Of a stretch of DNA of 64,000 bases, positions 1 to 64,000 are shown one piece after another. Position numbers and translations under genes: made by a program. The notes under the pieces are model-generated. The model made no database searches. It was not told the origin of the DNA and saw only the letters and a list, made by a program, of their open reading frames with translations. The stretch's first letter is position 1, and each line of letters starts with the position of its first letter. Source of the stretch: Ensifer adhaerens (GTDB taxonomy: Bacteria > Pseudomonadota > Alphaproteobacteria > Rhizobiales > Rhizobiaceae); the NCBI RefSeq assembly GCF_002940685.1, contig NZ_PNFP01000010.1, positions 186,001 to 250,000 of the forward strand. The letters are read 5' to 3'.

Positions 1-412
1 CGTCGTGGGTCGCCTGGTGCAACAGCAGCGCGCGTTCGCTTTCGCCATGGCTGCCGATCTCGCGGCGGGTCGCGCGGCCGCTCGTTTCGAGCACGCCGAT
101 GCCGCGCATGGCGCGAAAGACGAGCAGCGTGCGCCGTGACTTGGTGGCGGCGTCGACCACCTCAATGCTGCGCGGCACGCCATAGGCTATGACGGATTCC
201 ACCGCCGCCTTGGAAACGGGCGCAAGCAATTCGGGATAGAGATGCCACAGGGTGGCGTCGACAAGCGTGCCGACTTCGTAGGTTTCCTGCAGCGCCGGCG
301 AGGCGCTGGTCAGATGAAAGGCCTCGTCATAGAACGACAGAACTTCGTCCATATGAGCCGCAACGTCCTGCACTGAAGCTGAAGCAGACAAGGTTGCATC
401 AGTGTCCGGCAT
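1..412 (-). CDS. Probable PAS-GGDEF signalling protein, N-terminal part (cut by window edge)
   Basis: The visible 137 codons start at an ATG at 412 and run off the left edge. The first 120 residues look like a degenerate PAS-type sensory region (LSFYDEAFHLTSA, then LWHLYPELLAPVSKAAVES). The last visible residues, ALLLHQATHD, match the start of a GGDEF domain, where an HDxLTGLxNR motif normally follows. I therefore infer a diguanylate cyclase, possibly with a C-terminal EAL domain as is common in rhizobia, that would make or degrade cyclic di-GMP. No membrane segment is visible, so it is probably cytosolic. The catalytic part is outside the window; another GGDEF-like sensor remains possible. 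Confidence 0.55.
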   Translation of the reverse strand, partial: MPDTDATLSASASVQDVAAHMDEVLSFYDEAFHLTSASPALQETYEVGTLVDATLWHLYPELLAPVSKAAVESVIAYGVPRSIEVVDAATKSRRTLLVFRAMRGIGVLETSGRATRREIGSHGESERALLLHQATHD

Positions 413-935
413 GCTTGCCTTTCCCTTTCTGTTTCGAACGCGCCGGAAGAATCTAAAAGCCCGCTCCAACGGCGCTCCGGTTCGGCTCGTCCTTCTGCAA
501 AGCTACCGCGTCGCCCGCCCGGGTCAATGCCAATAGGCTGCCTGCGATCTTACCTGTGGAAACCTCGCTTCGGAGCATGGCGAGCGCTGCTCGATATCCT
601 TTGCTCCACACGGTTGTATATAAGCTTCCTCTTGTATCATTTGCCATCATTGCATGCAATTTGGGGCGGAACAGCTGTAGGCGTTTCCGCTCCGCCTGCA
701 CGCATGTCCCATTGTGGGACGCCATATCAGCAGGGGTTTCGGGCGTCCACTGCGGCCGCTCGCGGTTAAGCAAACGGCAGGTACGCCCGGGCAACGGGCC
801 CTTGGGCTCCGTTTAAGTATCGGTTAACCATAAAGGAAGTTTTCAGGGGATTATGTGGCTCCACCCATCCCGCGATCACCCGGAATTAAGAACCACGGGC
901 GAGTTGGCCACCGGGTTGCCGGTGGCCAATCGCTG
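413..935. other. 523-bp non-coding region upstream of the GGDEF gene with three dyads
   Basis: No convincing gene is seen here; open frames have rhizobial-atypical composition and no ribosome binding site. The stretch is AT-richer around 600-660 and holds three dyads: GCGGAA/TTCCGC (666-690), the perfect palindrome ATTGCATGCAAT (649-660) and GTCCCA-TTG-TGGGAC (706-720). Because the neighbouring gene at 936 only ends here, this DNA is the control region of the leftward GGDEF gene. Which regulator binds is unknown. Confidence 0.4.
904..929 (-). terminator. Hairpin after adenine deaminase gene
   Basis: A perfect 11-bp stem (904-914 with 919-929) around the loop GTTG lies just beyond the stop codon of the leftward adenine deaminase gene. 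There is no clear T-run after it, so it may be an RNA 3'-end stabiliser or a weak terminator. Confidence 0.5.
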
Positions 936-2738
936 TTATGCTGAGTGCGTGCTCAGAATCACGTCGGTCTTCTGGAAGGTCCGGACGTCGATCAGGCCCT
1001 TGTCGGAAATCCGCAGTTCCGGAATGACGACGAGCGCCAGCAGCGAGTGCTGCATATAGGCGTTGTTCAGCCGGCAGCCACAGGCGCGCATGGCCTCGAC
1101 GATGGCGGCCGCTTTCTCGGCGACGATCTCCGCGCGCTGATCCGACATCAGGCCGGCGACGGGCAGCTCGACCAGGGCCAGTTCGCGGCCTTCCTTTATG
1201 ACGACGATGCCGCCGCCGACCTCATGCAGGCGGTTGGCAGCCTTGGCCATGTCCGCCTTGTTCGTGCCGACGACGATCATATGGTGGCTGTCATGGGCGA
1301 CCGTGCTCGCCATGGCGCAATCGCTGTCATACCCGAAGCCGGAGACGAAGGCATTGACCACGTCGCCGGTGCCGCGGTGGCGCTCGACGAGCGCGATCTG
1401 GCAGACGTCGTTGGCCCGGTCCATCTGCACAAGGCCGTTCTCGATTGCGACCTCGGCCTGAAGCGCCCGCGTCGGCGCCTGGTTCTCGACGACGCCGATG
1501 ACATTGACCCGCGCGCGCGTCGCCCGTGCGTTGGATGGGATGTCGAAATCCGCGGCGGCCAGTAACCGGCCAAGGTGGACGGTGTTGCGGGCGCTTTCCG
1601 GGTAGACATAGGCCGGGATATCGCGCGCGAGTGTGCCGTTCTCGGCCATCAACTCGCCGCGGGCAAAGACCATCTCGATCGGCAGCGCGGCGAGGTCCGA
1701 GGTGACGATCAGGTCTGCGCGGCGACCCGGTGCGATCGAGCCGATTTCGCGCTCCAGGCCGAAATGCTGGGCGGTGTTGAGCGTCGCCATCTGGATCGCG
1801 GTCACGGGCTTCAGGCCTTGTGCGATGGCATGGCGCACGACGCGGTTCATGTGTCCGTCGTGAACCAGCGTGCCGGAATGGCTGTCGTCGGTGCAGAGCA
1901 GGAAGTTGCGCGGATCGAGGCCGGATTCGGTGACGGCCTTGATCTGTGCCGCGACATCGTACCAGGCGGAGCCGAGGCGCAGCATGGCGCGCATGCCCTG
2001 ACGCACGCGGGCAATTGCGTCGTCGACCGTCGTGCCTTCGTGGTCGTCGGCCGGACCGCCGGCGGCATAGGCGTGGAACTCGCGGCCGAGATGCGGTGAG
2101 GCATAGTGCCCGCCGACGGTCAGCCGCGCGTCCTGGGTGGCGGCGATCTCGGCCATCATCTTCGGATCGTTTCCGGCAACACCCGGGAAATTCATCATTT
2201 CGCCAAGGCCGATGACGTTCGGCCAGGCGAGCGCCTCGGCAACGTCCTCAGCCGAAAGCTCGGCGCCCGCGGTCTCGAGCCCCGGTGCGCTCGGCACGCA
2301 GCTCGGCACCTGGACGAGCACGTTGACCGGCAGGCTCTGGGCCTCCTCGTTCATCAGCCGGACGCCGGCAAGGCCGAGCACGTTTGCGATCTCGTGCGGG
2401 TCGATGAACATGGTGGTGGTGCCGTGCGGGATGACGGCGCGGGCAAATTCGGTAACGGTGACGAGGCCGCTTTCGACATGCATGTGGGCGTCGCAGAGAC
2501 CGGGCACGAGATAGCGGCCGCCAGCGTCGACGACCCTGGTGCCTTCGCCGATGGTGTGGCTGGCATTCGGGCCGACATAGGCGAAGCGGCCGGCTTTGAC
2601 GGCGATATCGGTGCCGGGAATGATCTCGCCGGAATAGACGTTGACCCATTTGCCGTTGCGGATCACGAGATCGGCGGGCTTGCGGCCCATGGCGACGTCG
2701 ACCAGTTCGGGTGCGGTCTTCGACCAGGATTGAAGCAT
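936..2738 (-). CDS. ade: Adenine deaminase (first copy)
   Basis: A 600-residue cytosolic metalloenzyme of the amidohydrolase superfamily that should deaminate adenine to hypoxanthine and ammonia for purine salvage. Sequence marks are the metal-binding DAHMHVES motif near residue 87, GTTTMFIDPHE, GLGEMMNFPGV and the CTDDSH motif, with the usual C-terminal adenine-deaminase domain ending in IPELRISDKG. The length fits the family (570-600). It is the last gene of a three-gene leftward unit after a second deaminase paralogue and a purine permease, so substrate uptake and deamination are encoded together. A guanine or 6-aminopurine-analogue preference cannot be excluded from sequence, but the family assignment is firm. 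Confidence 0.93.
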   Translation of the reverse strand: MLQSWSKTAPELVDVAMGRKPADLVIRNGKWVNVYSGEIIPGTDIAVKAGRFAYVGPNASHTIGEGTRVVDAGGRYLVPGLCDAHMHVESGLVTVTEFARAVIPHGTTTMFIDPHEIANVLGLAGVRLMNEEAQSLPVNVLVQVPSCVPSAPGLETAGAELSAEDVAEALAWPNVIGLGEMMNFPGVAGNDPKMMAEIAATQDARLTVGGHYASPHLGREFHAYAAGGPADDHEGTTVDDAIARVRQGMRAMLRLGSAWYDVAAQIKAVTESGLDPRNFLLCTDDSHSGTLVHDGHMNRVVRHAIAQGLKPVTAIQMATLNTAQHFGLEREIGSIAPGRRADLIVTSDLAALPIEMVFARGELMAENGTLARDIPAYVYPESARNTVHLGRLLAAADFDIPSNARATRARVNVIGVVENQAPTRALQAEVAIENGLVQMDRANDVCQIALVERHRGTGDVVNAFVSGFGYDSDCAMASTVAHDSHHMIVVGTNKADMAKAANRLHEVGGGIVVIKEGRELALVELPVAGLMSDQRAEIVAEKAAAIVEAMRACGCRLNNAYMQHSLLALVVIPELRISDKGLIDVRTFQKTDVILSTHSA

Positions 2739-2767
2739 GACGGTTTCCTTCGGATGGGCGATGTCGA

Positions 2768-2786
2768 CGCCCTTGCATTAAGGGCG
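2768..2786 (-). other. Intercistronic hairpin between purine permease and adenine deaminase
   Basis: CGCCCTT (2768-2774) pairs with AAGGGCG (2780-2786) around a five-base loop in the 67-bp gap between two co-directional genes. No T-run follows. It probably adjusts expression or mRNA stability within the operon. Confidence 0.4.
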
Positions 2787-2805
2787 CCGTCGGATTTTCT
2801 GGCGG

Positions 2806-4206
2806 TTACTGGGTCTGGGCGACGAGCGCTGCGGCAAGCAGGGCCACGAACCACATGACCGGTCTTACATCGCCGGCGCGGCCGCAGACCAGCTTGATCA
2901 GCACATAGGCGATGATCGCAAGCGACAGGCCGAGCGTGATCGAGAAGGTGAGCGGGATCAAGACGATCGCGAGGAACGCCGGGATCGCCTCGTCAAGCGC
3001 GTTCCAGCGGATGTTGCTGATCGGCTCGGATATGAAGAGGCCGGTGAGGATCAGGACGGGTGCCGTCGCAATCGCCGGCACCAGCGAAAGCAGCGGCGAC
3101 AGGAACAGGAAGGGCACGAACAGAAGACCCGCAATGAGCGCGACGAGGCCGGTGCGGCCGCCCTGCTGGATGCCGGCGCCGGATTCGAGATAGACGGTCG
3201 CCGGGCTGGTGCCGAGCGGGGCCGAGATCAGCGCGGCGATCGCATCGACATGCATGGATTCGCGAATGTTGCGCGGCATGCCGGTCTCGTCTTTGAGGTC
3301 GGCCGCTTCCGCAAGGCCGAGGAAGGTCGAGAGCGCCTCGATGAAGTTGGTGAACAGGAAGACGAAAATGAAGGGCAGGTAGATCAGGTTCAGCGCGCCC
3401 AGGAGATCGATCTGGCCGACGAAGCTGAAGTCCGGTGCAGCGGTAAAACCGCTCCAGTTGACGAGCGTGTGTACATCAGGCGTTTCCGGCCAGAAGGCGC
3501 TGCCGTCGCCCCACCAGCGGCCGATCGGGACCGCAAGGATCGTCGTCAGGATCATGCCGGCCATCATCGCGCCGGGAACGCGGCGCACCACGAGAGCGAC
3601 CGTCAGTATGAAGCCGGCGATGAAGGTGAGGGTGACCGGGTTGAACTGCGTGAGACCGACGATCGTGTCGGGGTTGGCGACGATGAACTTGGCGTTTTCC
3701 AGGCCGATCAGCGCGATGAAGAGGCCGATGCCGCTGGCGATGCCGTAGCGCAGATCGACCGGAATCGCCTCGATGATCGTCTGGCGCAGGTTGAAGAACG
3801 CCATGATGGTGAAGAGCACGCCGGCCCAGAAGACGCAGCCGAGCGCGACTTCGAGCGGCACCTTGGCGCCGACCACCATCGTATAGGCAAAGAGCGCGTT
3901 GATGCCCATGCCGGGCGCGACCAGGATGGGGCTGCGCGCATAGAGCCCCATGGCGCAGCTGCCGATGAAGCTGACGAGCACCGTCGCCGTCACGCCCGCC
4001 GAAAACGGAATACCCGCATGCGAAAGGATCGAGGGATTGACGACGATGACATAGGAGGCGGCGAGAAAGGTGGTGAGGCCTGCGAGGATCTCGGTGCGGA
4101 CGGTCGAGCCGAGCCGCGAAATCTGGAAGTAGCGGTCAAGCAGCGCTGCGAACCAGGATCTCTCCGGGCCCGATGCCGCCTCCACGGTCTTGTTCTGGAT
4201 GTTCAT
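2806..4206 (-). CDS. NCS2 family purine permease (adenine/hypoxanthine type)
   Basis: A 466-residue inner-membrane permease with about 12-14 hydrophobic helices, of the NCS2 AzgA/GhxP/AdeP branch of proton-coupled purine importers. Evidence: the amphipathic N-terminus followed by EILAGLTTFLAASYVIVVNP, the conserved GMGINA motif and the late STFLGLAEAADL segment, which are hallmarks of this branch. The ATG at 4206 is preferred over an in-frame codon at 4245 because an AAGGGGAA ribosome site sits just upstream. It lies between two adenine deaminase genes, which suggests adenine as the main substrate. Substrate choice among adenine, guanine and hypoxanthine is an inference. Confidence 0.9.
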   Translation of the reverse strand: MNIQNKTVEAASGPERSWFAALLDRYFQISRLGSTVRTEILAGLTTFLAASYVIVVNPSILSHAGIPFSAGVTATVLVSFIGSCAMGLYARSPILVAPGMGINALFAYTMVVGAKVPLEVALGCVFWAGVLFTIMAFFNLRQTIIEAIPVDLRYGIASGIGLFIALIGLENAKFIVANPDTIVGLTQFNPVTLTFIAGFILTVALVVRRVPGAMMAGMILTTILAVPIGRWWGDGSAFWPETPDVHTLVNWSGFTAAPDFSFVGQIDLLGALNLIYLPFIFVFLFTNFIEALSTFLGLAEAADLKDETGMPRNIRESMHVDAIAALISAPLGTSPATVYLESGAGIQQGGRTGLVALIAGLLFVPFLFLSPLLSLVPAIATAPVLILTGLFISEPISNIRWNALDEAIPAFLAIVLIPLTFSITLGLSLAIIAYVLIKLVCGRAGDVRPVMWFVALLAAALVAQTQ

Positions 4207-4231
4207 TTTGTTCCCCTTTTTTGAAACGGCA

Positions 4232-4258
4232 GAGGGGGCCGGCATGACCGGCCCCCTC
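4232..4258 (-). terminator. GC-rich hairpin between second adenine deaminase and permease genes
   Basis: A perfect 11-bp stem (4232-4242 with 4248-4258) with a five-base loop sits in the 60-bp gap just after the stop codon at 4267. On the leftward strand the downstream sequence has only a short T-run. It may cause partial termination within the operon rather than a full stop. Confidence 0.5.
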
Positions 4259-4266
4259 CTTGAGTG

Positions 4267-6066
4267 CTATTCCGCAGCTTCGGCGCGCTCGTTTCCGCCT
4301 GCGGGCGAGAACGGCGAGATCACCTTCAAGCCCACGCAGTCGACGACACCGAGATCGGTGATCGCATATTCCGGGATCGCGGTGATCTGCAACACGAACA
4401 TGTACATGAAGGGCCAGGGCAGCGGGCAGCCGAGCGCGCGGGCCGCATCGTCGAGCTGATCCTCCAGCGCCGCCATCTCGGCCGGTTCGATGTCCGAGAC
4501 GATGCCGCCGATCGGCAGGTGCAGGAAGGCTTCGATCTTGCCGTTCCTGACCACCACCTGGCCGCCATTGTTGGCGATCAGGTGGTTGATGGCGATGCGC
4601 ATGTCCTCGAGATCGGCGCCGATGCAGATGATGTTGTTATCGTCGGGTGCGGTGGAGCTGGCGATCGCGCCTTCCTTGAGGCCGAAGCCGGAGGTGAAGG
4701 CGACCGGGCGGTTGCTTGTCTTGCCGTAGCGCTCGACGACGGTGACGTACTGCACGTCCTTGGCGGGATCGGCGAGCACCTGGCCGTCCTTGACCGCAAG
4801 CGTCACGTCGCGGCGGGTGCGCACGAAGATCTTCTCCGGGGTGACGGCGATCGCCATTGCTTCTGCCGTGTCGCCGGCGCCGGCATAGGCGACCTTGAGA
4901 TCGCCGGGCTGAAGCGGCTCGACCTTCACTGAATTGAGAAGGGCGACGCTGCGCTGCGGCGGGATCAGCTCGATTGCCATCCGGCCGTCACGGGCGACGA
5001 CTTCGCCCTTGGCGACGACGGTTTCGATGCTGAAGTTGCGCAGGTCGTCAACGAGCAGGATGTCGGCGGCACGGCCGGGCGAGATCGAGCCCACCTTGTC
5101 GTCGATGCGCAGTGCATCGGCTCCGTTGATCGTCGCCATCTGGATCGCCGCCATCGGCGAGACGCCCATGGCGATCGCCATGCGCACCATGTTGTCGAGA
5201 TGCCCCCGCTTCAGGATGTCGCTCGCCACCACGTCGTCGGTGCAGAAGCTGATGCGGCGCAGCGCCTTGGCGCCCATTTCCGTGACGATGCGCAGGTTGT
5301 CGGAAAGGAAGTGCGAGATCGAGGATTCACGCACGACCACATGCATGCCGGCCCGCAGCTTTTCGAGCATTTCCTCCGGCGTGTAGCTCTCATGGTCGGC
5401 GCGCACGCCCGACTGCTGGTAGCCGTTGAGCCGCGCGCCGCGCGTCATCGGGCAGCAGCCGAGCACCGGCAGGCGGCTCTTTTCGGCAAGTTCCAGCGCC
5501 GCCAGCACGTCGGCGTCTTCCTCCTGGATGAATTCGCGCACGGTTTCCCAGATACCGACGCATTCCGGCCAGTGGTGCGTCGCCTCGTGGTCGGCCGGGC
5601 TGAAATAGTGGCCGACGGTCGAGCGCGGCATGGTGTAGGGCGTCTTGCACGGCGCGCCCCAGAAGACCTTGAGCGGCGTCTGTTTGGCTTCATCGAGGAA
5701 CTCGCGCGCCGCAGCCGGGCCGCCGACGACGATGATCTGGTCGAGGCCGGTGACGATCGAGGTCGTGCCGAGCGGCACGACGGCCTTGGCGAAGCTCGTG
5801 AGCGACATCTTCGAGCATTCGACATGCAGGTGCCCGTCGATCATGCCCGGAGCCAGATACTTGCCGGTGGCGTCGACGATCCTGGTCTCAGGGCCGATAT
5901 AGTCGGCGATATCGCCGACGGCGATGATGCGTTCGCCATAGATGGCGACGTCGGCCTGATAGATCTCTTCGGAGACCACATTGACCAGGCGACCGCCGCG
6001 GATCGCCAGTGTTGCCTTGCCGCCGGTGCCCGATGCGGCGCGAATGAAGTCTCTGATATCGCTCAC
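4267..6066 (-). CDS. ade: Adenine deaminase family protein (second copy)
   Basis: A 599-residue amidohydrolase of the adenine deaminase family, only moderately similar to the copy at 936-2738. Metal-binding motif DGHLHVECSK, the SFCTDDVVASD motif near residue 285 and a C-terminal deaminase domain (VAFTSGFGLKEGAIASS) are present. A GTG at 6066 is the likelier start, since AGAAGAGG lies five bases upstream; an ATG at 6105 would add 13 residues. It is the first gene of the deaminase-permease-deaminase unit and is divergent from a LysR gene that may control it. Two divergent copies around one permease suggest different aminopurine substrates or conditions; the actual substrate is not shown by sequence. 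Confidence 0.85.
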   Translation of the reverse strand: MSDIRDFIRAASGTGGKATLAIRGGRLVNVVSEEIYQADVAIYGERIIAVGDIADYIGPETRIVDATGKYLAPGMIDGHLHVECSKMSLTSFAKAVVPLGTTSIVTGLDQIIVVGGPAAAREFLDEAKQTPLKVFWGAPCKTPYTMPRSTVGHYFSPADHEATHHWPECVGIWETVREFIQEEDADVLAALELAEKSRLPVLGCCPMTRGARLNGYQQSGVRADHESYTPEEMLEKLRAGMHVVVRESSISHFLSDNLRIVTEMGAKALRRISFCTDDVVASDILKRGHLDNMVRMAIAMGVSPMAAIQMATINGADALRIDDKVGSISPGRAADILLVDDLRNFSIETVVAKGEVVARDGRMAIELIPPQRSVALLNSVKVEPLQPGDLKVAYAGAGDTAEAMAIAVTPEKIFVRTRRDVTLAVKDGQVLADPAKDVQYVTVVERYGKTSNRPVAFTSGFGLKEGAIASSTAPDDNNIICIGADLEDMRIAINHLIANNGGQVVVRNGKIEAFLHLPIGGIVSDIEPAEMAALEDQLDDAARALGCPLPWPFMYMFVLQITAIPEYAITDLGVVDCVGLKVISPFSPAGGNERAEAAE

Positions 6067-6112
6067 TGGAACCTCTTCTCCCTTAGCTCCAGTGAATATT
6101 CCCAATTCCCGA

Positions 6113-6137
6113 CTGTTTGCACAATGGGCCGAAACAG
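6113..6137. promoter_or_regulatory. Dyad in ade-lysR intergenic region, candidate LysR operator
   Basis: CTGTTT (6113-6118) and AAACAG (6132-6137) form a perfect inverted repeat separated by 13 bases in the 111-bp gap between divergent genes. LysR proteins typically bind interrupted dyads in just this position. The pairing with this regulator is inferred. Confidence 0.4.
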
Positions 6138-6177
6138 GCTAATCCATGGACATATCGTGCAAGATTTTGGACGAAAG

Positions 6178-7119
6178 ATGGATCTCTCCCTTATCGACTG
6201 CTTCGTAAAAGTCGCCGATTCCCGTTCGATTTCAGCGGCTTCGCGTCGCCATCGGCTGCCGAAGTCGACGCTCAGCCACAAGATCCGGCAATTGGAGGAC
6301 GAGTTCGGCATCGAGCTCTTCGTGCGCGAGGGGCATCAGCTGCACGTCACCGATGCGGGCGCGGAATTCCTGCGCTATGCACGGCTTATCCAGTCGAACT
6401 GCGACGATGCGGCAACGGCGATGGCGGAGATGCGCCAGGAGGTGGCGGGCACGCTGAGGGTCGGGTCCACAGGTGAGTTCGGCACGACGATCACCTCCGA
6501 ACTGCTTTACGCCTTTCGCCAGCAATATCCGCAGGTCAATCTCGACGTCGTCTTTCTCACCTCGCGCCAGCCTTTTTCCGATGTCACCGAGCAGGCGCTC
6601 GACGGCATCTTCCATTGGGGCGAGCCGTCGGATGTCGACTATATCAGCCGCAGGCTTTCGGTCTCGTCCTACGGCCTCTTCGCCAGCCCCCAATACATCG
6701 CGCGCCACGGGCAACCGGAAAACCCGGACGCGCTTGCCGGTCATCGCGGCCTCGTCTTTCGCCAGCCGACACGGCTGCAATCCTGGTATCTGACGCAGTC
6801 AGGCGAGGACGAGGTGGACCTGCTGCCGGCGGCGACCTGCACCACCAACGACTACTGGACGATCAAGTATTTCGCGGTCGCGGGCGAAGGCATCGCCTAT
6901 CTGCCGGATTTCTTCGTCGAGACCGAGCGGCAGGCGGGACTGCTGGAACCGGTGCTATCGGACTGGCGCTCGCCGCAGACGGCGATCAACCTCATCTATT
7001 CCCGTCGCCGGCACGTCTCGAAGCGCTTCAAGGCCTTCGTCGATTTCTGCATCGACTTCTACCGCGACCGGGATCGGGTGAAGATCCCGCGTTACTACGT
7101 CGAGCGCGTCAGTCTTTGA
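6178..7119 (+). CDS. LysR family transcriptional regulator
   Basis: A 313-residue regulator. Residues 1-60 form the winged helix-turn-helix (FVKVADSRSISAASRRHRLPKS), followed by the linker helix and a periplasmic-binding-like effector domain. The ATG at 6178 starts the domain normally; an in-frame ATG at 6124 would add an unusual tail. It is transcribed divergently from the adenine-deaminase/purine-permease operon, the usual arrangement for a LysR regulator and its target, so control by a purine or purine product is plausible. Its effector is unknown. The gene could alternatively control the downstream convergent dehydratase operon, but that orientation is less typical. Confidence 0.9.
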   Translation: MDLSLIDCFVKVADSRSISAASRRHRLPKSTLSHKIRQLEDEFGIELFVREGHQLHVTDAGAEFLRYARLIQSNCDDAATAMAEMRQEVAGTLRVGSTGEFGTTITSELLYAFRQQYPQVNLDVVFLTSRQPFSDVTEQALDGIFHWGEPSDVDYISRRLSVSSYGLFASPQYIARHGQPENPDALAGHRGLVFRQPTRLQSWYLTQSGEDEVDLLPAATCTTNDYWTIKYFAVAGEGIAYLPDFFVETERQAGLLEPVLSDWRSPQTAINLIYSRRRHVSKRFKAFVDFCIDFYRDRDRVKIPRYYVERVSL

Positions 7120-7159
7120 ACGTGAAGCGCTGTTGCCCTTGCGCTGTATCTCGGCGTCT

Positions 7160-8122
7160 CTAGCCAAGCAACGAAGGCAGCACGCTCGTACCGTCGACAT
7201 TGCCGCCGCAAAGCAGGATAACGTTGGTCTGGCCGGCACATTTTTCCGCCATCTGCCGGAAGCCGGCAAGCGCCAGCGCCGCCGCACCCTCCACCAGCAT
7301 GTGCTCGTCGAGAAGCAGGTCGCGCATCGAGGCCGCGATCTCCGCTTCCGTGCAGGTCACGACCTCATCGATCACGGCCGTCGAAAGCCCGAGCGTCACG
7401 CTGCCTTCGCCCAGACCGCCGGCGACGGCCTCGGCGAGCGTGTCCAGGTGTTCGGTCTCGACCACCCGGCCGGCTTTCATCGAAGCGGCCAGTGCTGCCG
7501 AGTTTGCGGCGGAAACGCCGACGATGCGGGTATGGGGGCTGAAACTCTTCAGCACCGAGCCGATGCCGCTGATCAGTCCGCCGCCGCCCATGGCGATGAA
7601 GACATTGTCAATGCGTTCGGCCTGCTCCAGAAGTTCGAGCGCGATCGTGCCCTGTCCGGCGATGATATCAGGGTCGTTGTAGGGCGAGACGTAAACGCGC
7701 TTTTCCATTTCGGCCAGTTTTTGCGCGTGCTGTTCGGCAAGCCCGGTCTCGGAGCCGTGGAGAACGACGTCGACGCCGTAGGCGCGGATGCGATCGAGTT
7801 TCGCCGGCTTGACGATCTCCGGCAGCACGACCGTCAATCTCTGGCCGATCGCGCTTGCCGCATGGGCAGCGCCAATGCCGTGATTGCCCGAAGAGGCGGT
7901 GATCACCTGCTGGTCCCGCGGCAACGACGTCATCTTGCTGGCAGCGCCCCGGATCTTGAAGGAGCCGGTCAGCTGCAGGTTCTCCGCCTTGAACAGCACC
8001 GTCGAGGATGTCTGCCGCCCGATCGTGCGCGACGGGATCAGCGGCGTCTCGTAGATGAAGGGGCGGATGCGCTGGCGTGCCCTGACGGAGCGCGCGGCGG
8101 TTTCGAGGACGTCTTTGATCAT
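7160..8122 (-). CDS. Threonine-dehydratase-like PLP enzyme (BhcB/EutB-like)
   Basis: A 320-residue fold-type II pyridoxal-phosphate enzyme. The PLP lysine lies in SFKIRG (K56), the phosphate-binding loop is SSGNHG, and a glycine-rich GGGGLISG loop follows. The short length, with no ACT regulatory domain, fits catabolic serine/threonine dehydratases, hydroxyaspartate dehydratases (BhcB) and the ectoine-utilisation enzyme EutB. Its start overlaps the stop of the ornithine-cyclodeaminase-like gene by four bases, so the two are translationally coupled. Pairing of these two families is known from the beta-hydroxyaspartate cycle (BhcB-BhcD) and from ectoine catabolism (EutB-EutC); which applies here cannot be decided from sequence alone. 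Confidence 0.85.
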   Translation of the reverse strand: MIKDVLETAARSVRARQRIRPFIYETPLIPSRTIGRQTSSTVLFKAENLQLTGSFKIRGAASKMTSLPRDQQVITASSGNHGIGAAHAASAIGQRLTVVLPEIVKPAKLDRIRAYGVDVVLHGSETGLAEQHAQKLAEMEKRVYVSPYNDPDIIAGQGTIALELLEQAERIDNVFIAMGGGGLISGIGSVLKSFSPHTRIVGVSAANSAALAASMKAGRVVETEHLDTLAEAVAGGLGEGSVTLGLSTAVIDEVVTCTEAEIAASMRDLLLDEHMLVEGAAALALAGFRQMAEKCAGQTNVILLCGGNVDGTSVLPSLLG

Positions 8123-9096
8123 GACGTTGTTCCTTGCGTGCCGTGAAGCAGGCCGAGTTCGTCAAGCGCCGTGCGGGCGATGGCGATATCCTGCGTCGCG
8201 ATCCCCGTCAGATCGGCGATGGTAATGTCCCGATCCGAACGCCGACCCTCGGTGGCGCCGGAGAGGACAGCCCCGAGGGCAATGCAGCGGTTCTCATCGA
8301 TCAGCCCGGCGCGCGCGGCAACGGAGAATTCGCCATGGTCGAGGCATTGCTCGGCAAGATCGACGACGAGGCGGTCGGCGCGGGCAACGAGGGCGGTGTC
8401 GAGTTCCTGCTTGCCGGGCGCGTCCGCGCCCATGGCGGTGATGTGGGTGCCGGGTGCGATCCAGTCCGACCGGATCAGCGGCTCTTTCGAGGGCGTCGTC
8501 GTCACGATTGCGTCGGACTGGCGGCACAACGTTTCGAGATCGGTTGTTGCCGCGACGGGAAGATCGAGGTCTGCAAGGTCCGCAAGCACGGCATTCGCCC
8601 TTTCCAGGGACCGCCCCCAGACCGTGAACCGCAACGGACGATCCGAGAGAGAGGCAAGGGCGCGGATCTGAACGCGAGCCTGCGTGCCTGTACCGACGAT
8701 CCCGATCTTGCGGGCGTCCTTGCGCCAGAGCGGCATGGTCGCAATCGCGCCGCCGATGCCGGTGCGCAGATCGGTCAGCAAGCCCTTGTCGTCGAGCACC
8801 GCGACAACGCCTCCGGTTTCGGCCGAGACGGCGACCATCATGCCGTTGCTCGACGGCAGTCCCTTGGCCGGATTGTCGTAGAAGCCGGAAGCGATCTTTA
8901 CCACGAAGATCGGGTCGCCCTCGATATAGCCATACTTGATGTGGCAATCGGCGTTGCGGCCGGGAAGCGGCAGGTAACCGACCGGCGGCAGGCTGGCGCG
9001 GCCGTCGGTGAGGGCGACATAGGCGTCGCGGACGGCAGGTGCTGCGAGCGTCAGCAGAGGCAGGGCTGCAAGCTGTTCGCGGCTGACGACAATCAT
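8119..9096 (-). CDS. Ornithine cyclodeaminase / mu-crystallin family protein (BhcD/EutC-like)
   Basis: A 325-residue cytosolic enzyme of the ornithine cyclodeaminase family, with the NAD-binding Rossmann motif GIVGTGTQA near residue 130, the conserved DDKGLLTDLRTG segment and the SAETGGVVAVL stretch. Family members catalyse ornithine cyclisation or reduce imino acids (alanine dehydrogenase, iminosuccinate reductase BhcD, EutC). It overlaps its upstream and downstream neighbours by four bases each, so three genes form one tightly coupled operon. With a threonine-dehydratase-like partner, an imino-acid reductase or ectoine-derivative role is more likely than true ornithine cyclodeaminase. The exact substrate is open. 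Confidence 0.85.
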   Translation of the reverse strand: MIVVSREQLAALPLLTLAAPAVRDAYVALTDGRASLPPVGYLPLPGRNADCHIKYGYIEGDPIFVVKIASGFYDNPAKGLPSSNGMMVAVSAETGGVVAVLDDKGLLTDLRTGIGGAIATMPLWRKDARKIGIVGTGTQARVQIRALASLSDRPLRFTVWGRSLERANAVLADLADLDLPVAATTDLETLCRQSDAIVTTTPSKEPLIRSDWIAPGTHITAMGADAPGKQELDTALVARADRLVVDLAEQCLDHGEFSVAARAGLIDENRCIALGAVLSGATEGRRSDRDITIADLTGIATQDIAIARTALDELGLLHGTQGTTS

Positions 9097-9731
9097 GGTG
9101 CGCCCGTCTGGCTCAGATATTTGTAGACGGTCGCCCGGCCCATGCCGAGGATGCGCGAGATGTAGGAAGCGGCGTTCTTGCCGCCGAAGGCGCCATCAGC
9201 GGAAAGGGCGATCACCAGCGCCTGCTTGTCGGTGCGGCTCATGGTCGAGATCGTCAGCCCGCGCACCGTTGTCCATTGCTGGACATATTCGTTGACGCGC
9301 TCATGCCAGTCCTCCTTGAACAGGCTTTCGGGCTTGTCGCCGGCGGTCGGCACGCGGACGAGCGCGTTGAGCGTCCTCAGCGCCGCTTGAAAGTCCGAGA
9401 CGTCGGCATTGATGCAGAGCACGCCGACCGCCTTGCCGGCCTCGTTTCGCAGCACGGCGCTGATCGCCTTGATCGAGCGGCCGTCCCAGTTGACCTTCTC
9501 GTAGGGACCGATGATCGCGTCGCCTTCGTCGAAACCGATTTCGCTGAGCAGCGAGGGTTCGCCGATCTCGCGCTTGGAGAAGTTGCCGGCAATATGGACA
9601 ACGGTTTCGGTGCCGAGGTCGTGCAGCACGACTTCGGCATAGGGCTGGAACAAGAGGGCGATCGCGTCGCAGACCAGGCGATAGGGGTGGAGTTCCGAGT
9701 TCACGACCTTCCTCTTCCTTTGGATTACCAT
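9093..9731 (-). CDS. YheO-like PAS-HTH transcriptional regulator
   Basis: A 212-residue protein with an N-terminal YheO-like PAS domain (residues 15-125, HPYRLVCDAIALLFQPYAEVVLHD) and a C-terminal helix-turn-helix (about 165-210, ASYISRILGMGRATVYKYL). Such regulators sense small metabolites and usually control the catabolic genes beside them. Here it heads the operon with the cyclodeaminase-like and dehydratase-like genes and overlaps the next start by four bases. The start is uncertain: the ATG at 9731 has its Shine-Dalgarno bases too close, whereas a GTG nine codons later follows an AGGAAGAGGAAGG tract. Effector unknown. Confidence 0.85.
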   Translation of the reverse strand: MVIQRKRKVVNSELHPYRLVCDAIALLFQPYAEVVLHDLGTETVVHIAGNFSKREIGEPSLLSEIGFDEGDAIIGPYEKVNWDGRSIKAISAVLRNEAGKAVGVLCINADVSDFQAALRTLNALVRVPTAGDKPESLFKEDWHERVNEYVQQWTTVRGLTISTMSRTDKQALVIALSADGAFGGKNAASYISRILGMGRATVYKYLSQTGAP

Positions 9732-9807
9732 CCTTAGATCATGCGTGGACTGAAAAGTCTATTATGGATTTTAAATCTCGTTTCTCTTTATAGCATCCAA
9801 AACAACA

Positions 9808-9840
9808 ACAGCGGCGCGCGATGAACCCGCACGCCGCTGT
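9808..9840 (-). terminator. Rho-independent terminator of the tctCBA unit
   Basis: ACAGCGGCG (9808-9816) pairs with CGCCGCTGT (9832-9840), extended inward by GCG/CGC after one mismatch. On the leftward strand it is followed by a T-rich TGTTGTTTTGG tract. It lies 28 bp after the tctA stop, so it should separate tctA from the YheO-like operon downstream. Confidence 0.7.
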
Positions 9841-9867
9841 CCAAGCAGCCGATAGGGAGGGGATCAG

Positions 9868-11373
9868 CTAGCTCGTGGCGGTCTTCATGCGCTTCGCCTT
9901 CCTCCAGCCGGCAATGAGCGGCATCACTGCCATGGCGCCCGCGAGGATCCAGAGAATGATCGAGATCTTGCTCTGGAACAGGATCGAGATATCGCCGCCG
10001 CTGATCGCCAGCGCATTGCGCAGATTCACCTCCATGACATGGCCGAGCACGAAGCCGAGGATGATCGGCGCCATGTCGAAGCCGGCCTTTCGAAGCAGCC
10101 AGCCGATGATGCCGATGCCGAGCATCAGCAGGATCGAGAACACCGAGGCGTGGGTGGAATAGACGCCGACGACCGAGAGCACGAGGATGCCCGGAACCAG
10201 CAGCCAGTTCGGCACCGTCAAGACGCGGGCGAAGATGTTGACGAGCGGTAGGTTGAGGAGAAGCAAGAGCACGTTGCCGATGAACAGCGAGGCGACGAGG
10301 CCGCCGACAACTTCCGGCCGCTCGGTGATCAGCATCGGGCCCGGCTGAATGTTGTAGAGCATCAGTGCGCCGAGCATGACGGCGGTCGTGCCGGAGCCGG
10401 GCACGCCGAGCGTCAGCATCGGCACGAAGGCGCCGCAGGCGGTGGCGTTGTTGGCAGCCTCGGGGGCCGTGAGGCCCCGTACGTCGCCCTTGCCGAAGGT
10501 GCCTTCGGTGTCGGAGATGCGCTTTTCCGTCGTATAGGAAACCGCGCTCGAAACCGATGCGCCGGTGCCAGGCAACACGCCGACGATGAAGCCGATGACG
10601 GAGCCGCGCAGCGTCGCGCCGATCGACTTGCGGATGTCGTCGAGACGGGCGGTCATGCGGCCGAGTTCGCGGATGACCGTGACGCCGCTTGCCTGGTGTT
10701 CAAGGATCAGCAGTGCCTCGGACACCGAGAACAGGCCGATGACCAGCACGACGAATTCGATGCCGTCGCCGAGTTCCGGCTCGTTAAAGGTGAAGCGATA
10801 GGCGCCCGAGGTCGCATCGAGGCCGACGGTCGCAAGCATCAGGCCGAGCGTGCAGCCGATCAACGTCTTTACCGGCTGGCTACCGACCATCGAGCCGAGC
10901 GTTGCGAAGGCGAACACCATCAGCACGAAGTATTCGGCCGGGCCGAAGCCGATGGCGAGGCCGGCAAGCAGCGGCGCGAACAGCGCCAGCCCGACGGCGC
11001 CGAAGACGCCGCCGACGAAGGAGGAGAGGCCGGAGAGCATCAACGCTTCGCCGGCGCGGCCCTGGCGGGCCATCGGGTTGCCGTCGAGCGCCGTCATCAC
11101 GGCGCCGGCATCGCCCGGCACGTTCAGAAGGATCGACGAAATGCGGCCACCATATTCGGCCCCGCAATAAACGGCGGCGAGCAGGATCATGGTGCTTTCA
11201 GCCGGCAGCCCCATCGTATAGGCGATCGGGATCAGCAGCGCGATGCCGTTGATCGGTCCGATTGCCGGGAGCGCGCCGACCAGGGTGCCGATGAAGCAGC
11301 CCGCAAGACCGATCAGCAGGTTCTGCATCGTCAGGGCGACGGTAAAACCGTTCCAGAGATAATCGAGATTCAT
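9868..11373 (-). CDS. tctA: Tripartite tricarboxylate transporter large permease TctA
   Basis: A 501-residue integral membrane protein with about 12 helices, the large permease of a TTT-family carboxylate importer. Typical TctA marks are GALPAIGPINGIALLIPIAY near the N-terminus, the YGGRISSILLNVPGDAGAV loop and its second-half counterpart containing GVPGSGTTAVMLG. The ATG at 11373 is chosen because GGAG lies eight bases upstream; a GTG nine bases earlier has no spaced ribosome site. It follows tctC and tctB on the same strand and works with them. Substrates of the family are citrate, other tricarboxylates or related organic anions; the specific one is unknown. Confidence 0.93.
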   Translation of the reverse strand: MNLDYLWNGFTVALTMQNLLIGLAGCFIGTLVGALPAIGPINGIALLIPIAYTMGLPAESTMILLAAVYCGAEYGGRISSILLNVPGDAGAVMTALDGNPMARQGRAGEALMLSGLSSFVGGVFGAVGLALFAPLLAGLAIGFGPAEYFVLMVFAFATLGSMVGSQPVKTLIGCTLGLMLATVGLDATSGAYRFTFNEPELGDGIEFVVLVIGLFSVSEALLILEHQASGVTVIRELGRMTARLDDIRKSIGATLRGSVIGFIVGVLPGTGASVSSAVSYTTEKRISDTEGTFGKGDVRGLTAPEAANNATACGAFVPMLTLGVPGSGTTAVMLGALMLYNIQPGPMLITERPEVVGGLVASLFIGNVLLLLLNLPLVNIFARVLTVPNWLLVPGILVLSVVGVYSTHASVFSILLMLGIGIIGWLLRKAGFDMAPIILGFVLGHVMEVNLRNALAISGGDISILFQSKISIILWILAGAMAVMPLIAGWRKAKRMKTATS

Positions 11374-11394
11374 TGAGGTCACTCCATAACCGGG

Positions 11395-11853
11395 TCAGCC
11401 GAACAGCTGGCCGACGGGCAGATAGACGTCGAGCAGGTAGGAAAAGACGAACCACCAGAGGGCCGCCTGTCCGACGCCGCCAATCAGCGCGAGACGCAGC
11501 GGCGCCCCGAAGATCCAGCCGACGCCAAACGTCAGCAGAAAGATCGAGGCGGCGAAGCCGGCGGGCTCCAGAAGCAACGCCGATGCGAGAAGCAGGAGCG
11601 GTACCGCAACGATCTTCACCAGAAGCTGGCCCGTCGGGAAGGCTTCGGCCGTCCCGGGGTTTTTCAGGTAGAAGAGGCAGAGCACGGCAAGGATGATGGC
11701 GAGCAGCACCGGCACGACGCGTGGGCCGAGCGGATCGGACGCGAAGGCATAGTCGATCTGGCTGCCGCCGATGCCATAGGCAATTGCCAGCGCGAGCATC
11801 AAGAGCCCGCCGATCCTGCCGATGCGGGAGGATGAGAATGTGGTGTCTGACAT
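11395..11853 (-). CDS. tctB: Tripartite tricarboxylate transporter small permease TctB
   Basis: A 152-residue membrane protein with four predicted helices, matching the small TctB subunit that pairs with TctA. The sequence starts MSDTTFSSSRIG; an upstream in-frame extension to 11946 is poor coding sequence and is left out. Helices lie around residues 13-30, 45-62, 75-105 and 115-140. The gene sits between tctC and tctA, and its stop lies 21 bp before the tctA start. TctB proteins diverge strongly, so the assignment rests on topology, size and position as much as sequence. Confidence 0.85.
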   Translation of the reverse strand: MSDTTFSSSRIGRIGGLLMLALAIAYGIGGSQIDYAFASDPLGPRVVPVLLAIILAVLCLFYLKNPGTAEAFPTGQLLVKIVAVPLLLLASALLLEPAGFAASIFLLTFGVGWIFGAPLRLALIGGVGQAALWWFVFSYLLDVYLPVGQLFG

Positions 11854-11948
11854 GGTTCGGTTCCCGATGTTTACGTCAGGGAACGGGTCTTCAATCCGGC
11901 CGGATAAGACGACCGGCAGGGGAGCCCGTAGAGTGGTGGCAAACAAGC

Positions 11949-11972
11949 GGAGCGGGCGCTTCGTCCCGCTCC
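11949..11972 (-). terminator. Hairpin after tctC
   Basis: GGAGCGGG (11949-11956) pairs with CCCGCTCC (11965-11972); on the leftward strand a T-containing CTTGTTTGCC follows. It lies 10 bp beyond the tctC stop, before tctB. This position usually gives high binding-protein and lower permease expression by partial termination. Confidence 0.6.
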
Positions 11973-11982
11973 GGCCGGTATG

Positions 11983-12954
11983 TTACATGCCGGCTTCCTT
12001 GGCGATGATCTTGAAGCGTGCCACATCGGCCTTGACCTGCTGGTCGAAGGCATCGCCCACTTGGGTATATTCGTAGAGACCGCGCGCCTCGCGCTCCTTC
12101 ACGAATTCCGGCGTTGCGACGAGCTTGGTGAAGGCATCGGCCCACCATTTGTAGTCGGCGTCGGAGACATCCTTGCCGACATAGTAGCCGCGCCAGACCG
12201 GCCATTCGATGTCGACGCCCTGTTCCTTGGCGGTCGGCACTTCGGCGAGTTCACCCGGCAGGCGTTCGGGCGCCATGACCGCGAGCACCCGGACCTTGCC
12301 GGCCGCATGGTGCTTGGACATTTCCGCCGCATCGCCGGCGCCGACCTTGACGTGGCCGCCTTCGAGCGCCGTCAGCACAGCACCTCCGCCTTCGAGCGCG
12401 ACATAGCGCATCTCCTTCGGCTCCTGTCCGGCCGCCTTTGCGAGCAGCGAGCCCTTCATCCAGTCCTGCGAGCCGACGGCGCCGCCGCCGGCGACCGAGA
12501 AGTCGGTCGGACTTGCCTTGTAGGCGGCGATCAGTTCGCTGAGGCTCTTGTAGGGCGAATCGGCGGCAACGACGAGCACGCCATAGTCGGCGCCGAGCGC
12601 GCCGAGCCAGCGCACGGCGGTCTCGTCATATTGGCCGAACTTGCCCTGGGCGATCAAAAGCGCCGAGCCGGACGAGGCGGCGGTGATCAGGTTGCCGTCT
12701 GAGCCGCGCTTGCCGATGACATGGTTGTAGGCAACCGCACCGACGCCCCCTTCCATGTAGGTGACGGCCATCGGCTTGCCGATGATCTTGGCTTCGAGCA
12801 GCGCATTGGCGGCAAGCCGGCAAGTCAGGTCGAAGCCGCCGCCGGGCTTGGCGCCGGCGAGGCACTCGGGCTTGGAAGGTTCGGCACCGGCCGGCGATGC
12901 CACGGCGGCGAAAAGGCCGGCCGCCAGAAGGGTCTTCACAAAGGTTCGGGTCAT
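11983..12954 (-). CDS. tctC: Tripartite tricarboxylate transporter substrate-binding protein TctC
   Basis: A 323-residue periplasmic binding protein. The signal peptide is residues 1-24 (FVKTLLAAGLFAAVASPAGA, cleavage before EPSK). The CLAGAKPGGGFDLTCR segment and MEGGVGAVAYN are typical of the TctC/BugD family. The ATG at 12954 is preceded by GGGAGAGAGACC; codons further upstream do not look coding. It is first in tctCBA and divergent from tctDE, the two-component system that activates tct genes in Salmonella. The ligand is a carboxylate, possibly linked to the dehydratase operon downstream, but this is only suggested by proximity. Confidence 0.9.
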   Translation of the reverse strand: MTRTFVKTLLAAGLFAAVASPAGAEPSKPECLAGAKPGGGFDLTCRLAANALLEAKIIGKPMAVTYMEGGVGAVAYNHVIGKRGSDGNLITAASSGSALLIAQGKFGQYDETAVRWLGALGADYGVLVVAADSPYKSLSELIAAYKASPTDFSVAGGGAVGSQDWMKGSLLAKAAGQEPKEMRYVALEGGGAVLTALEGGHVKVGAGDAAEMSKHHAAGKVRVLAVMAPERLPGELAEVPTAKEQGVDIEWPVWRGYYVGKDVSDADYKWWADAFTKLVATPEFVKEREARGLYEYTQVGDAFDQQVKADVARFKIIAKEAGM

Positions 12955-13157
12955 GGTCTCTCTCCCATCCATGAGTTGTTCTCTTGAAGGCGCTTTCGCG
13001 CTTCTGCCCGAGCGTGACATCCAGGATCCTGATGGCATCGAGCGGCATCGACGGACCGCGTGGCGGCCGCCTGAAAATGCCTCGGCGATGATTGTCCTCC
13101 AGACCCTGGCCGCATCTCCCGTTGTCGCGATCAGGCAGCCTTCTTTCCTCCCCGAAC

Positions 13158-13175
13158 CTGTCACCACGCTGTCAC
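13158..13175. promoter_or_regulatory. Tandem CTGTCAC repeats, candidate TctD binding site
   Basis: CTGTCAC occurs at 13158-13164 and again at 13169-13175, an exact 11-bp period as expected for OmpR-family response regulators binding one helical face. A third TGTCAC is at 13218-13223 and an inverted GTGACA near 13014. All are in the tctC-tctD divergent gap. Assignment to TctD is inferred. Confidence 0.45.
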
Positions 13176-13232
13176 GAAAGCGGTCAGATCCGCCGGGTTG
13201 ATCGGTGAAATCTTCCGTGTCACTGCTTGCCC

Positions 13233-13907
13233 ATGCGCATCTTTCTGGTGGAGGACACGAGGGATGTCGGGGAGGCCATCAGCCGTCGACTGGAAAAGGT
13301 CGGGCACACCGTCGATTGGCAGACGGACGGTCAAGCCGCCGCCGACATACTCGAATTTACCGACTATGATCTCGTGATCCTCGACGTCATGTTGCCGGGG
13401 CTCGACGGGTTCGAGATCCTGCGCCATCTGCGCGCCCGGAAAAAGACGACGCCGGTGCTGGTGCTGACGGCGCGCTCGGAGATCGAGGATCGGGTCGGCG
13501 CGCTCGATCTCGGCGCCGACGACTATCTCGTCAAACCGTTTGATTTCCGGGAACTCGAAGCCCGCACGCGCGTGCTCCTGCGCCGTCGCCAGGGCGATCC
13601 GACCAATGTGATCGAGTGCGGCGATCTGGTTCTTGACCGCAACAGCCGCTCGGTGCGGGTCGGCAACCGCGAGGTCCAGCTCAAGCGTCGCGAGATCACG
13701 CTTCTCGAAGTGCTGGCTGCGCGGCCTGGCCGGGTCTTCAGCAAGGACGAGCTGCTCGACCGGCTCTTCGGCTTCGACGAGAACGTCAACCCCAACGCCG
13801 TCGAACTCTATGTCGGAAGGCTGCGCAAGAAGATCGAGGGCTCGTCGGTGCGCATCGTCACCATCCGTGGTCTCGGCTATCAACTGGTGGCCGATGAAGC
13901 GGCGTGA
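13233..13907 (+). CDS. tctD: OmpR-family response regulator TctD
   Basis: A 224-residue response regulator with an N-terminal receiver domain (phosphoacceptor D51 in LVILDVMLPGLDG, lysine in LVKPF) and a C-terminal winged-helix DNA-binding domain (NPNAVELYVGRLRKKIEG). It is divergent from tctCBA and overlaps the sensor kinase gene by 14 bases. This is the known TctDE arrangement that induces tricarboxylate uptake. The ATG at 13233 is preferred over a TTG two codons earlier. The likely target is the tctC promoter through the CTGTCAC repeats upstream. Confidence 0.9.
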   Translation: MRIFLVEDTRDVGEAISRRLEKVGHTVDWQTDGQAAADILEFTDYDLVILDVMLPGLDGFEILRHLRARKKTTPVLVLTARSEIEDRVGALDLGADDYLVKPFDFRELEARTRVLLRRRQGDPTNVIECGDLVLDRNSRSVRVGNREVQLKRREITLLEVLAARPGRVFSKDELLDRLFGFDENVNPNAVELYVGRLRKKIEGSSVRIVTIRGLGYQLVADEAA

Positions 13908-15279
13908 AACGTCCCTCTTCTGGCGGCTCGTGCTACGCGTGGCGCTGGTGCTGTGCGGTGGTGCGGCGCTGCTTTCCGCTGCCGCCTGGTACTACGCCCG
14001 TGCCGCCGCCGACGATGCCTATGACCGGCTGCTGCTCGGCGCGGCGATCCAGATCACCGCGAACATGACCGTGGACGCCGGCAATCTGGGCGTGACGCTG
14101 CCGTCGTCGGCCTTCGAACTGCTTGGCCTTGCCGAGCGCGACCGCATTTTCTATCGCGTGGTCGGCCCGGATGGTGGAACCTTGACCGGCTACGACGATC
14201 TCGACATCGGCGTCGACGTTACCGCGGCGCGGGCGGGTCCGGTGTTCCTGACAACGGAGTACCGCAACGTTCCGGTCCGCGTGGCCGTGGTCTCGCGGGC
14301 GCTTTCGGATCCGTCCTTTTCCGGCTGGGCCTATGTGGTCATGGCGCAGACGACCGAGGCGCGGCGCGCGCTTGCAGGCGAACTGACGAGCCGCGCCATG
14401 ATCCTGGTCGGCATCATGAGCCTGCTTGCGCTTGCCGGCACCGTGCTTGCCATCCGATATTCGCTGCTGCCCGTCGACGCGCTTGCCGCGGCGCTGCGTG
14501 CCCGCGATCCTCAGGATCTGACGCCCGTCGATGCCGACATGCCCCGGGAACTCAAACCCTTCGTCGGGTCGATCAACCATTTCATGGGCCGTCTCGATGA
14601 GCGCGTCACCCTGCTTCAGCGTTTCATCGCCGATGCGGCACACCAGATCCGCACGCCGCTCACGGCTCTTTCGGCGCAGGTCGACATGCTCGACGACGAC
14701 GACCTCGACGCCAACCGCAAACGGCATCTTGGGCGTGTGCGGGACCGCGTCAGCCAGTTGGCACGCCTGACCAACCAGCTGCTCAGCCATGCCATGGTCA
14801 TCCACCGGTCCGATTCCGTACGCTTCAAGCGGGTCGACCTTGGCGATATCGCAAGGAAGGCGTTCCGCTCGACGGTGCCGATCACCGTCGACCCGGATGT
14901 CGTCGTTTCCTTCGAGGACAGTGCCGAGCCCGTCTTCGTGCGCGGCGATGCGGTGAGCCTGCGCGAGGCGATCGCCAACATCATCGACAACGCGCTTCAG
15001 CACGGTGTCGAGCAACGGCTGGCGGTCCGGGTGAGACGCGAGGACGACCGGGGCCTGGTGGAGGTCGCCGACGACGGCCCGGGCATTCCACCGGACGAAT
15101 GGTCCGCGGTCACGGCGCGGTTCGTCAGTTCCAAGACGGGGGAGGGAAGCATGGGGCTCGGTTTTGCAATCGCGGCCGAAGTGGCGTTGGCGCATCGCGG
15201 CACGGTCCGGTTTCTGGAAAAAGGCGAGCGCGACTTCACCGTCATTCTCGATATTCCGCTCTATCAGGAGGGGACATGA
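13894..15279 (+). CDS. tctE: Sensor histidine kinase TctE
   Basis: A 461-residue inner-membrane kinase. A first transmembrane helix (about residues 10-30), a periplasmic 2CSK-type sensor domain and a second helix (about 165-187, LVGIMSLLALAGTVLAIRYS) precede a HAMP-like segment. Then come the H-box FIADAAHQIRTPL, the N-box IIDNALQH, and ATP-binding motifs DDGPGI and MGLGFAIAAEVA. It phosphorylates TctD. Its stop overlaps the start of a third gene for a periplasmic binding protein, which points to ligand-bound protein as the true stimulus, as proposed for some TctE and PgtB systems. Confidence 0.9.
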   Translation: MKRRETSLFWRLVLRVALVLCGGAALLSAAAWYYARAAADDAYDRLLLGAAIQITANMTVDAGNLGVTLPSSAFELLGLAERDRIFYRVVGPDGGTLTGYDDLDIGVDVTAARAGPVFLTTEYRNVPVRVAVVSRALSDPSFSGWAYVVMAQTTEARRALAGELTSRAMILVGIMSLLALAGTVLAIRYSLLPVDALAAALRARDPQDLTPVDADMPRELKPFVGSINHFMGRLDERVTLLQRFIADAAHQIRTPLTALSAQVDMLDDDDLDANRKRHLGRVRDRVSQLARLTNQLLSHAMVIHRSDSVRFKRVDLGDIARKAFRSTVPITVDPDVVVSFEDSAEPVFVRGDAVSLREAIANIIDNALQHGVEQRLAVRVRREDDRGLVEVADDGPGIPPDEWSAVTARFVSSKTGEGSMGLGFAIAAEVALAHRGTVRFLEKGERDFTVILDIPLYQEGT

Positions 15280-16382
15280 GCATGTGGCGGCAATTCGGGT
15301 CACTGGCGCTCGGCGCGGCCCTTGGCCTTGCCAGCCCGGCCGGTGCGGTGGAGGGAACGCGGGCCTTCTTTCCGGCGCTCGAGGCCGAGCGCGGCCGGCT
15401 CGTCATCAACGGCGCGACCGATATCGAGGCGATGGAGCCGCTGATCCGCGATTTTCAGGAGACGGCGCGGGATGTCGCCATCGATTATACGGACTACGTG
15501 ACCAACGATCTCTATCGGGACGCCGACATCGCCTGCCGACTAAGCCAACCGTTCGGCGATCTGCTGCTGTCCTCCTCTGTCGACCAGCTGGTCAAGCTTG
15601 CGAACGACGGCTGTGCCTTGTCGCATGTCTCGGCGGAAACCCGCGACGTGCCGGCCTGGGCGAACTGGCGCGACGAGGTCTTCGGCTTCACCTTCGAGCC
15701 CTCTGTCCTAGTCTACCACAAGGATTTCGTCCCGCCCGAGGACGTGCCGCACACCCACGGCGAGCTGACCGATCTCTTGCGCTTCAAGCCGGATTACTAT
15801 CGCGGCCGCATCGGCACCTATGATCTGCGCCAGTCCGGCATCGGGTATCTGCTCGCCTTTCTCGATGCGCAGCAGGCCTCGACCACCTATGGCCGCCTGC
15901 TCGAAAGTCTCAGCCGCGCTGAAGCCGTGCTGCGCTGCTGCAACAATGCCGTACTGTCGGAACTCGACAGTGGCAATGTCTATATCGGCTACAACATCCT
16001 CGGCTCCTACGCCTATGCCGCGGCGCGGCGCAACGACAAGCTCAGGATCGTGCTGCCGCGCGACTACACGCTGATCCTCAGCCGCGGCGCGCTGGTCCCG
16101 GTCGGCGCGAAACGCCGCGATCTTGCCGGCCGTTTTCTCGATTATCTGCTGTCGGAACGAGGTCAGGACGCGGCACGGCGGGAGGCCTTCTTCTTTTCGC
16201 GCAGCGGCGCCTTGCCGGCCGAGGTCGACGGGCCGGCGAAACTGGTGGAATCGGGCATCGGCCGGCCGATCCGGATCGGCCCGGCGCTGCTTGCCGCGCA
16301 GGATCGGCTGCAGCGCTCCCGGTTCATCGACGACTGGACCAAGCTGATCGTCGATACCCCGGTCCGGCTGCGCCCGAATTGA
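15276..16382 (+). CDS. Periplasmic solute-binding protein coupled to TctDE
   Basis: A 368-residue exported protein of the ABC-type extracellular binding-protein fold (COG1840-like). The signal peptide covers residues 1-24 (LALGAALGLASPAGA). Core motifs include LVINGATDIEAMEPLIRDF at the mature N-terminus and the hinge region YIGYNILGSYAYA. Its ATG overlaps the tctE stop (ATGA), so it is translationally coupled to the kinase, and no transport permease follows. I infer a dedicated ligand-presenting partner of TctE, comparable to PgtC beside PgtB. A pair of vicinal cysteines (VLRCCNN) is unusual for the fold. Ligand unknown. Confidence 0.8.
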   Translation: MSMWRQFGSLALGAALGLASPAGAVEGTRAFFPALEAERGRLVINGATDIEAMEPLIRDFQETARDVAIDYTDYVTNDLYRDADIACRLSQPFGDLLLSSSVDQLVKLANDGCALSHVSAETRDVPAWANWRDEVFGFTFEPSVLVYHKDFVPPEDVPHTHGELTDLLRFKPDYYRGRIGTYDLRQSGIGYLLAFLDAQQASTTYGRLLESLSRAEAVLRCCNNAVLSELDSGNVYIGYNILGSYAYAAARRNDKLRIVLPRDYTLILSRGALVPVGAKRRDLAGRFLDYLLSERGQDAARREAFFFSRSGALPAEVDGPAKLVESGIGRPIRIGPALLAAQDRLQRSRFIDDWTKLIVDTPVRLRPN

Positions 16383-16426
16383 GAGACGGCGCCCGCGGTC
16401 AATGCAGGCGCCGGGATCGGGCGACC

Positions 16427-16936
16427 CTATCGCCCGCCGCTGCGCCAGGCGCACAGCATGTGGTCGAGCGACAGCCTGCCCGGGCCGGAGGCCATCAGCG
16501 CGAGCGCCATGGCGGCCCAGGTAATGTGGATCGGCCAGCCGTCAGGTACGGTCAGTTGCACGACGATCGTCATGACGAGCAGGCCGAGGGCGGCAAAGCG
16601 CGTTCCCAGGCCGAAGACAAGCAGCATGGGCAGAACGATTTCCGCCGAACCGGCTGCAAAAGCCATCACGGCGGGAGCGGGGTAGGGATAGGGACCGCCC
16701 GGCAGATGCAGCCGGAACTCCGAACTGAAGAGCAGCACCGCCACGTCGTTCAATTGCAGGAAGCCGTCCCACTTGCTCATTCCGGACCGGAAGAACGGAA
16801 CGGCAAGGCCGAAGCGCAGGACAAGCTGGGAGAGCCAGAGCGGCGCGAGCGCGCCGACGACGCGGTTCGCCCGGCGGCCCCATTGCGACAGGTCGGCGGG
16901 ATCGCCGTTCCGTGAAAATCTGGAAGCGGACATCAT
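16427..16936 (-). CDS. bufD: DoxX family membrane protein of bufferin cluster (BufD-like)
   Basis: A 169-residue inner-membrane protein of the DoxX family with about four helices. Typical segments are LVLRFGLAVPFFRSGMSKWDGF and the following KWDGFLQLNDVAVLLFSSEF, then helices up to WPIHITWAAMAL. The ATG at 16936 follows GGAGGATGAAACC, which overlaps the stop codon region of the DUF2063 gene, so the two are coupled. DoxX proteins close many MNIO/DUF2282 operons, where the name BufD has been used. Its function is not established; a role in redox or metal handling at the membrane is a guess. A frame extending to 17095 is not coding. Confidence 0.85.
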   Translation of the reverse strand: MMSASRFSRNGDPADLSQWGRRANRVVGALAPLWLSQLVLRFGLAVPFFRSGMSKWDGFLQLNDVAVLLFSSEFRLHLPGGPYPYPAPAVMAFAAGSAEIVLPMLLVFGLGTRFAALGLLVMTIVVQLTVPDGWPIHITWAAMALALMASGPGRLSLDHMLCAWRSGGR

Positions 16937-16940
16937 GGTT

Positions 16941-17744
16941 TCATCCTCCGAGATGAATGGCCGTAAAGGCACCGGCCTCGAGCGCGGTGGCAATGGCGGC
17001 GGCGAGATCAAGCGTGGGCGATTGTATTGCAGCTTCCGCGGCAGCCGCGGCGAGGGGAACGCCCGCAAGCAGCCGCAAAAGCAGGAGATCGGCACCGGGA
17101 GTAAGCATGCGAAGCATGACCTCCAGGTCGGGCCGGGTGATCAGCGCGCTCTCCGGCGCGGACGTTTCGATGCGCCCGACCGGCCCACGCGCGCGGTTGA
17201 CGGCAAAGATCGTCGCGGCCGGATAGGCGGACCGGACGAGCCTGGCTGCCGGATGCGCTTCGAAGACCACGTCGCCGAGCCGCTCGGGCGCAATCAGCGA
17301 AAGTGCAGCAGGTGGAAGCGCGGCGGCATCGGCGGCGTGATAGGCGTCGAGCCAGGCCCGCTCGATCCTGGCCACGTCGGCAAGCCAGGGCATGGCTCGG
17401 GCGTACTCGTAGCGAGCGATGAAATCGGGAAAGTCGCGGCCATATTCGAAGAGCAGCGGCGAGACCGGCGGCGTTTCGCGCACATGAAAGCGCGCCATCG
17501 CGCGAAAGAAGGTCTCGCCGGTGATGCGCTCCGTCGCCGGGAAGGTCGCTGCCAGCGCTTCGATCAGGCTGACGGTGACGTTGTTGCGGTAGACGTTGAA
17601 GCGTTTGACCGCCGCCTTGCCGTTCGGGCCGGTGACCAGTGCCGGCGTCGGCTGGTCGGGCGCAAGCAATGGCGGCACGAAACCGGCGGCGTAGCTGCCC
17701 GTGCCGCCGGCCGGCATGGGGAGCATCCCGTCAGGCGCGGACAC
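16941..17744 (-). CDS. bufC: DUF2063 protein, MNIO partner (BufC-like)
   Basis: A 267-residue protein of family DUF2063, recognised by [23 protein letters not shown] and the following [19 protein letters not shown]. In characterised MNIO systems the DUF2063-type partner helps bring the precursor peptide to the oxidase. The start chosen is the GTG at 17744, with GGGAG eight bases upstream; it overlaps the end of the MNIO gene by 14 bases, so translation is coupled. An ATG at 17726 is possible. The position between bufB and the DoxX gene is the standard bufABCD order. Confidence 0.87.
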
Positions 17745-18657
17745 GGATCTTCTCCCGCGACGTGCGCTGTCCGTGAGCATCGAGGATTGCCTGCGCCGCC
17801 GTGGCCTCACGCTTCAGCACCGGCCAATCCGGAATGGCGCTGTCCCATTCGATCAGCGTCGGGATGGCGCCGATCCTGCCGATGACGATCTCATAGAGTT
17901 TCCAGACGGCGTCGCCGACCGGGCCGTCATGGCTGTCGATCAGGAGCAGGTCACCCTCGTCGTCCTCCTGCTCGGCGTGCCCGGCAAGGTGGATTTCTCC
18001 GACATGTTCCAGCGGGAAGTCGGCGAGATAGGCAAGTGCCGAATAGCCCTGGTTGGTGGCGGAAACGAAGACATTGTTGATGTCGAGCAGCAGCCCGCAG
18101 CCGGTGCGTCTCGCCAATTCGCGAATGAACGCCGTCTCGCTCATCGTAGATTCGATGAAGGCGACATAGGTCGAGGGATTTTCGAGCAGCAGCCGGCGGC
18201 TGATCGTTTCCTGGACCTCGTCGATATGCGCGGCGACACGGGCAAGTGTGGCCTCGGTATAGGGCAGCGGCAAGAGGTCGTTGTAAAAGGTGGTCTCGTG
18301 GGTCGACCAGGCAAGATGCTCGGAGACGAGCGCCGGTTCGTAGCGCTCGACCAGATCCTTGAACCGGGCGAGATGCCCCTTGTCGAGCGGCTGCGGCCCG
18401 CCGATCGACATGCACACGCCATGCAGGGAGACCGGAAAATCCTCGCGGATCCGGGAGAGCGCGGCATGCGGCGGTCCGCCGGCGCCCATATAGTTTTCCG
18501 CGTGAACCTCGAAGAAACCGCCGGGTCTATCGTCGGCAAGGATAGCCGACAAATGCTGGTGCTTGAAGCTGGTGCCGGCAAGGCCGGCGATCTCATGTTT
18601 CGCGAAGCACTGGCTGACCAATGCAAGCCGGCTGCCGTTATCTGCTGAAGCGCTCAT
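17731..18657 (-). CDS. bufB: MNIO (DUF692) multinuclear non-heme iron oxidase, BufB-like
   Basis: A 308-residue TIM-barrel protein of the DUF692/MNIO family, enzymes that use two or three iron ions and O2 to modify cysteines of ribosomal peptides (MbnB, TglH, bufferin BufB). Expected metal-ligand motifs are present in order: [56 protein letters not shown] and DSHDGPV. It lies directly after a DUF2282 precursor gene and overlaps the DUF2063 partner gene. I infer that it converts precursor cysteines into thiooxazole-type heterocycles, as reported for Caulobacter bufferins. The ATG at 18657 begins MSASADNG; upstream codons are rejected. Confidence 0.92.
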
Positions 18658-18688
18658 CGCCCAATCCCGTTTCCATTCGTGTGGTGTC

Positions 18689-18716
18689 GGTGGCGAACGA
18701 TCCTCCGCCCGCCACC
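18689..18716 (-). other. Stem-loop between bufA and bufB
   Basis: GGTGGCG (18689-18695) pairs with CGCCACC (18710-18716) in the 123-bp gap downstream of the precursor gene. No T-run follows. A hairpin here would let the short precursor transcript be more abundant than the enzyme genes, as is common in RiPP operons; this role is inferred. Confidence 0.45.
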
Positions 18717-18780
18717 GTTTCGCGAGATCTGGATGCGGAACGGGACGCGATTGCCCGCGCCCCATTCCGCCTGCGACGGA

Positions 18781-19107
18781 TCAGGACGGCATGTCGCGGG
18801 ACAGCGGCTCGGGCGAACCCATGCGACCATCGGGCAGCTTCATCGTGGTGCAGGTGCCGCCATCGACGAATTTCCAGGCATTGCCCTGGTAGTCGACCGT
18901 CGAGGTCGCCTGGCAGGTCGTGCCCGGTCCGGCTGCGCAATCGTTCTGGCCCTTCAGCGCAACGCCGAAGCATTTTTCCTTGCCCGCATCCATCGCGGTC
19001 TTGACCTGCGCTTCGGTGAGCGGGGCCGCTACGGCGAGCGACGACAGGGCGGCGGCCACTGCACTTGCCAGCATGGCGCTGCTGATGGTGGACTTCATGG
19101 ACATCAT
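18781..19107 (-). CDS. bufA: DUF2282 bufferin-type RiPP precursor
   Basis: A 108-residue precursor. Residues 4-28 form a Sec signal peptide (cleavage near [10 protein letters not shown]). The mature part has exactly four cysteines at 46, 57, 65 and 86, in the DUF2282 pattern [17 protein letters not shown], and GGTC preceded by a WK motif. Bufferins of this family are reported to be cysteine-modified by MNIO enzymes and to sequester copper in the periplasm. The first ATG (19107) has GGAG five bases upstream; a second ATG follows immediately. It heads the leftward bufABCD operon and has a SigF-like promoter. The C-terminal tail after residue 88 is proline/serine rich. Confidence 0.9.
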
Positions 19108-19163
19108 TCTATCTCCGTGTTGAACTGTTCCCGTGCGGCCTGTCTGAGGCGCACATCGGGTCT

Positions 19164-19190
19164 TTCGCCGCGGAGGTGTCGGGCGTTACA
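19164..19190 (-). promoter_or_regulatory. SigF-type ECF promoter for bufABCD
   Basis: On the leftward strand TGTAAC (19190-19185) is followed after 17 bases by CGAA (19167-19164). The expected start is about 50 bases before the bufA ATG. The motif matches the GTAACC / CGAA elements described for Caulobacter SigF, from memory of that work. Confidence 0.6.
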
Positions 19191-19268
19191 TAACGTCGGC
19201 AACACGCTTTCGTGATGGGTTCGCGAGGTCTGTCCAAGCAGACAGCGGCCGCGAATTTGGGATAGCCG

Positions 19269-19294
19269 TGTAACAAAAGCCGGGAATCGGCGAA
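19269..19294 (+). promoter_or_regulatory. SigF-type ECF promoter for sigF-nrsF
   Basis: TGTAAC (19269-19274) is followed after 16 bases by CGAA (19291-19294), about 20 bases before the sigF GTG. It is the same signature as the divergent bufA promoter, so SigF probably activates its own operon. Confidence 0.6.
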
Positions 19295-19312
19295 TGGGGA
19301 GGAAGGGCCCGG

Positions 19313-19849
19313 GTGAGCGGCGCGGACGACGAACATCTTGCAAGGCTCCTTCGCGCTGCCGTGGCCGGTGACGAAAAGGCCTATGCCGACTTCCTGCGGG
19401 ACGCAGCACTGGTGATCCGTGGCTGGGCTCGCCGCTGGACTGTCAGCGGCGGTGTCGATGCGGAGGATGTCGTGCAGGAGGCGCTGCTCGCGGCGCACGT
19501 CAAGCGCCATACCTGGCGGGAGGACGCGCCTGTCATTCCCTGGCTGCATGCGATCGCCAGGCACAAATACGTCGATGCCGTGCGTCGTCAGGCCCGCCGC
19601 CCGACGGTGGGCATCGAGGAGTTCGAGGAAACACTTGCGAGCGCGGAAACCGAAAAGGTCCGCGACTGGGAGATCGGCCGGGCGCTGGACGGGCTCGCTC
19701 CGGGCCAGCGTTCCGTCGTCAATGCGATTTCGATCGAGGGATGCACGGTGGCTGAAACGGCGCAAAGACTGGACATGAACGAAACGGCGGTTCGCGTGGC
19801 GCTTCACCGTGGCCTGGCCGCAATCGCACGGCGATTTGGACGAAACTGA
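19313..19849 (+). CDS. sigF: ECF sigma factor SigF
   Basis: A 178-residue extracytoplasmic-function sigma factor with region 2 (VDAEDVVQEALLAAHVKRHTW, promoter -10 recognition) and region 4 (SIEGCTVAETAQRLDMNETAVRVALHRGL, helix-turn-helix for -35). The GTG at 19313 follows GGAGGAAGG. The stop is one base before the start of the DUF1109 anti-sigma gene, and the pair is divergent from bufABCD. In Caulobacter and Bradyrhizobium such SigF/EcfF-NrsF pairs respond to copper, chromate or peroxide stress and drive MNIO/DUF2282 genes. The conserved promoter motif on both sides supports the same regulon here. Confidence 0.9.
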   Translation: MSGADDEHLARLLRAAVAGDEKAYADFLRDAALVIRGWARRWTVSGGVDAEDVVQEALLAAHVKRHTWREDAPVIPWLHAIARHKYVDAVRRQARRPTVGIEEFEETLASAETEKVRDWEIGRALDGLAPGQRSVVNAISIEGCTVAETAQRLDMNETAVRVALHRGLAAIARRFGRN

Positions 19850-19850
19850 G

Positions 19851-20489
19851 ATGGACACGAACGACCTCATCAAGGCACTTGCCGCCGATACAAGGCGTCC
19901 CGGATTGTCGATGTCTGCTGCCTGGGCGGGGGCCGGCATCGGCGCGCTCGTTCTCGCCGGGTTCGTATTCTCGGTTCTTCTCGGGCCGCGGCCGGACATT
20001 GCCGCCGCCGCCGAAACGCTGCGCTTCCTGTTCAAGTTCGTGGTCGCCATTGCGCTGGCGGCGACCGCCTTTGCGGCCGTACGCGCCGCGGCCAGGCCCG
20101 AGGCGGACCTGCGCAGGCTGCTGCCCTATCTCGCCACTGCGCCGGTCATGGTGGCGGCAAGCGTCGTGCTCGAACTCTTCGTCGCGCCTTCCGATACATG
20201 GGCAACGAGGTTGATCGGCACGAACAGCCTCGTCTGCCTGACGTTCATACCGCTGATCGGGCTCGCGCCGCTGGCGCTGTTCCTGCTGGCGTTGCGCCAT
20301 GGCGCGCCGTCCCGTCCGGAACTCTCCGGCGCGTTTGCAGGGCTTGCTGCCGGCGGCATCGCTGCGACCTTCTATGCGGCGCACTGCCCGGACGATTCGC
20401 CGCTCTTCGTCGCGACCTGGTACACGATCGCGGTCCTCATCCTAACGGTGCTTGGGGCGTTGGGCGGCCGCTGGGCCATTCGCTGGTAG
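19851..20489 (+). CDS. nrsF: DUF1109 anti-sigma factor NrsF
   Basis: A 212-residue inner-membrane protein with six predicted helices (family DUF1109). A short cytosolic N-terminus (MDTNDLIKALAADTRRPG) probably binds SigF. Two conserved cysteines lie near the periplasmic side: C123 in LVCLTF and C180 in AAHCPDDSP; in the Caulobacter protein such cysteines are needed for metal-stress sensing. The ATG at 19851 is separated from the sigF stop by one base. It holds SigF inactive until stress. A terminator follows. Confidence 0.88.
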   Translation: MDTNDLIKALAADTRRPGLSMSAAWAGAGIGALVLAGFVFSVLLGPRPDIAAAAETLRFLFKFVVAIALAATAFAAVRAAARPEADLRRLLPYLATAPVMVAASVVLELFVAPSDTWATRLIGTNSLVCLTFIPLIGLAPLALFLLALRHGAPSRPELSGAFAGLAAGGIAATFYAAHCPDDSPLFVATWYTIAVLILTVLGALGGRWAIRW

Positions 20490-20522
20490 GCTGGCGATAG
20501 CGATTGCCGGCACTGAAAACAA

Positions 20523-20547
20523 AAAAGGCCGGCAATGCCGACCTTTT
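20523..20547 (+). terminator. Terminator of sigF-nrsF, with alternative pairing
   Basis: AAAAGG-C-CGGC (20523-20533) pairs with GCCG-A-CCTTTT (20537-20547) around AAT, one mismatch, giving a T-rich 3' arm. A competing perfect 9-bp pairing, ATTGCCGGC (20503-20511) with GCCGGCAAT (20528-20536), would disrupt it. The remaining DNA to 20732 holds no convincing gene. Confidence 0.65.
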
Positions 20548-20732
20548 CCCGCTCGCTGCGTCACACTGCCAGTACATCCGTGGTCAGCGTCTGCGCGCGA
20601 ACTACGCCCGGAGCCTTCGGTTGATCAGATCCGGCGGGCTCCACGGGCAATTCGTTGATGCCTATGTGTGGTGCCACGTCAGGGATTTCAAGCCCGCGTC
20701 AGAGATCGCCACCGGCGATACTGACCCTTGCG

Positions 20733-21527
20733 CTAGCAATGAATGCTGACGCCGTGTTCGCGCAGAAGGGCGACAATGTTCTCGTCGGGCAGCCGGTCGG
20801 TGACCAGTGCGTCGATATCGGCGAGCGAGGCCAGACGTACAAGGGCGCGCCGGCCGAACTTGCTGCTGTCGACGGCGAGGATCACCCGTTCGGCCTGACG
20901 CATCGCCGCCGAGACGGCGGCAACTTCGGCATGGTCGTCGTCGCCGATATCGCCGTCCTGGTCGATGCCGCTGACGGAGATGACGGCAACGTCGAACTTG
21001 AACTTGCGGATATAGTCGGCGGTCTCCTCGCGGAAGACGCCTGCATCCACCTGCCGCACGAAGCCGCCGGGGACGGCAACGGCAAAGCTGCTGCTTTCGC
21101 TGAGCGTCGTCGCCACGCGCAGGCTGTAGGTGACGACGCGCAGGTCGCGGCGCTTCAAGAGACCGCGCGCCACCGCCTCGCAGGTCGTGCCGGTGTCGAG
21201 AAATACGGCTGCGCCATCGGTCACGAGATCGGCCGTCAACTGTCCGATGCGCTCCTTCAGCGCTGCGTTGTCGATACGCCGCTGGCGATAGATGTTGGGA
21301 TCCACCGGGGTCGCAATCGTCGCGCCGCCATGCAGACGCCTTACCTTGCCCTCCTGTTCAAGCGCCATGATATCGCGCCGCGCTGTCTGCGTCGTGACGC
21401 CGAACAGGCCGGTAATCTCCTCGATCGAGATATAGTGGTTCTTTTCGAGATGGCGCAGAAGCTGCGCCTGCCGGCGCGCCTTCTTGTCTCCCGTTGCAGC
21501 ATCCCGATCGCCGTCCATTGCCCTCAT
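20733..21527 (-). CDS. DeoR family transcriptional regulator
   Basis: A 264-residue DeoR-type repressor. The N-terminal helix-turn-helix (YISIEEITGLFGVTTQTARRDIMALEQEG, about residues 32-62) is followed by the DeoRC sugar-phosphate-binding domain with the characteristic LDTGTTCEAVARGL and VAVISVSGID segments. The ATG at 21527 follows GGGGGAT. It is divergent from a large secreted phosphodiesterase-like autotransporter, and two matching inverted repeats occupy the gap. This suggests control by a phosphorylated sugar or nucleotide derivative, perhaps a product of that secreted enzyme; the effector is unknown. Confidence 0.9.
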   Translation of the reverse strand: MRAMDGDRDAATGDKKARRQAQLLRHLEKNHYISIEEITGLFGVTTQTARRDIMALEQEGKVRRLHGGATIATPVDPNIYRQRRIDNAALKERIGQLTADLVTDGAAVFLDTGTTCEAVARGLLKRRDLRVVTYSLRVATTLSESSSFAVAVPGGFVRQVDAGVFREETADYIRKFKFDVAVISVSGIDQDGDIGDDDHAEVAAVSAAMRQAERVILAVDSSKFGRRALVRLASLADIDALVTDRLPDENIVALLREHGVSIHC

Positions 21528-21625
21528 CTCATCCCCCAGGCACGCCTTGCTAACACAGGGCTTCGGCCAATCTCCAAGGAAATCGCCGTCGCACCGATCC
21601 GCCGCGCGAAATTTTATGATGTCCG

Positions 21626-21651
21626 ATCAAATGTTGTAAAACTGACATTTG
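21626..21651. promoter_or_regulatory. Inverted repeat, candidate DeoR operator 1
   Basis: TCAAATGT (21626-21633) and ACATTTGA (21644-21651) form a perfect 8-bp inverted repeat with a 10-bp spacer in the gap between the DeoR gene and the autotransporter gene. Its core AATGT-N10-ACATT recurs 30 bp to the right. Confidence 0.55.
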
Positions 21652-21658
21652 ACTCGCC

Positions 21659-21678
21659 TAATGTCCGTAATCGTACAT
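21659..21678. promoter_or_regulatory. Inverted repeat, candidate DeoR operator 2
   Basis: AATGT (21659-21663) and ACATT (21674-21678) with a 10-bp spacer repeat the core of the neighbouring dyad. The centres are 30 bp apart, close to three helical turns, so two regulator molecules could bind the same DNA face and cooperate. Confidence 0.5.
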
Positions 21679-21763
21679 TTCATCGAACTCTTCCGCTCAT
21701 CAACACCATCGCCGTGAAGGTCTTGTGACGGAGCGTGTTCGCATCGCGACATTGGAGCAGATA

Positions 21764-24700
21764 ATGAAACAACGTGGACACGACCTCCGCGGGGTGCGGA
21801 GCTTTGCGCGCCTCAAGCAACCGTTGCGGCTGGCGACGGCGATCCTTCTGTGCGGAACGAGCCTGACGCTCTCGGCGGCTGAGGCGCGCGCCGCCGACGA
21901 CAGCATGAAGATCCTGACGCTCAACACCTGGCTCGACCGCTTCAAGGCCAACCCGAGCGTCATGTCGGACTTCTTCATCAAGGGGAACTACGACATCCTG
22001 ACCTTCCAGGAGTTCCGCGCCAACAGCACCTACGCGCGCGATATTCCGGGCATTCTTCAAAATGCCGGTCTTGGGACCTATGGCACGCGTCAGGATGGTG
22101 ATACCGGCGTGTTCTCGCGCCTGCCCGGCACCTTCGGCGCCAGCACGCTCGGCGATATCGTGACCTATACGGTGGTCGACCCGACCGTCAGCAAGCCGCA
22201 GGTGGTCGTCGGAACCACCCACCTCAACTACTACGACCCGCCGACGACCCGCATCAGCGAGGCCAAGGGCATCAATCAATGGGCGAAGTCGGAGATGCGG
22301 CCGATCATCCTCACCGGTGACTTCAACGCCGGCGACGTTTCGGAGCGCGGCCTGCATTCGGTCAGCCAGCAGGAACTGCTGCTGAAAACCTACGTCAAGA
22401 ACCCGACCAACAGCTTCTACATGAGCCTGTTGCGCGATTATGCGAAGGACCAGCAGAAGCTGGACGCCTACATCGCCGAGTGGAAGGGCAAGAGTGCTTC
22501 GGCGATCAACGCCTCGACGGTGCCTTCGGGCCTCTTTGCCGACGAGATGTACCCGGTTGCCGGCAACCTGCCGCAGACGATGAACATCCTGAAGAAGCAG
22601 TTCCAGCTCCTGCAGCTTCCGAGCGAGCGCGAGCAGTTCTCGCCGCATGGCTTGAACGACGGCAGCGTCACCTGGCCGTCGCATGGCGAGGACGCCACCA
22701 ACACCTGGGCGAGCTGGCACCGGGTGAAGATCGACCATTTCCTGGCGTCGCGCCCCTTCGGCAAGTGGTGGACGCTCGCCGACGATCCGAAGGATCCCTA
22801 TTCCGGCGTGATCGCCGATGCCGGCTACGTGACCAATCCGGATGGATCGAAGACACCGCTTTCGGACCACGAGCCGGTTGCCCACACGGTGCGCTGGGTC
22901 GGTCCGGTGCTGCAGAACTATACCGATCCGGCGACGGCGGCTGCCAAGACCAGGGTCGTCTGGGGCGACGAGGCATCGACCTTCGCCGAGAAGGGCGGGG
23001 TGTTCAATCTCAGCCGCAACAACATGCGCAATGACGTCTATCTCGGCCAGATCGCCGACGAGAACGGTCTGCCGATCCTTTCCGGCCTCACGGACCAGGA
23101 GAAGAAGACGCTGCTCGACTGCAAGAGCACGGACGGCCGCTTCCAGCAGGCCATCCGCGACTATTGCATCGACGATCACTCCTTCATCGGCGAAACGCTG
23201 GTGACCGATGGCGGCACGGTGGTGGTCGAAGAGGACGCGGCGCTCGGCAGCGCTGCGGCAAAGCTCCGCCTCGACGGCGGCGCGCTCAGGATCGCCGGTC
23301 GTGACATGCACCAGATCAACCGCGACATCGTGCTTGAGGCGGGCGGTGGTGCGCTCGACGTGGCCGATGTCGGCAACATCGTCGCCGTCAACAAGGTGAT
23401 CAGCGGCAGCGGTGGGCTCACCAAGCTCGGCGCCGGCGCCCTGGTGCTCAACGGCCAGAACACCTATACCGGCGCGACCGTCGTCAAGTCCGGCCTGCTT
23501 TCGGTCCAGGGCTCGATTGCCTCGTCCTCGGGGCTGTCAATCGAAAAGGATGGCGCCATCGGCGGCATCGGTACCTTTGGCAGCATCACGATCGCCGACG
23601 GCGGCGTGGTTGCGCCCGGCAATTCGATCGGAACCCTCAACGTCGCCGGCGATATCAATCTTGCGGCTGGTTCGACCTATGAGGTCGAAGTCAACGACAA
23701 GGGCGAGAGCGACAAGATCGTCGCGTCAGGCAAGGCGACGCTCAACGGCGGTTCGGTCCTGGCGCTGGCCGCCAATGGCAGCTACGCGCCGCAGACCCGC
23801 TACACGATCCTGACGGCTGCCGGCGGCGTGACCGGCACCTTTGGCGACGTTACGTCGAGCCTCGTTTTCCTCGACCCGACACTTGGCTACGACCCCAACA
23901 GCGTGACGTTGACGCTCAGCCGCAATAACATCCGCTTCGCTGATGTCACGGCGACCGCCAACCAGCGGGCCGCGGCGATCGGAGCCGAAAACCTCGGCTT
24001 CTCCAATGCCGCCTATGCCGCGCTCACCAACCTCGATCGCGATCAGGCGCGCTTTGCCTTCGATCAGCTCTCCGGCGAAATCCACGCCTCGACCAAGGGC
24101 ATGCTGCTGCAGGATGGGCTGCTTTTGAACGCCGCGGCAACAAACCGCATCCGCGCTGCCTTCGGCGACGCCAGCACCAAGGCGGTGCCGGTGCTTGCCT
24201 ATGGCGAGGGCGGCATCGAAAGCGTTGCGGCCGATACCGACCGCTTCGCCTTCTGGAGCCAGGCCTTCGGCACTTGGGGCGATACCGACGGTAACGGCAA
24301 TGCAGCCGGGTTCCAGCGCAACACCGGCGGGTTCCTCATGGGCGGCGACGGTCTTGTCGGCGACGCCTGGCGTGTCGGTATCCTCGGCGGCTACAGCCGT
24401 TCGTCCTTCGATGTCGTCGACCGCCGCTCGTCCGGTGACAGCGACAACTACCACATCGGCGCCTATGCCGGGACCGGGCTCGGCGCGCTGTCTCTGACGG
24501 CGGGCGCCACCTATAGCTGGCACCGCATCGAGACGTCGCGGAGCGTCGCGTTCGGCGGGTTCGACGACAGCCTGACGGCGGCCTATGATGCCCGCACCGC
24601 CCAGATCTTCGGCGAGGCGAGCTATGCCACGAGCGCCAGTCGTTTCGACTTCGAAGGCTTCGCCAACCTTGCCTATCTCAACCTCGACACCGACGGCTTC

Positions 24701-25063
24701 CGTGAAAAAGGCGGGGCGGCGGCCCTCTCGGGTCGCTCGGGCAATACCGACACGACGTTCACGACGATCGGCGTGCGGACGTCGACCGACGTTTCCTTCG
24801 GAGAAACCGCGGCGGTGCTCAGCGGCACCGTCGGCTGGCGCCATGCCTTCGGCGATGTGGTTCCGACCTCGACGCTTGCCTTTGCCGGCGGTCAGGACTT
24901 CACGGTCGCAGGTGCCCCGATCGCAAGGGATGCAGCGCTTGTGGAAGCGGGCATCGACTTCAAGATCGCCCCGACCGCCACCTTCGGCGTCAACTATACC
25001 GGCCAGATCGCCTCCGGTGTTTCCGAGCACGGCGTCAATGCCAAGCTGAAGGTGAGCTTCTAA
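21764..25063 (+). CDS. Autotransporter with endonuclease/exonuclease/phosphatase passenger
   Basis: A 1099-residue type V secreted protein. Residues 1-44 are an extended signal peptide. Residues 48-375 are an EEP-fold metal-dependent phosphodiesterase/phosphatase domain with its catalytic set intact: N54 (LTLNTW), E83 (FQEF), H153 (TTHLNYY), D186 and N188 (TGDFNAG), D324 (KIDHF), D368 and H369 (SDHEP). A PATR repeat follows (GAGALVLNGQNTYTGATVV, near residue 580), then beta-helix stalk and a C-terminal barrel (about 820-1099) ending in F. The ATG at 21764 has GGAG six bases upstream. It probably cleaves extracellular DNA or phosphoesters at the cell surface. Divergent DeoR control is likely. 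Substrate unknown. Confidence 0.9.
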   Translation: MKQRGHDLRGVRSFARLKQPLRLATAILLCGTSLTLSAAEARAADDSMKILTLNTWLDRFKANPSVMSDFFIKGNYDILTFQEFRANSTYARDIPGILQNAGLGTYGTRQDGDTGVFSRLPGTFGASTLGDIVTYTVVDPTVSKPQVVVGTTHLNYYDPPTTRISEAKGINQWAKSEMRPIILTGDFNAGDVSERGLHSVSQQELLLKTYVKNPTNSFYMSLLRDYAKDQQKLDAYIAEWKGKSASAINASTVPSGLFADEMYPVAGNLPQTMNILKKQFQLLQLPSEREQFSPHGLNDGSVTWPSHGEDATNTWASWHRVKIDHFLASRPFGKWWTLADDPKDPYSGVIADAGYVTNPDGSKTPLSDHEPVAHTVRWVGPVLQNYTDPATAAAKTRVVWGDEASTFAEKGGVFNLSRNNMRNDVYLGQIADENGLPILSGLTDQEKKTLLDCKSTDGRFQQAIRDYCIDDHSFIGETLVTDGGTVVVEEDAALGSAAAKLRLDGGALRIAGRDMHQINRDIVLEAGGGALDVADVGNIVAVNKVISGSGGLTKLGAGALVLNGQNTYTGATVVKSGLLSVQGSIASSSGLSIEKDGAIGGIGTFGSITIADGGVVAPGNSIGTLNVAGDINLAAGSTYEVEVNDKGESDKIVASGKATLNGGSVLALAANGSYAPQTRYTILTAAGGVTGTFGDVTSSLVFLDPTLGYDPNSVTLTLSRNNIRFADVTATANQRAAAIGAENLGFSNAAYAALTNLDRDQARFAFDQLSGEIHASTKGMLLQDGLLLNAAATNRIRAAFGDASTKAVPVLAYGEGGIESVAADTDRFAFWSQAFGTWGDTDGNGNAAGFQRNTGGFLMGGDGLVGDAWRVGILGGYSRSSFDVVDRRSSGDSDNYHIGAYAGTGLGALSLTAGATYSWHRIETSRSVAFGGFDDSLTAAYDARTAQIFGEASYATSASRFDFEGFANLAYLNLDTDGFREKGGAAALSGRSGNTDTTFTTIGVRTSTDVSFGETAAVLSGTVGWRHAFGDVVPTSTLAFAGGQDFTVAGAPIARDAALVEAGIDFKIAPTATFGVNYTGQIASGVSEHGVNAKLKVSF

Positions 25064-25103
25064 AGCCAGGAGCATGGGCGGCAACGCCCTTGTTCGAAAG
25101 ATC

Positions 25104-25136
25104 GAACGCCGCGCATGGCTTCCATGCGCGGCGTTC
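25104..25136. terminator. Bidirectional terminator between convergent genes
   Basis: A perfect 15-bp stem (25104-25118 with 25122-25136) and CTT loop lie between the autotransporter stop and the convergent histidine phosphatase stop. TCTTGC follows on the + strand. Confidence 0.75.
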
Positions 25137-25166
25137 TCTTGCGGGCGGTTGCTGCCGCCCGGTCGA

Positions 25167-25826
25167 TCAGATCCAGACGGTCCGGCCCGCGCCGTCGCAG
25201 CCGAGCGCGCGCAGGATATTGAGGGGAACGTCGAGCATGGTTTCGCGGCCTGCGGTCAGAAGAAACGAGGCCGTCTGCGGTTCGCGATAGGCGAGGATCT
25301 CATCACGCGAGGCGTCGGTGTAGATGCCGCGCAGCGCCCTGAGGCAGCCGCTATGGGTAACGACCACATGGGTCCGGTTCCGGTCGAGCGTTTCGAGCCA
25401 GACTTCAAGGCGCGCTGAAAGCGCCGTCCGGCTTTCGCCTCCGGGTATCGAATAGTCGAAGGGGTCCGCGCTGTGCGCCACGTACTGAGCGGCATGGTCG
25501 CGTTCGATCTCGTCATGGGCAAGGCCCTCCCAGGCGCCATAGGCGCGCTCGGCGAGAAGGGGCGCCTCGGTAAAGCGATCGAACGGGACGGACCAGGTGT
25601 CGGCGAGGATCGATGCGGTCTGGCGGGCCCGGCCGAGCGGGCTCACCCAGAAGTCAAGCGTTTCGTCTTCGGCAATCCGGTCGGCAAGCCTCAGGCCGAC
25701 GGCGAGCGCCTGGCGCACGCCATTGGCGGTGAGCGGCGTGTCCCTGCGGCCCTGCAGGCGGCCGGCGACGTTCCATTGGGTTTCGCCATGGCGGATGAGG
25801 ATGAGGCTGGGAAGATTTTTTGTCAT
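25167..25826 (-). CDS. Histidine phosphatase family protein (phosphoglycerate-mutase-like)
   Basis: A 219-residue cytosolic enzyme of the histidine phosphatase superfamily. The phosphohistidine motif is LIRHGETQWNVAGRLQG (H13), with the second catalytic histidine in VVVTHSGCLR and an acid residue in LLAERAYGAWEGL. Members are cofactor-dependent phosphoglycerate mutases or broad phosphatases. It follows an ABC transporter operon of phosphoglycerate-transport context on the same strand, though a terminator lies between them (25864-25888). A role in processing an imported phosphate ester is an attractive but unproven inference. Confidence 0.85.
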   Translation of the reverse strand: MTKNLPSLILIRHGETQWNVAGRLQGRRDTPLTANGVRQALAVGLRLADRIAEDETLDFWVSPLGRARQTASILADTWSVPFDRFTEAPLLAERAYGAWEGLAHDEIERDHAAQYVAHSADPFDYSIPGGESRTALSARLEVWLETLDRNRTHVVVTHSGCLRALRGIYTDASRDEILAYREPQTASFLLTAGRETMLDVPLNILRALGCDGAGRTVWI

Positions 25827-25863
25827 GCGGAACTCGAAAGGCAGCTTGAAGGGGGAAAATTGA

Positions 25864-25888
25864 CGTCCGCCGGCAAAGCCGGCGGACG
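25864..25888 (-). terminator. Terminator of the ABC transporter operon
   Basis: An 11-bp perfect stem (25864-25874 with 25878-25888) with AAA loop; on the leftward strand a TCAATTTTCCC tract follows. It is 10 bp beyond the stop of the ATPase gene. Confidence 0.75.
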
Positions 25889-25898
25889 CGTTGTGTCC

Positions 25899-26999
25899 TC
25901 AATGGGCGAGCCATTGCGCCGATGACGGCTTGAGACCGAGCGTCGTTGCCGCGCCGGGTTCGAGAAGCGCGTCGCCGGAATGGAAGGGTGCGTCGATCAG
26001 CACCGTCGACGCTCCGATCCTCACCCCGTAGCGCACCGTCGCGCCGAGGAATTCGCGGTGCGCAATGATGCCTTCGAGCGCGACGGCGCCAGGCTCGAGG
26101 CTGCCGATCGTCGCATATTGCGGCCGGAAGACGAGCTTGGCGCCGGCGGGCACGTCGGTTCCCGAGGGGATCGGGATCGAGCCGCCGCCTACCACCTCGA
26201 AGCTTCTGTTAGCGCCCGATCCTGCGATCTTGCCGCCGAGGATGTTGGCCGTGCCGAGGAAGTTGGCGACGAACAGATTGGCCGGCTTCTCGTAGAGCCC
26301 CATCGGCGTTCCCACCTGCTGGATGCTGCCCTCGTTGAAGACGGCGATCCGGTCGCAGACGGTGTTTGCCTCCTCCTGGTCATGGGTGACGAAGATCGTC
26401 GTCAGCTGCAGCCGCTGCTGCAGTTCGCGCAGTTCGCGCCTGACGTCGACCCGCATCTTGGCGTCGAGGTTGGAAAGCGGCTCGTCGAGCAGGAGCACCT
26501 TCGGTTCGATGGCGATGGTGCGGGCGAGCGCCACGCGCTGCTGCTGGCCGCCGGAAAGCTGCGACGGCCGGCGGTCGGCGAGGTGCTTGAGCCCGACGAG
26601 TTCCAGTGCAGCCTTGACCCGGCGTTCGACCTCGGCGCGCGGCAGGCGCCGTTCTTCGAGGCCGAAGGCGACATTGGCGGCGACCGTCATGTGCGGCCAG
26701 AGCGCGTAGGACTGGAAGACCATGCCGATGTCGCGTTTCCACGGCGGCATGTCGAGCACGTCCTGGCCGCCGATCACCACCTTGCCCTGGCGGGCATTGT
26801 TGAAGCCGGCGATCAGCCTGAGCAGCGTGGTCTTGCCGCAGCCCGACGGACCGAGGAAGGCGAAGAACTCGCCCGGCTGGATTTCAAGGTTGATGTCCTT
26901 CAGCACGTGCAGCGCGCCGTAGTAGAGATTGACGTCGCTGATGCTGATCGCCTTGGCGGGGCCGGCGGCGAGTGCGGCGCTGTTGATGTTCACTGTCAT
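25899..26999 (-). CDS. ABC transporter ATP-binding protein (iron/phosphate-ester importer type)
   Basis: A 366-residue ATPase. Walker A is GPSGCGKTT, the signature LSGGQQQR, Walker B KVLLLDEP and switch histidine in IFVTHDQEE, followed by a C-terminal TOBE domain (about residues 270-366), as in FbpC/PotA/PhnT-type importers. The ATG at 26999 follows GGGAGGAAAC; apparent coding sequence further upstream is a shadow of the permease gene. It is third in the binding protein-permease-ATPase operon controlled by the Pgt-like regulators. Confidence 0.92.
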   Translation of the reverse strand: MTVNINSAALAAGPAKAISISDVNLYYGALHVLKDINLEIQPGEFFAFLGPSGCGKTTLLRLIAGFNNARQGKVVIGGQDVLDMPPWKRDIGMVFQSYALWPHMTVAANVAFGLEERRLPRAEVERRVKAALELVGLKHLADRRPSQLSGGQQQRVALARTIAIEPKVLLLDEPLSNLDAKMRVDVRRELRELQQRLQLTTIFVTHDQEEANTVCDRIAVFNEGSIQQVGTPMGLYEKPANLFVANFLGTANILGGKIAGSGANRSFEVVGGGSIPIPSGTDVPAGAKLVFRPQYATIGSLEPGAVALEGIIAHREFLGATVRYGVRIGASTVLIDAPFHSGDALLEPGAATTLGLKPSSAQWLAH

Positions 27000-27013
27000 T
27001 GTTTCCTCCCGAA

Positions 27014-28723
27014 TTATTTTGCCGTCCCAAGCGCCTTCTGGCGGCGCTCGATGACGTAGTGGGACAGAAGCGTGCAGAGCGCGACCATGATCACGGCGAT
27101 GACGCCGAGAGCCGCACCCGGACCGCGACCGGCCGGCGATTGCATGAAGACGTAGAGACCGTAGGCGATCGGCGCGTCCGAATTGCTCTGGATCAGCATC
27201 AGCGTCGCCGAGAGTTCGACGGCGGCGGTCGAGAAGCTGGTGACGAAGCCGGCGAGCAGGCCGCCGGTCATCAGTGGCAGGACGATGCGGCGGATGGTCC
27301 GCTGCTTGGTCGCACCGAGGTTTTCGGCCGCCTCTTCGAGCGATTCGGAGACCTGCTGCAGGGCTGCGTAGCAGGCGCGCAGCGCATAGGGCAGGCGGCG
27401 GATGGCAAGCGCCAGAACCACCGTCACCCAGAGCGTGGCCAGCGGCGTGCCGTCGGGCAGCGTGATGCCGTAGAAGGTTCTGAGATAGCCGATGCCGAGC
27501 ACGACGCCGGGGATGGCGAGCGCTGCCGTCGCCGCCCAGTCGAGCCAGCGACGGCCGACGACCTTGGTGCGCAGCACCAGGTAGGCGATGGCGCCGCCGA
27601 TGACCACGTCGATCAGGCCGGCAAGGCTCGCATAGATCAGCGTGTTCTTGATGTAGAGCGAGCTCTCGCCGAAGACGCGGCCGTAATGGGCGACCGTGTA
27701 GGCATCGGGCAGCGGGCTGAACGACCAGACGGTTGCGAAGGAGAGCAGCAGCAGGCCGATATGCGGTGACAGCACGAGCAGCAGGATCAGTGCCACCACG
27801 CCATAGGCAATGACGCTCTCGCCGCGGCTGAGCTTGCGCCTGGAGAGACCGCCACCGCCGCGCTGGACGGTCGAATAGTCCTTGCCGCGCATGGCGACCG
27901 CCGAGAGCCACATGGCAAAGATCGAGACGGCGATCAGGATGACCGAGATGACATAGCCCATCGGATCGGTGAGGCCGACCGAGGTGACGCGCAGATAGGC
28001 CTGCGGCGCCAGCATGTCCTTGACGTTGAGCAGCAGCGGCGTCGCCAGGTCGTCGAAGACCTTGACGAAGACCAGTGAGGCTCCGGCGAGATAGCCGGGC
28101 ATGGCAAGCGGAAAGACGATGCGACGGAACAGGCGAAAGCCGGAGGAGCCGAGGTTCTGAGCGGCTTCCTCCATCGACCGGTCGATGTTGCGAAGGCTGG
28201 TCGACAGGTTGATGAGAATGAAGGGGAAGTAGTGCAGCGACTGCACGAAGATGACGCCGTTCAGCCCCTCCATGAACGGGACGCGGATGCCGAACCAGTC
28301 GTTCAGAAGCAGGTTCACCGTGCCGTTGCGGCCGAACAGAAGCTGCATCGCAACCGCGCCGACGAAGGGCGGCATGATCAGCGGTACGAAGCCGAGCGTC
28401 TGGATGATGAGCGAACCGCGGAAATCGAAGCGGGTGGTGAGCACCGCGAGCGGCAGCGCGATGGCGCTCGCCCAGACGACCGACATGCCGGAGACGTAGA
28501 CCGAGTTGAAGAACGACCGGCGGAAGAGGTCGGTGTTGAAGAAGTCGATGAAGTTGACGATGGTCAGCGCACCGGTGCCCTTCTCGGTGAAGGCGGTGTA
28601 GATCACCGTGCCGGCGGGGATGACCAGGAAAATCGCGAGGAACAGGGCGATGACCGAGACCGCCAGGATCTGGCCTGGCCTGGCCGCGGCGGGCCTGATG
28701 GGAACGGAAGCGACGAGCGCCAT
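27014..28723 (-). CDS. Fused two-domain ABC transporter permease
   Basis: A 569-residue inner-membrane protein with two permease halves in one chain, each with about six helices and its own ATPase-contact loop: EEAAQNLGSSGFRLFRRIVF near residue 200 and EEAAENLGATKQRTIRRIVL near residue 480. This is the FbpB/AfuB (iron, phosphoglycerate or aminoethylphosphonate) layout. The ATG at 28723 follows GGAG; the 17 upstream codons have arginine-rich non-coding character. It sits between the binding-protein and ATPase genes with 15 bp to the latter. Confidence 0.92.
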   Translation of the reverse strand: MALVASVPIRPAAARPGQILAVSVIALFLAIFLVIPAGTVIYTAFTEKGTGALTIVNFIDFFNTDLFRRSFFNSVYVSGMSVVWASAIALPLAVLTTRFDFRGSLIIQTLGFVPLIMPPFVGAVAMQLLFGRNGTVNLLLNDWFGIRVPFMEGLNGVIFVQSLHYFPFILINLSTSLRNIDRSMEEAAQNLGSSGFRLFRRIVFPLAMPGYLAGASLVFVKVFDDLATPLLLNVKDMLAPQAYLRVTSVGLTDPMGYVISVILIAVSIFAMWLSAVAMRGKDYSTVQRGGGGLSRRKLSRGESVIAYGVVALILLLVLSPHIGLLLLSFATVWSFSPLPDAYTVAHYGRVFGESSLYIKNTLIYASLAGLIDVVIGGAIAYLVLRTKVVGRRWLDWAATAALAIPGVVLGIGYLRTFYGITLPDGTPLATLWVTVVLALAIRRLPYALRACYAALQQVSESLEEAAENLGATKQRTIRRIVLPLMTGGLLAGFVTSFSTAAVELSATLMLIQSNSDAPIAYGLYVFMQSPAGRGPGAALGVIAVIMVALCTLLSHYVIERRQKALGTAK

Positions 28724-28805
28724 GGGGCAGACTCCGGAGTGAGTTCGGCCAGCCCGGCGCGAAAGGCGCGCCACGGTCGGCGAAGCTTGAATGTTTGGGG
28801 AGCTT

Positions 28806-28832
28806 GACCGCCCGCCGGCAGGGCGGGCGGTC
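28806..28832 (-). other. Hairpin after the binding-protein gene
   Basis: A perfect 11-bp GC-rich stem (28806-28816 with 28822-28832) lies just after the stop at 28844 and before the permease gene. There is no T-run; such hairpins commonly protect binding-protein mRNA and lower read-through to the permease. Confidence 0.6.
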
Positions 28833-28843
28833 GCTGTCGCCGG

Positions 28844-30163
28844 TTAGTCGACGAGGTTCAGGGCTTCTTCAGCCTTGGCCTTGGCAGCGGCATATTTTTC
28901 CGTCGCGAAGGCGGCCCACTTCTGCTCCAGTTCCGCCTGGCGCGCGGTCTTCTCCTCGCCGCCTGTAAAGGCGTCGCGGGTCTCCTTGCTCGCCGCTTCC
29001 TCTGACGTGATCGGCATGGCGGCGATCAGGGCCTTGGCTTCGTCGAGCAGGGCGCGTGCAGCTGGCTGTTCGTTGGCGGCAAGCGCCTTTTCTGCCGCGT
29101 GAACCGCCTGGGTGGCGCCCTTGAGGTTTTCGAGCTGGAAGGAAATCAGTTGGTCGAACAGCGTGTCGACGACGTCGGTGCGCTTCTTTGAAACGTCGCT
29201 GTCAAAGGTGATCATCGACTGGAAGCGCGGATCCTTGAAGGGGTTCGGGAAACCTTCCGGTGCCTTGGCGTAGAGCGCCGGGTTGATCGGCAGGCGACGG
29301 ATCGCCGGCTCGAGCAGGACTTCCTGGCCTTTCTCCGACAGGATGTAATTGACGAAGGCCTCGGCGCCCGCCTGGTTCGGCGCATTGGCGACGATGCCGA
29401 TATTGGCCGGCACGACCGTGGTGACCGACGGATAGGCGAAGCTGACCGGGAAGCCGCTTGCCTGGGCCGAGAAGGCAAAGAAGTCGATGACGATACCGAT
29501 ACCGGTCTGGCCGGAATTGACAGCATCCGGAACGCCGAACGAGCGCTCGGTCACCTGTTGCAGGTTGCCCCCGATACCCTTCAGCGTCCCCCAGCCCTTG
29601 TCCCAGCCCTCGCCCTGCAGGATCGTTTCGATCGTCAGGTGGGTGGTGCCGGAACGCGAGGGCGCGGCGATGGCCACGTGGTCATAGTATTCCGGCTTGG
29701 CGAGGTCGCCCCACTCGGCCGGCTTCGGCAGGTTGTTGGCCTCGAGATAACGGTCGTTCGACATGATGCCGTAGCCCGACGCCGCAAAGCCGAAATAGAA
29801 GCCGTCCGGATCGTTGACCGGATAGGAGCCGACCTTTTCCGGCAGGCCCGTCACCGACGGGGTGAACTTCGCCAGAAGCTCCCTGCTCTTCAGGCTGTCG
29901 AAGGCGTCAGGGGCCGACGCCCAGAACAGATCGACCTGGTTGTTGACCTTGGTCTCGTCGATATACTTCACGCCCGAGCTTGTGCTCTTGTTCTGGACGT
30001 CGAGGGTGAAGCCGGGATTGGCGGCTTCGAAGCCCGCCTTGAACGGATCGGTCACGTCCTTGGAGAACGAGGTGACGATCGTCACCTTGCCGCCGTCCTG
30101 GGCATGGGCCGTCACGATGAACGCAGCCGACATCAGCATCGCTGCCGCGATGGTTTTCAACAT
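28844..30163 (-). CDS. ABC transporter substrate-binding protein (COG1840 type)
   Basis: A 439-residue periplasmic protein. The signal peptide is residues 1-21 (IAAAMLMSAAFIVTAHA). The binding-protein fold contains FWASAPDAFDSLKSR, VNDPDGFYFGFAASGYGI, APSRSGTTHLTIE and RSFGVPDAVNSGQTGIGI. A charged helical extension covers about residues 335-439. It is closely related across the core to the regulatory protein at 33563-34936, so both probably bind the same ligand. The operon is preceded by a sigma-54 promoter. The relation to Pgt components suggests a phosphorylated three-carbon compound; iron or aminoethylphosphonate remain alternatives. Confidence 0.9.
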   Translation of the reverse strand: MLKTIAAAMLMSAAFIVTAHAQDGGKVTIVTSFSKDVTDPFKAGFEAANPGFTLDVQNKSTSSGVKYIDETKVNNQVDLFWASAPDAFDSLKSRELLAKFTPSVTGLPEKVGSYPVNDPDGFYFGFAASGYGIMSNDRYLEANNLPKPAEWGDLAKPEYYDHVAIAAPSRSGTTHLTIETILQGEGWDKGWGTLKGIGGNLQQVTERSFGVPDAVNSGQTGIGIVIDFFAFSAQASGFPVSFAYPSVTTVVPANIGIVANAPNQAGAEAFVNYILSEKGQEVLLEPAIRRLPINPALYAKAPEGFPNPFKDPRFQSMITFDSDVSKKRTDVVDTLFDQLISFQLENLKGATQAVHAAEKALAANEQPAARALLDEAKALIAAMPITSEEAASKETRDAFTGGEEKTARQAELEQKWAAFATEKYAAAKAKAEEALNLVD

Positions 30164-30213
30164 AGGTATCTCCTCCCAATAGGCCGCCGGTGCTTGGCGG
30201 CTGACCTATGGAG

Positions 30214-30229
30214 AGCAAGGCCCGTGCCA
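30214..30229 (-). promoter_or_regulatory. Sigma-54 promoter of the ABC transporter operon
   Basis: On the leftward strand TGGCACG-GGCC-TTGCT (30229-30214) matches the -24/-12 consensus TGGCACG-N4-TTGCW. It lies about 50 bases before the binding-protein ATG and directly after the gene for an NtrC-type activator that has the sigma-54-contact motif GAFTGA. Confidence 0.85.
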
Positions 30230-30280
30230 GATCTGAAATCCCGTAAAACCGGGCGTTTTCGCGCCGGGATGGGAAAGAAA

Positions 30281-30321
30281 GGTAACATCGGGGCCGGCGG
30301 CGTGGGGTCAAAAGGGTAACA

Positions 30322-30323
<2 letters not shown>
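30281..30323. promoter_or_regulatory. Direct repeats GGTAACATC, candidate enhancer site
   Basis: GGTAACATC occurs at 30281-30289 and 30315-30323, 34 bp apart, upstream of the sigma-54 promoter; the second sits in a small dyad GGGT-N6-ACCC and touches the stop of the response-regulator gene. The position, 50-100 bp upstream of the -24 box, fits an activator site. Confidence 0.45.
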
Positions 30324-31658
<1,335 letters not shown>

Positions 31659-31662
<4 letters not shown>

Positions 31663-33566
31663 TCCGGTCCTTTCAGGGATATGAGGAATCGTGTGCCGGT
31701 CGGGCCGGTGTCGAGGATCGCGATGTCGCCGCCGAAGTCCTTGACGATGTTGTAGGAGATCGACAGGCCCAGACCGAGGCCGGAACCCACAGGCTTGGTG
31801 GTGAAGAACGGGTCGAACACGCTGCTCAGGTTCGCCGAGGCGATGCCATGCCCGGTGTCACCGACGACCAGCTGCGCTTTGCGGTCCGTCGCATCGACCG
31901 CAACGCTGACACGGCGCTCGGCGCGCTCGGTGACGGCATCGAGCGCATTGCCGATCAGGTTGACGGCGACCTGCTCGAGCCGCACCGGCTCGGCCATCAC
32001 CATCACCGGACTGTTCTGTGGCAGGCTGAGTTCGAGTTCGACGGCCTCTTCCTCGAAACGGTGTTCGAGCAGGCTGAGCGCGTCGCTGACGGCGGCAACG
32101 AGATCGACCGGTCGCAATTGCGCGTCCGGGCGCCGGGCAAAGCGGCGGATATGGCTGATCTGGTCGGCCATGCGCCCCGTCAGCCCCTTCATCTTGTCGA
32201 GGTTGTTGGCGGCCTGGTCGCCCTTGCCGCGGCCGATCAGGGTGGCAGCGCTGTGGATATGGGCGCGAAGGGCTGCCAGCGGCTGGTTGAGTTCGTGACC
32301 GATGCCGGCCGCCATCTGGCCGAGTGCGGCAAGCTTGGCGGACTGCACCAACTCGTCGCGGGTCTGGCGGAAGAGGGTGAGCGCGCGGGAGAGGTCGCCG
32401 AGTTCGTCGGCCTGTGCCGGCGGGATCGGGGCGGCCGGGCGGCCGCCGCTGATGGCGCCGGCGGCGGAAGCCAGCAGACGGATGCGGGCAACGAGGTTCC
32501 GCTGGACGTAGAAGTAGCCGATCGCGGTTGCGACAAGCACCGAGAGGACGGCGATCGCCACCAGCAGGCTGCGCCCGGTTTCGATTGCCGCGGCAGCGCG
32601 CCGCGCCGCCTCGCCGGCGCTCGCCTCGATCGCGACCACCTCCGCTTCGATCCTGCGGCCAAGCTCTTCGACCAGCCGGGCGTTTTCGCCGGCGAGCTGG
32701 CCAAGCGTTCCAGCCTGCAGCATTTCCGAGCGTTTGCGGTTGGGTATGCCGGTTGCGGCGCTCGACTGGTCGAGAATGCGCCGGGCGAGTTGCCGGACGG
32801 TGATGCTGTCGGGCCATCCGTCGAGAGAGTGGATACGGCTTGCCAGTTCGTCGGCGCTGTCGCCGAGGAAGGCGTTGGTCTCCTGCATTTCCTCCTCGGT
32901 CGTGGCGTTGACGAGCCGGCCGATCAGTCCCGTCGCTAGGTTCGCCTGGGACACGACCGTCAGGAGCGCCTCGCTTTTCTGCTGTTCGGCAAGGGCGGCC
33001 GAGCCCTGTCCGTTGCGTGTTTCCGTTTCGATGTTGAAGCGGATATCGTCGACGAGCGGGTCAGCCTCCTCGAGAAGGTCGGCCTGCACCCAGCGCAACT
33101 CGTCGATGTCGGAGCGCATCGCCTCGCGCAGCGTGAAACGCTTGCCGGCCGCAAGGTCCATTCTGTTCAGGTTCGCCGCGATCGCCTCGGAAAGCGGCAG
33201 CAGCGCCGTGGTGCCGGACTGGGCGGCGTTCTCTTCGAGCAGCGCCCGCAGCGTCGCGAGCCGCATGGTGTAGGTGTTGCGGATCTCGGTGTACTCGGTG
33301 CGGCTCTCGGCGCCGGCAAGAACGGCTGTCACGGCGCCGATATCGGCGCCGGCCTTCGACAGGCGCGAGGCGAAGGCGAGTTGCGGCATCTGCTCGTCCG
33401 TCATGCGCGACAATTCGCCGGACAGCCGCTTGTAGGAAAGCCAGCCGACGATACAGGCGACGACCGCAAAGCCGACGATCGCGACGAAGGCGAGCACGAG
33501 GCGGGCGCCGATGCCGAACCGCCAGCGCGGCGACGATCCCGTCGTTTCCAGCGTCCTGTCCATCAT
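31659..33566 (-). CDS. Sensor histidine kinase (PgtB-like)
   Basis: A 635-residue membrane kinase. The first helix (about residues 22-45, RLVLAFVAIVGFAVVACIVG) is followed by a large helical periplasmic domain of about 300 residues, a second helix (SLLVAIAVLSVLVATAIGYFY) and a HAMP domain. The H-box is GIGHELNQPLAALRAH, the N-box NLIGNALDA, and the ATP motifs are GDTGHGI and GSGLGLGLSIS. The start ATG at 33566 overlaps the stop of the preceding binding-protein gene, so sensor and putative ligand carrier are made together. It should phosphorylate the NtrC-type regulator encoded next. Confidence 0.9.
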
Positions 33567-34936
33567 TGCCGCCACGGGTGAAGGTTGATGCTGCCGCCGG
33601 GGCGGGAGGCGGAGGAGAGAAGCCCTTCCGCTTCCGCGAGGTTCTGCTCGATCCTTGCGCGCAGCCGGCTCGCCAGTTCCGCGTGGGCCGGCGAGCGGGC
33701 CACGCCGCGCGGCCATTCGCCCTGGAGCGGCGCGGCAACACGCGCGATTTCGCTTGCGGAAAGAGGCGGTGTTGCCAACAGGCGCCGGGCCCTTGCGAGC
33801 ATGCTCAGCCGCTGCGCGCCGTCTATCTCCACTATCTCCAGCTCGGCGACCCTCTTCCACAGCCGGGCGAGCGTGGCGCGGCGGCGCACGATGTAGTCGT
33901 CGAAGATCAGATTGACGAGGCCATATCGGCGGGCGGACAGCGCTGCATCGAAGCCACCGGATTTCAGCAGAGGTTCGCCGTCTTCACGCGGCAAAAGGTT
34001 GCTGTTGAGTGTCGGGTCGACGGGGATCCGGGCGATCGCCGGCGACAGCAGGAGTTTTTGACCGGCCTGTGAAAGCACGAAATCGACGAAGCGCTCCGCG
34101 GCCGGGACGTTGCGCGCCCGCGACAGGATGGCGATGCTTGCCGGCACGAACACGGTGTCGGGCGGCAGTACGAAGACATTGCCGGCACCGGCAAAATCCG
34201 GCGTGGTGGCGAGGAAATCGATGGTGATGCCGATGCTGAAGCGGCGCTGCGCCACCCCGGAGGCAACGCCGAAGCTGCGGGCGGTGACCGTCGAGAGATT
34301 GCCGCCAAGCTTCGACAGCATCGCCCAGCCTTCTTCCCAGCCATAGGTCTGCAACAGGGCTTCGACGATCAGATGCGTCGTGCCGGAACGCGACGGCGTG
34401 GTGATGCCGATCTGGCCGGAGTAGACGGGGTTCAGCAGATCCTGCCAGTTGCGCGGCGCCGGCAGGTTGTTTTTCGCGAGGTGGGCGGGGTTGTAGACGA
34501 AGCCATAGCCCGACAGTGCGAAGCCGAGGTAATAACCTTCCGGGTCGTTGACCGGATAACCGAAAACCCTGTCGGCTGCGCCGGTGTCGCGTGGAGCGAT
34601 CGGCCGCAGGCTGCCGTTGCGTTTCAAGAGTTCGAAGGCGTCCGCCGCCGATGCCCAGAAGATGTCGGCCGGCACATCGGCCTTTTCGATGACAAAGCGA
34701 CTGGCGCTTGCCGTGTTGCGCTGGACGATCGATACGCGAACGTCGGCATTGGCGCGTTCGAAGGCCGCGCGGAACGGTTCGAAGAACGACGGTGGATAGG
34801 AGGTGACCACCACGAGGTCCTGCTTTTCGGCGGCGCGCGCCGGGCCGGCGAGCGCCAGGAGGCAAAGCGTGATCAGCGGCAGCAGGGCCGCGGCGATTTC
34901 GAATCGGAATCTTGTCAATTCACTCCCACCGCGCAT
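33563..34936 (-). CDS. Periplasmic regulatory binding protein (PgtC-like)
   Basis: A 457-residue exported protein with signal peptide (residues 8-36, ending AGPARAAEK) and the same fold as the transporter's binding protein at 28844-30163. Shared segments include FWASAADAFELLKR, PVNDPEGYYLGFALSGYGF, TTPSRSGTTHLIVEALLQ and TARSFGVASGVA. Instead of permease genes it is followed, with overlapping codons, by a kinase and an NtrC-type regulator. I infer that it presents ligand to the kinase, as proposed for PgtC. The ATG at 34936 is used; a TTG six codons later with GGGAG upstream is a good alternative. Open frame far upstream is antisense to an ABC exporter and not real. Confidence 0.85.
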   Translation of the reverse strand: MRGGSELTRFRFEIAAALLPLITLCLLALAGPARAAEKQDLVVVTSYPPSFFEPFRAAFERANADVRVSIVQRNTASASRFVIEKADVPADIFWASAADAFELLKRNGSLRPIAPRDTGAADRVFGYPVNDPEGYYLGFALSGYGFVYNPAHLAKNNLPAPRNWQDLLNPVYSGQIGITTPSRSGTTHLIVEALLQTYGWEEGWAMLSKLGGNLSTVTARSFGVASGVAQRRFSIGITIDFLATTPDFAGAGNVFVLPPDTVFVPASIAILSRARNVPAAERFVDFVLSQAGQKLLLSPAIARIPVDPTLNSNLLPREDGEPLLKSGGFDAALSARRYGLVNLIFDDYIVRRRATLARLWKRVAELEIVEIDGAQRLSMLARARRLLATPPLSASEIARVAAPLQGEWPRGVARSPAHAELASRLRARIEQNLAEAEGLLSSASRPGGSINLHPWRQ

Positions 34937-35131
34937 CGCCGCCCGGTCATTGCCGGTGCCGGTTGCCGCGGACCTCCCCAGATGCCGCCGTTTTGTGCCA
35001 TGGCACGGTCGGCGATCGATGCGCACTCTGCTACGAACAGGAGGCTGCCGTAAACCCCGGGAGGTGCTTGCCGTGACTGTTGCAAACAGGTCGCAGCCGC
35101 GACGATTGGCGCCATGGCAAGATTTCTGCAC

Positions 35132-35160
35132 TTGGCGGTTGCGCGCGATTCGCCTATAGG
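35132..35160 (+). promoter_or_regulatory. Sigma-70-like promoter ahead of the leader frame
   Basis: TTGGCG (35132-35137) and TATAGG (35155-35160) are spaced by 17 bases, a good housekeeping-type match for rhizobia. The predicted start near 35167 would give a leader of about 265 bases before the ABC exporter gene. Confidence 0.45.
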
Positions 35161-35196
35161 TCGTCTTCCGGCAACCAATCAGGGAGGTTTCAAAAG

Positions 35197-35241
35197 ATGC
35201 CAGCTTTTTCTTTCTCCCTACGGGGCGGCGTACAGTTCTGA
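35197..35241 (+). CDS. 14-residue leader peptide candidate
   Basis: The short frame MPAFSFSLRGGVQF starts 9 bases after a very strong Shine-Dalgarno AGGGAGG (35181-35187), far better than that of the exporter gene it precedes. Its stop overlaps the 3' arm of a CCAGCT/AGCTGG pairing (35200-35205 with 35241-35246). A GGGCG/CGCCT hairpin with T-rich tail follows at 35253-35278. Ribosome position could therefore control read-through. No amino-acid run hints at a specific signal. It may also be chance. Confidence 0.4.
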   Translation: MPAFSFSLRGGVQF

Positions 35242-35252
35242 GCTGGACGCAG

Positions 35253-35278
35253 AAGGGCGTTTTCGCCTTTCCGTCTTT
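35253..35278 (+). terminator. Attenuator-like hairpin before ABC exporter
   Basis: AAGGGCG (35253-35259) pairs with CGCCTTT (35264-35270) around TTTT, followed by CCGTCTTTT. It is 150 bases before the exporter start and 11 bases after the leader-peptide stop. The short stem suggests conditional termination. Confidence 0.4.
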
Positions 35279-35431
35279 TCCAGGTCGGGGTTCTTCTCGC
35301 TGACCTTGGCCCGTCCTCTTCGCAGGATGCTGCCAAATCCATGATGCCGCATCGGAAGCTGGGTTCCTTTTTTCGGCATAATCCGTTCTGAAATCGTTTT
35401 GAGGCCGATGCACGCGCATCGGGCAGATATT

Positions 35432-37246
35432 ATGGCTTTTACTCGTATCGACCTGCGCGGCGGGGCTTTCCGCAGCGTCCTCGGTTTTACTTGGTCCCAT
35501 TGGAAAGCGCAGCCGCTCCGGATCAGCGTCATCCTCGGCATGGTCCTCGTGTCGACGCTGGCCGACGTTTTGACGCCGCTCTACTCCGGCCGGCTGGTCG
35601 ATGCCGTCGTCTCCGGCGCGGCCGCCGATCAGCTTGCCTGGGATGCGGCGATTGCCGCCTTCTGGATGCTGATGGCGCTCTCGCTCGGCGCGATCATCTT
35701 GCGGCACTTCACCTTCCTGGGGGTCACCGACCTGACGCTCAAGATGATGGCTGACATCGCGTCGGCCGCCTTCTACCGCATCCAGCGCTTCTCGACCGAC
35801 TGGCACGCCAACAGCTTTGCCGGTTCGACAGTGCGCAAGGTGACGCGCGGCATGTGGGCGCTCGACCTGTTGAACGACACGCTGCTCGTGGCGCTGTTTC
35901 CGTCCGTTGTGATGCTCGTCGGTTCCACAGTGCTGATGGCGCTCTACTGGCCGATGATGGGTGTCATCATCGGTATCGGTTCGATCGTCTTCATTGTGGT
36001 GACGATCCTCCTGTCGCTCGGATACGTCGCGCCGATGGCGAGCCTTGCCAACCGTTGGGACACCAAGCTCGGCGGCGCGCTTGCCGATGCGGTGAGCTGC
36101 AACATCGTGGTCAAGGGCTTCGGTGCGGAGAGGCGCGAGGATGCGCGGCTTGCCAAGGTTCTTGGCAAGTGGCGCGACCGCACGCGTCGCACCTGGATCC
36201 GCGGCACGACCAACGGCACGACGCAGGGCGCGATGCTGCTCGTCCTCAGGGCGGCGGTGATCGGCTTTGCACTGCTGCTTTGGGCGCGCGGCCAGGCCAC
36301 GGCGGGTGACATCACCTTCGTGCTCACCTCGTTCTTCATCCTGCAGGGTTACCTGCGCGAAGTCGGACAGCACATCCGCAACCTGCAGCGTTCGATCAAC
36401 GACATGGAAGAGCTCGTCGACATCCATGGCCAGTCGCTCGGCATCGAGGACAGGGCGGATGCCAAGCCGATCCGGATCACCGACGGCCGCATCGAGTTCA
36501 AGGACGTGACCTTCCACTACGGTGCGCACCGCAAGCCGCTCTATGACCGGTTCTCGGTGACGATCCGCGAGGGAGAACGCGTCGGTCTCGTCGGACATTC
36601 CGGCTCGGGCAAGACGACCTTCGTCAAGCTGATCCAGCGCCTGCACGACCTGAAGGCCGGCGAGATCCGGATCGACGGGCAGGACATCGCCTCGGTGGGG
36701 CAGACGTCCCTGCGCCAGCAGATCGCGATCGTCCAGCAGGAGCCGATCCTGTTCCATCGGTCGCTTTCGGAAAATATCGCCTATGCGCGGCCGGATGCGA
36801 CGCAGAGCGAGATCGAAAAGGCGGCAAAGCTTGCGAGCGCCCACGACTTCATCACGGCGCTGCCGAAAGGCTACGGCACGCTGGTTGGCGAACGCGGTGT
36901 CAAGCTTTCCGGCGGCGAGCGCCAGCGCATCGCGATCGCGCGCGCCTTCCTTGCGGACGCGCCGATCCTGATCCTCGACGAGGCGACATCCAGCCTCGAT
37001 TCGGAATCGGAGGTGTTGATCCAGCAGGCGATGGAGCGGCTGATGCTCGGGCGCACGACGCTGGTGATTGCGCATCGGCTCTCGACCGTCAGGGCACTCG
37101 ACCGGCTGCTGGTGTTCGACCACGGCCGGATCGCCGAGGAGGGCACGCACGACGCGCTGATCCGCCTCGACGGCGGCATCTACCGCGGCCTCTTCGAGCG
37201 CCAGGCGCTGGAACTGACCAAGGGGCTGGTGCTGAACGACCAGTGA
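35432..37246 (+). CDS. ABC exporter, fused membrane and ATPase domains
   Basis: A 604-residue half-transporter of the MsbA/LmrA type. The N-terminal membrane domain (residues 25-330) has six helices; the C-terminal ATPase has Walker A GHSGSGKTTF, signature LSGGERQR and Walker B ILILDEATSSLDS followed by the switch histidine IAHRLST. It should form a homodimer that exports lipids, peptides or drugs; substrate unknown. The start ATGGCTTTT at 35432 has only a weak ribosome site; an ATG at 35408 with GAGG three bases upstream is an alternative. A long leader with a possible attenuator precedes it. Confidence 0.9.
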   Translation: MAFTRIDLRGGAFRSVLGFTWSHWKAQPLRISVILGMVLVSTLADVLTPLYSGRLVDAVVSGAAADQLAWDAAIAAFWMLMALSLGAIILRHFTFLGVTDLTLKMMADIASAAFYRIQRFSTDWHANSFAGSTVRKVTRGMWALDLLNDTLLVALFPSVVMLVGSTVLMALYWPMMGVIIGIGSIVFIVVTILLSLGYVAPMASLANRWDTKLGGALADAVSCNIVVKGFGAERREDARLAKVLGKWRDRTRRTWIRGTTNGTTQGAMLLVLRAAVIGFALLLWARGQATAGDITFVLTSFFILQGYLREVGQHIRNLQRSINDMEELVDIHGQSLGIEDRADAKPIRITDGRIEFKDVTFHYGAHRKPLYDRFSVTIREGERVGLVGHSGSGKTTFVKLIQRLHDLKAGEIRIDGQDIASVGQTSLRQQIAIVQQEPILFHRSLSENIAYARPDATQSEIEKAAKLASAHDFITALPKGYGTLVGERGVKLSGGERQRIAIARAFLADAPILILDEATSSLDSESEVLIQQAMERLMLGRTTLVIAHRLSTVRALDRLLVFDHGRIAEEGTHDALIRLDGGIYRGLFERQALELTKGLVLNDQ

Positions 37247-37274
37247 GCGCCGAGGCGCACCTTCTAAAACCAGT

Positions 37275-37301
37275 CGTCGCGCCCCGACACGGGGCGCGAC
37301 G
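37275..37301. terminator. Bidirectional terminator between convergent genes
   Basis: A perfect 11-bp stem (37275-37285 with 37291-37301), loop GACAC, followed by TTCTTATG on the + strand. It separates the ABC exporter and the convergent flavoprotein gene. Confidence 0.7.
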
Positions 37302-37305
37302 GTTC

Positions 37306-38520
37306 TTATGCTCGTCGCGTAAGCCAGCGATCGATGCCGCGTGCGGCCGCACGGCCGGTGGCAAAGCAGGCGGTCAGCAGATAGCCGCCGGTCGGCGCCT
37401 CCCAGTCGATCATCTCGCCGGCAACGAAGGTGCCCGGTAGCGCCCTCAACATGTAGTCATCATCGATCGCGTCCCAGTCGACGCCGCCGGCAGACGATAT
37501 GGCCTCGGCGATAGGGCGGGGGCGCTTGAGCGGGATCGGCAGAGCCTTGATCAAGGCGGCAAGTTCCCGGGGCGGCATGCGCGCAGCACCAGGCGAAACC
37601 TCGCGTAGCACGGCAGCCTTCACCCCTTCGAGCCCGGCCCCCTTGCGCAGACGATTGGAAAAGCTGGTCTTGCTGTCGAAGCGGCCAAGATCCCTTGCCA
37701 GCTTTTCAACGGTTCGCGCGGGGGCGAGGTCGATCAGCAGGTCGGCCCGCTCGCCGCGCAAAAGCCGGTCCCTGAGCACGCTCGTATGGGCGTAGACCAG
37801 GCTGCCTTCGATACCGCTCTTGCTGACGACGAATTCGCCCGGGACGATGCCGGTCTCTGAGGCCGCGGTAACGGCCTTGAGTGCGGCGCCGGCGAAGCGC
37901 TCGCGAAACGTTTCGCTCCAGTCGACGTCGAAGCCGCAATTGGCGGGCTCAAGGCCCGTGACGGCGACGCCCTTCTCGTCCAGCCAGGGGGCCCAGGCCG
38001 CATCGGAGCCGAGGCGCGGATAACTGGCCCCGCCGAGCGCGAGCAGGGCCGCATCGGCGCTGATCCGCATTTGGCCATCGGGTGTATCGAAGACGAGTTC
38101 CTTGCCCTGAAACCCTGTCCAGCGGTGCCGGGTCAGGATCTTGACGCCGCGGCCTTCCAGCGATTTCAACCAGGCGCGCAGCAGCGGCGACGCCTTCATC
38201 GCCTTGGGAAAGACGCGGCCCGACGAGCCGACGAAGGTTTCGGTGCCGAGAGCCGCCGCCCATTGCCTGACATCCTCGGGCGTGAAGGCGTCGAGGGCCG
38301 CACGCAGTCGCGGAGAGGCGTCGCCGAAGCGCTCGGCAAAGGCGGCGTAGTCTTCGGAATGGGTGATGTTCAGGCCCGATTTGCCGGCGAGCAGGAATTT
38401 GCGCGCGACCGTCGGCATGCCGTCATAGACGGTGACGGCGTGGCCGCGCTCCGACAGGACTTCGGCCGCCATCAGGCCGCTTGGCCCGCCGCCGATGATG
38501 GCGATGTTGTTTTGTCCCAT
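37306..38520 (-). CDS. BaiN/HI0933-type NAD(P)/FAD-dependent flavoprotein
   Basis: A 404-residue flavoprotein. The N-terminal FAD-binding GGGPSGLMAAEVL motif, the family-typical KFLLAGKSGLNITHSED segment and the C-terminal GEMIDWEAPTGGYLLTACFATG motif match TIGR03862, the subgroup of HI0933-like oxidoreductases found in Proteobacteria. Reaction and substrate are not known for this subgroup. It is downstream of an amino-acid ABC transporter gene by 78 bp on the same strand, so it may be co-transcribed in the position where an aapP ATPase gene would be expected. Confidence 0.88.
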   Translation of the reverse strand: MGQNNIAIIGGGPSGLMAAEVLSERGHAVTVYDGMPTVARKFLLAGKSGLNITHSEDYAAFAERFGDASPRLRAALDAFTPEDVRQWAAALGTETFVGSSGRVFPKAMKASPLLRAWLKSLEGRGVKILTRHRWTGFQGKELVFDTPDGQMRISADAALLALGGASYPRLGSDAAWAPWLDEKGVAVTGLEPANCGFDVDWSETFRERFAGAALKAVTAASETGIVPGEFVVSKSGIEGSLVYAHTSVLRDRLLRGERADLLIDLAPARTVEKLARDLGRFDSKTSFSNRLRKGAGLEGVKAAVLREVSPGAARMPPRELAALIKALPIPLKRPRPIAEAISSAGGVDWDAIDDDYMLRALPGTFVAGEMIDWEAPTGGYLLTACFATGRAAARGIDRWLTRRA

Positions 38521-38597
38521 GCGTTTGCCCGGTCACAGTTTTCACGTCGCCGCACTCTTGGCCCGGCGACGAGCGGCGCGCAACCCCGCCCGGTGCG

Positions 38598-39671
38598 CTA
38601 GTGCCGATCGGAGGCCTTGAGTTTTCTCTCCAGCCACAGGCTGTAGCGCGAGCCGGTAAAGCAGATGGCAAAATAGACCAGGGCCGCGAAGATATAGGCC
38701 TCGCTGTAGAAGCCCAGCCAGGTCGGGTCGGTCGCGGACGTCTTGGCGGCATTCAGGAGATCGTGGATGCCGATGACGGCGAGCAGTGAGGTGTTGAGCA
38801 CGATGCCGATCGACAGATTGACGATTGCCGGGATGACGGCGGTGAGCGCCTGCGGCAGCACGACCAGCCTCAGCATTTGGATACGGCTGAGGCCAAGCGA
38901 CAGCGCTGCCTCCTTCTGGCCAGCCGGGATCACCTGCAGACCGGCGCGGATGACTTCGGCGAGATAGGCGGAAAAGAACAGGGTGACGCCGATCTGGGCG
39001 CGCAGCAGCTTGTCGATCGCAGCCCCGCTCGGCAGCGCCATCGGCACGATCAGCATGGCCACATAGAGAACGGCGATCATCGGCACGCCGCGCAGCACCT
39101 CGATGAAGGCGACCGCCAGGTACCGCACGATGCCCATGTCGGATTGGCGGGCAAGCGCCAAGGCGAGCGCGATCGGGAAGGCGAAGGCGAGGCCGGCGAT
39201 CGACACGGTGAGGGTGATCGGCAGCCCGCCCCAGTGATTGGTCGACACCGGTTCCAGGCCCGATGTCCCCGCCATCAGCAGCCAGATGCCGACCAGCGCC
39301 AGCAGCCAGACGGGCACCAGGCGGAAACTCCAGAAGCGGGGAAGGGCGGAGATCGTCAGCAGCGCTGCAATGAGGGCGAGAACCAGCGCCGGGCGCCATT
39401 GCAGCTGCGGCGGGAAGAAGGCGAAGAGCATGAACCGAAATTTGGCGCCGACGAAGGCCCAGCAGGCGCCGGCCGTCTCCCCGGCGCAATCGGCCGCCGT
39501 GCCGGTCCAGACGGCATCGATGAAAGCCCAGCGAAAAAAGGGAAGTGCGAGCCAGAGGATCGCCGCAAGCGTGACAAGCGTGACGAGACCATTCGCCCAG
39601 CTGCTGAAGAGGCCCTCGCGCCAGCGATGCCAGTCGGGTGCTACCGGCGGCGCAAGTTCGATCTGGCTCAT
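38598..39671 (-). CDS. aapM: Amino-acid ABC transporter permease (AapM-like)
   Basis: A 357-residue inner-membrane permease of the HisM/GlnP family with the long N-terminal extension typical of AapM/BztC. The conserved permease region (residues 165-350) includes ALALARQSDMGIVRYLAVAF and the ATPase-contact loop QKEAALSLGLSRIQMLRLVV. The ATG at 39671 follows GGAGAAGGAAAG and overlaps the aapQ stop. It forms the channel with the AapQ-like permease for general L-amino acids. The expected ATPase gene (aapP) does not follow. Confidence 0.9.
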   Translation of the reverse strand: MSQIELAPPVAPDWHRWREGLFSSWANGLVTLVTLAAILWLALPFFRWAFIDAVWTGTAADCAGETAGACWAFVGAKFRFMLFAFFPPQLQWRPALVLALIAALLTISALPRFWSFRLVPVWLLALVGIWLLMAGTSGLEPVSTNHWGGLPITLTVSIAGLAFAFPIALALALARQSDMGIVRYLAVAFIEVLRGVPMIAVLYVAMLIVPMALPSGAAIDKLLRAQIGVTLFFSAYLAEVIRAGLQVIPAGQKEAALSLGLSRIQMLRLVVLPQALTAVIPAIVNLSIGIVLNTSLLAVIGIHDLLNAAKTSATDPTWLGFYSEAYIFAALVYFAICFTGSRYSLWLERKLKASDRH

Positions 39672-40870
39672 CGCTTTCCTTCTCCGCGCAGAACCACGCG
39701 TCGGTTGTAGAGGTTCATGAGGGCCGAAACCGCAAGGCTGATCGTCAGGTAGACGGCGCCGATGATGATGATCGCCTCCAGCGCCTGGCCCGTGGTGTTG
39801 GCCGTGGTGTTGGCGACGCTGACGAGATCGGGATAGCCGATCGCGACGGCGAGGCTCGAATTCTTGGTCAGATCGAGAAAGCTGGAGATCATCAGCGGCG
39901 TGATCACCCTGAGCGCCTGCGGCAACACAACGAGACGCATGATCTGCGCAGGCTTCAAGCCCAGCGCCCGGGCCGCTTCCCATTGGCCAGATTTCACCGA
40001 CTGGATGCCGCTGCGCACGATCTCGGAGATCGAGGCGGAGGCGTTGACGACGAGGCCGATCAGCAATGCCGCGAATTCCGGCGTCAGCGACAGGCCGCCG
40101 CGAATGTTGAAGCCGCCCTTGGCCGGTATCTCGACAGAGGCCGCGAAGCCAAGAGATGTGAGGGTGAGGTAGCAGAGGGCAAGGGCACCGACGGCAGCAG
40201 CTGCCGACTTCGGCAGATAGAAGGCAGAGCCTGTAAAGAGCCGGCGGGCGAGGAACAGCGCGGCAAGGACAACCAGCACCACCGCCGAAAGCCAGACGAT
40301 TGCCGGCAATCCCTCGATCGAGAGCGAGGGGAGAAAGACGCCGCGGTTGCTGAGATAGACGCTGCCCAGCAACGTGTAAGCGCCGCGTGGCGGCGGCAGC
40401 GCGTGAATGATCGCGCTCCAGAGGAACAGTTGCAGCAACAGCGGCGTGTTGCGCAGAAGCTCGACATAGCCGTGGACGAAACTTGCCAGTAGCAGGTTGC
40501 CTGAGAGCCTGATGATGCCGAGCGCGACGCCGAGCACGGTTGCAAGCAGGCAGCCGACGACCGCCACCTTGACGGTGTTGGCGATGCCGGCGCCGAGCGC
40601 CCGGGCGTAGCTGTCACCGGCGGAATAGGAAAGCACGCTCTCGCCGATCTCGAAGTTTGCCTGATGAGAGAGGAAGGCGAAGCCGGGCGTCAGTCCCATG
40701 CGGTGCATGCTCTCGGCGGTGTTTTGGCCGAGGAAGGCAAAGAGCAGGAGCACGCCGATAAAAAGCAGGCCCTGCTGCAAAGGCAGCGGCCCGATCCACG
40801 ACCTGAGGCGCGAGACAGGTCCGGGCCCCGAAGGGCCCGGTTGGCGTTGGCGTGTCATGGGAAAGACCAT
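39668..40870 (-). CDS. aapQ: Amino-acid ABC transporter permease (AapQ-like)
   Basis: A 400-residue permease with the AapQ/BztB layout: an N-terminal helix (LLFIGVLLLFAFLGQNTAE), a long insert between helices and the HisQ-type core with ELLRNTPLLLQLFLWSAIIH and the contact loop QWEAARALGLKPAQIMRLVV. The stop overlaps the aapM start. The start is uncertain: a TTG at 40882 overlaps the previous stop, and ATG codons lie at 40870 and 40858; the first ATG is used. Role: heterodimeric membrane channel for L-amino acids. Confidence 0.9.
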   Translation of the reverse strand: MVFPMTRQRQPGPSGPGPVSRLRSWIGPLPLQQGLLFIGVLLLFAFLGQNTAESMHRMGLTPGFAFLSHQANFEIGESVLSYSAGDSYARALGAGIANTVKVAVVGCLLATVLGVALGIIRLSGNLLLASFVHGYVELLRNTPLLLQLFLWSAIIHALPPPRGAYTLLGSVYLSNRGVFLPSLSIEGLPAIVWLSAVVLVVLAALFLARRLFTGSAFYLPKSAAAAVGALALCYLTLTSLGFAASVEIPAKGGFNIRGGLSLTPEFAALLIGLVVNASASISEIVRSGIQSVKSGQWEAARALGLKPAQIMRLVVLPQALRVITPLMISSFLDLTKNSSLAVAIGYPDLVSVANTTANTTGQALEAIIIIGAVYLTISLAVSALMNLYNRRVVLRGEGKR

Positions 40871-40878
40871 GAACCGGC

Positions 40879-41922
40879 TCAACGGAACGGCGGCGAATAG
40901 AGCAGGCCGCCCGCGGTCCAGGGCTGGTTGTAGCCGCGTTCGAAGTTGAGCGGCGTGCCCTTGCCGACGTTGCGCTCGAAGATCTCGCCATAATTGCCGA
41001 CGACCTTGACGATGTTGTAGGCGAACTTCGGATCAAGGCCGATCGCTTCCCCGAGCGACGGATCGACGCCGAGGAAGCGCTTGATCGCCGGATCCTCGCT
41101 TTTCAAGAAGGTGTCGACGTTCTCCTTGGTGATGCCGAACTCTTCGGCCTGGATCGTCGCATAGACGGTCCAGTTGACGATTTCGAGCCACTGGTCGTCA
41201 CCGGCGCGAATTGCCGGCGCCAACGGCTCCTTCGACAGCCGCTCCGGCAAGAGCACATAGTCGTCGGGTTTCGAAAGCTGGGTACGCTTGGCGGCAAGGT
41301 CGGTCGCGTCCTGCGTCAGCGCATCGACACGGCCTGAGTCGAGCGCCTTCAGGAACTCGCCGGTCTCCTCGATGGTGACGGGCGTGAAGGCCTTGCCGGT
41401 CTTGCGGAAGAAGTCGGCGATGTTGAGCTCGCCAGTGGTGCCGCTCTGGACGCCGATCGTCGCGCCGTCCAGCTCCTCGCCCTTGGTGACGCCGAGATCC
41501 TTGCGCACCAGGAGGCCCTGGCCGTCATAGAAGACCACGGGACCGAAGTGGAAGCCGAGCTTGAAGGCGCGGCTCACCGTCTGCGTGACGCCGGAAAGCA
41601 GGATATCGAACTCGCCCGATTGCAGTGCAGGCAGGCGCTGCTGCGGCGAGGAGTTGGTGAACTCGACCTTTTCGGCGTCGTTGAAGACGGTGATGGCGAT
41701 GGCGCGACCGAAATCGACGAAGAAGCCCTGCCAGCGGCCGTTGCTGTCGGGCGAGAAGAAGCCCGGCGTGGTGCCGACACCAACCTTGATGACGCCGCGC
41801 GCCTTGATCTTGTCGAGCGTTTCGCCGGCAAGCGCCGAGGTTGCAATCAGGCTCGCCGCCAGCGCCGCCGTTGCGGCAAAGGCCCTTGTGAAGAATTTTC
41901 GGTGATTGGAATTTCGCTGCAT
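40879..41922 (-). CDS. aapJ: Amino-acid ABC transporter substrate-binding protein (AapJ-like)
   Basis: A 347-residue periplasmic binding protein. The signal peptide spans residues 1-32 (AFAATAALAASLIATSALA). Family motifs are VIKVGVGTTPGFFSPDSNGR, WQGFFVDFGRAIA, VTQTVSRAFKLGF and a C-terminal NYGEIFERNVGKG. Length and sequence fit AapJ/BztA, which bind a broad range of L-amino acids. The ATG at 41922 follows GGGGGCC. An AT-rich promoter region with a dyad precedes the gene. Confidence 0.9.
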   Translation of the reverse strand: MQRNSNHRKFFTRAFAATAALAASLIATSALAGETLDKIKARGVIKVGVGTTPGFFSPDSNGRWQGFFVDFGRAIAITVFNDAEKVEFTNSSPQQRLPALQSGEFDILLSGVTQTVSRAFKLGFHFGPVVFYDGQGLLVRKDLGVTKGEELDGATIGVQSGTTGELNIADFFRKTGKAFTPVTIEETGEFLKALDSGRVDALTQDATDLAAKRTQLSKPDDYVLLPERLSKEPLAPAIRAGDDQWLEIVNWTVYATIQAEEFGITKENVDTFLKSEDPAIKRFLGVDPSLGEAIGLDPKFAYNIVKVVGNYGEIFERNVGKGTPLNFERGYNQPWTAGGLLYSPPFR

Positions 41923-42268
41923 GAAGGCCCCCAAAGCCAAGAAAGAATGTCATTGCGCATCACCGGCAGAGCCGTTCGAGGCGTGTTGGAATAATTAAAT
42001 CTATAGAAATTATATAATAGGTATTTTTGTGCGAAATTGGCGCGCGGCCCGAAACAGATTTCGCCGCCTCGTTTTTGCCGGGAACGTTTTTGACAAGCAG
42101 GTGGTTGGTCCGACGCACGGCGACCCAACGGCCCGCCGCGTTGCTATGGTCCTGACCGAAAAGCCACAGGTGGTTCTGCGAGAGCCGTTCGCGCTTGACG
42201 ACTTGTCTCTTGTTGAGTTCGGCGGAAGTTCCTAGGTTCCGGCCGTCTGTTGGTTTATCTCCTTGGCG
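41923..42268. other. 346-bp divergent region between aapJ-like and DUF930 genes
   Basis: The part at 41990-42030 is strikingly AT-rich and holds the dyad ATAATT (41991-41996)-N11-AATTAT (42008-42013) and a TATAAT on the aapJ strand (42014-42009). CGTTTTTG is directly repeated at 42070-42077 and 42085-42092. No gene is seen. These are the likely promoter and operator of the transporter; the regulator is not next door. Confidence 0.45.
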
Positions 42269-43381
42269 ATGCAGCTCTTTGCGGGAAAATGGCGGGAACG
42301 GTTGGGATGGGGCGCGCCGGTGTCGGTCGCGCTGCACCTCGTCGTTGCCTTCTTCCTGCTGTTCGATCTGCCGCTGGAACTTCCGAAGCCGCCGAAGGAG
42401 CAGACGGTCAACGTCGAGCTCGTTCCGCCGCCAGCCGAAGCGAAGGAGCCGAAGAAGGCCGAGCAGAAACAGGCAGAGCAGAAGAAGGCGGGACCGAAAA
42501 AGGGCGAGGAGAAGAAGGCCGAGCAGCCAAAGCCGCAGCCCGAACCCAAGCCCCAGCCGAAGGCAGACCCGAAGCCGCAACCCAAGCCGGTGCCGCAACT
42601 GCCCCAGTCCTTCGCCTCGGCCATGGCCAAGACCAAGCAGGACAACAAGGAGGCAGAGCTTCCGCCAGCCGCGCGCGAGACGGTAAAGAAGACCGAGCCT
42701 TCCGAGCCGGAAAAAGCCGTGGACGACAAGGCAAAGCCGGCGGCTGCGCCGATCAAGGCGCCCGCGGCCGAGAAAAAGGAGCCGGTCAAGGAGCCGAAGC
42801 CGCCGTCAACGCTCGCCGTGCCTGCGAAATCCTCTGACAGCGCCACGCAGAAGGCGGATGAAAAGGCGGCGGCGGTGGCCGAGGCCAAGCCCGAGTCAAA
42901 GGAAACGCCAGACGCCAAGCCGCAGACGGTCAAGTCGGAGGAGGGCGCCGCAAAGGCAAAGCCGGCCGATGCCGCGGCAAAGGTCGAACTCAAGCCGGTT
43001 CCGAGCAAGATGACCGAGGCAAAGGAACTCTACTCGGCAAAGTCGATCGCCGATCCGCGGGTGAAGCAAGCGCTGATCAACCTGCCGGTCAAACGGCGGA
43101 TCCTGCAACTGTGCAATCTCGAGGCGTTGGAGCAGATCCGCAGCCAACGGCCGGATACCCCGCCCGAAGGGTTGGTGCCCTTCGGTCCGATGGGTGGCTT
43201 CATCACAAAAAACCGCATGGACGCCAGCGGTGGCGCCTACCAGAACAAATCGACCTGGTACGACGTCGACTTCAAATGCGTCGTCAACGAAGACGCGACA
43301 GAAGTGACCTCCTTCAGCATCGCCATCGGCGGCGAAGTGCCGAAGGCGGCCTGGAAGGAGCGGCGGCTTCCGGGAGGTTGA
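42269..43381 (+). CDS. DUF930 protein with TonB-like proline/lysine-rich spacer
   Basis: A 370-residue protein of unknown function. One helix (residues 17-34, VSVALHLVVAFFLLFDL) anchors it in the inner membrane; then about 215 residues rich in Lys, Pro, Glu and Ala (many KP, EP and KK pairs) span the periplasm like TonB or TolA; the C-terminal 110 residues are the DUF930 domain (RRILQLCNLEALEQIRSQ, GGFITKNRMDASGGAYQN, WYDVDFKCVVNED). Two cysteines in that domain may form a disulfide. No ExbB/ExbD genes are nearby. The start has a poor ribosome site; a TTG two codons earlier is possible. Confidence 0.75.
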   Translation: MQLFAGKWRERLGWGAPVSVALHLVVAFFLLFDLPLELPKPPKEQTVNVELVPPPAEAKEPKKAEQKQAEQKKAGPKKGEEKKAEQPKPQPEPKPQPKADPKPQPKPVPQLPQSFASAMAKTKQDNKEAELPPAARETVKKTEPSEPEKAVDDKAKPAAAPIKAPAAEKKEPVKEPKPPSTLAVPAKSSDSATQKADEKAAAVAEAKPESKETPDAKPQTVKSEEGAAKAKPADAAAKVELKPVPSKMTEAKELYSAKSIADPRVKQALINLPVKRRILQLCNLEALEQIRSQRPDTPPEGLVPFGPMGGFITKNRMDASGGAYQNKSTWYDVDFKCVVNEDATEVTSFSIAIGGEVPKAAWKERRLPGG

Positions 43382-43494
43382 TCCCTGCGCCATGGATCGT
43401 GGCGCATGCAAAGCCTCGTTCCGCAATCAACGTCCTACTGTGTAGAGCGCCTGTCGCCGGAGGTCACCGGACACCGCGCTGCGCCTGGACGTTT

Positions 43495-43523
43495 GCCTGC
43501 CGGACCTTTTGGGCCCGGCAGGC
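43495..43523. terminator. Hairpin between convergent DUF930 and MFS genes
   Basis: GCCTGCCGG (43495-43503) pairs with CCGGCAGGC (43515-43523), loop of 11. It lies between two convergent stops, so it may end both transcripts, though no strong T-run follows. Confidence 0.5.
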
Positions 43524-43559
43524 GCAGGTGCGAGTTGCCACTCCCGCACGGACGTGTTG

Positions 43560-44777
43560 TTACTCGGCGGGCTGCAGCGTCCGTTCGCGGTAGACCGAGA
43601 CCAGCGAGGTCCCGAACATCGCGGCCACCGCGGCGAAGAGGAAGACGCCGGCCGGACCCTGCAGTTCGACGAGCAGGCCGCCGAGGATTGCACCGGTGGA
43701 GATCGCGATCTGGAAGGTGGTGAGCGTCGCTGCACCGGCACCTTCGGCCTCGTCGCCGGCCGCCCGGCTCAGGAACGACTGGACGCTGACCGGCAGCGCA
43801 CCGAAGGCAAAGCCCCAGGCGGCGGTCGCAATGACCGCGACGGCCGGAAGCGCACCTGCAAGCGCCAGGATCAGGGTGGTGGCGGCGACGCCGGCTGCGG
43901 CCGACATCATCGACAGCCGCGTGCTGCGTTCCGCCAGGAAGCCCCCGGCAATGTTGCCGAAGAAGCCGCCGATGCCGAAGGCAAGCAGGATCGCGGTAAT
44001 CGCCTCGACGCCGAACTGGGGCACCTGTTCAAGGAACGGGCGAACATAGGTGAAGCCGGCAAAATGACCCGTGACGACGAGCAGGATCGTTGCAAGGCCA
44101 AGCCGGATCGCCGGGCGCTTCAAGACGTTGAGGATGGTGTTGAGGCCGGTCGTTCCCTTCGGCGGCAGGCGCGGAACGGTCAGCGCCTGGACGATGAAGG
44201 TGACAATGCCGACGGCGGCGGCAAGCAGGAACGCATAGCGCCAGCCGAGCGTCGCGCCGATCCAGGCGCCGACGGGTGCCGCGCAGACCGTTGCGATCGA
44301 TACGCCGGACATCACGATCGCCATCGCCCGCGGCATCAGCCGGCCGGGAACCAGCCGCATGGCGAGCGCCAGCGACAGCGCCCAGAAACCGCCAAGGCCG
44401 ATGCCGAGCAGGAAGCGGGCGACGAGCAGCATCGAAAGGCTGGATGCGAAGCCGGCAATCAGGCTGGAAACGATGAGAAGCGCGGTCAGGCTCAAGAGCA
44501 CGTTTCGCCGGTCGAAGCGCCCGGTATAGACGACGATCGCCGGGCCGGCGATGGCCGCGACGACGGCCGTGGTCGTCACCGATTGTCCGGCCGCACCGAC
44601 CGTGACGCCGAGATCTGCCGACATCGGCGTCAGCAGGCTTGCCGGCAGGAATTCCGCCGTGACCAGGCCGAAAACGCCGAGCGACAGGGACACGACTGCA
44701 GCCCATAGCGGTTTGTCTTGTTCATCCGCCTCGCCCGTAGGCCGTGCGACGATGCCATCCATAATTTTCATCTCCAT
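43560..44777 (-). CDS. MFS exporter (NepI/AraJ-like)
   Basis: A 405-residue inner-membrane transporter with 12 helices of the DHA1-type major facilitator group. FLLGIGLGGFWALSLALAMRLVP (helix 4) and SGVSIATVCAAPVGAWIGATLGW (helix 5, drug-exporter motif C area) resemble purine-nucleoside or sugar exporters NepI and AraJ. It is divergent from an AraC regulator by 42 bp, a frequent arrangement for inducible exporters. The ATG at 44777 is used; an ATG at 44762 with GGAG nine bases upstream is equally good. Substrate unknown. Confidence 0.88.
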   Translation of the reverse strand: MEMKIMDGIVARPTGEADEQDKPLWAAVVSLSLGVFGLVTAEFLPASLLTPMSADLGVTVGAAGQSVTTTAVVAAIAGPAIVVYTGRFDRRNVLLSLTALLIVSSLIAGFASSLSMLLVARFLLGIGLGGFWALSLALAMRLVPGRLMPRAMAIVMSGVSIATVCAAPVGAWIGATLGWRYAFLLAAAVGIVTFIVQALTVPRLPPKGTTGLNTILNVLKRPAIRLGLATILLVVTGHFAGFTYVRPFLEQVPQFGVEAITAILLAFGIGGFFGNIAGGFLAERSTRLSMMSAAAGVAATTLILALAGALPAVAVIATAAWGFAFGALPVSVQSFLSRAAGDEAEGAGAATLTTFQIAISTGAILGGLLVELQGPAGVFLFAAVAAMFGTSLVSVYRERTLQPAE

Positions 44778-44819
44778 TGCAGGTAGTGATGAAAATATGC
44801 ATGGCCAGATGGAGTTTCT

Positions 44820-45809
44820 ATGCTAGAAAATCCAAAACACTATGCCGTTTGTCCAAAGCTGGAGTGGCCCATGACCGATGCGCTGACCGATATCCTGCGC
44901 GGCCTGAGACTGGACGGAGTGGAATATGGGCGTTGCCAGCCCTGTGCGCCATGGGCAACCTCCTATCCCGCACAGGAACCGGCGCGGTTTCATTTTCTGG
45001 CGTCCGGTTCGGCTCATCTCCAGATGCCAGACGGCACCTGGACGGAACTGGCGCCGGGGGATGCGGTGCTGTTGCCTCGTGGCGACGCGCATGTGCTCGC
45101 CAGCAAGCCCGGTCTGCCGACGATCTCCATCCGCGATCTGCCGAAGCGGCAGCTCTGCGACGGGATCGTCGACGTGCAGTGCCCCAATTCGGACAGCCAG
45201 AACCTGCTTTTCTTCGCGGTGATGCAGTTCAATGTCGACCGGCTGCACCCGCTCTTGCAGCTGATGCCGTCGGTCATGCGCACCAGCGACCTAGCGAAGA
45301 GCGAACCGTCGATCCCGTCGCTGCTCGATACCATGACGCGCGAGGCGGCGATGCAGCGCGTCGGCTCCGGTGGCATCCTGGCGCGGCTTGCTGATGTCTT
45401 GACCGCCACGATCATCCGCGCGTGGGTGGAGCACGGTTGCGGCACGGCGACCGGCTGGCTCGCCGCGGTGCGCCACCCGGAGGTCGGCCGGGTGCTTGCC
45501 GCCATCCATCTCGATCCGACGAAGGACTGGACGGTGCCGGAGCTTGCCAAGCTCATGGGCGCGTCGCGCTCCGGCTTCGCCCAGCGTTTCGCCGACACGG
45601 TCGGCGAAACGCCCGCCCGCTATGTCGCCCGCATGCGCATGCACCAGGCGCATCAATGGCTGCGCGAAGGAAAGCGCGTCGCCCATGTCGCCAATCGCCT
45701 CGGCTATGATTCCGAGGCCTCGTTCAGCCGCGCCTTCCGCAAGATCATGGGTGCGCCGCCGAGCCACTCGCGCAGCCTGATGCCGGCGCCAGAGCAGATC
45801 GCTTCGTGA
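44820..45809 (+). CDS. AraC family regulator with cupin domain
   Basis: A 329-residue regulator. Residues 20-200 form a cupin-6 type sensory domain (HFLASGSAHLQMPDGTW, LAPGDAVLLPRGDAHVL); residues 220-320 form two helix-turn-helices (TVPELAKLMGASRSGFAQRF, then VAHVANRLGYDSEASFSRAF). It should activate the divergent MFS exporter gene on binding an unknown small molecule. The ATG at 44820 follows GGAG; a second ATG at 44871 also has GGAG upstream, so a 312-residue form is possible. Confidence 0.9.
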   Translation: MLENPKHYAVCPKLEWPMTDALTDILRGLRLDGVEYGRCQPCAPWATSYPAQEPARFHFLASGSAHLQMPDGTWTELAPGDAVLLPRGDAHVLASKPGLPTISIRDLPKRQLCDGIVDVQCPNSDSQNLLFFAVMQFNVDRLHPLLQLMPSVMRTSDLAKSEPSIPSLLDTMTREAAMQRVGSGGILARLADVLTATIIRAWVEHGCGTATGWLAAVRHPEVGRVLAAIHLDPTKDWTVPELAKLMGASRSGFAQRFADTVGETPARYVARMRMHQAHQWLREGKRVAHVANRLGYDSEASFSRAFRKIMGAPPSHSRSLMPAPEQIAS

Positions 45810-45879
45810 ACAGGGCGGCGCTTAAGTGATCGCTCCTATCGTGATCGCAAGACCGCTGCGCACGCTTGCGCGACATGCT

Positions 45880-48654
45880 CTAGAACCTGACGGCGAGATC
45901 GGCCCGGACGCCGTGGTCCCGGGCCGAGGACGCAATCTGTCCCTGATAGGCGATTCCAAGCGTTGCCGCCGGGGTGACCGCAAAGTCGATGCCCGCCTCG
46001 ATCAGGGCGCTGTCGCGGGCGATCGGCGCGCCGGCGATGGAGAAGGCGTCGCTGCCCGAAAACGCTTGAACGGCCGCGGGGCTAACGTCGCCATAGGCAT
46101 GCCGCCAGCCGACGAGGCTGCGGGCCGTCGCCTTCGCCGTCCCAAGTGCGAAATCGGCCGCCACGCGCAGGCCGAGCGTGGTGAAGGTCAGGTCGTCGGA
46201 GCCACCACGCACAGTGAGCGCCGCGGCGCCACCCTTCTCCGTAAAGCCGTCAGTATGCAGGTTGACATGGGCGAGATTGGCAAAGGGCTCGAAAGAGAGA
46301 TCGCCCGCCTGCAAGCCGTAGCCGAGTTCGCCGAACACCTGGGTGGTGCCGGCGCGGTAGTCTGCACTCAGGCTGTCGATAAGTGCCGGCGAGAGGATGT
46401 TGCGGCTGCTGTCGATATTGCTCCAAGTATAGGCAAGGCCCGAGCGGAACGACAGGGCGCCCCATTGCGTCCCGGCATAGACGCCGAGGTGAAAGTTGTC
46501 GCTCGAGGCTGACGAGCGGCGGTCATGCATCGTGAAACGCGACGAGCTGTAGCCGCCGAGGAAACCGAGCCTCCAGTCGTCGTTGACGAGGCCGTCGAGA
46601 CCGGCGACGAAACCGCCGGTCGAGCGCGAGAGGTCGGCGGTGTCGCCGTCGCCATCCGTATGCCCCCAGGAACCGAAGGCCGAGCCCCAGGCGCCGTAGC
46701 GTTCGGATGCCGCGATCGACCCGGTGATGAGATCGTCCGTTGCCACGATCGGCGGGGCCTTCGCGCCGACGGTCTCGAAGGCCGAGCGCAGCCGGTCGTT
46801 CATCTGGCTGCCGATAAGCTGGCTGTTCTCGATAAGACCCGTCACGGTCGAGGCGTGGACCTCGCCCGGCAACTGTCCGAAGAGGTCGGCGGCGGCGCCG
46901 CCATCGAGCGTGACGGCAAGATCGTGGAGCGACCGGCCGACGCCGAGGCGCTCGATCGCGGCAGCGGCCGCCGCACCGTTGCGGGTCGTCGCCAGATCCG
47001 CGAAGGCGACGCCGTTGCGGACAACGTCGAGGTAAACGGCGTTCGGGTCGTAGGACCGGGAGAGGTCGAGGAACGCGTAGCAGCCACAGTCATCCTCGAA
47101 ACGCCCGGTGACCCCGCCAAGGGCGGAAAGGATGGTGTGACGGCCATCGCCTTTATAGTTTTCCGGCCTGATCATGACATCGACCGAACCGGCAATTTCG
47201 GCTGTGCCGGTGACATCGAGCCGGCTGGTGCCGTCGGGCGCGTCGAGATTGACGAGGAACCAGGCATCGGCCGACTGGCGATAGTTACCGCGAACGGTGA
47301 GGGTGCCTCCTTGTCCGCCCCATCCCGGATAGATCGTGCCGCCATTGTCGACGTTGCTATGGATCACGCCGTCACCGGAAAGCGTGCCGCTTTTTCCGAC
47401 GAATGTGTCGGAGGTGACGGTGCCGGCGAGCGCCAGAACCCCGCCATCGATCCGCGTGTCGCCCATGTATGTGCTGTCGCCGTACAACGCCAGCACGCCG
47501 TCGCCGGACTTGATGAGCCCGCCAGCGCCCGTAATATCGTTATACCAGCTCGTTTGGCCCTCGGGGACAACCGCGTGAAAATCGCCCCAATCGAACTTGC
47601 CCGGGCCGCCCACCGCCATCGCGACGTTGAGCAGGCCGTATCCCCAGTACTCGTCCGGTCCCGTCGGCCCGACGTCGGTCGCGGTGCCGAGCAGGACCTG
47701 ACGGATCTGCTCCATCGTCATGTAAGGAAATGCCTGCATCACAAGGGCGGCGGCGCCGGCGACGTGTGGGCCGGCGAACGACGTGCCTGTGACCCAGGTG
47801 TAGCCCCCGGCACTGGTCGCGACGTAGATCGGATCGTTGGGGTATTCGGTGTTGTACCAGTCGCCACCGCCCGGTGCCGCCAGGCACCAGTTCTTGGCGA
47901 CGCCACAGCGGTTCGCGTAGCCTGGGATCCACCCCAGCGGATCCGCCGACGTAACCGCCAGCCAGTTTTGTTCCAGTTCCGGGAAGAGGTAAGGCAGCCC
48001 TGCCTCTAGGCTGGGATCGGCACGCGAATAGTTGTGGGTGGGCACGATCATCAGAGTGCCCTCAGAGACGGCTCTCCTGGAGGCAGCGAGATAGTCCCCT
48101 GCCCAGTACAGAACGTCCTCGGCTGAAAAATCCATGACGGATGAATCGATTCTCCCGTACTCGTTGAGTATGAGTTTGACCCCTCTGTCGATCAGGCCGT
48201 TCAGAGACTGGACAATCAGGTGATCCTCCAGGCCGTATCGGTCGCCATCCTGAGCCATCACGACGGTCGCCCCCGGGGCCACGCCATGCATGCCGACACC
48301 ATCGCGGTTGCCAACCGCAACCGAGCTGGTGGGCGTTCCATGGTCACGCAGGTCGACGAACCACGGGCTGTCGGCGCCGTAGCCGATCCCTGTTTCATAG
48401 CGGCCTGCAAATTCGGGATGCGTTATGTCGAGGCCAGAGTCGATAAAACCGATCCTTATTCCGGTTCCGTCCAGACCTCTTGCATAGGCATATTCCGCGC
48501 CGATCGCAGCCAGTCCCCACTGTGCGTAGAATTCCGGCGTGCGCCATGTCGCGGGATCGCGGGGATCGCCGCTGTCGGCGGCGAGCGCGACGGATGACAA
48601 GGCGGTCGACAGCGTCAGCGCTGCGAGATGGACGGCGGTGCGGCTCTTGATCAA
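45880..48654 (-). CDS. Autotransporter with subtilisin-type protease passenger
   Basis: A 924-residue secreted protein. The signal peptide is residues 1-26 (ending SSVALA). The S8 peptidase domain (about 35-335) has the intact triad D72 (GFIDSG), H105 (DHGTPTSS) and S292 (GTSFAGPHVAG). A beta-helical spacer leads to a C-terminal barrel (about 650-924) ending in F. The barrel is a close relative of that at 21764-25063 (GGFVAGLDGLVNDDWR against GGFLMGGDGLVGDAWR). A TTG at 48654 with GGGGAAG is chosen as start; an ATG at 48687 lacks a ribosome site. It probably processes surface or extracellular proteins. A divergent LuxR gene may regulate it. Confidence 0.9.
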   Translation of the reverse strand: MIKSRTAVHLAALTLSTALSSVALAADSGDPRDPATWRTPEFYAQWGLAAIGAEYAYARGLDGTGIRIGFIDSGLDITHPEFAGRYETGIGYGADSPWFVDLRDHGTPTSSVAVGNRDGVGMHGVAPGATVVMAQDGDRYGLEDHLIVQSLNGLIDRGVKLILNEYGRIDSSVMDFSAEDVLYWAGDYLAASRRAVSEGTLMIVPTHNYSRADPSLEAGLPYLFPELEQNWLAVTSADPLGWIPGYANRCGVAKNWCLAAPGGGDWYNTEYPNDPIYVATSAGGYTWVTGTSFAGPHVAGAAALVMQAFPYMTMEQIRQVLLGTATDVGPTGPDEYWGYGLLNVAMAVGGPGKFDWGDFHAVVPEGQTSWYNDITGAGGLIKSGDGVLALYGDSTYMGDTRIDGGVLALAGTVTSDTFVGKSGTLSGDGVIHSNVDNGGTIYPGWGGQGGTLTVRGNYRQSADAWFLVNLDAPDGTSRLDVTGTAEIAGSVDVMIRPENYKGDGRHTILSALGGVTGRFEDDCGCYAFLDLSRSYDPNAVYLDVVRNGVAFADLATTRNGAAAAAAIERLGVGRSLHDLAVTLDGGAAADLFGQLPGEVHASTVTGLIENSQLIGSQMNDRLRSAFETVGAKAPPIVATDDLITGSIAASERYGAWGSAFGSWGHTDGDGDTADLSRSTGGFVAGLDGLVNDDWRLGFLGGYSSSRFTMHDRRSSASSDNFHLGVYAGTQWGALSFRSGLAYTWSNIDSSRNILSPALIDSLSADYRAGTTQVFGELGYGLQAGDLSFEPFANLAHVNLHTDGFTEKGGAAALTVRGGSDDLTFTTLGLRVAADFALGTAKATARSLVGWRHAYGDVSPAAVQAFSGSDAFSIAGAPIARDSALIEAGIDFAVTPAATLGIAYQGQIASSARDHGVRADLAVRF

Positions 48655-48957
48655 AACACTTCCCCAGCGCCCGGCATGGCGGCGCATCCATGGCGCAGGG
48701 TGTTGAAAGAAAACGGATATTCGCGAGCGTGGGCGCGCAGAAGCTAGCCCGGGGTCTTGGCGCGGAAAATACGGCAGGTGTCGTATTTCGTCAGGCGGAT
48801 ATGGCGCCTGCATGCCGTTTGTCCGTCAGATCGAGCCGTTCATCGAAAAGGCCGCGGCCGCCGTTCTTGTTTGCTTGACCGCGCCGGCACGCGGTGGCGG
48901 TAATCGCCTCTCGTCCCATTCTGCCTGACAATCAACGCCGCTCCCCCCATCCCCACC
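48655..48957. other. 303-bp divergent region, subtilisin autotransporter / luxR
   Basis: No gene or strong inverted repeat of lux-box length is evident. It should contain the promoters of both neighbours, but I cannot place them with confidence. Confidence 0.4.
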
Positions 48958-49698
48958 ATGCAATATTTCGACGATATCGATAGAGCATTGGCTGCGACGA
49001 CCCTCGGTGAGCTGACCGGGATCGCGTCCCAGGTTTCGGGGCGGCACGGCTTCAACCACTCCGCCTATGCGGCCAGGCTCCGCAGCCGGCCGGGAAGCGG
49101 CAGACCGAACTACCACAGCTTCAACGATTTCGCGCCGGAATGGGGGCGGACATACGAAGTCCTCGACGACGATCGGATCGCCGACCGTGACGCGCGCGTT
49201 CTGCACGTGCGCGCCGGCATGCCGTCGACGGCGTGGAATGTCGACGGGCGTGTCGGCTTCACCGAGCGGATGATCGGCCAACTGGCCGGTGGCATCCTGC
49301 GCAGTGCCGGTGAGCACGGGATCACCTCCGGCATCACGGTTCCCGTCGGCGCCCCCGGCCTTTCCTGGTCGTTCATGACGTTTACGACCGATGCGACGAA
49401 GGATCTTCGCGATCTTCTGCCGACACTGCCATCGCTCACCTATTTCGCGAGCTGCCTGCATGTCGCGATGGCGCGGCTGCAGGGCTGGGACGAGAAGCGG
49501 CCGGATCTGTCGCAGCGCGAGATTGAAGTGCTGCATTGGGCCGCCGTCGGCAAGTCATCCTGGGAAATGTCGATGATCATCGGCGTCAGCGAGAGAACCG
49601 TGAACTTTCACCTCTACCAGGCAGCGCGCAAACTCGACGTGAAAGGCCGTAGGGCCGCTTGCGCGCGGGCAACGGCGCTCGGCCTCATTCATCCGTAG
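48958..49698 (+). CDS. LuxR family regulator, solo type
   Basis: A 246-residue regulator with an N-terminal autoinducer-binding-like domain (residues 5-165) and a C-terminal LuxR helix-turn-helix (LSQREIEVLHWAAVGKSSWEMSMIIGVSERTVNFHLYQAARKL in two parts, about 182-225). Signal-pocket residues W and Y (EWGRTY) and the later W (PSTAW) are kept, but the usual DP pair is replaced by DR, so ligand choice may differ. No luxI-type synthase is in the window. It is divergent from the subtilisin autotransporter gene, a possible target. Confidence 0.88.
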   Translation: MQYFDDIDRALAATTLGELTGIASQVSGRHGFNHSAYAARLRSRPGSGRPNYHSFNDFAPEWGRTYEVLDDDRIADRDARVLHVRAGMPSTAWNVDGRVGFTERMIGQLAGGILRSAGEHGITSGITVPVGAPGLSWSFMTFTTDATKDLRDLLPTLPSLTYFASCLHVAMARLQGWDEKRPDLSQREIEVLHWAAVGKSSWEMSMIIGVSERTVNFHLYQAARKLDVKGRRAACARATALGLIHP

Positions 49699-49825
49699 TT
49701 TCAGCCACCGCCGCAACCTGGCCGGGCCGCTGTCAATTTTGACAGTAGCCCGGGTTCTGAGCGGCTGTTAGCCGTTGGTCGCGGGCGCCGCAGGGCGCTT
49801 CGAGCGCAACCAATGGAGGTGGCAC

Positions 49826-50152
49826 ATGCGAGCACTTTCCAGGCTTTTCGTCGGATCTCTGGCGCTGGTCGGCATCGTCGTCCTGGCCGCATCGCCCGTG
49901 TTCATTGCTCCAGCGCTCGCCAACATTGTGCCGGCAACCGAAGTCCGTATGTTGCGCACTGCTGCGACGCTTGAGCAGCCTACGACGGGAACGCGGGTCT
50001 TGCGCCATGCCGAAACAGCGGGCGAGGTCGCGCTGGTCCGCTGCTTGACCATCTTCGGAATGATGATCGCCTCCTGGAGCATGGCGCTGGTAACCTTCTC
50101 CGGCATATCCGGCCCCGGCACCCGAGTGCGAACAACACGTGCGGGCGACTGA
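49826..50152 (+). CDS. Small membrane or exported protein, unknown
   Basis: A 108-residue protein I do not recognise. The start at 49826 is well supported by GGAGGTGG four bases upstream. An N-terminal hydrophobic segment (residues 8-33, LFVGSLALVGIVVLAASPVF) may be a signal peptide cut after ALA, and a second hydrophobic segment (about 70-93, CLTIFGMMIASWSMALVTF) lies near the end. Between them is a threonine-rich hydrophilic part. A strong terminator follows. It is isolated between the luxR gene and the antiporter gene. Confidence 0.6.
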   Translation: MRALSRLFVGSLALVGIVVLAASPVFIAPALANIVPATEVRMLRTAATLEQPTTGTRVLRHAETAGEVALVRCLTIFGMMIASWSMALVTFSGISGPGTRVRTTRAGD

Positions 50153-50179
50153 TCGCAGGACGGTTGCGAAAGCGTCGAA

Positions 50180-50210
50180 GAGGGGCGGTGGATCCCATCC
50201 AGCGCCCCTC
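50180..50210. terminator. Strong bidirectional terminator
   Basis: GAGGGGCG (50180-50187) pairs with CGCCCCTC (50203-50210), with an inner TGGAT/ATCCA pairing and one mismatch between. It separates the small rightward gene from the leftward antiporter gene. Confidence 0.7.
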
Positions 50211-50218
50211 CGCTGTCT

Positions 50219-51784
50219 TTACTGCGCCGGCCGGCTTTCGGCAGGCAGCACGGCCGCCGGCGATCCGGCAGCCGGCTGTGTGGTGCTTTCCACCGGCGGC
50301 ACCGGCGAGCGGGTGCGCAGGCTCTCGGCGCGGTGACGGCCGACGGATACCCAGAACAGCGCGACGAGCGCTGCGACCGTCACCGTCACGGTCACATAGC
50401 GGATCCAGGTCGGGGCGTGGCCGCCCGGGTCGATGTGCTTCTCGTCGATCTCGCGCTTGCGGGTGATCGCGGCCGAATAGAACACGATCGTCGAGATCAC
50501 GAAGATCAGCGACCAGCGCGTCTGCTCGCCGTCCGAGCCGATCAGCGCAACGAGGCTGTAGATCGCCGCCGCGAGACCGATGACGACGTACCAGTTGTAG
50601 GTGCTTGCCGGCATCTTCTTGTAGCCGAGCACCTTGATGGAGATCGCCGAGTAGATATAGGGCAAGAGCGTCATGATCACCGCGATCGAGGCGATCTTGC
50701 CGAACTGCTCGCTGGCCGTCGGCGACATTGTCGCGAAGACCTGCACGGTCATGATCACTGCGACGATCGCCAGGCCGGCCGAGGGAACACCCTTGGAATT
50801 GACCTTGGCGAAGATCGAGCCGAAGAGCCCGTCATCGGCCGCAGCCTTTGCCGTCTGCCCGACGAGCAGCGTCCAGCCGGCAAGCGAGCCGAGGCAGCCG
50901 AGTGCTGCGCAGATCGCAACGACGGCACCCGCCGTATCGCCGAGCGCCAGGCGTGCGGCGTCTGCGAAGGGGGCGGAGGATGCAATCAGCTCCTTGTTCG
51001 GGATCATGCCCATGATCACTGTCGACGACAGGATATAGGCGACGGCGGCGAGAATGACGCCGCCGACGGTCGCGATCGGAACGTTGCGCTGCGGGTCCCG
51101 CACGACGCCGGCCGACACCGACGCGCTTTCAACGCCGATGAAGGCCCAGAGCGTGAAGTTGAGCGTCGCCATGATCGCCGCCCAGCTGTCCTTGCCCGAC
51201 ACGTTCCAGCCCTCGGAGAAGGTTGCCGGCGAGAACCAGAACCAGCCGAAGATCGCCATGCCGAGGATCGGCACCAGCGCGAAGGAGGTGGTGAAGGACT
51301 GCAGCCGTCCGACGACGTTTGGTCCGAGGATGTTGGCGTAGGTGAAGAACCAGATCAGCGCCACCTGCGCCAGCGCGGACACCAGCGGATCGCGCAGCAT
51401 CGGGAAGAAGGCGGTGAGGTAACCGAGACCGGCGACCGCCAGGCCGACATTGCCGACGACGTTGGCGAGCCAGTAGATGAGGTTGGTCTGGTAGCCCATG
51501 TAGTCGCCGAAGGCCTTGCGCGTATAGGCATAGGGCCCGCCGGCGGCGGGATCGATCGCCGCCAGCTTGGCGAAGGTGAGCGCCAGCGCAATCGCGCCGG
51601 CAATGGTGATCAGCCATCCGAAGACGGCGATGGACCCGACCGCGGCAAGGTTTGCCGGCAGCATGAAGACGCCGGAGCCCATCATGTTGCCCGCAACCAT
51701 CAGGGTCGCGGGCACAAGGCCGATCTTGGCGGAGTCCGCCACACCCGAAGATGTGGCCTTGGATGCGGTATCGACAGCAGCCAT
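50219..51784 (-). CDS. APC family amino acid/polyamine antiporter
   Basis: A 521-residue inner-membrane exchanger with 12 helices of the basic amino acid/polyamine antiporter family (AdiC, CadB, PotE). The N-terminal MVAGNMMGSGVFMLPANL carries the GSG substrate-contact motif and WAFIGVESASV is the conserved helix-6 segment. The ATG at 51784 follows AGGAG. It lies 22 bp after the decarboxylase gene on the same strand, so it should exchange the external amino acid for the decarboxylation product, exporting a proton equivalent. A roughly 40-residue Pro/Ser-rich C-terminal tail is unusual. Substrate (arginine/agmatine, lysine/cadaverine or ornithine/putrescine) not decided. Confidence 0.88.
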   Translation of the reverse strand: MAAVDTASKATSSGVADSAKIGLVPATLMVAGNMMGSGVFMLPANLAAVGSIAVFGWLITIAGAIALALTFAKLAAIDPAAGGPYAYTRKAFGDYMGYQTNLIYWLANVVGNVGLAVAGLGYLTAFFPMLRDPLVSALAQVALIWFFTYANILGPNVVGRLQSFTTSFALVPILGMAIFGWFWFSPATFSEGWNVSGKDSWAAIMATLNFTLWAFIGVESASVSAGVVRDPQRNVPIATVGGVILAAVAYILSSTVIMGMIPNKELIASSAPFADAARLALGDTAGAVVAICAALGCLGSLAGWTLLVGQTAKAAADDGLFGSIFAKVNSKGVPSAGLAIVAVIMTVQVFATMSPTASEQFGKIASIAVIMTLLPYIYSAISIKVLGYKKMPASTYNWYVVIGLAAAIYSLVALIGSDGEQTRWSLIFVISTIVFYSAAITRKREIDEKHIDPGGHAPTWIRYVTVTVTVAALVALFWVSVGRHRAESLRTRSPVPPVESTTQPAAGSPAAVLPAESRPAQ

Positions 51785-51806
51785 GTTCGTTGCTCCTGAG
51801 GCCGGT

Positions 51807-54107
51807 TCAACGGGTCAAGACATAGACACGGTAGAGGCCGTCCTCGACCTCCACCCCGTGCGTGTCGTGGGTGAAGCCCGGAAAGCGGAGATCGTAGGCC
51901 TCCAGCGCCTTGAGATAGCCGAGGACCGGCCCGTCGGCCGGGCCGGCATTTTCGCCCGGCATCAGAAGCGGAATGCCCGGCGGATAGGGCACGACACCGG
52001 TTGCGACCGTGCGGCCGGCCAGCTGGTCGAGCGTCACCTGTTCCACCTCGCCGCGCACCAGCCGCTCATAGGCGCGCACGGGGCTCAGGTCCGGATGCGG
52101 CAGCACGGAGAAACCGGCGGCCATGGAGGCCGTGGTCTTCAGCTGGTCCATCGCCGAAAACATCGTGTCGGCGAGATCCTTGAGACCCATGCCGGCGTAA
52201 CGTTCCGGGTGGTCCTCGATCAGCGACGGGATCGCCACTTCGAGGGTGAGGTTGGCGTCGTAGTCGCGCTTGAAGTCGCAAAGCGCGCTGACGAGCGAGC
52301 CCCATTTGCCCTTGGTGATGCCGAGCGAGAAGAGGAAGAGAATGGTGAAGTCGGTCGTCTTCTCGACGACGATGCCGCGGGCATCGAGATAGGCGGTGAC
52401 GAGGCTTGCGGGAATGCCGACCGGCATCAGCCCGCCGCCCGGTGCAACGCCCGGGGTGACGATCGACACCTTGATCGGGTCGAGCATGCAATAGCCGTCC
52501 TCGATCTCGCCGAAGCCGTGCCAGGCGGCGCCCGGCTTCAGCACCCAGCAGGATGGATCGCTCGTAAGCGCTTCCGGCGAAGCCTCGTGGAAGGCGCTGG
52601 TGCGGCCGGTCTTCGGGTCGCGCACGGTGTCGGGTTGCCAGCAATCGAAGAACCAGTCCCCACGTTCGGCCGCGTCGTTGGCGAGCCGCGACATCATCAG
52701 GCGGAAGGCGACCGCTTCCTCGATCGATTCGTTGGTGAGCGCCGCCCCGCCAGGGCCGTCCATCATTGCCGCCGAGACGTCGTTCGAGGCGATGATCGCG
52801 TAGTTCGGCGAGGTCGAGGCGTGCATCATGAACGTCTCGTTGAAGATCCCGTGCGGGATCGGCTTGCGGCCGTCGCGCACGTGGATGAAGGATGCCTGCG
52901 AAAGCGCCGCCAGGAGCTTGTGCGTCGACTGGGTGGCAAAGACCGTGGGCTTGTCGGCGGTATGCGCCTTCGGGTCGCCGTGCATCGCATGGCGATCACG
53001 ATAGATCGGGTTGAAGCGGGCGTAGCCGTACCAGGCCTCGTCGAAATGCAGCCGGTCGACGCTGGCGCCGAGCAGTTCTTCCACGCGGGTGACGTTGTAG
53101 CAAAGCCCGTCATAGGTGGAATTGGTGATGATGGCGTGCTTCGGCTCCCGGTCCTTGAGATCGGCTGCAAGCGGGTTCTGGTCAATCGCCTTGCGGATGG
53201 CCACGGCCGTCAGTCGTTCCGGCGGGATCGGGCCGATGATGCCGTAGTGGTTTCGGGTCGGCACCAGATAGGTCGGCACGGCACCCGACATGGTCATCGC
53301 GTGCTCCGCCGACTTGTGGCAATTGCGGTCGCACAGCGCGATCTGGTCGCGGCTGACGCTTGCCATCAGGATCACGCGGTTGGAGGTCGAGGATCCGTTG
53401 GTGACGTGATAGCTGCGGTGCGAGCCGAAGACGCGGGCGGCATATTTCTCACTGGCGCCGATCGGTCCGGAATGGTCGAGCAGCGATCCGAGTTCGCCGA
53501 CCGAGATCGAGAGGTCCGAGCGCAGCAGCGGTTCCCCGAAGAATTCGAAGAAAGCGCGGCCGGGCGGCGACTTGAGGAAGCCCGTGCCGCCGGTATGGCC
53601 CGGCGTATGCCAGGAATATTCGTGCACCTGCGAGAACTGGGCGAGCGCCTTGAACATCGGCGGCAGCACGGTTGAACGATAGCGCTCGATTGCCGCCTGG
53701 ATGCGGCCGCCGACGAAATCCATCGTGTCCTCAAGCATCCACACGAAGTCGTCGACCTTCGCCATGATTTCGGCCGGAACGGACGAGGCGGCGCTGCGGT
53801 CGGCAAGCAGGAGCAGCGGAACGGTGCCGTTGCGCCTGCGCAGCGCCTCGACGACTTCGATGGACTGCTCGTGACCTTCCGGGCCGAGGTCCCAGTCGAT
53901 GAGGACGCATTGGAGAGCGGGGTCGGACCTGATCACCGCAATGCCGTCATCGGCGCTTTCTGCGGTCACCACCTCGATCTGGCGGCGCTCGAGTTCAGCG
54001 ATCAGCGACCGCACGGCGCGGCCTGCCGCACTTTCCTCGCTGATCTCGTCATCCAGAACGAGTGCTTTCATGCCGAGACGGCGGTGACCCCTGTTCAACG
54101 TGCTCAT
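51807..54107 (-). CDS. Orn/Lys/Arg decarboxylase, group III (probable arginine decarboxylase)
   Basis: A 766-residue PLP-dependent decarboxylase. An N-terminal flavodoxin-like wing domain (residues 12-130, ALVLDDEISEESAAGR) is followed by the PLP domain with SWHTPGHTGGTGF, HVTNGSSTSNR, the LHFDEAWYGYA aspartate and the cofactor lysine K397 in QSTHK. Length fits acid-inducible AdiA-type enzymes (about 755). It consumes a proton per turnover. It lies between two APC exchanger genes in one leftward unit. Arginine is favoured from overall similarity to AdiA-like proteins, but lysine or ornithine is possible. The ATG at 54107 has a modest ribosome site. Confidence 0.88.
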   Translation of the reverse strand: MSTLNRGHRRLGMKALVLDDEISEESAAGRAVRSLIAELERRQIEVVTAESADDGIAVIRSDPALQCVLIDWDLGPEGHEQSIEVVEALRRRNGTVPLLLLADRSAASSVPAEIMAKVDDFVWMLEDTMDFVGGRIQAAIERYRSTVLPPMFKALAQFSQVHEYSWHTPGHTGGTGFLKSPPGRAFFEFFGEPLLRSDLSISVGELGSLLDHSGPIGASEKYAARVFGSHRSYHVTNGSSTSNRVILMASVSRDQIALCDRNCHKSAEHAMTMSGAVPTYLVPTRNHYGIIGPIPPERLTAVAIRKAIDQNPLAADLKDREPKHAIITNSTYDGLCYNVTRVEELLGASVDRLHFDEAWYGYARFNPIYRDRHAMHGDPKAHTADKPTVFATQSTHKLLAALSQASFIHVRDGRKPIPHGIFNETFMMHASTSPNYAIIASNDVSAAMMDGPGGAALTNESIEEAVAFRLMMSRLANDAAERGDWFFDCWQPDTVRDPKTGRTSAFHEASPEALTSDPSCWVLKPGAAWHGFGEIEDGYCMLDPIKVSIVTPGVAPGGGLMPVGIPASLVTAYLDARGIVVEKTTDFTILFLFSLGITKGKWGSLVSALCDFKRDYDANLTLEVAIPSLIEDHPERYAGMGLKDLADTMFSAMDQLKTTASMAAGFSVLPHPDLSPVRAYERLVRGEVEQVTLDQLAGRTVATGVVPYPPGIPLLMPGENAGPADGPVLGYLKALEAYDLRFPGFTHDTHGVEVEDGLYRVYVLTR

Positions 54108-54163
54108 ATCCAATCCTCTCTCTAGTTCGGTGCTAGGTGCAGGTGGGGGTATTGTTTTTGACG

Positions 54164-55546
54164 TCAGCCTTTGGATGGCTCCTTCCTCTCGACTGACAGA
54201 TAGACGGGCAGTGCCACGAGCAGCAGCAGCAGGCACCAGAGGCCTGCCTGAGGTCCGCTGCCGTAGACTGTCCAAAGCGAAAAGACGAAGGCGACCAGCG
54301 CGTAGGGCTTGTAGGGGCCAAGGCGGATGCCGGCCCACTCATTGTCCCGTGGACGCGTGAGTGCCAGGAACAGCGCGCCTTCGACAAGGCTGCAGAACAC
54401 GTAAGGCACCATGGCCGCCGTGGTCGAAAGGTCGACGGCGAAGCGATAGACGGCCATCAGCCCCGAAACGCCCGAGGTCTGCAGCACGAGAAGCGCCGAG
54501 GCGAGCAGCATCGAGACGACGATGCCCCATTGCGGCACGCCGCGGCCGGAGAGGCGACCGAAAACCGGCGGGAACAATCCATCGCGGGCCGCCGCCATCG
54601 GCACCTGTGCCATCAGCAGCGTCCAGCCGTTGAGTGCGCCGATCGACGAAAGCACGACGGCGGCCGCAACCAGCGTGCTTCCCCACCAGCCCCACATCAT
54701 GAAGGCCGCATCGGAGAAGGGAGCGGCGGAACGCGCAAGCGTCTCGCGCGGGACTGTCCCCATCACGACAAGCGTGCCGAGGATGAAGATCAGGCCGCAG
54801 CAGAGCGTGCCGAGCACCGTCGCCCGCGGGATCGTGCGCTTGGGATCATCGACATCGCCGGCCGGCACGGTCGCCGATTCTATCCCGAGGAAAGCGAACA
54901 TTGTCAGCGGCGCGGTCGCCGAGATCAGACCGAGGATGGAAAGGCCGCTCGGGTTGACGGGGGTCAGGTTCTGCGGCTCGACCCAGAAGAGGCCGAGGAG
55001 GGCAATCGCGATGAAGGGCACGAGCTTCAGGCCGACGGTCACGATCTGGAAACGGCCGGCGCTGCTGACGCCGAACATGTTGATGGCGGCCACCAGCCAC
55101 ATGGCGGCGAGCGAAACCGCTGTGAAGCCGCCCGGAACATGCCGCAGATGCGGGAAGAACACGCCGAGATAGCCGGTGAAGGCCATGGCGATCGCCGGAA
55201 GAGAGGCCCAGATCGAAATCCAGTAGGCCCAGGCGACCAGAAAGCCCGCGAACGGCCCGAAGGCCATGCGGCTATAGGCATAGGGGCCACCGGTGGCGGG
55301 CCTGACGCTGGCGAGCCTGGAGAAGACGAGGCCGAGGCACATGGCTGCGACCGCCATGCCGATCCAGCCGACGAGAGCGGCGGCGCCATAGGGCGCGAGA
55401 GCTGCGGGCGAGAGGTAGAAGCCGGAGCCGATGATGTTGCCGACGACGAGCGCGGAGCAGGCCCAGATGCCGAGGCTCGGCCGTACGGTCGCTTCGGGGG
55501 TGGTCTGCGCAGTCCTGCCTGAGGTTGCATCAAGCGGCTTCGTCAT
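54164..55546 (-). CDS. APC family amino acid permease (second exchanger)
   Basis: A 460-residue, 12-helix transporter of the same APC subfamily as the one at 50219 (VVGNIIGSGFYLSPAALAPYG with the GSG motif, FAFLGIESATVPAGDV in helix 6). It is the first gene of the antiporter-decarboxylase-antiporter unit, with 56 bp to the decarboxylase. Two different exchangers suggest either uptake and exchange functions or two substrates. A ribosome site at the ATG 55546 is weak. The 290 bp upstream hold no gene that I can support. Confidence 0.87.
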   Translation of the reverse strand: MTKPLDATSGRTAQTTPEATVRPSLGIWACSALVVGNIIGSGFYLSPAALAPYGAAALVGWIGMAVAAMCLGLVFSRLASVRPATGGPYAYSRMAFGPFAGFLVAWAYWISIWASLPAIAMAFTGYLGVFFPHLRHVPGGFTAVSLAAMWLVAAINMFGVSSAGRFQIVTVGLKLVPFIAIALLGLFWVEPQNLTPVNPSGLSILGLISATAPLTMFAFLGIESATVPAGDVDDPKRTIPRATVLGTLCCGLIFILGTLVVMGTVPRETLARSAAPFSDAAFMMWGWWGSTLVAAAVVLSSIGALNGWTLLMAQVPMAAARDGLFPPVFGRLSGRGVPQWGIVVSMLLASALLVLQTSGVSGLMAVYRFAVDLSTTAAMVPYVFCSLVEGALFLALTRPRDNEWAGIRLGPYKPYALVAFVFSLWTVYGSGPQAGLWCLLLLLVALPVYLSVERKEPSKG

Positions 55547-55836
55547 GGATGGGGATGCTCCCTTGCCAAAGACGAGGCGAACTTATGAACTGTTTCTTAT
55601 GGTTGCAACTGCTTTATTTCACTCGACTATCAGTCGCCACGCTGGCTCCATGTGCTCATGCGGAAAGCCGCATTCGGAACATAGCTTCACGACCGACCGC
55701 GAAGGCTGGCGTTGCAGGCTTCTCATGAAACTATTCCATTTTTGCGATGCCGTTTTGCCGCCGATGGAGGTAGGGTCGCCTGCGACGAAATGACTGCTTC
55801 GCGACCGGGGCGATCGGCGGGGGAAATGACGAAAAA

Positions 55837-56895
55837 ATGACAAATATCAATCGCTTGCGGCTTCGGGACCTCGGTTTCCGGCCGGGTGTTTACGAGCCGG
55901 GTCCGCTCAACGCGATTACCGATGTCTCGGGCGTCGCCGTCGGCCACGCCACCGTCTTCGACGCGGACCGAATCCGCACCGGCGCGACCGCCATCCTGCC
56001 GCATGACGGCAACCTCTTTCAGGACAAGGTGCCGGCCGGATTCGCCGTGCTCAACGGCTTCGGCAAGTTCGCGGGCTCGACCCAGGTCGAGGAGCTCGGT
56101 GAGCTGGAAACGCCCATCGTTCTCACCAATACGCTGGCGACCGGGCGCGCCATCGAGGCGATCAATCGCTGGACCCTGGCGCAGCCGGGAAACGAGAAGG
56201 TCGTGTCGCTGAACGCGGTCGTCGGTGAGACCAACGATTCCCGCCTCAACGACATCCGCGCCGGTCGACCGACGGTCGACGAGATCGGCGCCGCGCTTGC
56301 CGCCGCGAAGGCCGGTGCCGTGGAAGAGGGGGCTGTCGGTGCCGGAACCGGCACGGTTGCCTTCGGCCTCAAGGGCGGCATCGGCACGAGCTCGCGTCTC
56401 GTGAAGGCGGCAGGCGCGGTCTTCACCCTCGGCGTGCTCGTCCAATCCAACTATGGCGGGCGGCTCAGTGTCTGCGGCCGCGCCTATGAGGCGCCGGCGA
56501 CACACGATCGCGACGGTTCGATCGTCATCGTGGTCGCGACCGACGCGCCGCTTTCGGCTCGCAATCTCAAGCGTCTCGCCGAGCGCGCCTTCGGCGGCCT
56601 TGCCCGCACGGGGGCGGCACTCAGCAACGGCTCCGGCGACTACGCGCTTGCCTTCTCGACGGCCCCAGCCGTCCGCCGCACCAAGGCACGGCGGGCCGCG
56701 ATCACCGATTTCCCCGACCTCCCGAACGACCTGATGTCGCCGCTGTTCGAAGCGGCGATCGAGGCGACCGAGGAGGCGATCCTCAATTCGCTGACCATGG
56801 CGTGCACGACGCAGGGCTTCAACGCCGCGAACGGCAAGCCGAGCACGGTCGAGGCGATCTCGCTCGAACGGCTTCGCGCGCTTAGCGAACACTGA
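55837..56895 (+). CDS. P1 family aminopeptidase (DmpA/BapA type)
   Basis: A 352-residue self-processing N-terminal-nucleophile hydrolase. Marks are NAITDVSGVAVGHATV at the start, VVGETNDSRLNDI and the cleavage region DG-SIVIVVATDAPL, where G227/S228 would be cut so that S228 becomes the nucleophile; this gives chains of 227 and 125 residues, like DmpA. Family members release D- or L-alanine, glycine or beta-amino acids from peptide N-termini. No signal peptide is seen. A D-amino-acid aminotransferase gene follows after 68 bp, supporting a D-amino-acid role. A four-codon frame overlaps its start and may couple translation. Confidence 0.9.
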   Translation: MTNINRLRLRDLGFRPGVYEPGPLNAITDVSGVAVGHATVFDADRIRTGATAILPHDGNLFQDKVPAGFAVLNGFGKFAGSTQVEELGELETPIVLTNTLATGRAIEAINRWTLAQPGNEKVVSLNAVVGETNDSRLNDIRAGRPTVDEIGAALAAAKAGAVEEGAVGAGTGTVAFGLKGGIGTSSRLVKAAGAVFTLGVLVQSNYGGRLSVCGRAYEAPATHDRDGSIVIVVATDAPLSARNLKRLAERAFGGLARTGAALSNGSGDYALAFSTAPAVRRTKARRAAITDFPDLPNDLMSPLFEAAIEATEEAILNSLTMACTTQGFNAANGKPSTVEAISLERLRALSEH

Positions 56896-56963
56896 ACTTG
56901 CGCTCGTGGATCGCAGTCGCTGTCCATAAGCTTATGCCAAAAGCCAACGTCCACGGAGCCCAT

Positions 56964-57830
56964 ATGTCCCAGTCGCCCATCCGCATCGTCTATCTCAACG
57001 GCGAGTTCCTGCCGGAGAACGAGGCCCGCCTCTCGATCTTCGATCGCGGCTTCCTCTTCGGCGACGGCATCTACGAGGTCACCGCCGTGCTCGACGGCAA
57101 GCTGATCGACAGCGCATCGCACATGGCGCGGCTGGAACGCTCGGCGCGTGAAATCGATGTGCCGCTGCCCGTATCGACCGACGAGATCGTTGCCATCGAG
57201 AAGCGGCTGGTCGAAGAGAACGGCCTTGTCGAGGGCATGGTCTATCTGCAGCTCACCCGCGGCGCCGAGGACCGCAATTTCCTGTTTTCCGAGGATATCA
57301 AGCCCACACTGGTGCTCTTCACCCAGGCCAAGACACTGGTGAACGTGCCCGCCGCCACAAAGGGCCTTTCGGTCAAGACCGTGCCCGACCAGCGCTGGGA
57401 GCGCCGCGACATCAAGAGCGTGTGCCTGCTGCCGCAGGTGATCGCCAAGCGCATCGCCAAGGAGGCGGGCTGCGACGAGGCCTGGATGATCGAGGACGGG
57501 TTCGTGACCGAAGGCGCGTCCTCCACCGCCTATATCGTCACCGCGGACAACCGTATCGTCACGCGAGGCAACAGCCATAAGACGCTGCCGGGCTGCACGC
57601 GGCTTGCCGCGCTGGCGCTGGCGCGCGAGCAGGGAATGACGCTCGAAGAGCGCCCTTTCACCCTCGACGAGGCGTTGAACGCCCGCGAAGCCTGCCTCAC
57701 CAGCGCCTCGAATTTCGTTGCGCCGATCACCCGCATCGACGGCAAGCCCGTTGGAAGCGGCGAGCCGGGGCCGGTCGTCAAACGTCTGCGTGAACTCTAT
57801 CTGGAGCACGCGCGGCGGACGGCGATCTAG
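56964..57830 (+). CDS. D-amino acid aminotransferase (fold type IV)
   Basis: A 288-residue PLP enzyme of the class IV aminotransferases. FDRGFLFGDGIYEV at residues 26-39, the PLP lysine K151 in RDIKSVCLLPQV, and the phosphate-binding ASSTAYIV and RTRLAA-like region (LPGCTRLAALAL) match D-alanine aminotransferase. It interconverts D-amino acids and keto acids, such as D-alanine and pyruvate. The ATG at 56964 follows GGAG. It is downstream of the DmpA-type peptidase gene and shares its stop position (CTAG) with the convergent ECF41 gene. Confidence 0.88.
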   Translation: MSQSPIRIVYLNGEFLPENEARLSIFDRGFLFGDGIYEVTAVLDGKLIDSASHMARLERSAREIDVPLPVSTDEIVAIEKRLVEENGLVEGMVYLQLTRGAEDRNFLFSEDIKPTLVLFTQAKTLVNVPAATKGLSVKTVPDQRWERRDIKSVCLLPQVIAKRIAKEAGCDEAWMIEDGFVTEGASSTAYIVTADNRIVTRGNSHKTLPGCTRLAALALAREQGMTLEERPFTLDEALNAREACLTSASNFVAPITRIDGKPVGSGEPGPVVKRLRELYLEHARRTAI

Positions 57831-58687
57831 TGCAGGTGCTTAAGCTTGTCGGGATTTCGAACGATGTAAATTGCCGTAATGCTGTCCCCCTGGATATCCA
57901 AGGCTGTCGTCGAGAATTCGCCGTCGGCCTCTTGTGTGATGAACCCAGGTAGTCCGCAAATGAAAGCGAGACGAACAAGTCGCGATTCATTTACTCCGAA
58001 CAGCCTCGCGAGTTCGGCCTGAAGCTTCATAACCGCTTCGTGTCCCACGATGGGCGCTGCTGCTGCAGGGCGCTTACCACCACCGTCTGCATGTACGCTC
58101 ACGTCGGCGGCGAGCATTTCCCGGAGCGCTGTTAAATCGCCGCTGCGGGAAGCGGTATAGAATGCCTGCGCGATCTCAAGGCCGCGCTGCTTCTCAACCT
58201 GAAATCGCGGCCGAGCCTCGCGGATATGCCTACGACCGCGCGCCGCGAGTTGCCGGCAGGCCGCGATGTCTCGTTCGAGAGTTTGTGCAATCTCATCGAA
58301 AGCGAGGCCGAAGACATCGTGCAGCAAGAACGCTGCACGTTCGAGCGGCGTGAGCCGCTCAAGAGCCAACATAAGCGGGAGCGTGACGTCGTCCTCTTCG
58401 TTGTCGCCAACGATCGGGTCAGGAAGCCAAGGTCCGAGGTAAGTCTCGCGCTGGCGGCGTGCGGATCTAAGCTGGTCCAGGCAGAGCCGTGTGACTGTCC
58501 GGCGCATAAAGGCTTCGGGCTCGCGAATATCGCTGCGGTCGATCGCAATCCAGCGAGCGAACGCTTCTTGCACGATGTCCTGCGCATCATGGACTGAGCC
58601 GAGCATGCGATATGCAACGCGGACGAGTTTGGGATGCAGCAGCTTAAATGTCGCTGCCGCATCCGCAATATTTCCAATCGCGCTCAA
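57827..58687 (-). CDS. ECF41-type sigma factor with SnoaL-like C-terminal domain
   Basis: A 286-residue sigma factor. Regions 2 and 4 (residues 10-160) are followed by an NTF2/SnoaL-like extension. All three ECF41 signature motifs are present: WLPDP at 87-91 (usual WLPEP), DGGGK at 201-205 and NPDKL at 278-282. In this family the extension, rather than an anti-sigma factor, modulates activity. Translation starts at a TTG overlapping the stop of the carboxymuconolactone-decarboxylase-like gene (TTGA). The partner gene and its promoter (59187-59213) fit the typical ECF41 unit. Stimulus unknown. Confidence 0.92.
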   Translation of the reverse strand: MSAIGNIADAAATFKLLHPKLVRVAYRMLGSVHDAQDIVQEAFARWIAIDRSDIREPEAFMRRTVTRLCLDQLRSARRQRETYLGPWLPDPIVGDNEEDDVTLPLMLALERLTPLERAAFLLHDVFGLAFDEIAQTLERDIAACRQLAARGRRHIREARPRFQVEKQRGLEIAQAFYTASRSGDLTALREMLAADVSVHADGGGKRPAAAAPIVGHEAVMKLQAELARLFGVNESRLVRLAFICGLPGFITQEADGEFSTTALDIQGDSITAIYIVRNPDKLKHLH

Positions 58688-59154
58688 GCGGCGGCGGCCG
58701 TTTGAGCCTTCAGTGCGGCCGGATCAGCCCAGCCGCCGAAGCCGACGGCGATGCGGTTCCAGCCGTTGATGACGATGATCGTCATCGTGAGGACCACCTG
58801 CTCCTCGTCCGAGAAGTGCTTCTTCAATTCCTCATAGGCTTCCACGTGGGTATGGCCCTCGGAGAGCCGAGTGAGCGCTTCCGTCCAGCCCAACGCGGCA
58901 CGTTCCCGTTCGCTGTAGCAGGGTGCATCACGCCAGGCAGCAACAAGGTTGATGCGTTGTTCGGTTTCACCGTTCTGGCGAGCCATGTACGTATGGATGT
59001 TGATGCAATTGGCGCAGCCATTGATCTGCGACGCGCGGATTTTGATGAGTTCCGCGAGGTCGGGATCAGCCTTTTCGATGAGGCTGACTGAGCTGCCGTA
59101 CCACTGTTTCATCAGCGTAGGGGCGGCAGCAAGGGGATCGAGTCTTACGGTCAT
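58684..59154 (-). CDS. Carboxymuconolactone decarboxylase / AhpD-like protein
   Basis: A 156-residue all-helical protein with the AhpD-type motif GCANCINIHT (C47, C50, H54), which is the redox-active site in peroxidase-linked family members. Such genes are the standard partner of ECF41 sigma factors; a role in antioxidant defence is likely but the substrate is unknown. The ATG at 59154 follows AGGA. An exact ECF41-type promoter precedes it, so it and the sigma gene form an autoregulated operon. Confidence 0.9.
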   Translation of the reverse strand: MTVRLDPLAAAPTLMKQWYGSSVSLIEKADPDLAELIKIRASQINGCANCINIHTYMARQNGETEQRINLVAAWRDAPCYSERERAALGWTEALTRLSEGHTHVEAYEELKKHFSDEEQVVLTMTIIVINGWNRIAVGFGGWADPAALKAQTAAAA

Positions 59155-59186
59155 TGCGCGTTCCTTTTTGGTTTCCGCAATGTCAT

Positions 59187-59213
59187 GACGATTGAGCCGC
59201 GCCGAAAGTGACA
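59187..59213 (-). promoter_or_regulatory. ECF41-type promoter
   Basis: On the leftward strand TGTCACT (59213-59207) and CGTC (59190-59187) are separated by exactly 16 bases, matching the TGTCACA-N16-CGTC consensus described for ECF41 sigma factors. It is about 33 bases before the ATG of the AhpD-like gene. Confidence 0.75.
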
Positions 59214-59289
59214 TCCGGCCAGAAGAAACTCACCGATACTTAGGTTCGGGATCGTTCGCAGTTCGTCCTTGCGAGTCTGGGCTATCCGC

Positions 59290-60195
59290 TCAGGCAATTG
59301 CCTCCAGGCTCTGCCAGACGCGGCCGACGACGGGGCGGCGATTATCCTTGGCGCGATAGAGCCGGATCTCGACGCTGACGTCCCAGCGCGGTTCGGCGGC
59401 TCTCACCAGCGCGCCCTTTGCGAGTTCGTTCGTCATCAGGCTCTCGGGAACCCAGGCGATGCCCCAGCCGGCCTCTGCCATGGCTTTCAGCCCGACCGAC
59501 ATGCTGCCTTCGTGCACCCTTTGCGCCGGCGGCAGGTCGGGGCCTATCAACTCCTCGAGGAGTTGGCCGAAGAACGAGGACTTTTCGTAGCTCAGATGCG
59601 CAAAGGGCTTCGCTCCGCCTTCGAGCAGATGCATGGGCGCACCTGTCTCGCTCGCGGCCGAGATGGGGAGGATACGCTCGTGCCCGAGCACGCGGTGTTC
59701 GAAGGCCTCGGGGTCGAGCAGGTGCGGGACCTGGGTGTGTGCATAGGTGAGCAGGAAGTCGCATTCGCCGTCGACCAGCGAGTTGAGGTTTTCCTCCATG
59801 CTGCCGGAGTCCGGGCGAAGCCGTGAGAAGAGCGGGCCGGCCTTGGCGTTGACGCGGCTCATCCACGCCGGAAAGAAGGTGAAGGAAAGCGTGTGCAGCG
59901 CCGTCAGCTTGATGGTGCGGGCATCGGAGCCCTCCTCCTGCTGCAAGTTGCGCCGCGCCTGATAGAGCTGCTTCAGCGTTTCCTGCGCCACCGGCACGAA
60001 TTTCGCGCCCGCCTCTGTAAGGCGCGAGGGATAGGTCGCCCGGTCGACGAGCGTTGCCCCGAGCCAGGCCTCGAGCTGCCGGATGCGGCGGCTGAAGGCG
60101 GATTGGGTCACGTGCCGCTCGTCCGCCGCCTTGGAAAAGTTCAGCGTGCTGGCAAGCGCCAGAAAGTCCTCAAGCCATTTGATTTCCACGGGCAT
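59290..60195 (-). CDS. LysR family transcriptional regulator
   Basis: A 301-residue regulator with N-terminal helix-turn-helix (FLALASTLNFSKAADERHVTQSAFSRRI, residues 9-38) and a LysR substrate domain. The ATG at 60195 follows GGAG; ten further upstream codons are disfavoured. It lies 82 bp downstream of, and co-directional with, the S12 D-aminopeptidase gene. It may regulate the D-peptide genes around it. Effector unknown. It resembles the hypothetical-regulator branch of LysR proteins acting on peptidase genes, which I cannot verify. Confidence 0.88.
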   Translation of the reverse strand: MPVEIKWLEDFLALASTLNFSKAADERHVTQSAFSRRIRQLEAWLGATLVDRATYPSRLTEAGAKFVPVAQETLKQLYQARRNLQQEEGSDARTIKLTALHTLSFTFFPAWMSRVNAKAGPLFSRLRPDSGSMEENLNSLVDGECDFLLTYAHTQVPHLLDPEAFEHRVLGHERILPISAASETGAPMHLLEGGAKPFAHLSYEKSSFFGQLLEELIGPDLPPAQRVHEGSMSVGLKAMAEAGWGIAWVPESLMTNELAKGALVRAAEPRWDVSVEIRLYRAKDNRRPVVGRVWQSLEAIA

Positions 60196-60277
60196 GCACT
60201 CCAGAAGTCCGGTCCGCACAGCCATTCGCCGGGGAACGGGCTTCTTTGCGGCAGCGCCCGCGCGTCATCAAGAAAAA

Positions 60278-61798
60278 TCAGGCGTGGCGACGATATTCGA
60301 TCATGCGAGCGCGGCTCGACACCAGTTCGAGCCGATCGGGACCAAGCTGATGCAGGCAGACGCGCTTGACCCAGGGGCCGTCGTTCAGTGTGAACAGGAA
60401 ACGACCGTTGCCGAGTGCCGTCAGCCTCATGGTCTGGCGGGTGGGGCCGATGCCCATCAAGACCGCACCATCCTCGATGGTGAACTCCGCGCCTTCGGCC
60501 GAGCGCCAGACACCGGACAGAGCCGTCGGCACCGGCCCGTCGGTGACGGCCGGAAGGAAACGCCGTGCAGCATGGCCGACTTCGCCGGCAAGGGCCGGGC
60601 CGTCGCGATGCAGCCGGAGGGGGGATGAGGCGGAGCGAGACGAGGCCCGGCCGTCGCCGTCGTCATAGAGCGTCTCCTCGGCGTCGAGATAGGTGCAGGT
60701 GCTGCCTTTGACCTCGATCCACCAGGGACCGCTCTCCGTCACGTAGAGGCCGTCGCCGAGGCCGGTAGCCGGGGTCGGCAACGGAAGTCCGGTGAGCGTC
60801 GCCATGCTTTCGAGCGCGATCTTGTAGCCGTTGGTGTCCTCCCGGTTGGAGACGACGACGAAGCCGGCGCGGGTTTCGGGGTCGAGCAGGAAATAGCTCT
60901 TGTAGCCGGGGTGCGAGCCACCGTGACCGACGAATTCATGTCCGCCGAGAAAGGATTTGCGCAAGCCGAGGCCGTAGCCGGTCGGTCGACCGTCGGCAAG
61001 AAACCGGGTCGCCAGCAGTTTCTGCAAAAGACCGGCGAAACGGCCTTCGCCGCTGGCGAGCGCCTGCAGCCAGGTGGCAAGCGCGCGAGCGCTGCCGGTC
61101 AGGCTGCCCGAGGCGGAAATGTGCAGCCCGGCGGCCGAGAGCTGCCAGCTTTCGCCCGAGTGCCAATAACCGGGAACGAGGTCCTTCACCGGATCGTTCC
61201 AGACATCAGGTGCCTTCAGCGCGATGCCGAGCGGCCCGGCGATTTCCCTTTGGATGAAATCGTCGAAGCGAAAACCCTTGCGCTCCAGCGCCGCTTCGAC
61301 GAGGCGATAGCCGGTGTTCGAATAGGAGACCTCGGTGCCGGCTGTGAAATTCAGCCGCTCGAGCCGCGAGATGTAGTCGAGCAGCGGCCCAGCCTTGGTT
61401 TCCGTATAGACGGACAGGCCCAGCAGCGACAGGCATTCGCGGGTATCCGGCAGGCCACTACTCATGTCGAGCGCCTGTCCGACCGTCACCTCGGCGAGCG
61501 GCGAACGCAGTTCCGAAAGGTGCCGGCCGAGTGGATCGTCAAGACCAATGATGTCGGCATGTGCGAGCACCATCGCCGAGAAGACATGTTTGGTGAGGGA
61601 CGCATAACGCACGACGCTGTCGGCCGTGAACGGGGCGAACGTCGCGAGGCTCTCGACGCCGCCCGCATGCGAGAAGCGCAATCCGGATGCGTCGAAACCG
61701 ATGACGGCGCCTCCCGGCTCGTACGTCGCCCATGCTGCGGTCAGCCGCTTTGCGGTTGCTTCGGCGGCGTGCCAATCAAGCGTTGCCGGCTTCGTCAT
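60278..61798 (-). CDS. S12 family D-aminopeptidase / beta-lactamase-like serine hydrolase
   Basis: A 506-residue serine hydrolase with the penicillin-recognising triad: S67 and K70 (SLTK), Y159-S-N161 and H292-G-G (FVGHGGSHPG, in place of the KTG box). The C-terminal 150 residues add a beta-barrel-like domain (GLYVTESGPWWIEVKGSTC, ALSGVWRSAEGAEFTIEDG). This two-part layout and length match D-aminopeptidase DAP of Ochrobactrum (about 520). No signal peptide, so probably cytosolic. The ATG at 61798 is used, with GGAG upstream. It cleaves N-terminal D-residues if true DAP; other esterase or peptidase roles are possible. Confidence 0.85.
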   Translation of the reverse strand: MTKPATLDWHAAEATAKRLTAAWATYEPGGAVIGFDASGLRFSHAGGVESLATFAPFTADSVVRYASLTKHVFSAMVLAHADIIGLDDPLGRHLSELRSPLAEVTVGQALDMSSGLPDTRECLSLLGLSVYTETKAGPLLDYISRLERLNFTAGTEVSYSNTGYRLVEAALERKGFRFDDFIQREIAGPLGIALKAPDVWNDPVKDLVPGYWHSGESWQLSAAGLHISASGSLTGSARALATWLQALASGEGRFAGLLQKLLATRFLADGRPTGYGLGLRKSFLGGHEFVGHGGSHPGYKSYFLLDPETRAGFVVVSNREDTNGYKIALESMATLTGLPLPTPATGLGDGLYVTESGPWWIEVKGSTCTYLDAEETLYDDGDGRASSRSASSPLRLHRDGPALAGEVGHAARRFLPAVTDGPVPTALSGVWRSAEGAEFTIEDGAVLMGIGPTRQTMRLTALGNGRFLFTLNDGPWVKRVCLHQLGPDRLELVSSRARMIEYRRHA

Positions 61799-62039
61799 GT
61801 TCATTCTCCGTCCCGTTCGCGGAGCGTCCCCGCGCATTCTCCGACTAAGCACGACAGCCGGGCCGCCGCCAATTCCGATTCCGGCAGGGCCTATGCACGG
61901 TTTGCATTTGCCCGGCCGGCTCGCGCCGGGTTAGGGCAGCGGGGAAAAGGGGTGCGGTTCCCGTCTTCAGTGTCTATGGTCCGCCTGCGACTATTCATGA
62001 GTCGCGCGCAGGACAACAGGTTGAGAAAGCGATCCAGAA

Positions 62040-63080
62040 TTGGCGACGCAAGTGAAAATCCCGGTCTTTGACGGTCATAACGACGTGCTGTCGCGGCTCT
62101 GGCGCTCGCCGGGCGCAGCACCGGAACGCCGTTTCCTCGATGGCGTCGATACCGGGCATATCGATCTCGACAAGGCGGAGGCGGGCGGCCTTGCCGGCGG
62201 TCTCTGCGCCGTCTACGTGGCGTCGCCCGGTCTTGCCAAGGATGGCAGCGGCGAGTTCGCAACGCCCGACGAGGGTAGCGCACTCGAAGCGACCCTCGGC
62301 ATGGCGAGCCTGCTGATGCGGATCGAGCGCCAGTCGCAAGGGCGGCTGAAGATCTGCCGAAGTGCGGCCGATATCCGTGACGCCATGGCGAGCGGCGCCT
62401 TTGCCTCGGTGCTGCATATCGAGGGCATAGAGGCCGTCGGCGCCGATCTCGACGCGCTCCATGTGCTTCACGCCGCGGGCCTGCGCACGCTCGGCCCCGT
62501 CTGGAGCCGGCCGAACATCTTCGCCTATGGCGTTCCCTTCCGCTTTCCCTCCTCGCCCGATATCGGCCCGGGCCTCAGTGAGGCGGGCAAGGACCTGGTG
62601 CGCGCCTGCAACGAGCTGAAGATCATGCTCGATCTCTCGCACATGAACGAACAGGGCTTCTGGGATATTGCCGGGTTGTCGGAGGCGCCGCTCGTCGCCT
62701 CGCATTCCAACGTTCACGCGCTCTGCCCGCACAGCCGCAACCTGACGGACCGCCAGCTCGACGCGATCAGGGACACGGGCGGTCTCGCCGGCATCAATTT
62801 CGGCGTGCTGTTCCTGCGCTCGGATGGGGTCAAAAACCCGGATACGCCGTTGACGCTGCTTGCCGACCACATCGACTATATCGTCAATCGTATCGGCATC
62901 GAGCATGTCGCGCTCGGCTCGGACTTCGATGGCACGACGATCCCGGAGGCGATGCGCAGCGCGGCCGATTTGCCGCTGCTCGTCGAGCTTCTGCGTGACC
63001 GCGGCTACGACGACGCAGCACTTGCCAAGATCTGCCACGGCAACTGGATCCGCGTGCTGGAGACGACCTGGGGCGAATGA
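62040..63080 (+). CDS. Membrane-dipeptidase family protein (M19)
   Basis: A 346-residue zinc dipeptidase of family M19. Metal-binding motifs include DGHNDVLSR, LHIEGIEAVGAD, SHMNEQGFWD, VASHSNVHALCPHSRNL and GSDFDGTT. Family members hydrolyse dipeptides, often with a D-residue at the C-terminus. No signal peptide or anchor is seen. The start is a TTG at 62040; a GTG four codons later is possible. It is divergent from the D-aminopeptidase gene across 241 bp and fits a D-peptide degradation locus. Confidence 0.9.
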   Translation: MATQVKIPVFDGHNDVLSRLWRSPGAAPERRFLDGVDTGHIDLDKAEAGGLAGGLCAVYVASPGLAKDGSGEFATPDEGSALEATLGMASLLMRIERQSQGRLKICRSAADIRDAMASGAFASVLHIEGIEAVGADLDALHVLHAAGLRTLGPVWSRPNIFAYGVPFRFPSSPDIGPGLSEAGKDLVRACNELKIMLDLSHMNEQGFWDIAGLSEAPLVASHSNVHALCPHSRNLTDRQLDAIRDTGGLAGINFGVLFLRSDGVKNPDTPLTLLADHIDYIVNRIGIEHVALGSDFDGTTIPEAMRSAADLPLLVELLRDRGYDDAALAKICHGNWIRVLETTWGE

Positions 63081-63131
63081 GCCCGAGGTCGTTTCGGTCG
63101 AAGCGGGCGCGTTTTGCCGCGTCAGCCGCGG

Positions 63132-64000
63132 CTATGTCCTTGAAGCGATCGGCAGGGCTTCGAGCAGTACGGCGATCGCCGCATCGACGGTGGCCGAGCG
63201 TCGATCCCGCGCGAAAAGCCCGTATTGCACGGCAAGCGGCTTCGGAACGCCCGATGAAGCCGGCAGCGCCCGCATCGTGCCGGCGCGCATCGCTTCCGGC
63301 GGCAGCAGGCCGATGCCGAGCCCGTTCTCGATCGCGGCCTGAAGCGCCGTGATGCTCTGGCTGGTAAAGGTAATCCGGTGTTCCCGGCCCTCGTCCGCCA
63401 GCGTCTCGATCATGCGCCGGCGCCAGAGGCAGGGGGCTGCGAAGGCAACGAGGTCGACCGGCTGCGTTTCGTCGAAAGCGTAGTCCGTCGCGCAGGCCCA
63501 TTGCAGTTCGACATTCCAGGTGGTCAGCGCGTCGGCAGTAACCACCGACGTCGGCACGACCATGATGTCGAGATCGCCTTCGGGCCAGGTCTTGCCGAGC
63601 GTCACGCATTGCTCGACGACCACGTCGAGCCGGATCTGCGAATAACCGCGACGCAGCCGCCCGAGCGCCTCGGGCAACGTGGTCGTTGCCACTTCCTCGG
63701 CAAGCCCGACCCGCACGCCACCGCTCAACTCCGCCTGTCGCAAACGTGCCGCCGCTTCGTCGCCAAGCGCCAGCATGCGGGTCGCGTATCCCAGGAACAA
63801 TTCGCCCTCCGGCGTCGGCACGACACCGCGACCGGTGCGGTTGAAGAGTTGGCGCCCAAGCAGGTCCTCAAGCCGTCGCATCTGCATGCTCAGCGCCGAT
63901 TGGGTGCGGCCGGTTTGAGTGGCGACGCGGTTCAGACTGCCTTGCCGGCAGACCGCGACGAAGCTGCGCAAGAGGTCGATGCCGATCTGATCTGATATCA
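63132..64000 (-). CDS. LysR family transcriptional regulator (5' end at window edge)
   Basis: At least 289 residues are visible, starting ISDQIGIDLLRSFVAVCRQGSLN. The helix-turn-helix (residues 12-50) and LysR effector domain are complete. The codon just outside the window reads ?TG, so the true start may be that codon. It is convergent with the M19 dipeptidase gene, 51 bp apart. Target and effector unknown. Confidence 0.88.
   Translation of the reverse strand, partial: ISDQIGIDLLRSFVAVCRQGSLNRVATQTGRTQSALSMQMRRLEDLLGRQLFNRTGRGVVPTPEGELFLGYATRMLALGDEAAARLRQAELSGGVRVGLAEEVATTTLPEALGRLRRGYSQIRLDVVVEQCVTLGKTWPEGDLDIMVVPTSVVTADALTTWNVELQWACATDYAFDETQPVDLVAFAAPCLWRRRMIETLADEGREHRITFTSQSITALQAAIENGLGIGLLPPEAMRAGTMRALPASSGVPKPLAVQYGLFARDRRSATVDAAIAVLLEALPIASRT

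Follow-up and report, generated by a model that had tools for sequence, protein, structure and literature searches.

A stretch of Ensifer adhaerens DNA of 64,000 nucleotides (the window) carries six adjoining genes, and the question they raise is whether these make up a bufferin system with a switch of its own, and which stress this switch would answer. We hold with high confidence that bufABCD is a bufferin (captophorin) operon of the Buf1 type, for copper buffering, and that the SigF/NrsF pair encoded beside it is its switch. Six intact frames lie at window positions 16427-20489, with bufABCD running leftward (19107 to 16427) and sigF-nrsF running divergently rightward (19313 to 20489), and all six passed the Pfam cut-offs (Table 1). 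The first-pass annotation had proposed a DUF2282 precursor, an MNIO/DUF692 enzyme, a DUF2063 partner and a DoxX protein in a single leftward operon divergent from SigF and NrsF, and Pfam confirmed the families, strands and places of all six; the model searches for DUF2282 and DUF692, on whose outcome it had staked its reading, both scored above the Pfam cut-offs (79.4 and 345.1 bits). Start codons were corrected by reading the sequence for bufC (ATG 17726), bufD (ATG 16936) and nrsF (ATG 19851).

Table 1. Genes and non-coding features of the bufABCD/sigF-nrsF locus, in window positions.
Feature	Position	Strand	Description
bufA	18781..19107	-	Buf1/DUF2282 precursor, 108 aa; PF10048 79.4 bits, E 1.9e-22
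bufB	17731..18657	-	MNIO (DUF692) enzyme, 308 aa; PF05114 MbnB_TglH_ChrH 345.1 bits, E 3.1e-103
bufC	16941..17726	-	DUF2063 partner protein, 261 aa; PF09836 84.6 bits, E 5.8e-24
bufD	16427..16936	-	DoxX-family membrane protein, 169 aa; PF07681 62.9 bits, E 4.4e-17
sigF	19313..19849	+	ECF sigma factor, 178 aa, GTG start; Sigma70_r4_2 46.3 bits, Sigma70_r2 43.6 bits
nrsF	19851..20489	+	Membrane anti-sigma factor, 212 aa; PF06532 181.2 bits, E 2.8e-53
bufABCD promoter, SigF-type	19164..19189	-	GTAAC-N17-CGAA, begins 82 nt upstream of bufA ATG
sigF-nrsF promoter, SigF-type	19270..19294	+	GTAAC-N16-CGAA, putative autoregulation
Intercistronic hairpin bufA/bufB	18735..18770	-	16-bp stem, 4-nt loop

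Two features mark a Buf1 cluster, and both were found here: a DUF2282 precursor with four conserved cysteines, which in the 108-aa BufA stand at 46, 57, 65 and 86 as had been claimed, and the order bufA-bufB(MNIO)-bufC(DUF2063), often with DoxX. Judged by eye, the BufA N-terminus resembles a Sec signal peptide. The narrower NCBIfam models gave mixed results. BufB exceeded the cut-off of MNIO_BufB (374.7 vs 310 bits) and the sigF product that of PRK12512.1; NrsF fell below the cut-off of AntiSigF_NrsF (108.9 vs 300 bits) and reached that of the broader Pfam NrsF family, and matches to the HvfC and HvfX models stayed under their cut-offs. BufA matched Cu_RiPP_BufA2 weakly (19.7 vs 60 bits) and was not filed as a Buf2 precursor; no NCBIfam bufferin-precursor model reached its cut-off for BufA, which we counted against the bufferin reading. 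Among solved structures, BufB matched the MNIO entries 3bww (best), 8hci (a DUF692 family protein) and MbnB, and no sequence match was found for bufC and nrsF at E 0.001 and 0.01.

For comparison with relatives we used 84 loci, namely the best 80 of 580 confirmed MNIO matches, picked by MNIO similarity, and four further loci (L113-L116). In this sample bufA was matched in 83 loci, bufC in 84, bufD in 81, nrsF in 31 and sigF in 26, some of the sigF and nrsF matches being distant or not adjoining bufA; a divergent sigF within 500 nt of bufA was present in 16. The one locus without a bufA match, L060, has its match beginning at the first base of the locus. Of the 83 relatives in which bufA was matched (best 80 of 580 plus four), 77 keep bufA-B-C-D in this order on a single strand within less than 3.5 kb, and thus the arrangement is not due to chance. 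In the aligned rows from the same sample, Cys 46, 57 and 86 were identical in 84/84 and Cys 65 in 83/84. The tail that follows the fourth cysteine had been called unusually long; this did not hold, since its 22 residues are the commonest length among the best 80 of 580 plus four (33/83 relatives, with 16 residues in 32/83 and the others ranging from 15 to 34), and therefore nothing about the tail needs explaining. One of the relatives with a 16-residue tail is the S. meliloti locus L113, whose bufA copy has an apparently broken frame.

Within the genome (7.5 Mb and 81 contigs searched), the only DUF2282, the only MNIO and the only NrsF match all lie at this locus. Over the full 4 kb, the best plasmid matches were eight large Ensifer plasmids, seven of them named E. 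adhaerens, at 81.3-85.4% identity, with S. chiapasense next at 79.6%, then S. fredii at about 72-73% and S. meliloti at about 71%; judging from these matches, the source is an Ensifer near E. adhaerens and the locus probably sits on a megaplasmid. The bufferin system is widespread, and the Ensifer locus is one more instance of it: DUF2282 was matched in 157 of 297 sampled genomes of the host family and in 13 of 16 genomes of the genus, three of these with two copies. The three genus genomes with no DUF2282 match, together with the reported lack of the locus in some S. meliloti strains (PMC6180224), make for a patchy presence, which is what a decayed or silent remnant might leave behind; against this, all six frames are intact, the promoter sites and cysteines are conserved, and BufA is 97% identical to its counterpart in E. 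adhaerens NER9 (L114), so that we consider a remnant highly improbable.

How the operon would be switched on is suggested by the intergenic stretch between bufA and sigF, which contains two GTAAC/CGAA sites facing outward, one upstream of sigF and one upstream of bufA with N16 and N17 spacers, the pattern of an ECF16 SigF-NrsF switch. Both agree with the Caulobacter SigF site GTAACC-N16-CGAA (PMC3511200) in its GTAAC and CGAA parts. The promoters of S. meliloti rpoE7 and SMb20530, mapped by 5′-RACE or earlier RNA-Seq, are likewise listed with GTAAC and CGAA and with spacers of 16 and 17 (PMC6180224, Table 1). The pattern occurred three times in the whole window vs 0.42 expected. Among relatives (best 80 of 580 MNIO matches plus L113-L116), a scan of the 250 nt ahead of bufA, allowing spacers of 15-18, found the bufA-side site in 67/83, comprising 15 of the 16 with a divergent sigF and 52 of the 67 without one; in every case it began 68-88 nt ahead of the bufA start and had a spacer of 16 or 17, and mononucleotide shuffles gave an expectation of 0.14 loci. 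These site counts are not independent, as the relatives include much close kin (25 titled Bradyrhizobium). The sigF-side site was present in 12 of the 16 relatives with a divergent sigF (best 80 of 580 plus four).

Genome-wide, the pattern matched 68 times vs 152 times for the reversed control, and thus the motif alone is uninformative at this scale. After a filter for a start codon and RBS around all 68 sites, seven distinct sites remained, two of which are those of the sigF/bufA locus; another, at L008, has a spacer of 18 nt. L153 was considered as a further SigF target, and a closer look gave no support.

The sigma factor itself probably belongs to the ECF16 group, by orthology with S. meliloti RpoE7: it is 69% identical to that of the S. 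meliloti locus L113 over the matched part, and the closest other sigma factor in the genome is 30% identical. NrsF carries the two conserved cysteines of an ECF16 switch (in LVCLTFIP and AAHCPDDSP), whose periplasmic location is taken from PMC3511200, and the pair is kept in 16/16 relatives with a divergent sigF (best 80 of 580 plus four). Substitution of the Caulobacter NrsF cysteines is reported to raise the expression of SigF-regulated genes (PMC3511200). The control by SigF-NrsF that the first-pass annotation drew from Caulobacter is well matched: the loci published for Caulobacter (SigF-NrsF) and S. meliloti (RpoE7) agree with this one in protein families, in gene order, in the cysteine pair of NrsF and in both promoters of SigF type.

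Between bufA and bufB the locus differs from that of S. meliloti. The start of bufB is probably ATG 18657 (308 aa) rather than the in-frame ATG 18765 (344 aa), because the compared relatives show nothing that evidently corresponds to the first 36 residues of the longer reading and ATG 18765 sits within a hairpin; the annotation of S. meliloti ml46 gives a bufB product of 309 aa. With the start at 18657, the gap between the genes is 123 nt and folds at -65.4 kcal/mol (z -4.9 vs shuffles). By inspection, a clear stem stands at the matching position in 11 of 13 rows (the window and 12 close relatives; 12 distinct), being weak in L122 and lacking in L188, and it is absent from two S. meliloti strains examined. 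Covariation support is weak, RNAalifold on 12 sequences (the window and close relatives) giving two-sided changes in 4 of 10 pairs and a covariation term of +0.13. A family-wide hairpin after bufA was rejected: in the best 80 of 580 plus four, the 75 nt past the bufA stop reached z ≤ -2 in 6/83 relatives, vs 2, 4 and 2 of 83 for controls at bufB and bufC and 20/83 inside bufA, which is no excess over the controls when pooled. A longer stretch running into bufB gave 41/83 in the same fold count and sample, an uncontrolled figure. The gap was also considered as a dispersed repeat and rejected, with one full match in the genome and 17 short weak ones, and no Rfam family scored above its gathering score within the window. 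The hairpin may serve to keep the precursor in excess over the enzyme.

Based on the work in relatives, we infer the following course of events for the Ensifer strain. Metal stress, most likely excess copper, would act on the periplasmic cysteine pair of NrsF and release SigF, which would then transcribe its own operon and bufABCD from the two divergent GTAAC-N16/17-CGAA promoters. BufB with BufC would oxidise the central cysteines of BufA (57 and 65) to thiooxazoles, the outer ones (46 and 86) would form a disulphide, and the peptide would be exported by Sec to the periplasm and chelate copper there, with BufD as a putative accessory membrane protein. In Caulobacter Buf1, two central cysteines are reported to become thiooxazoles and the outer two a disulphide, and the peptide is a chelator of both Cu(I) and Cu(II) (PMC12452194).

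With the same peptide chemistry, the rhizobial switch might answer another stress, such as gold or silver, reactive sulfur or oxidised thiols, copper buffering being secondary. The promoter fusions of S. meliloti rpoE7 and SMb20530 are reported to give no response to H2O2, CdCl2 or K2CrO4 (PMC6180224), so that any inducer in rhizobia is putative; the main text of that paper has the word copper once, concerning another protein, and among the open-licence papers listed by our searches we found no study of the rhizobial rpoE7 locus with copper. In the same direction point the homologous gig cluster of Cupriavidus metallidurans, described as induced by Au, Ag and Cu with copper resistance unaffected, where other copper systems could mask an effect (reported in PMC8224329), and a DoxX homologue tied in another context to oxidative or sulphur stress (PMC12452194). 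The work on S. meliloti RpoE4 and sulfite concerns another sigma group with another promoter, GGAAT/CGTC (PMC3511301, PMC6527743). Against a primary stress other than copper stands the Caulobacter SigF regulon, which is induced by copper, the sigF::Tn5 mutant being copper-sensitive, with severely impaired growth in its presence (PMC8224329). We consider this alternative unlikely, and copper buffering is the reading kept here. Possible, though doubtful as a whole, is a wider proposal: that in the Ensifer lineage the SigF-bufferin module responds to a stress that is none of cadmium, chromate and peroxide, which left its S. meliloti ortholog uninduced, that a lineage-specific bufA-bufB hairpin evolved for precursor excess, and that among wider relatives the bufA-side SigF site is kept also without a divergent sigF, so that the operon would be a conserved SigF target in trans.

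Among the closest known systems is the rpoE7-ecfR7/SMb20530-SMb20527 locus on S. meliloti pSymB, which shares the six genes, the divergent layout and both GTAAC...CGAA promoters (PMC6180224; L124), and differs in DNA identity (about 71% over 89% of the Ensifer stretch), in a short bufA-bufB gap and in the missing hairpin of the two strains. Caulobacter CC3252-CC3257, likened by description and not by sequence alignment, has the same genes, SigF site and NrsF cysteines (PMC3511200). Its regulon is reported to include a second SigF-controlled DUF2282/DUF692/DUF2063 operon (CC2907-CC2905) and MsrPQ, whereas the Ensifer genome has one bufferin operon; as for MsrPQ as a SigF target, no exact site was found in the five Oxidored_molyb loci of the genome, and one-mismatch matches numbered four at L174 and one each at L172 and L173. 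The gig operon of Cupriavidus metallidurans, named for its induction by gold, is likened by description, not by sequence, gig operons being described as bufferin clusters (PMC12452194). Later work joins bufferins with oxazolin and fontiphorin as captophorins, in which an MNIO and a PME1 partner go together with copper and whose precursors fall into three groups, DUF2282 among them (PMC13097082); fontiphorin and oxazolin differ from the Ensifer system in having EGKCG-repeat precursors instead of DUF2282.

The locus is thus intact, ordinary and well explained: it belongs to a known system, and experiments have already been done on its ortholog in a sister species. What is added here is the probable bufB start at 18657 and a strong hairpin that is found in this locus and in most of the close relatives inspected and is not family-wide. 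Moreover, the RpoE7 regulon of S. meliloti, whose members a 2018 paper called conserved hypothetical proteins and which stayed silent under the three stresses tried (PMC6180224), is now tied to the later bufferin literature, and this link makes copper (or gold or silver) the obvious candidate inducer in rhizobia.

Besides the two SigF sites (GTAAC-N16/17-CGAA) between bufA and sigF, the window holds a third match to this pattern, with a longer spacer, and the N-terminus of the ORF 3′ of it resembles, by eye, a membrane segment. This third match is probably due to chance. On the other side of the operon, a terminator-like hairpin lies 3′ of nrsF and is overlapped by a match to the alphaproteobacterial sRNA ar35 (RF02346), and an autotransporter gene encodes a passenger with a match to Exo_endo_phos, an endonuclease/exonuclease/phosphatase domain; after the passenger come a PATR repeat and then a beta-barrel.

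Further features in the window
Feature	Position	Strand	Remarks
GTAAC...CGAA match	11960-11986	minus	18-nt spacer; upstream of 152-aa ORF
ar35 (RF02346) match	20518-20638	minus	42.1 bits, below gathering score of 45; E 1.1e-5
Terminator-like hairpin	20549-20521		3′ of nrsF
Autotransporter	21725-25063	plus	1112 aa

Two adjacent bufA genes of a shorter type were found in each of three Ensifer genus genomes (L117, L118 and L119), where the SigF site is absent from the 200 nt upstream, and one of the two copies is followed by a strong hairpin differing from that of the window. For the pSymB locus of S. meliloti ABS7, the annotation lacks a bufA or sigF gene, and the bufA reading diverges from its relatives past the third Cys region, in contrast to strain ml46; sequencing errors are a possible cause of these anomalies.

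Full bufABCD clusters were also observed in Escherichia coli (NZ_CP025918.1) and Klebsiella quasipneumoniae (NZ_AP026396.1), in both species carried by conjugative F-type plasmids. In the former, a TetR regulator adjoins the cluster and no annotated sigma factor or NrsF is present across the 19-kb stretch; in the latter, the neighbours are msrPQ, a sigma factor, a zf-HC2 protein and Tn7-like genes. Among complete E. coli genomes, 59 of 5426 gave a bufA DNA match, at 62 places, every one of them plasmid-borne.
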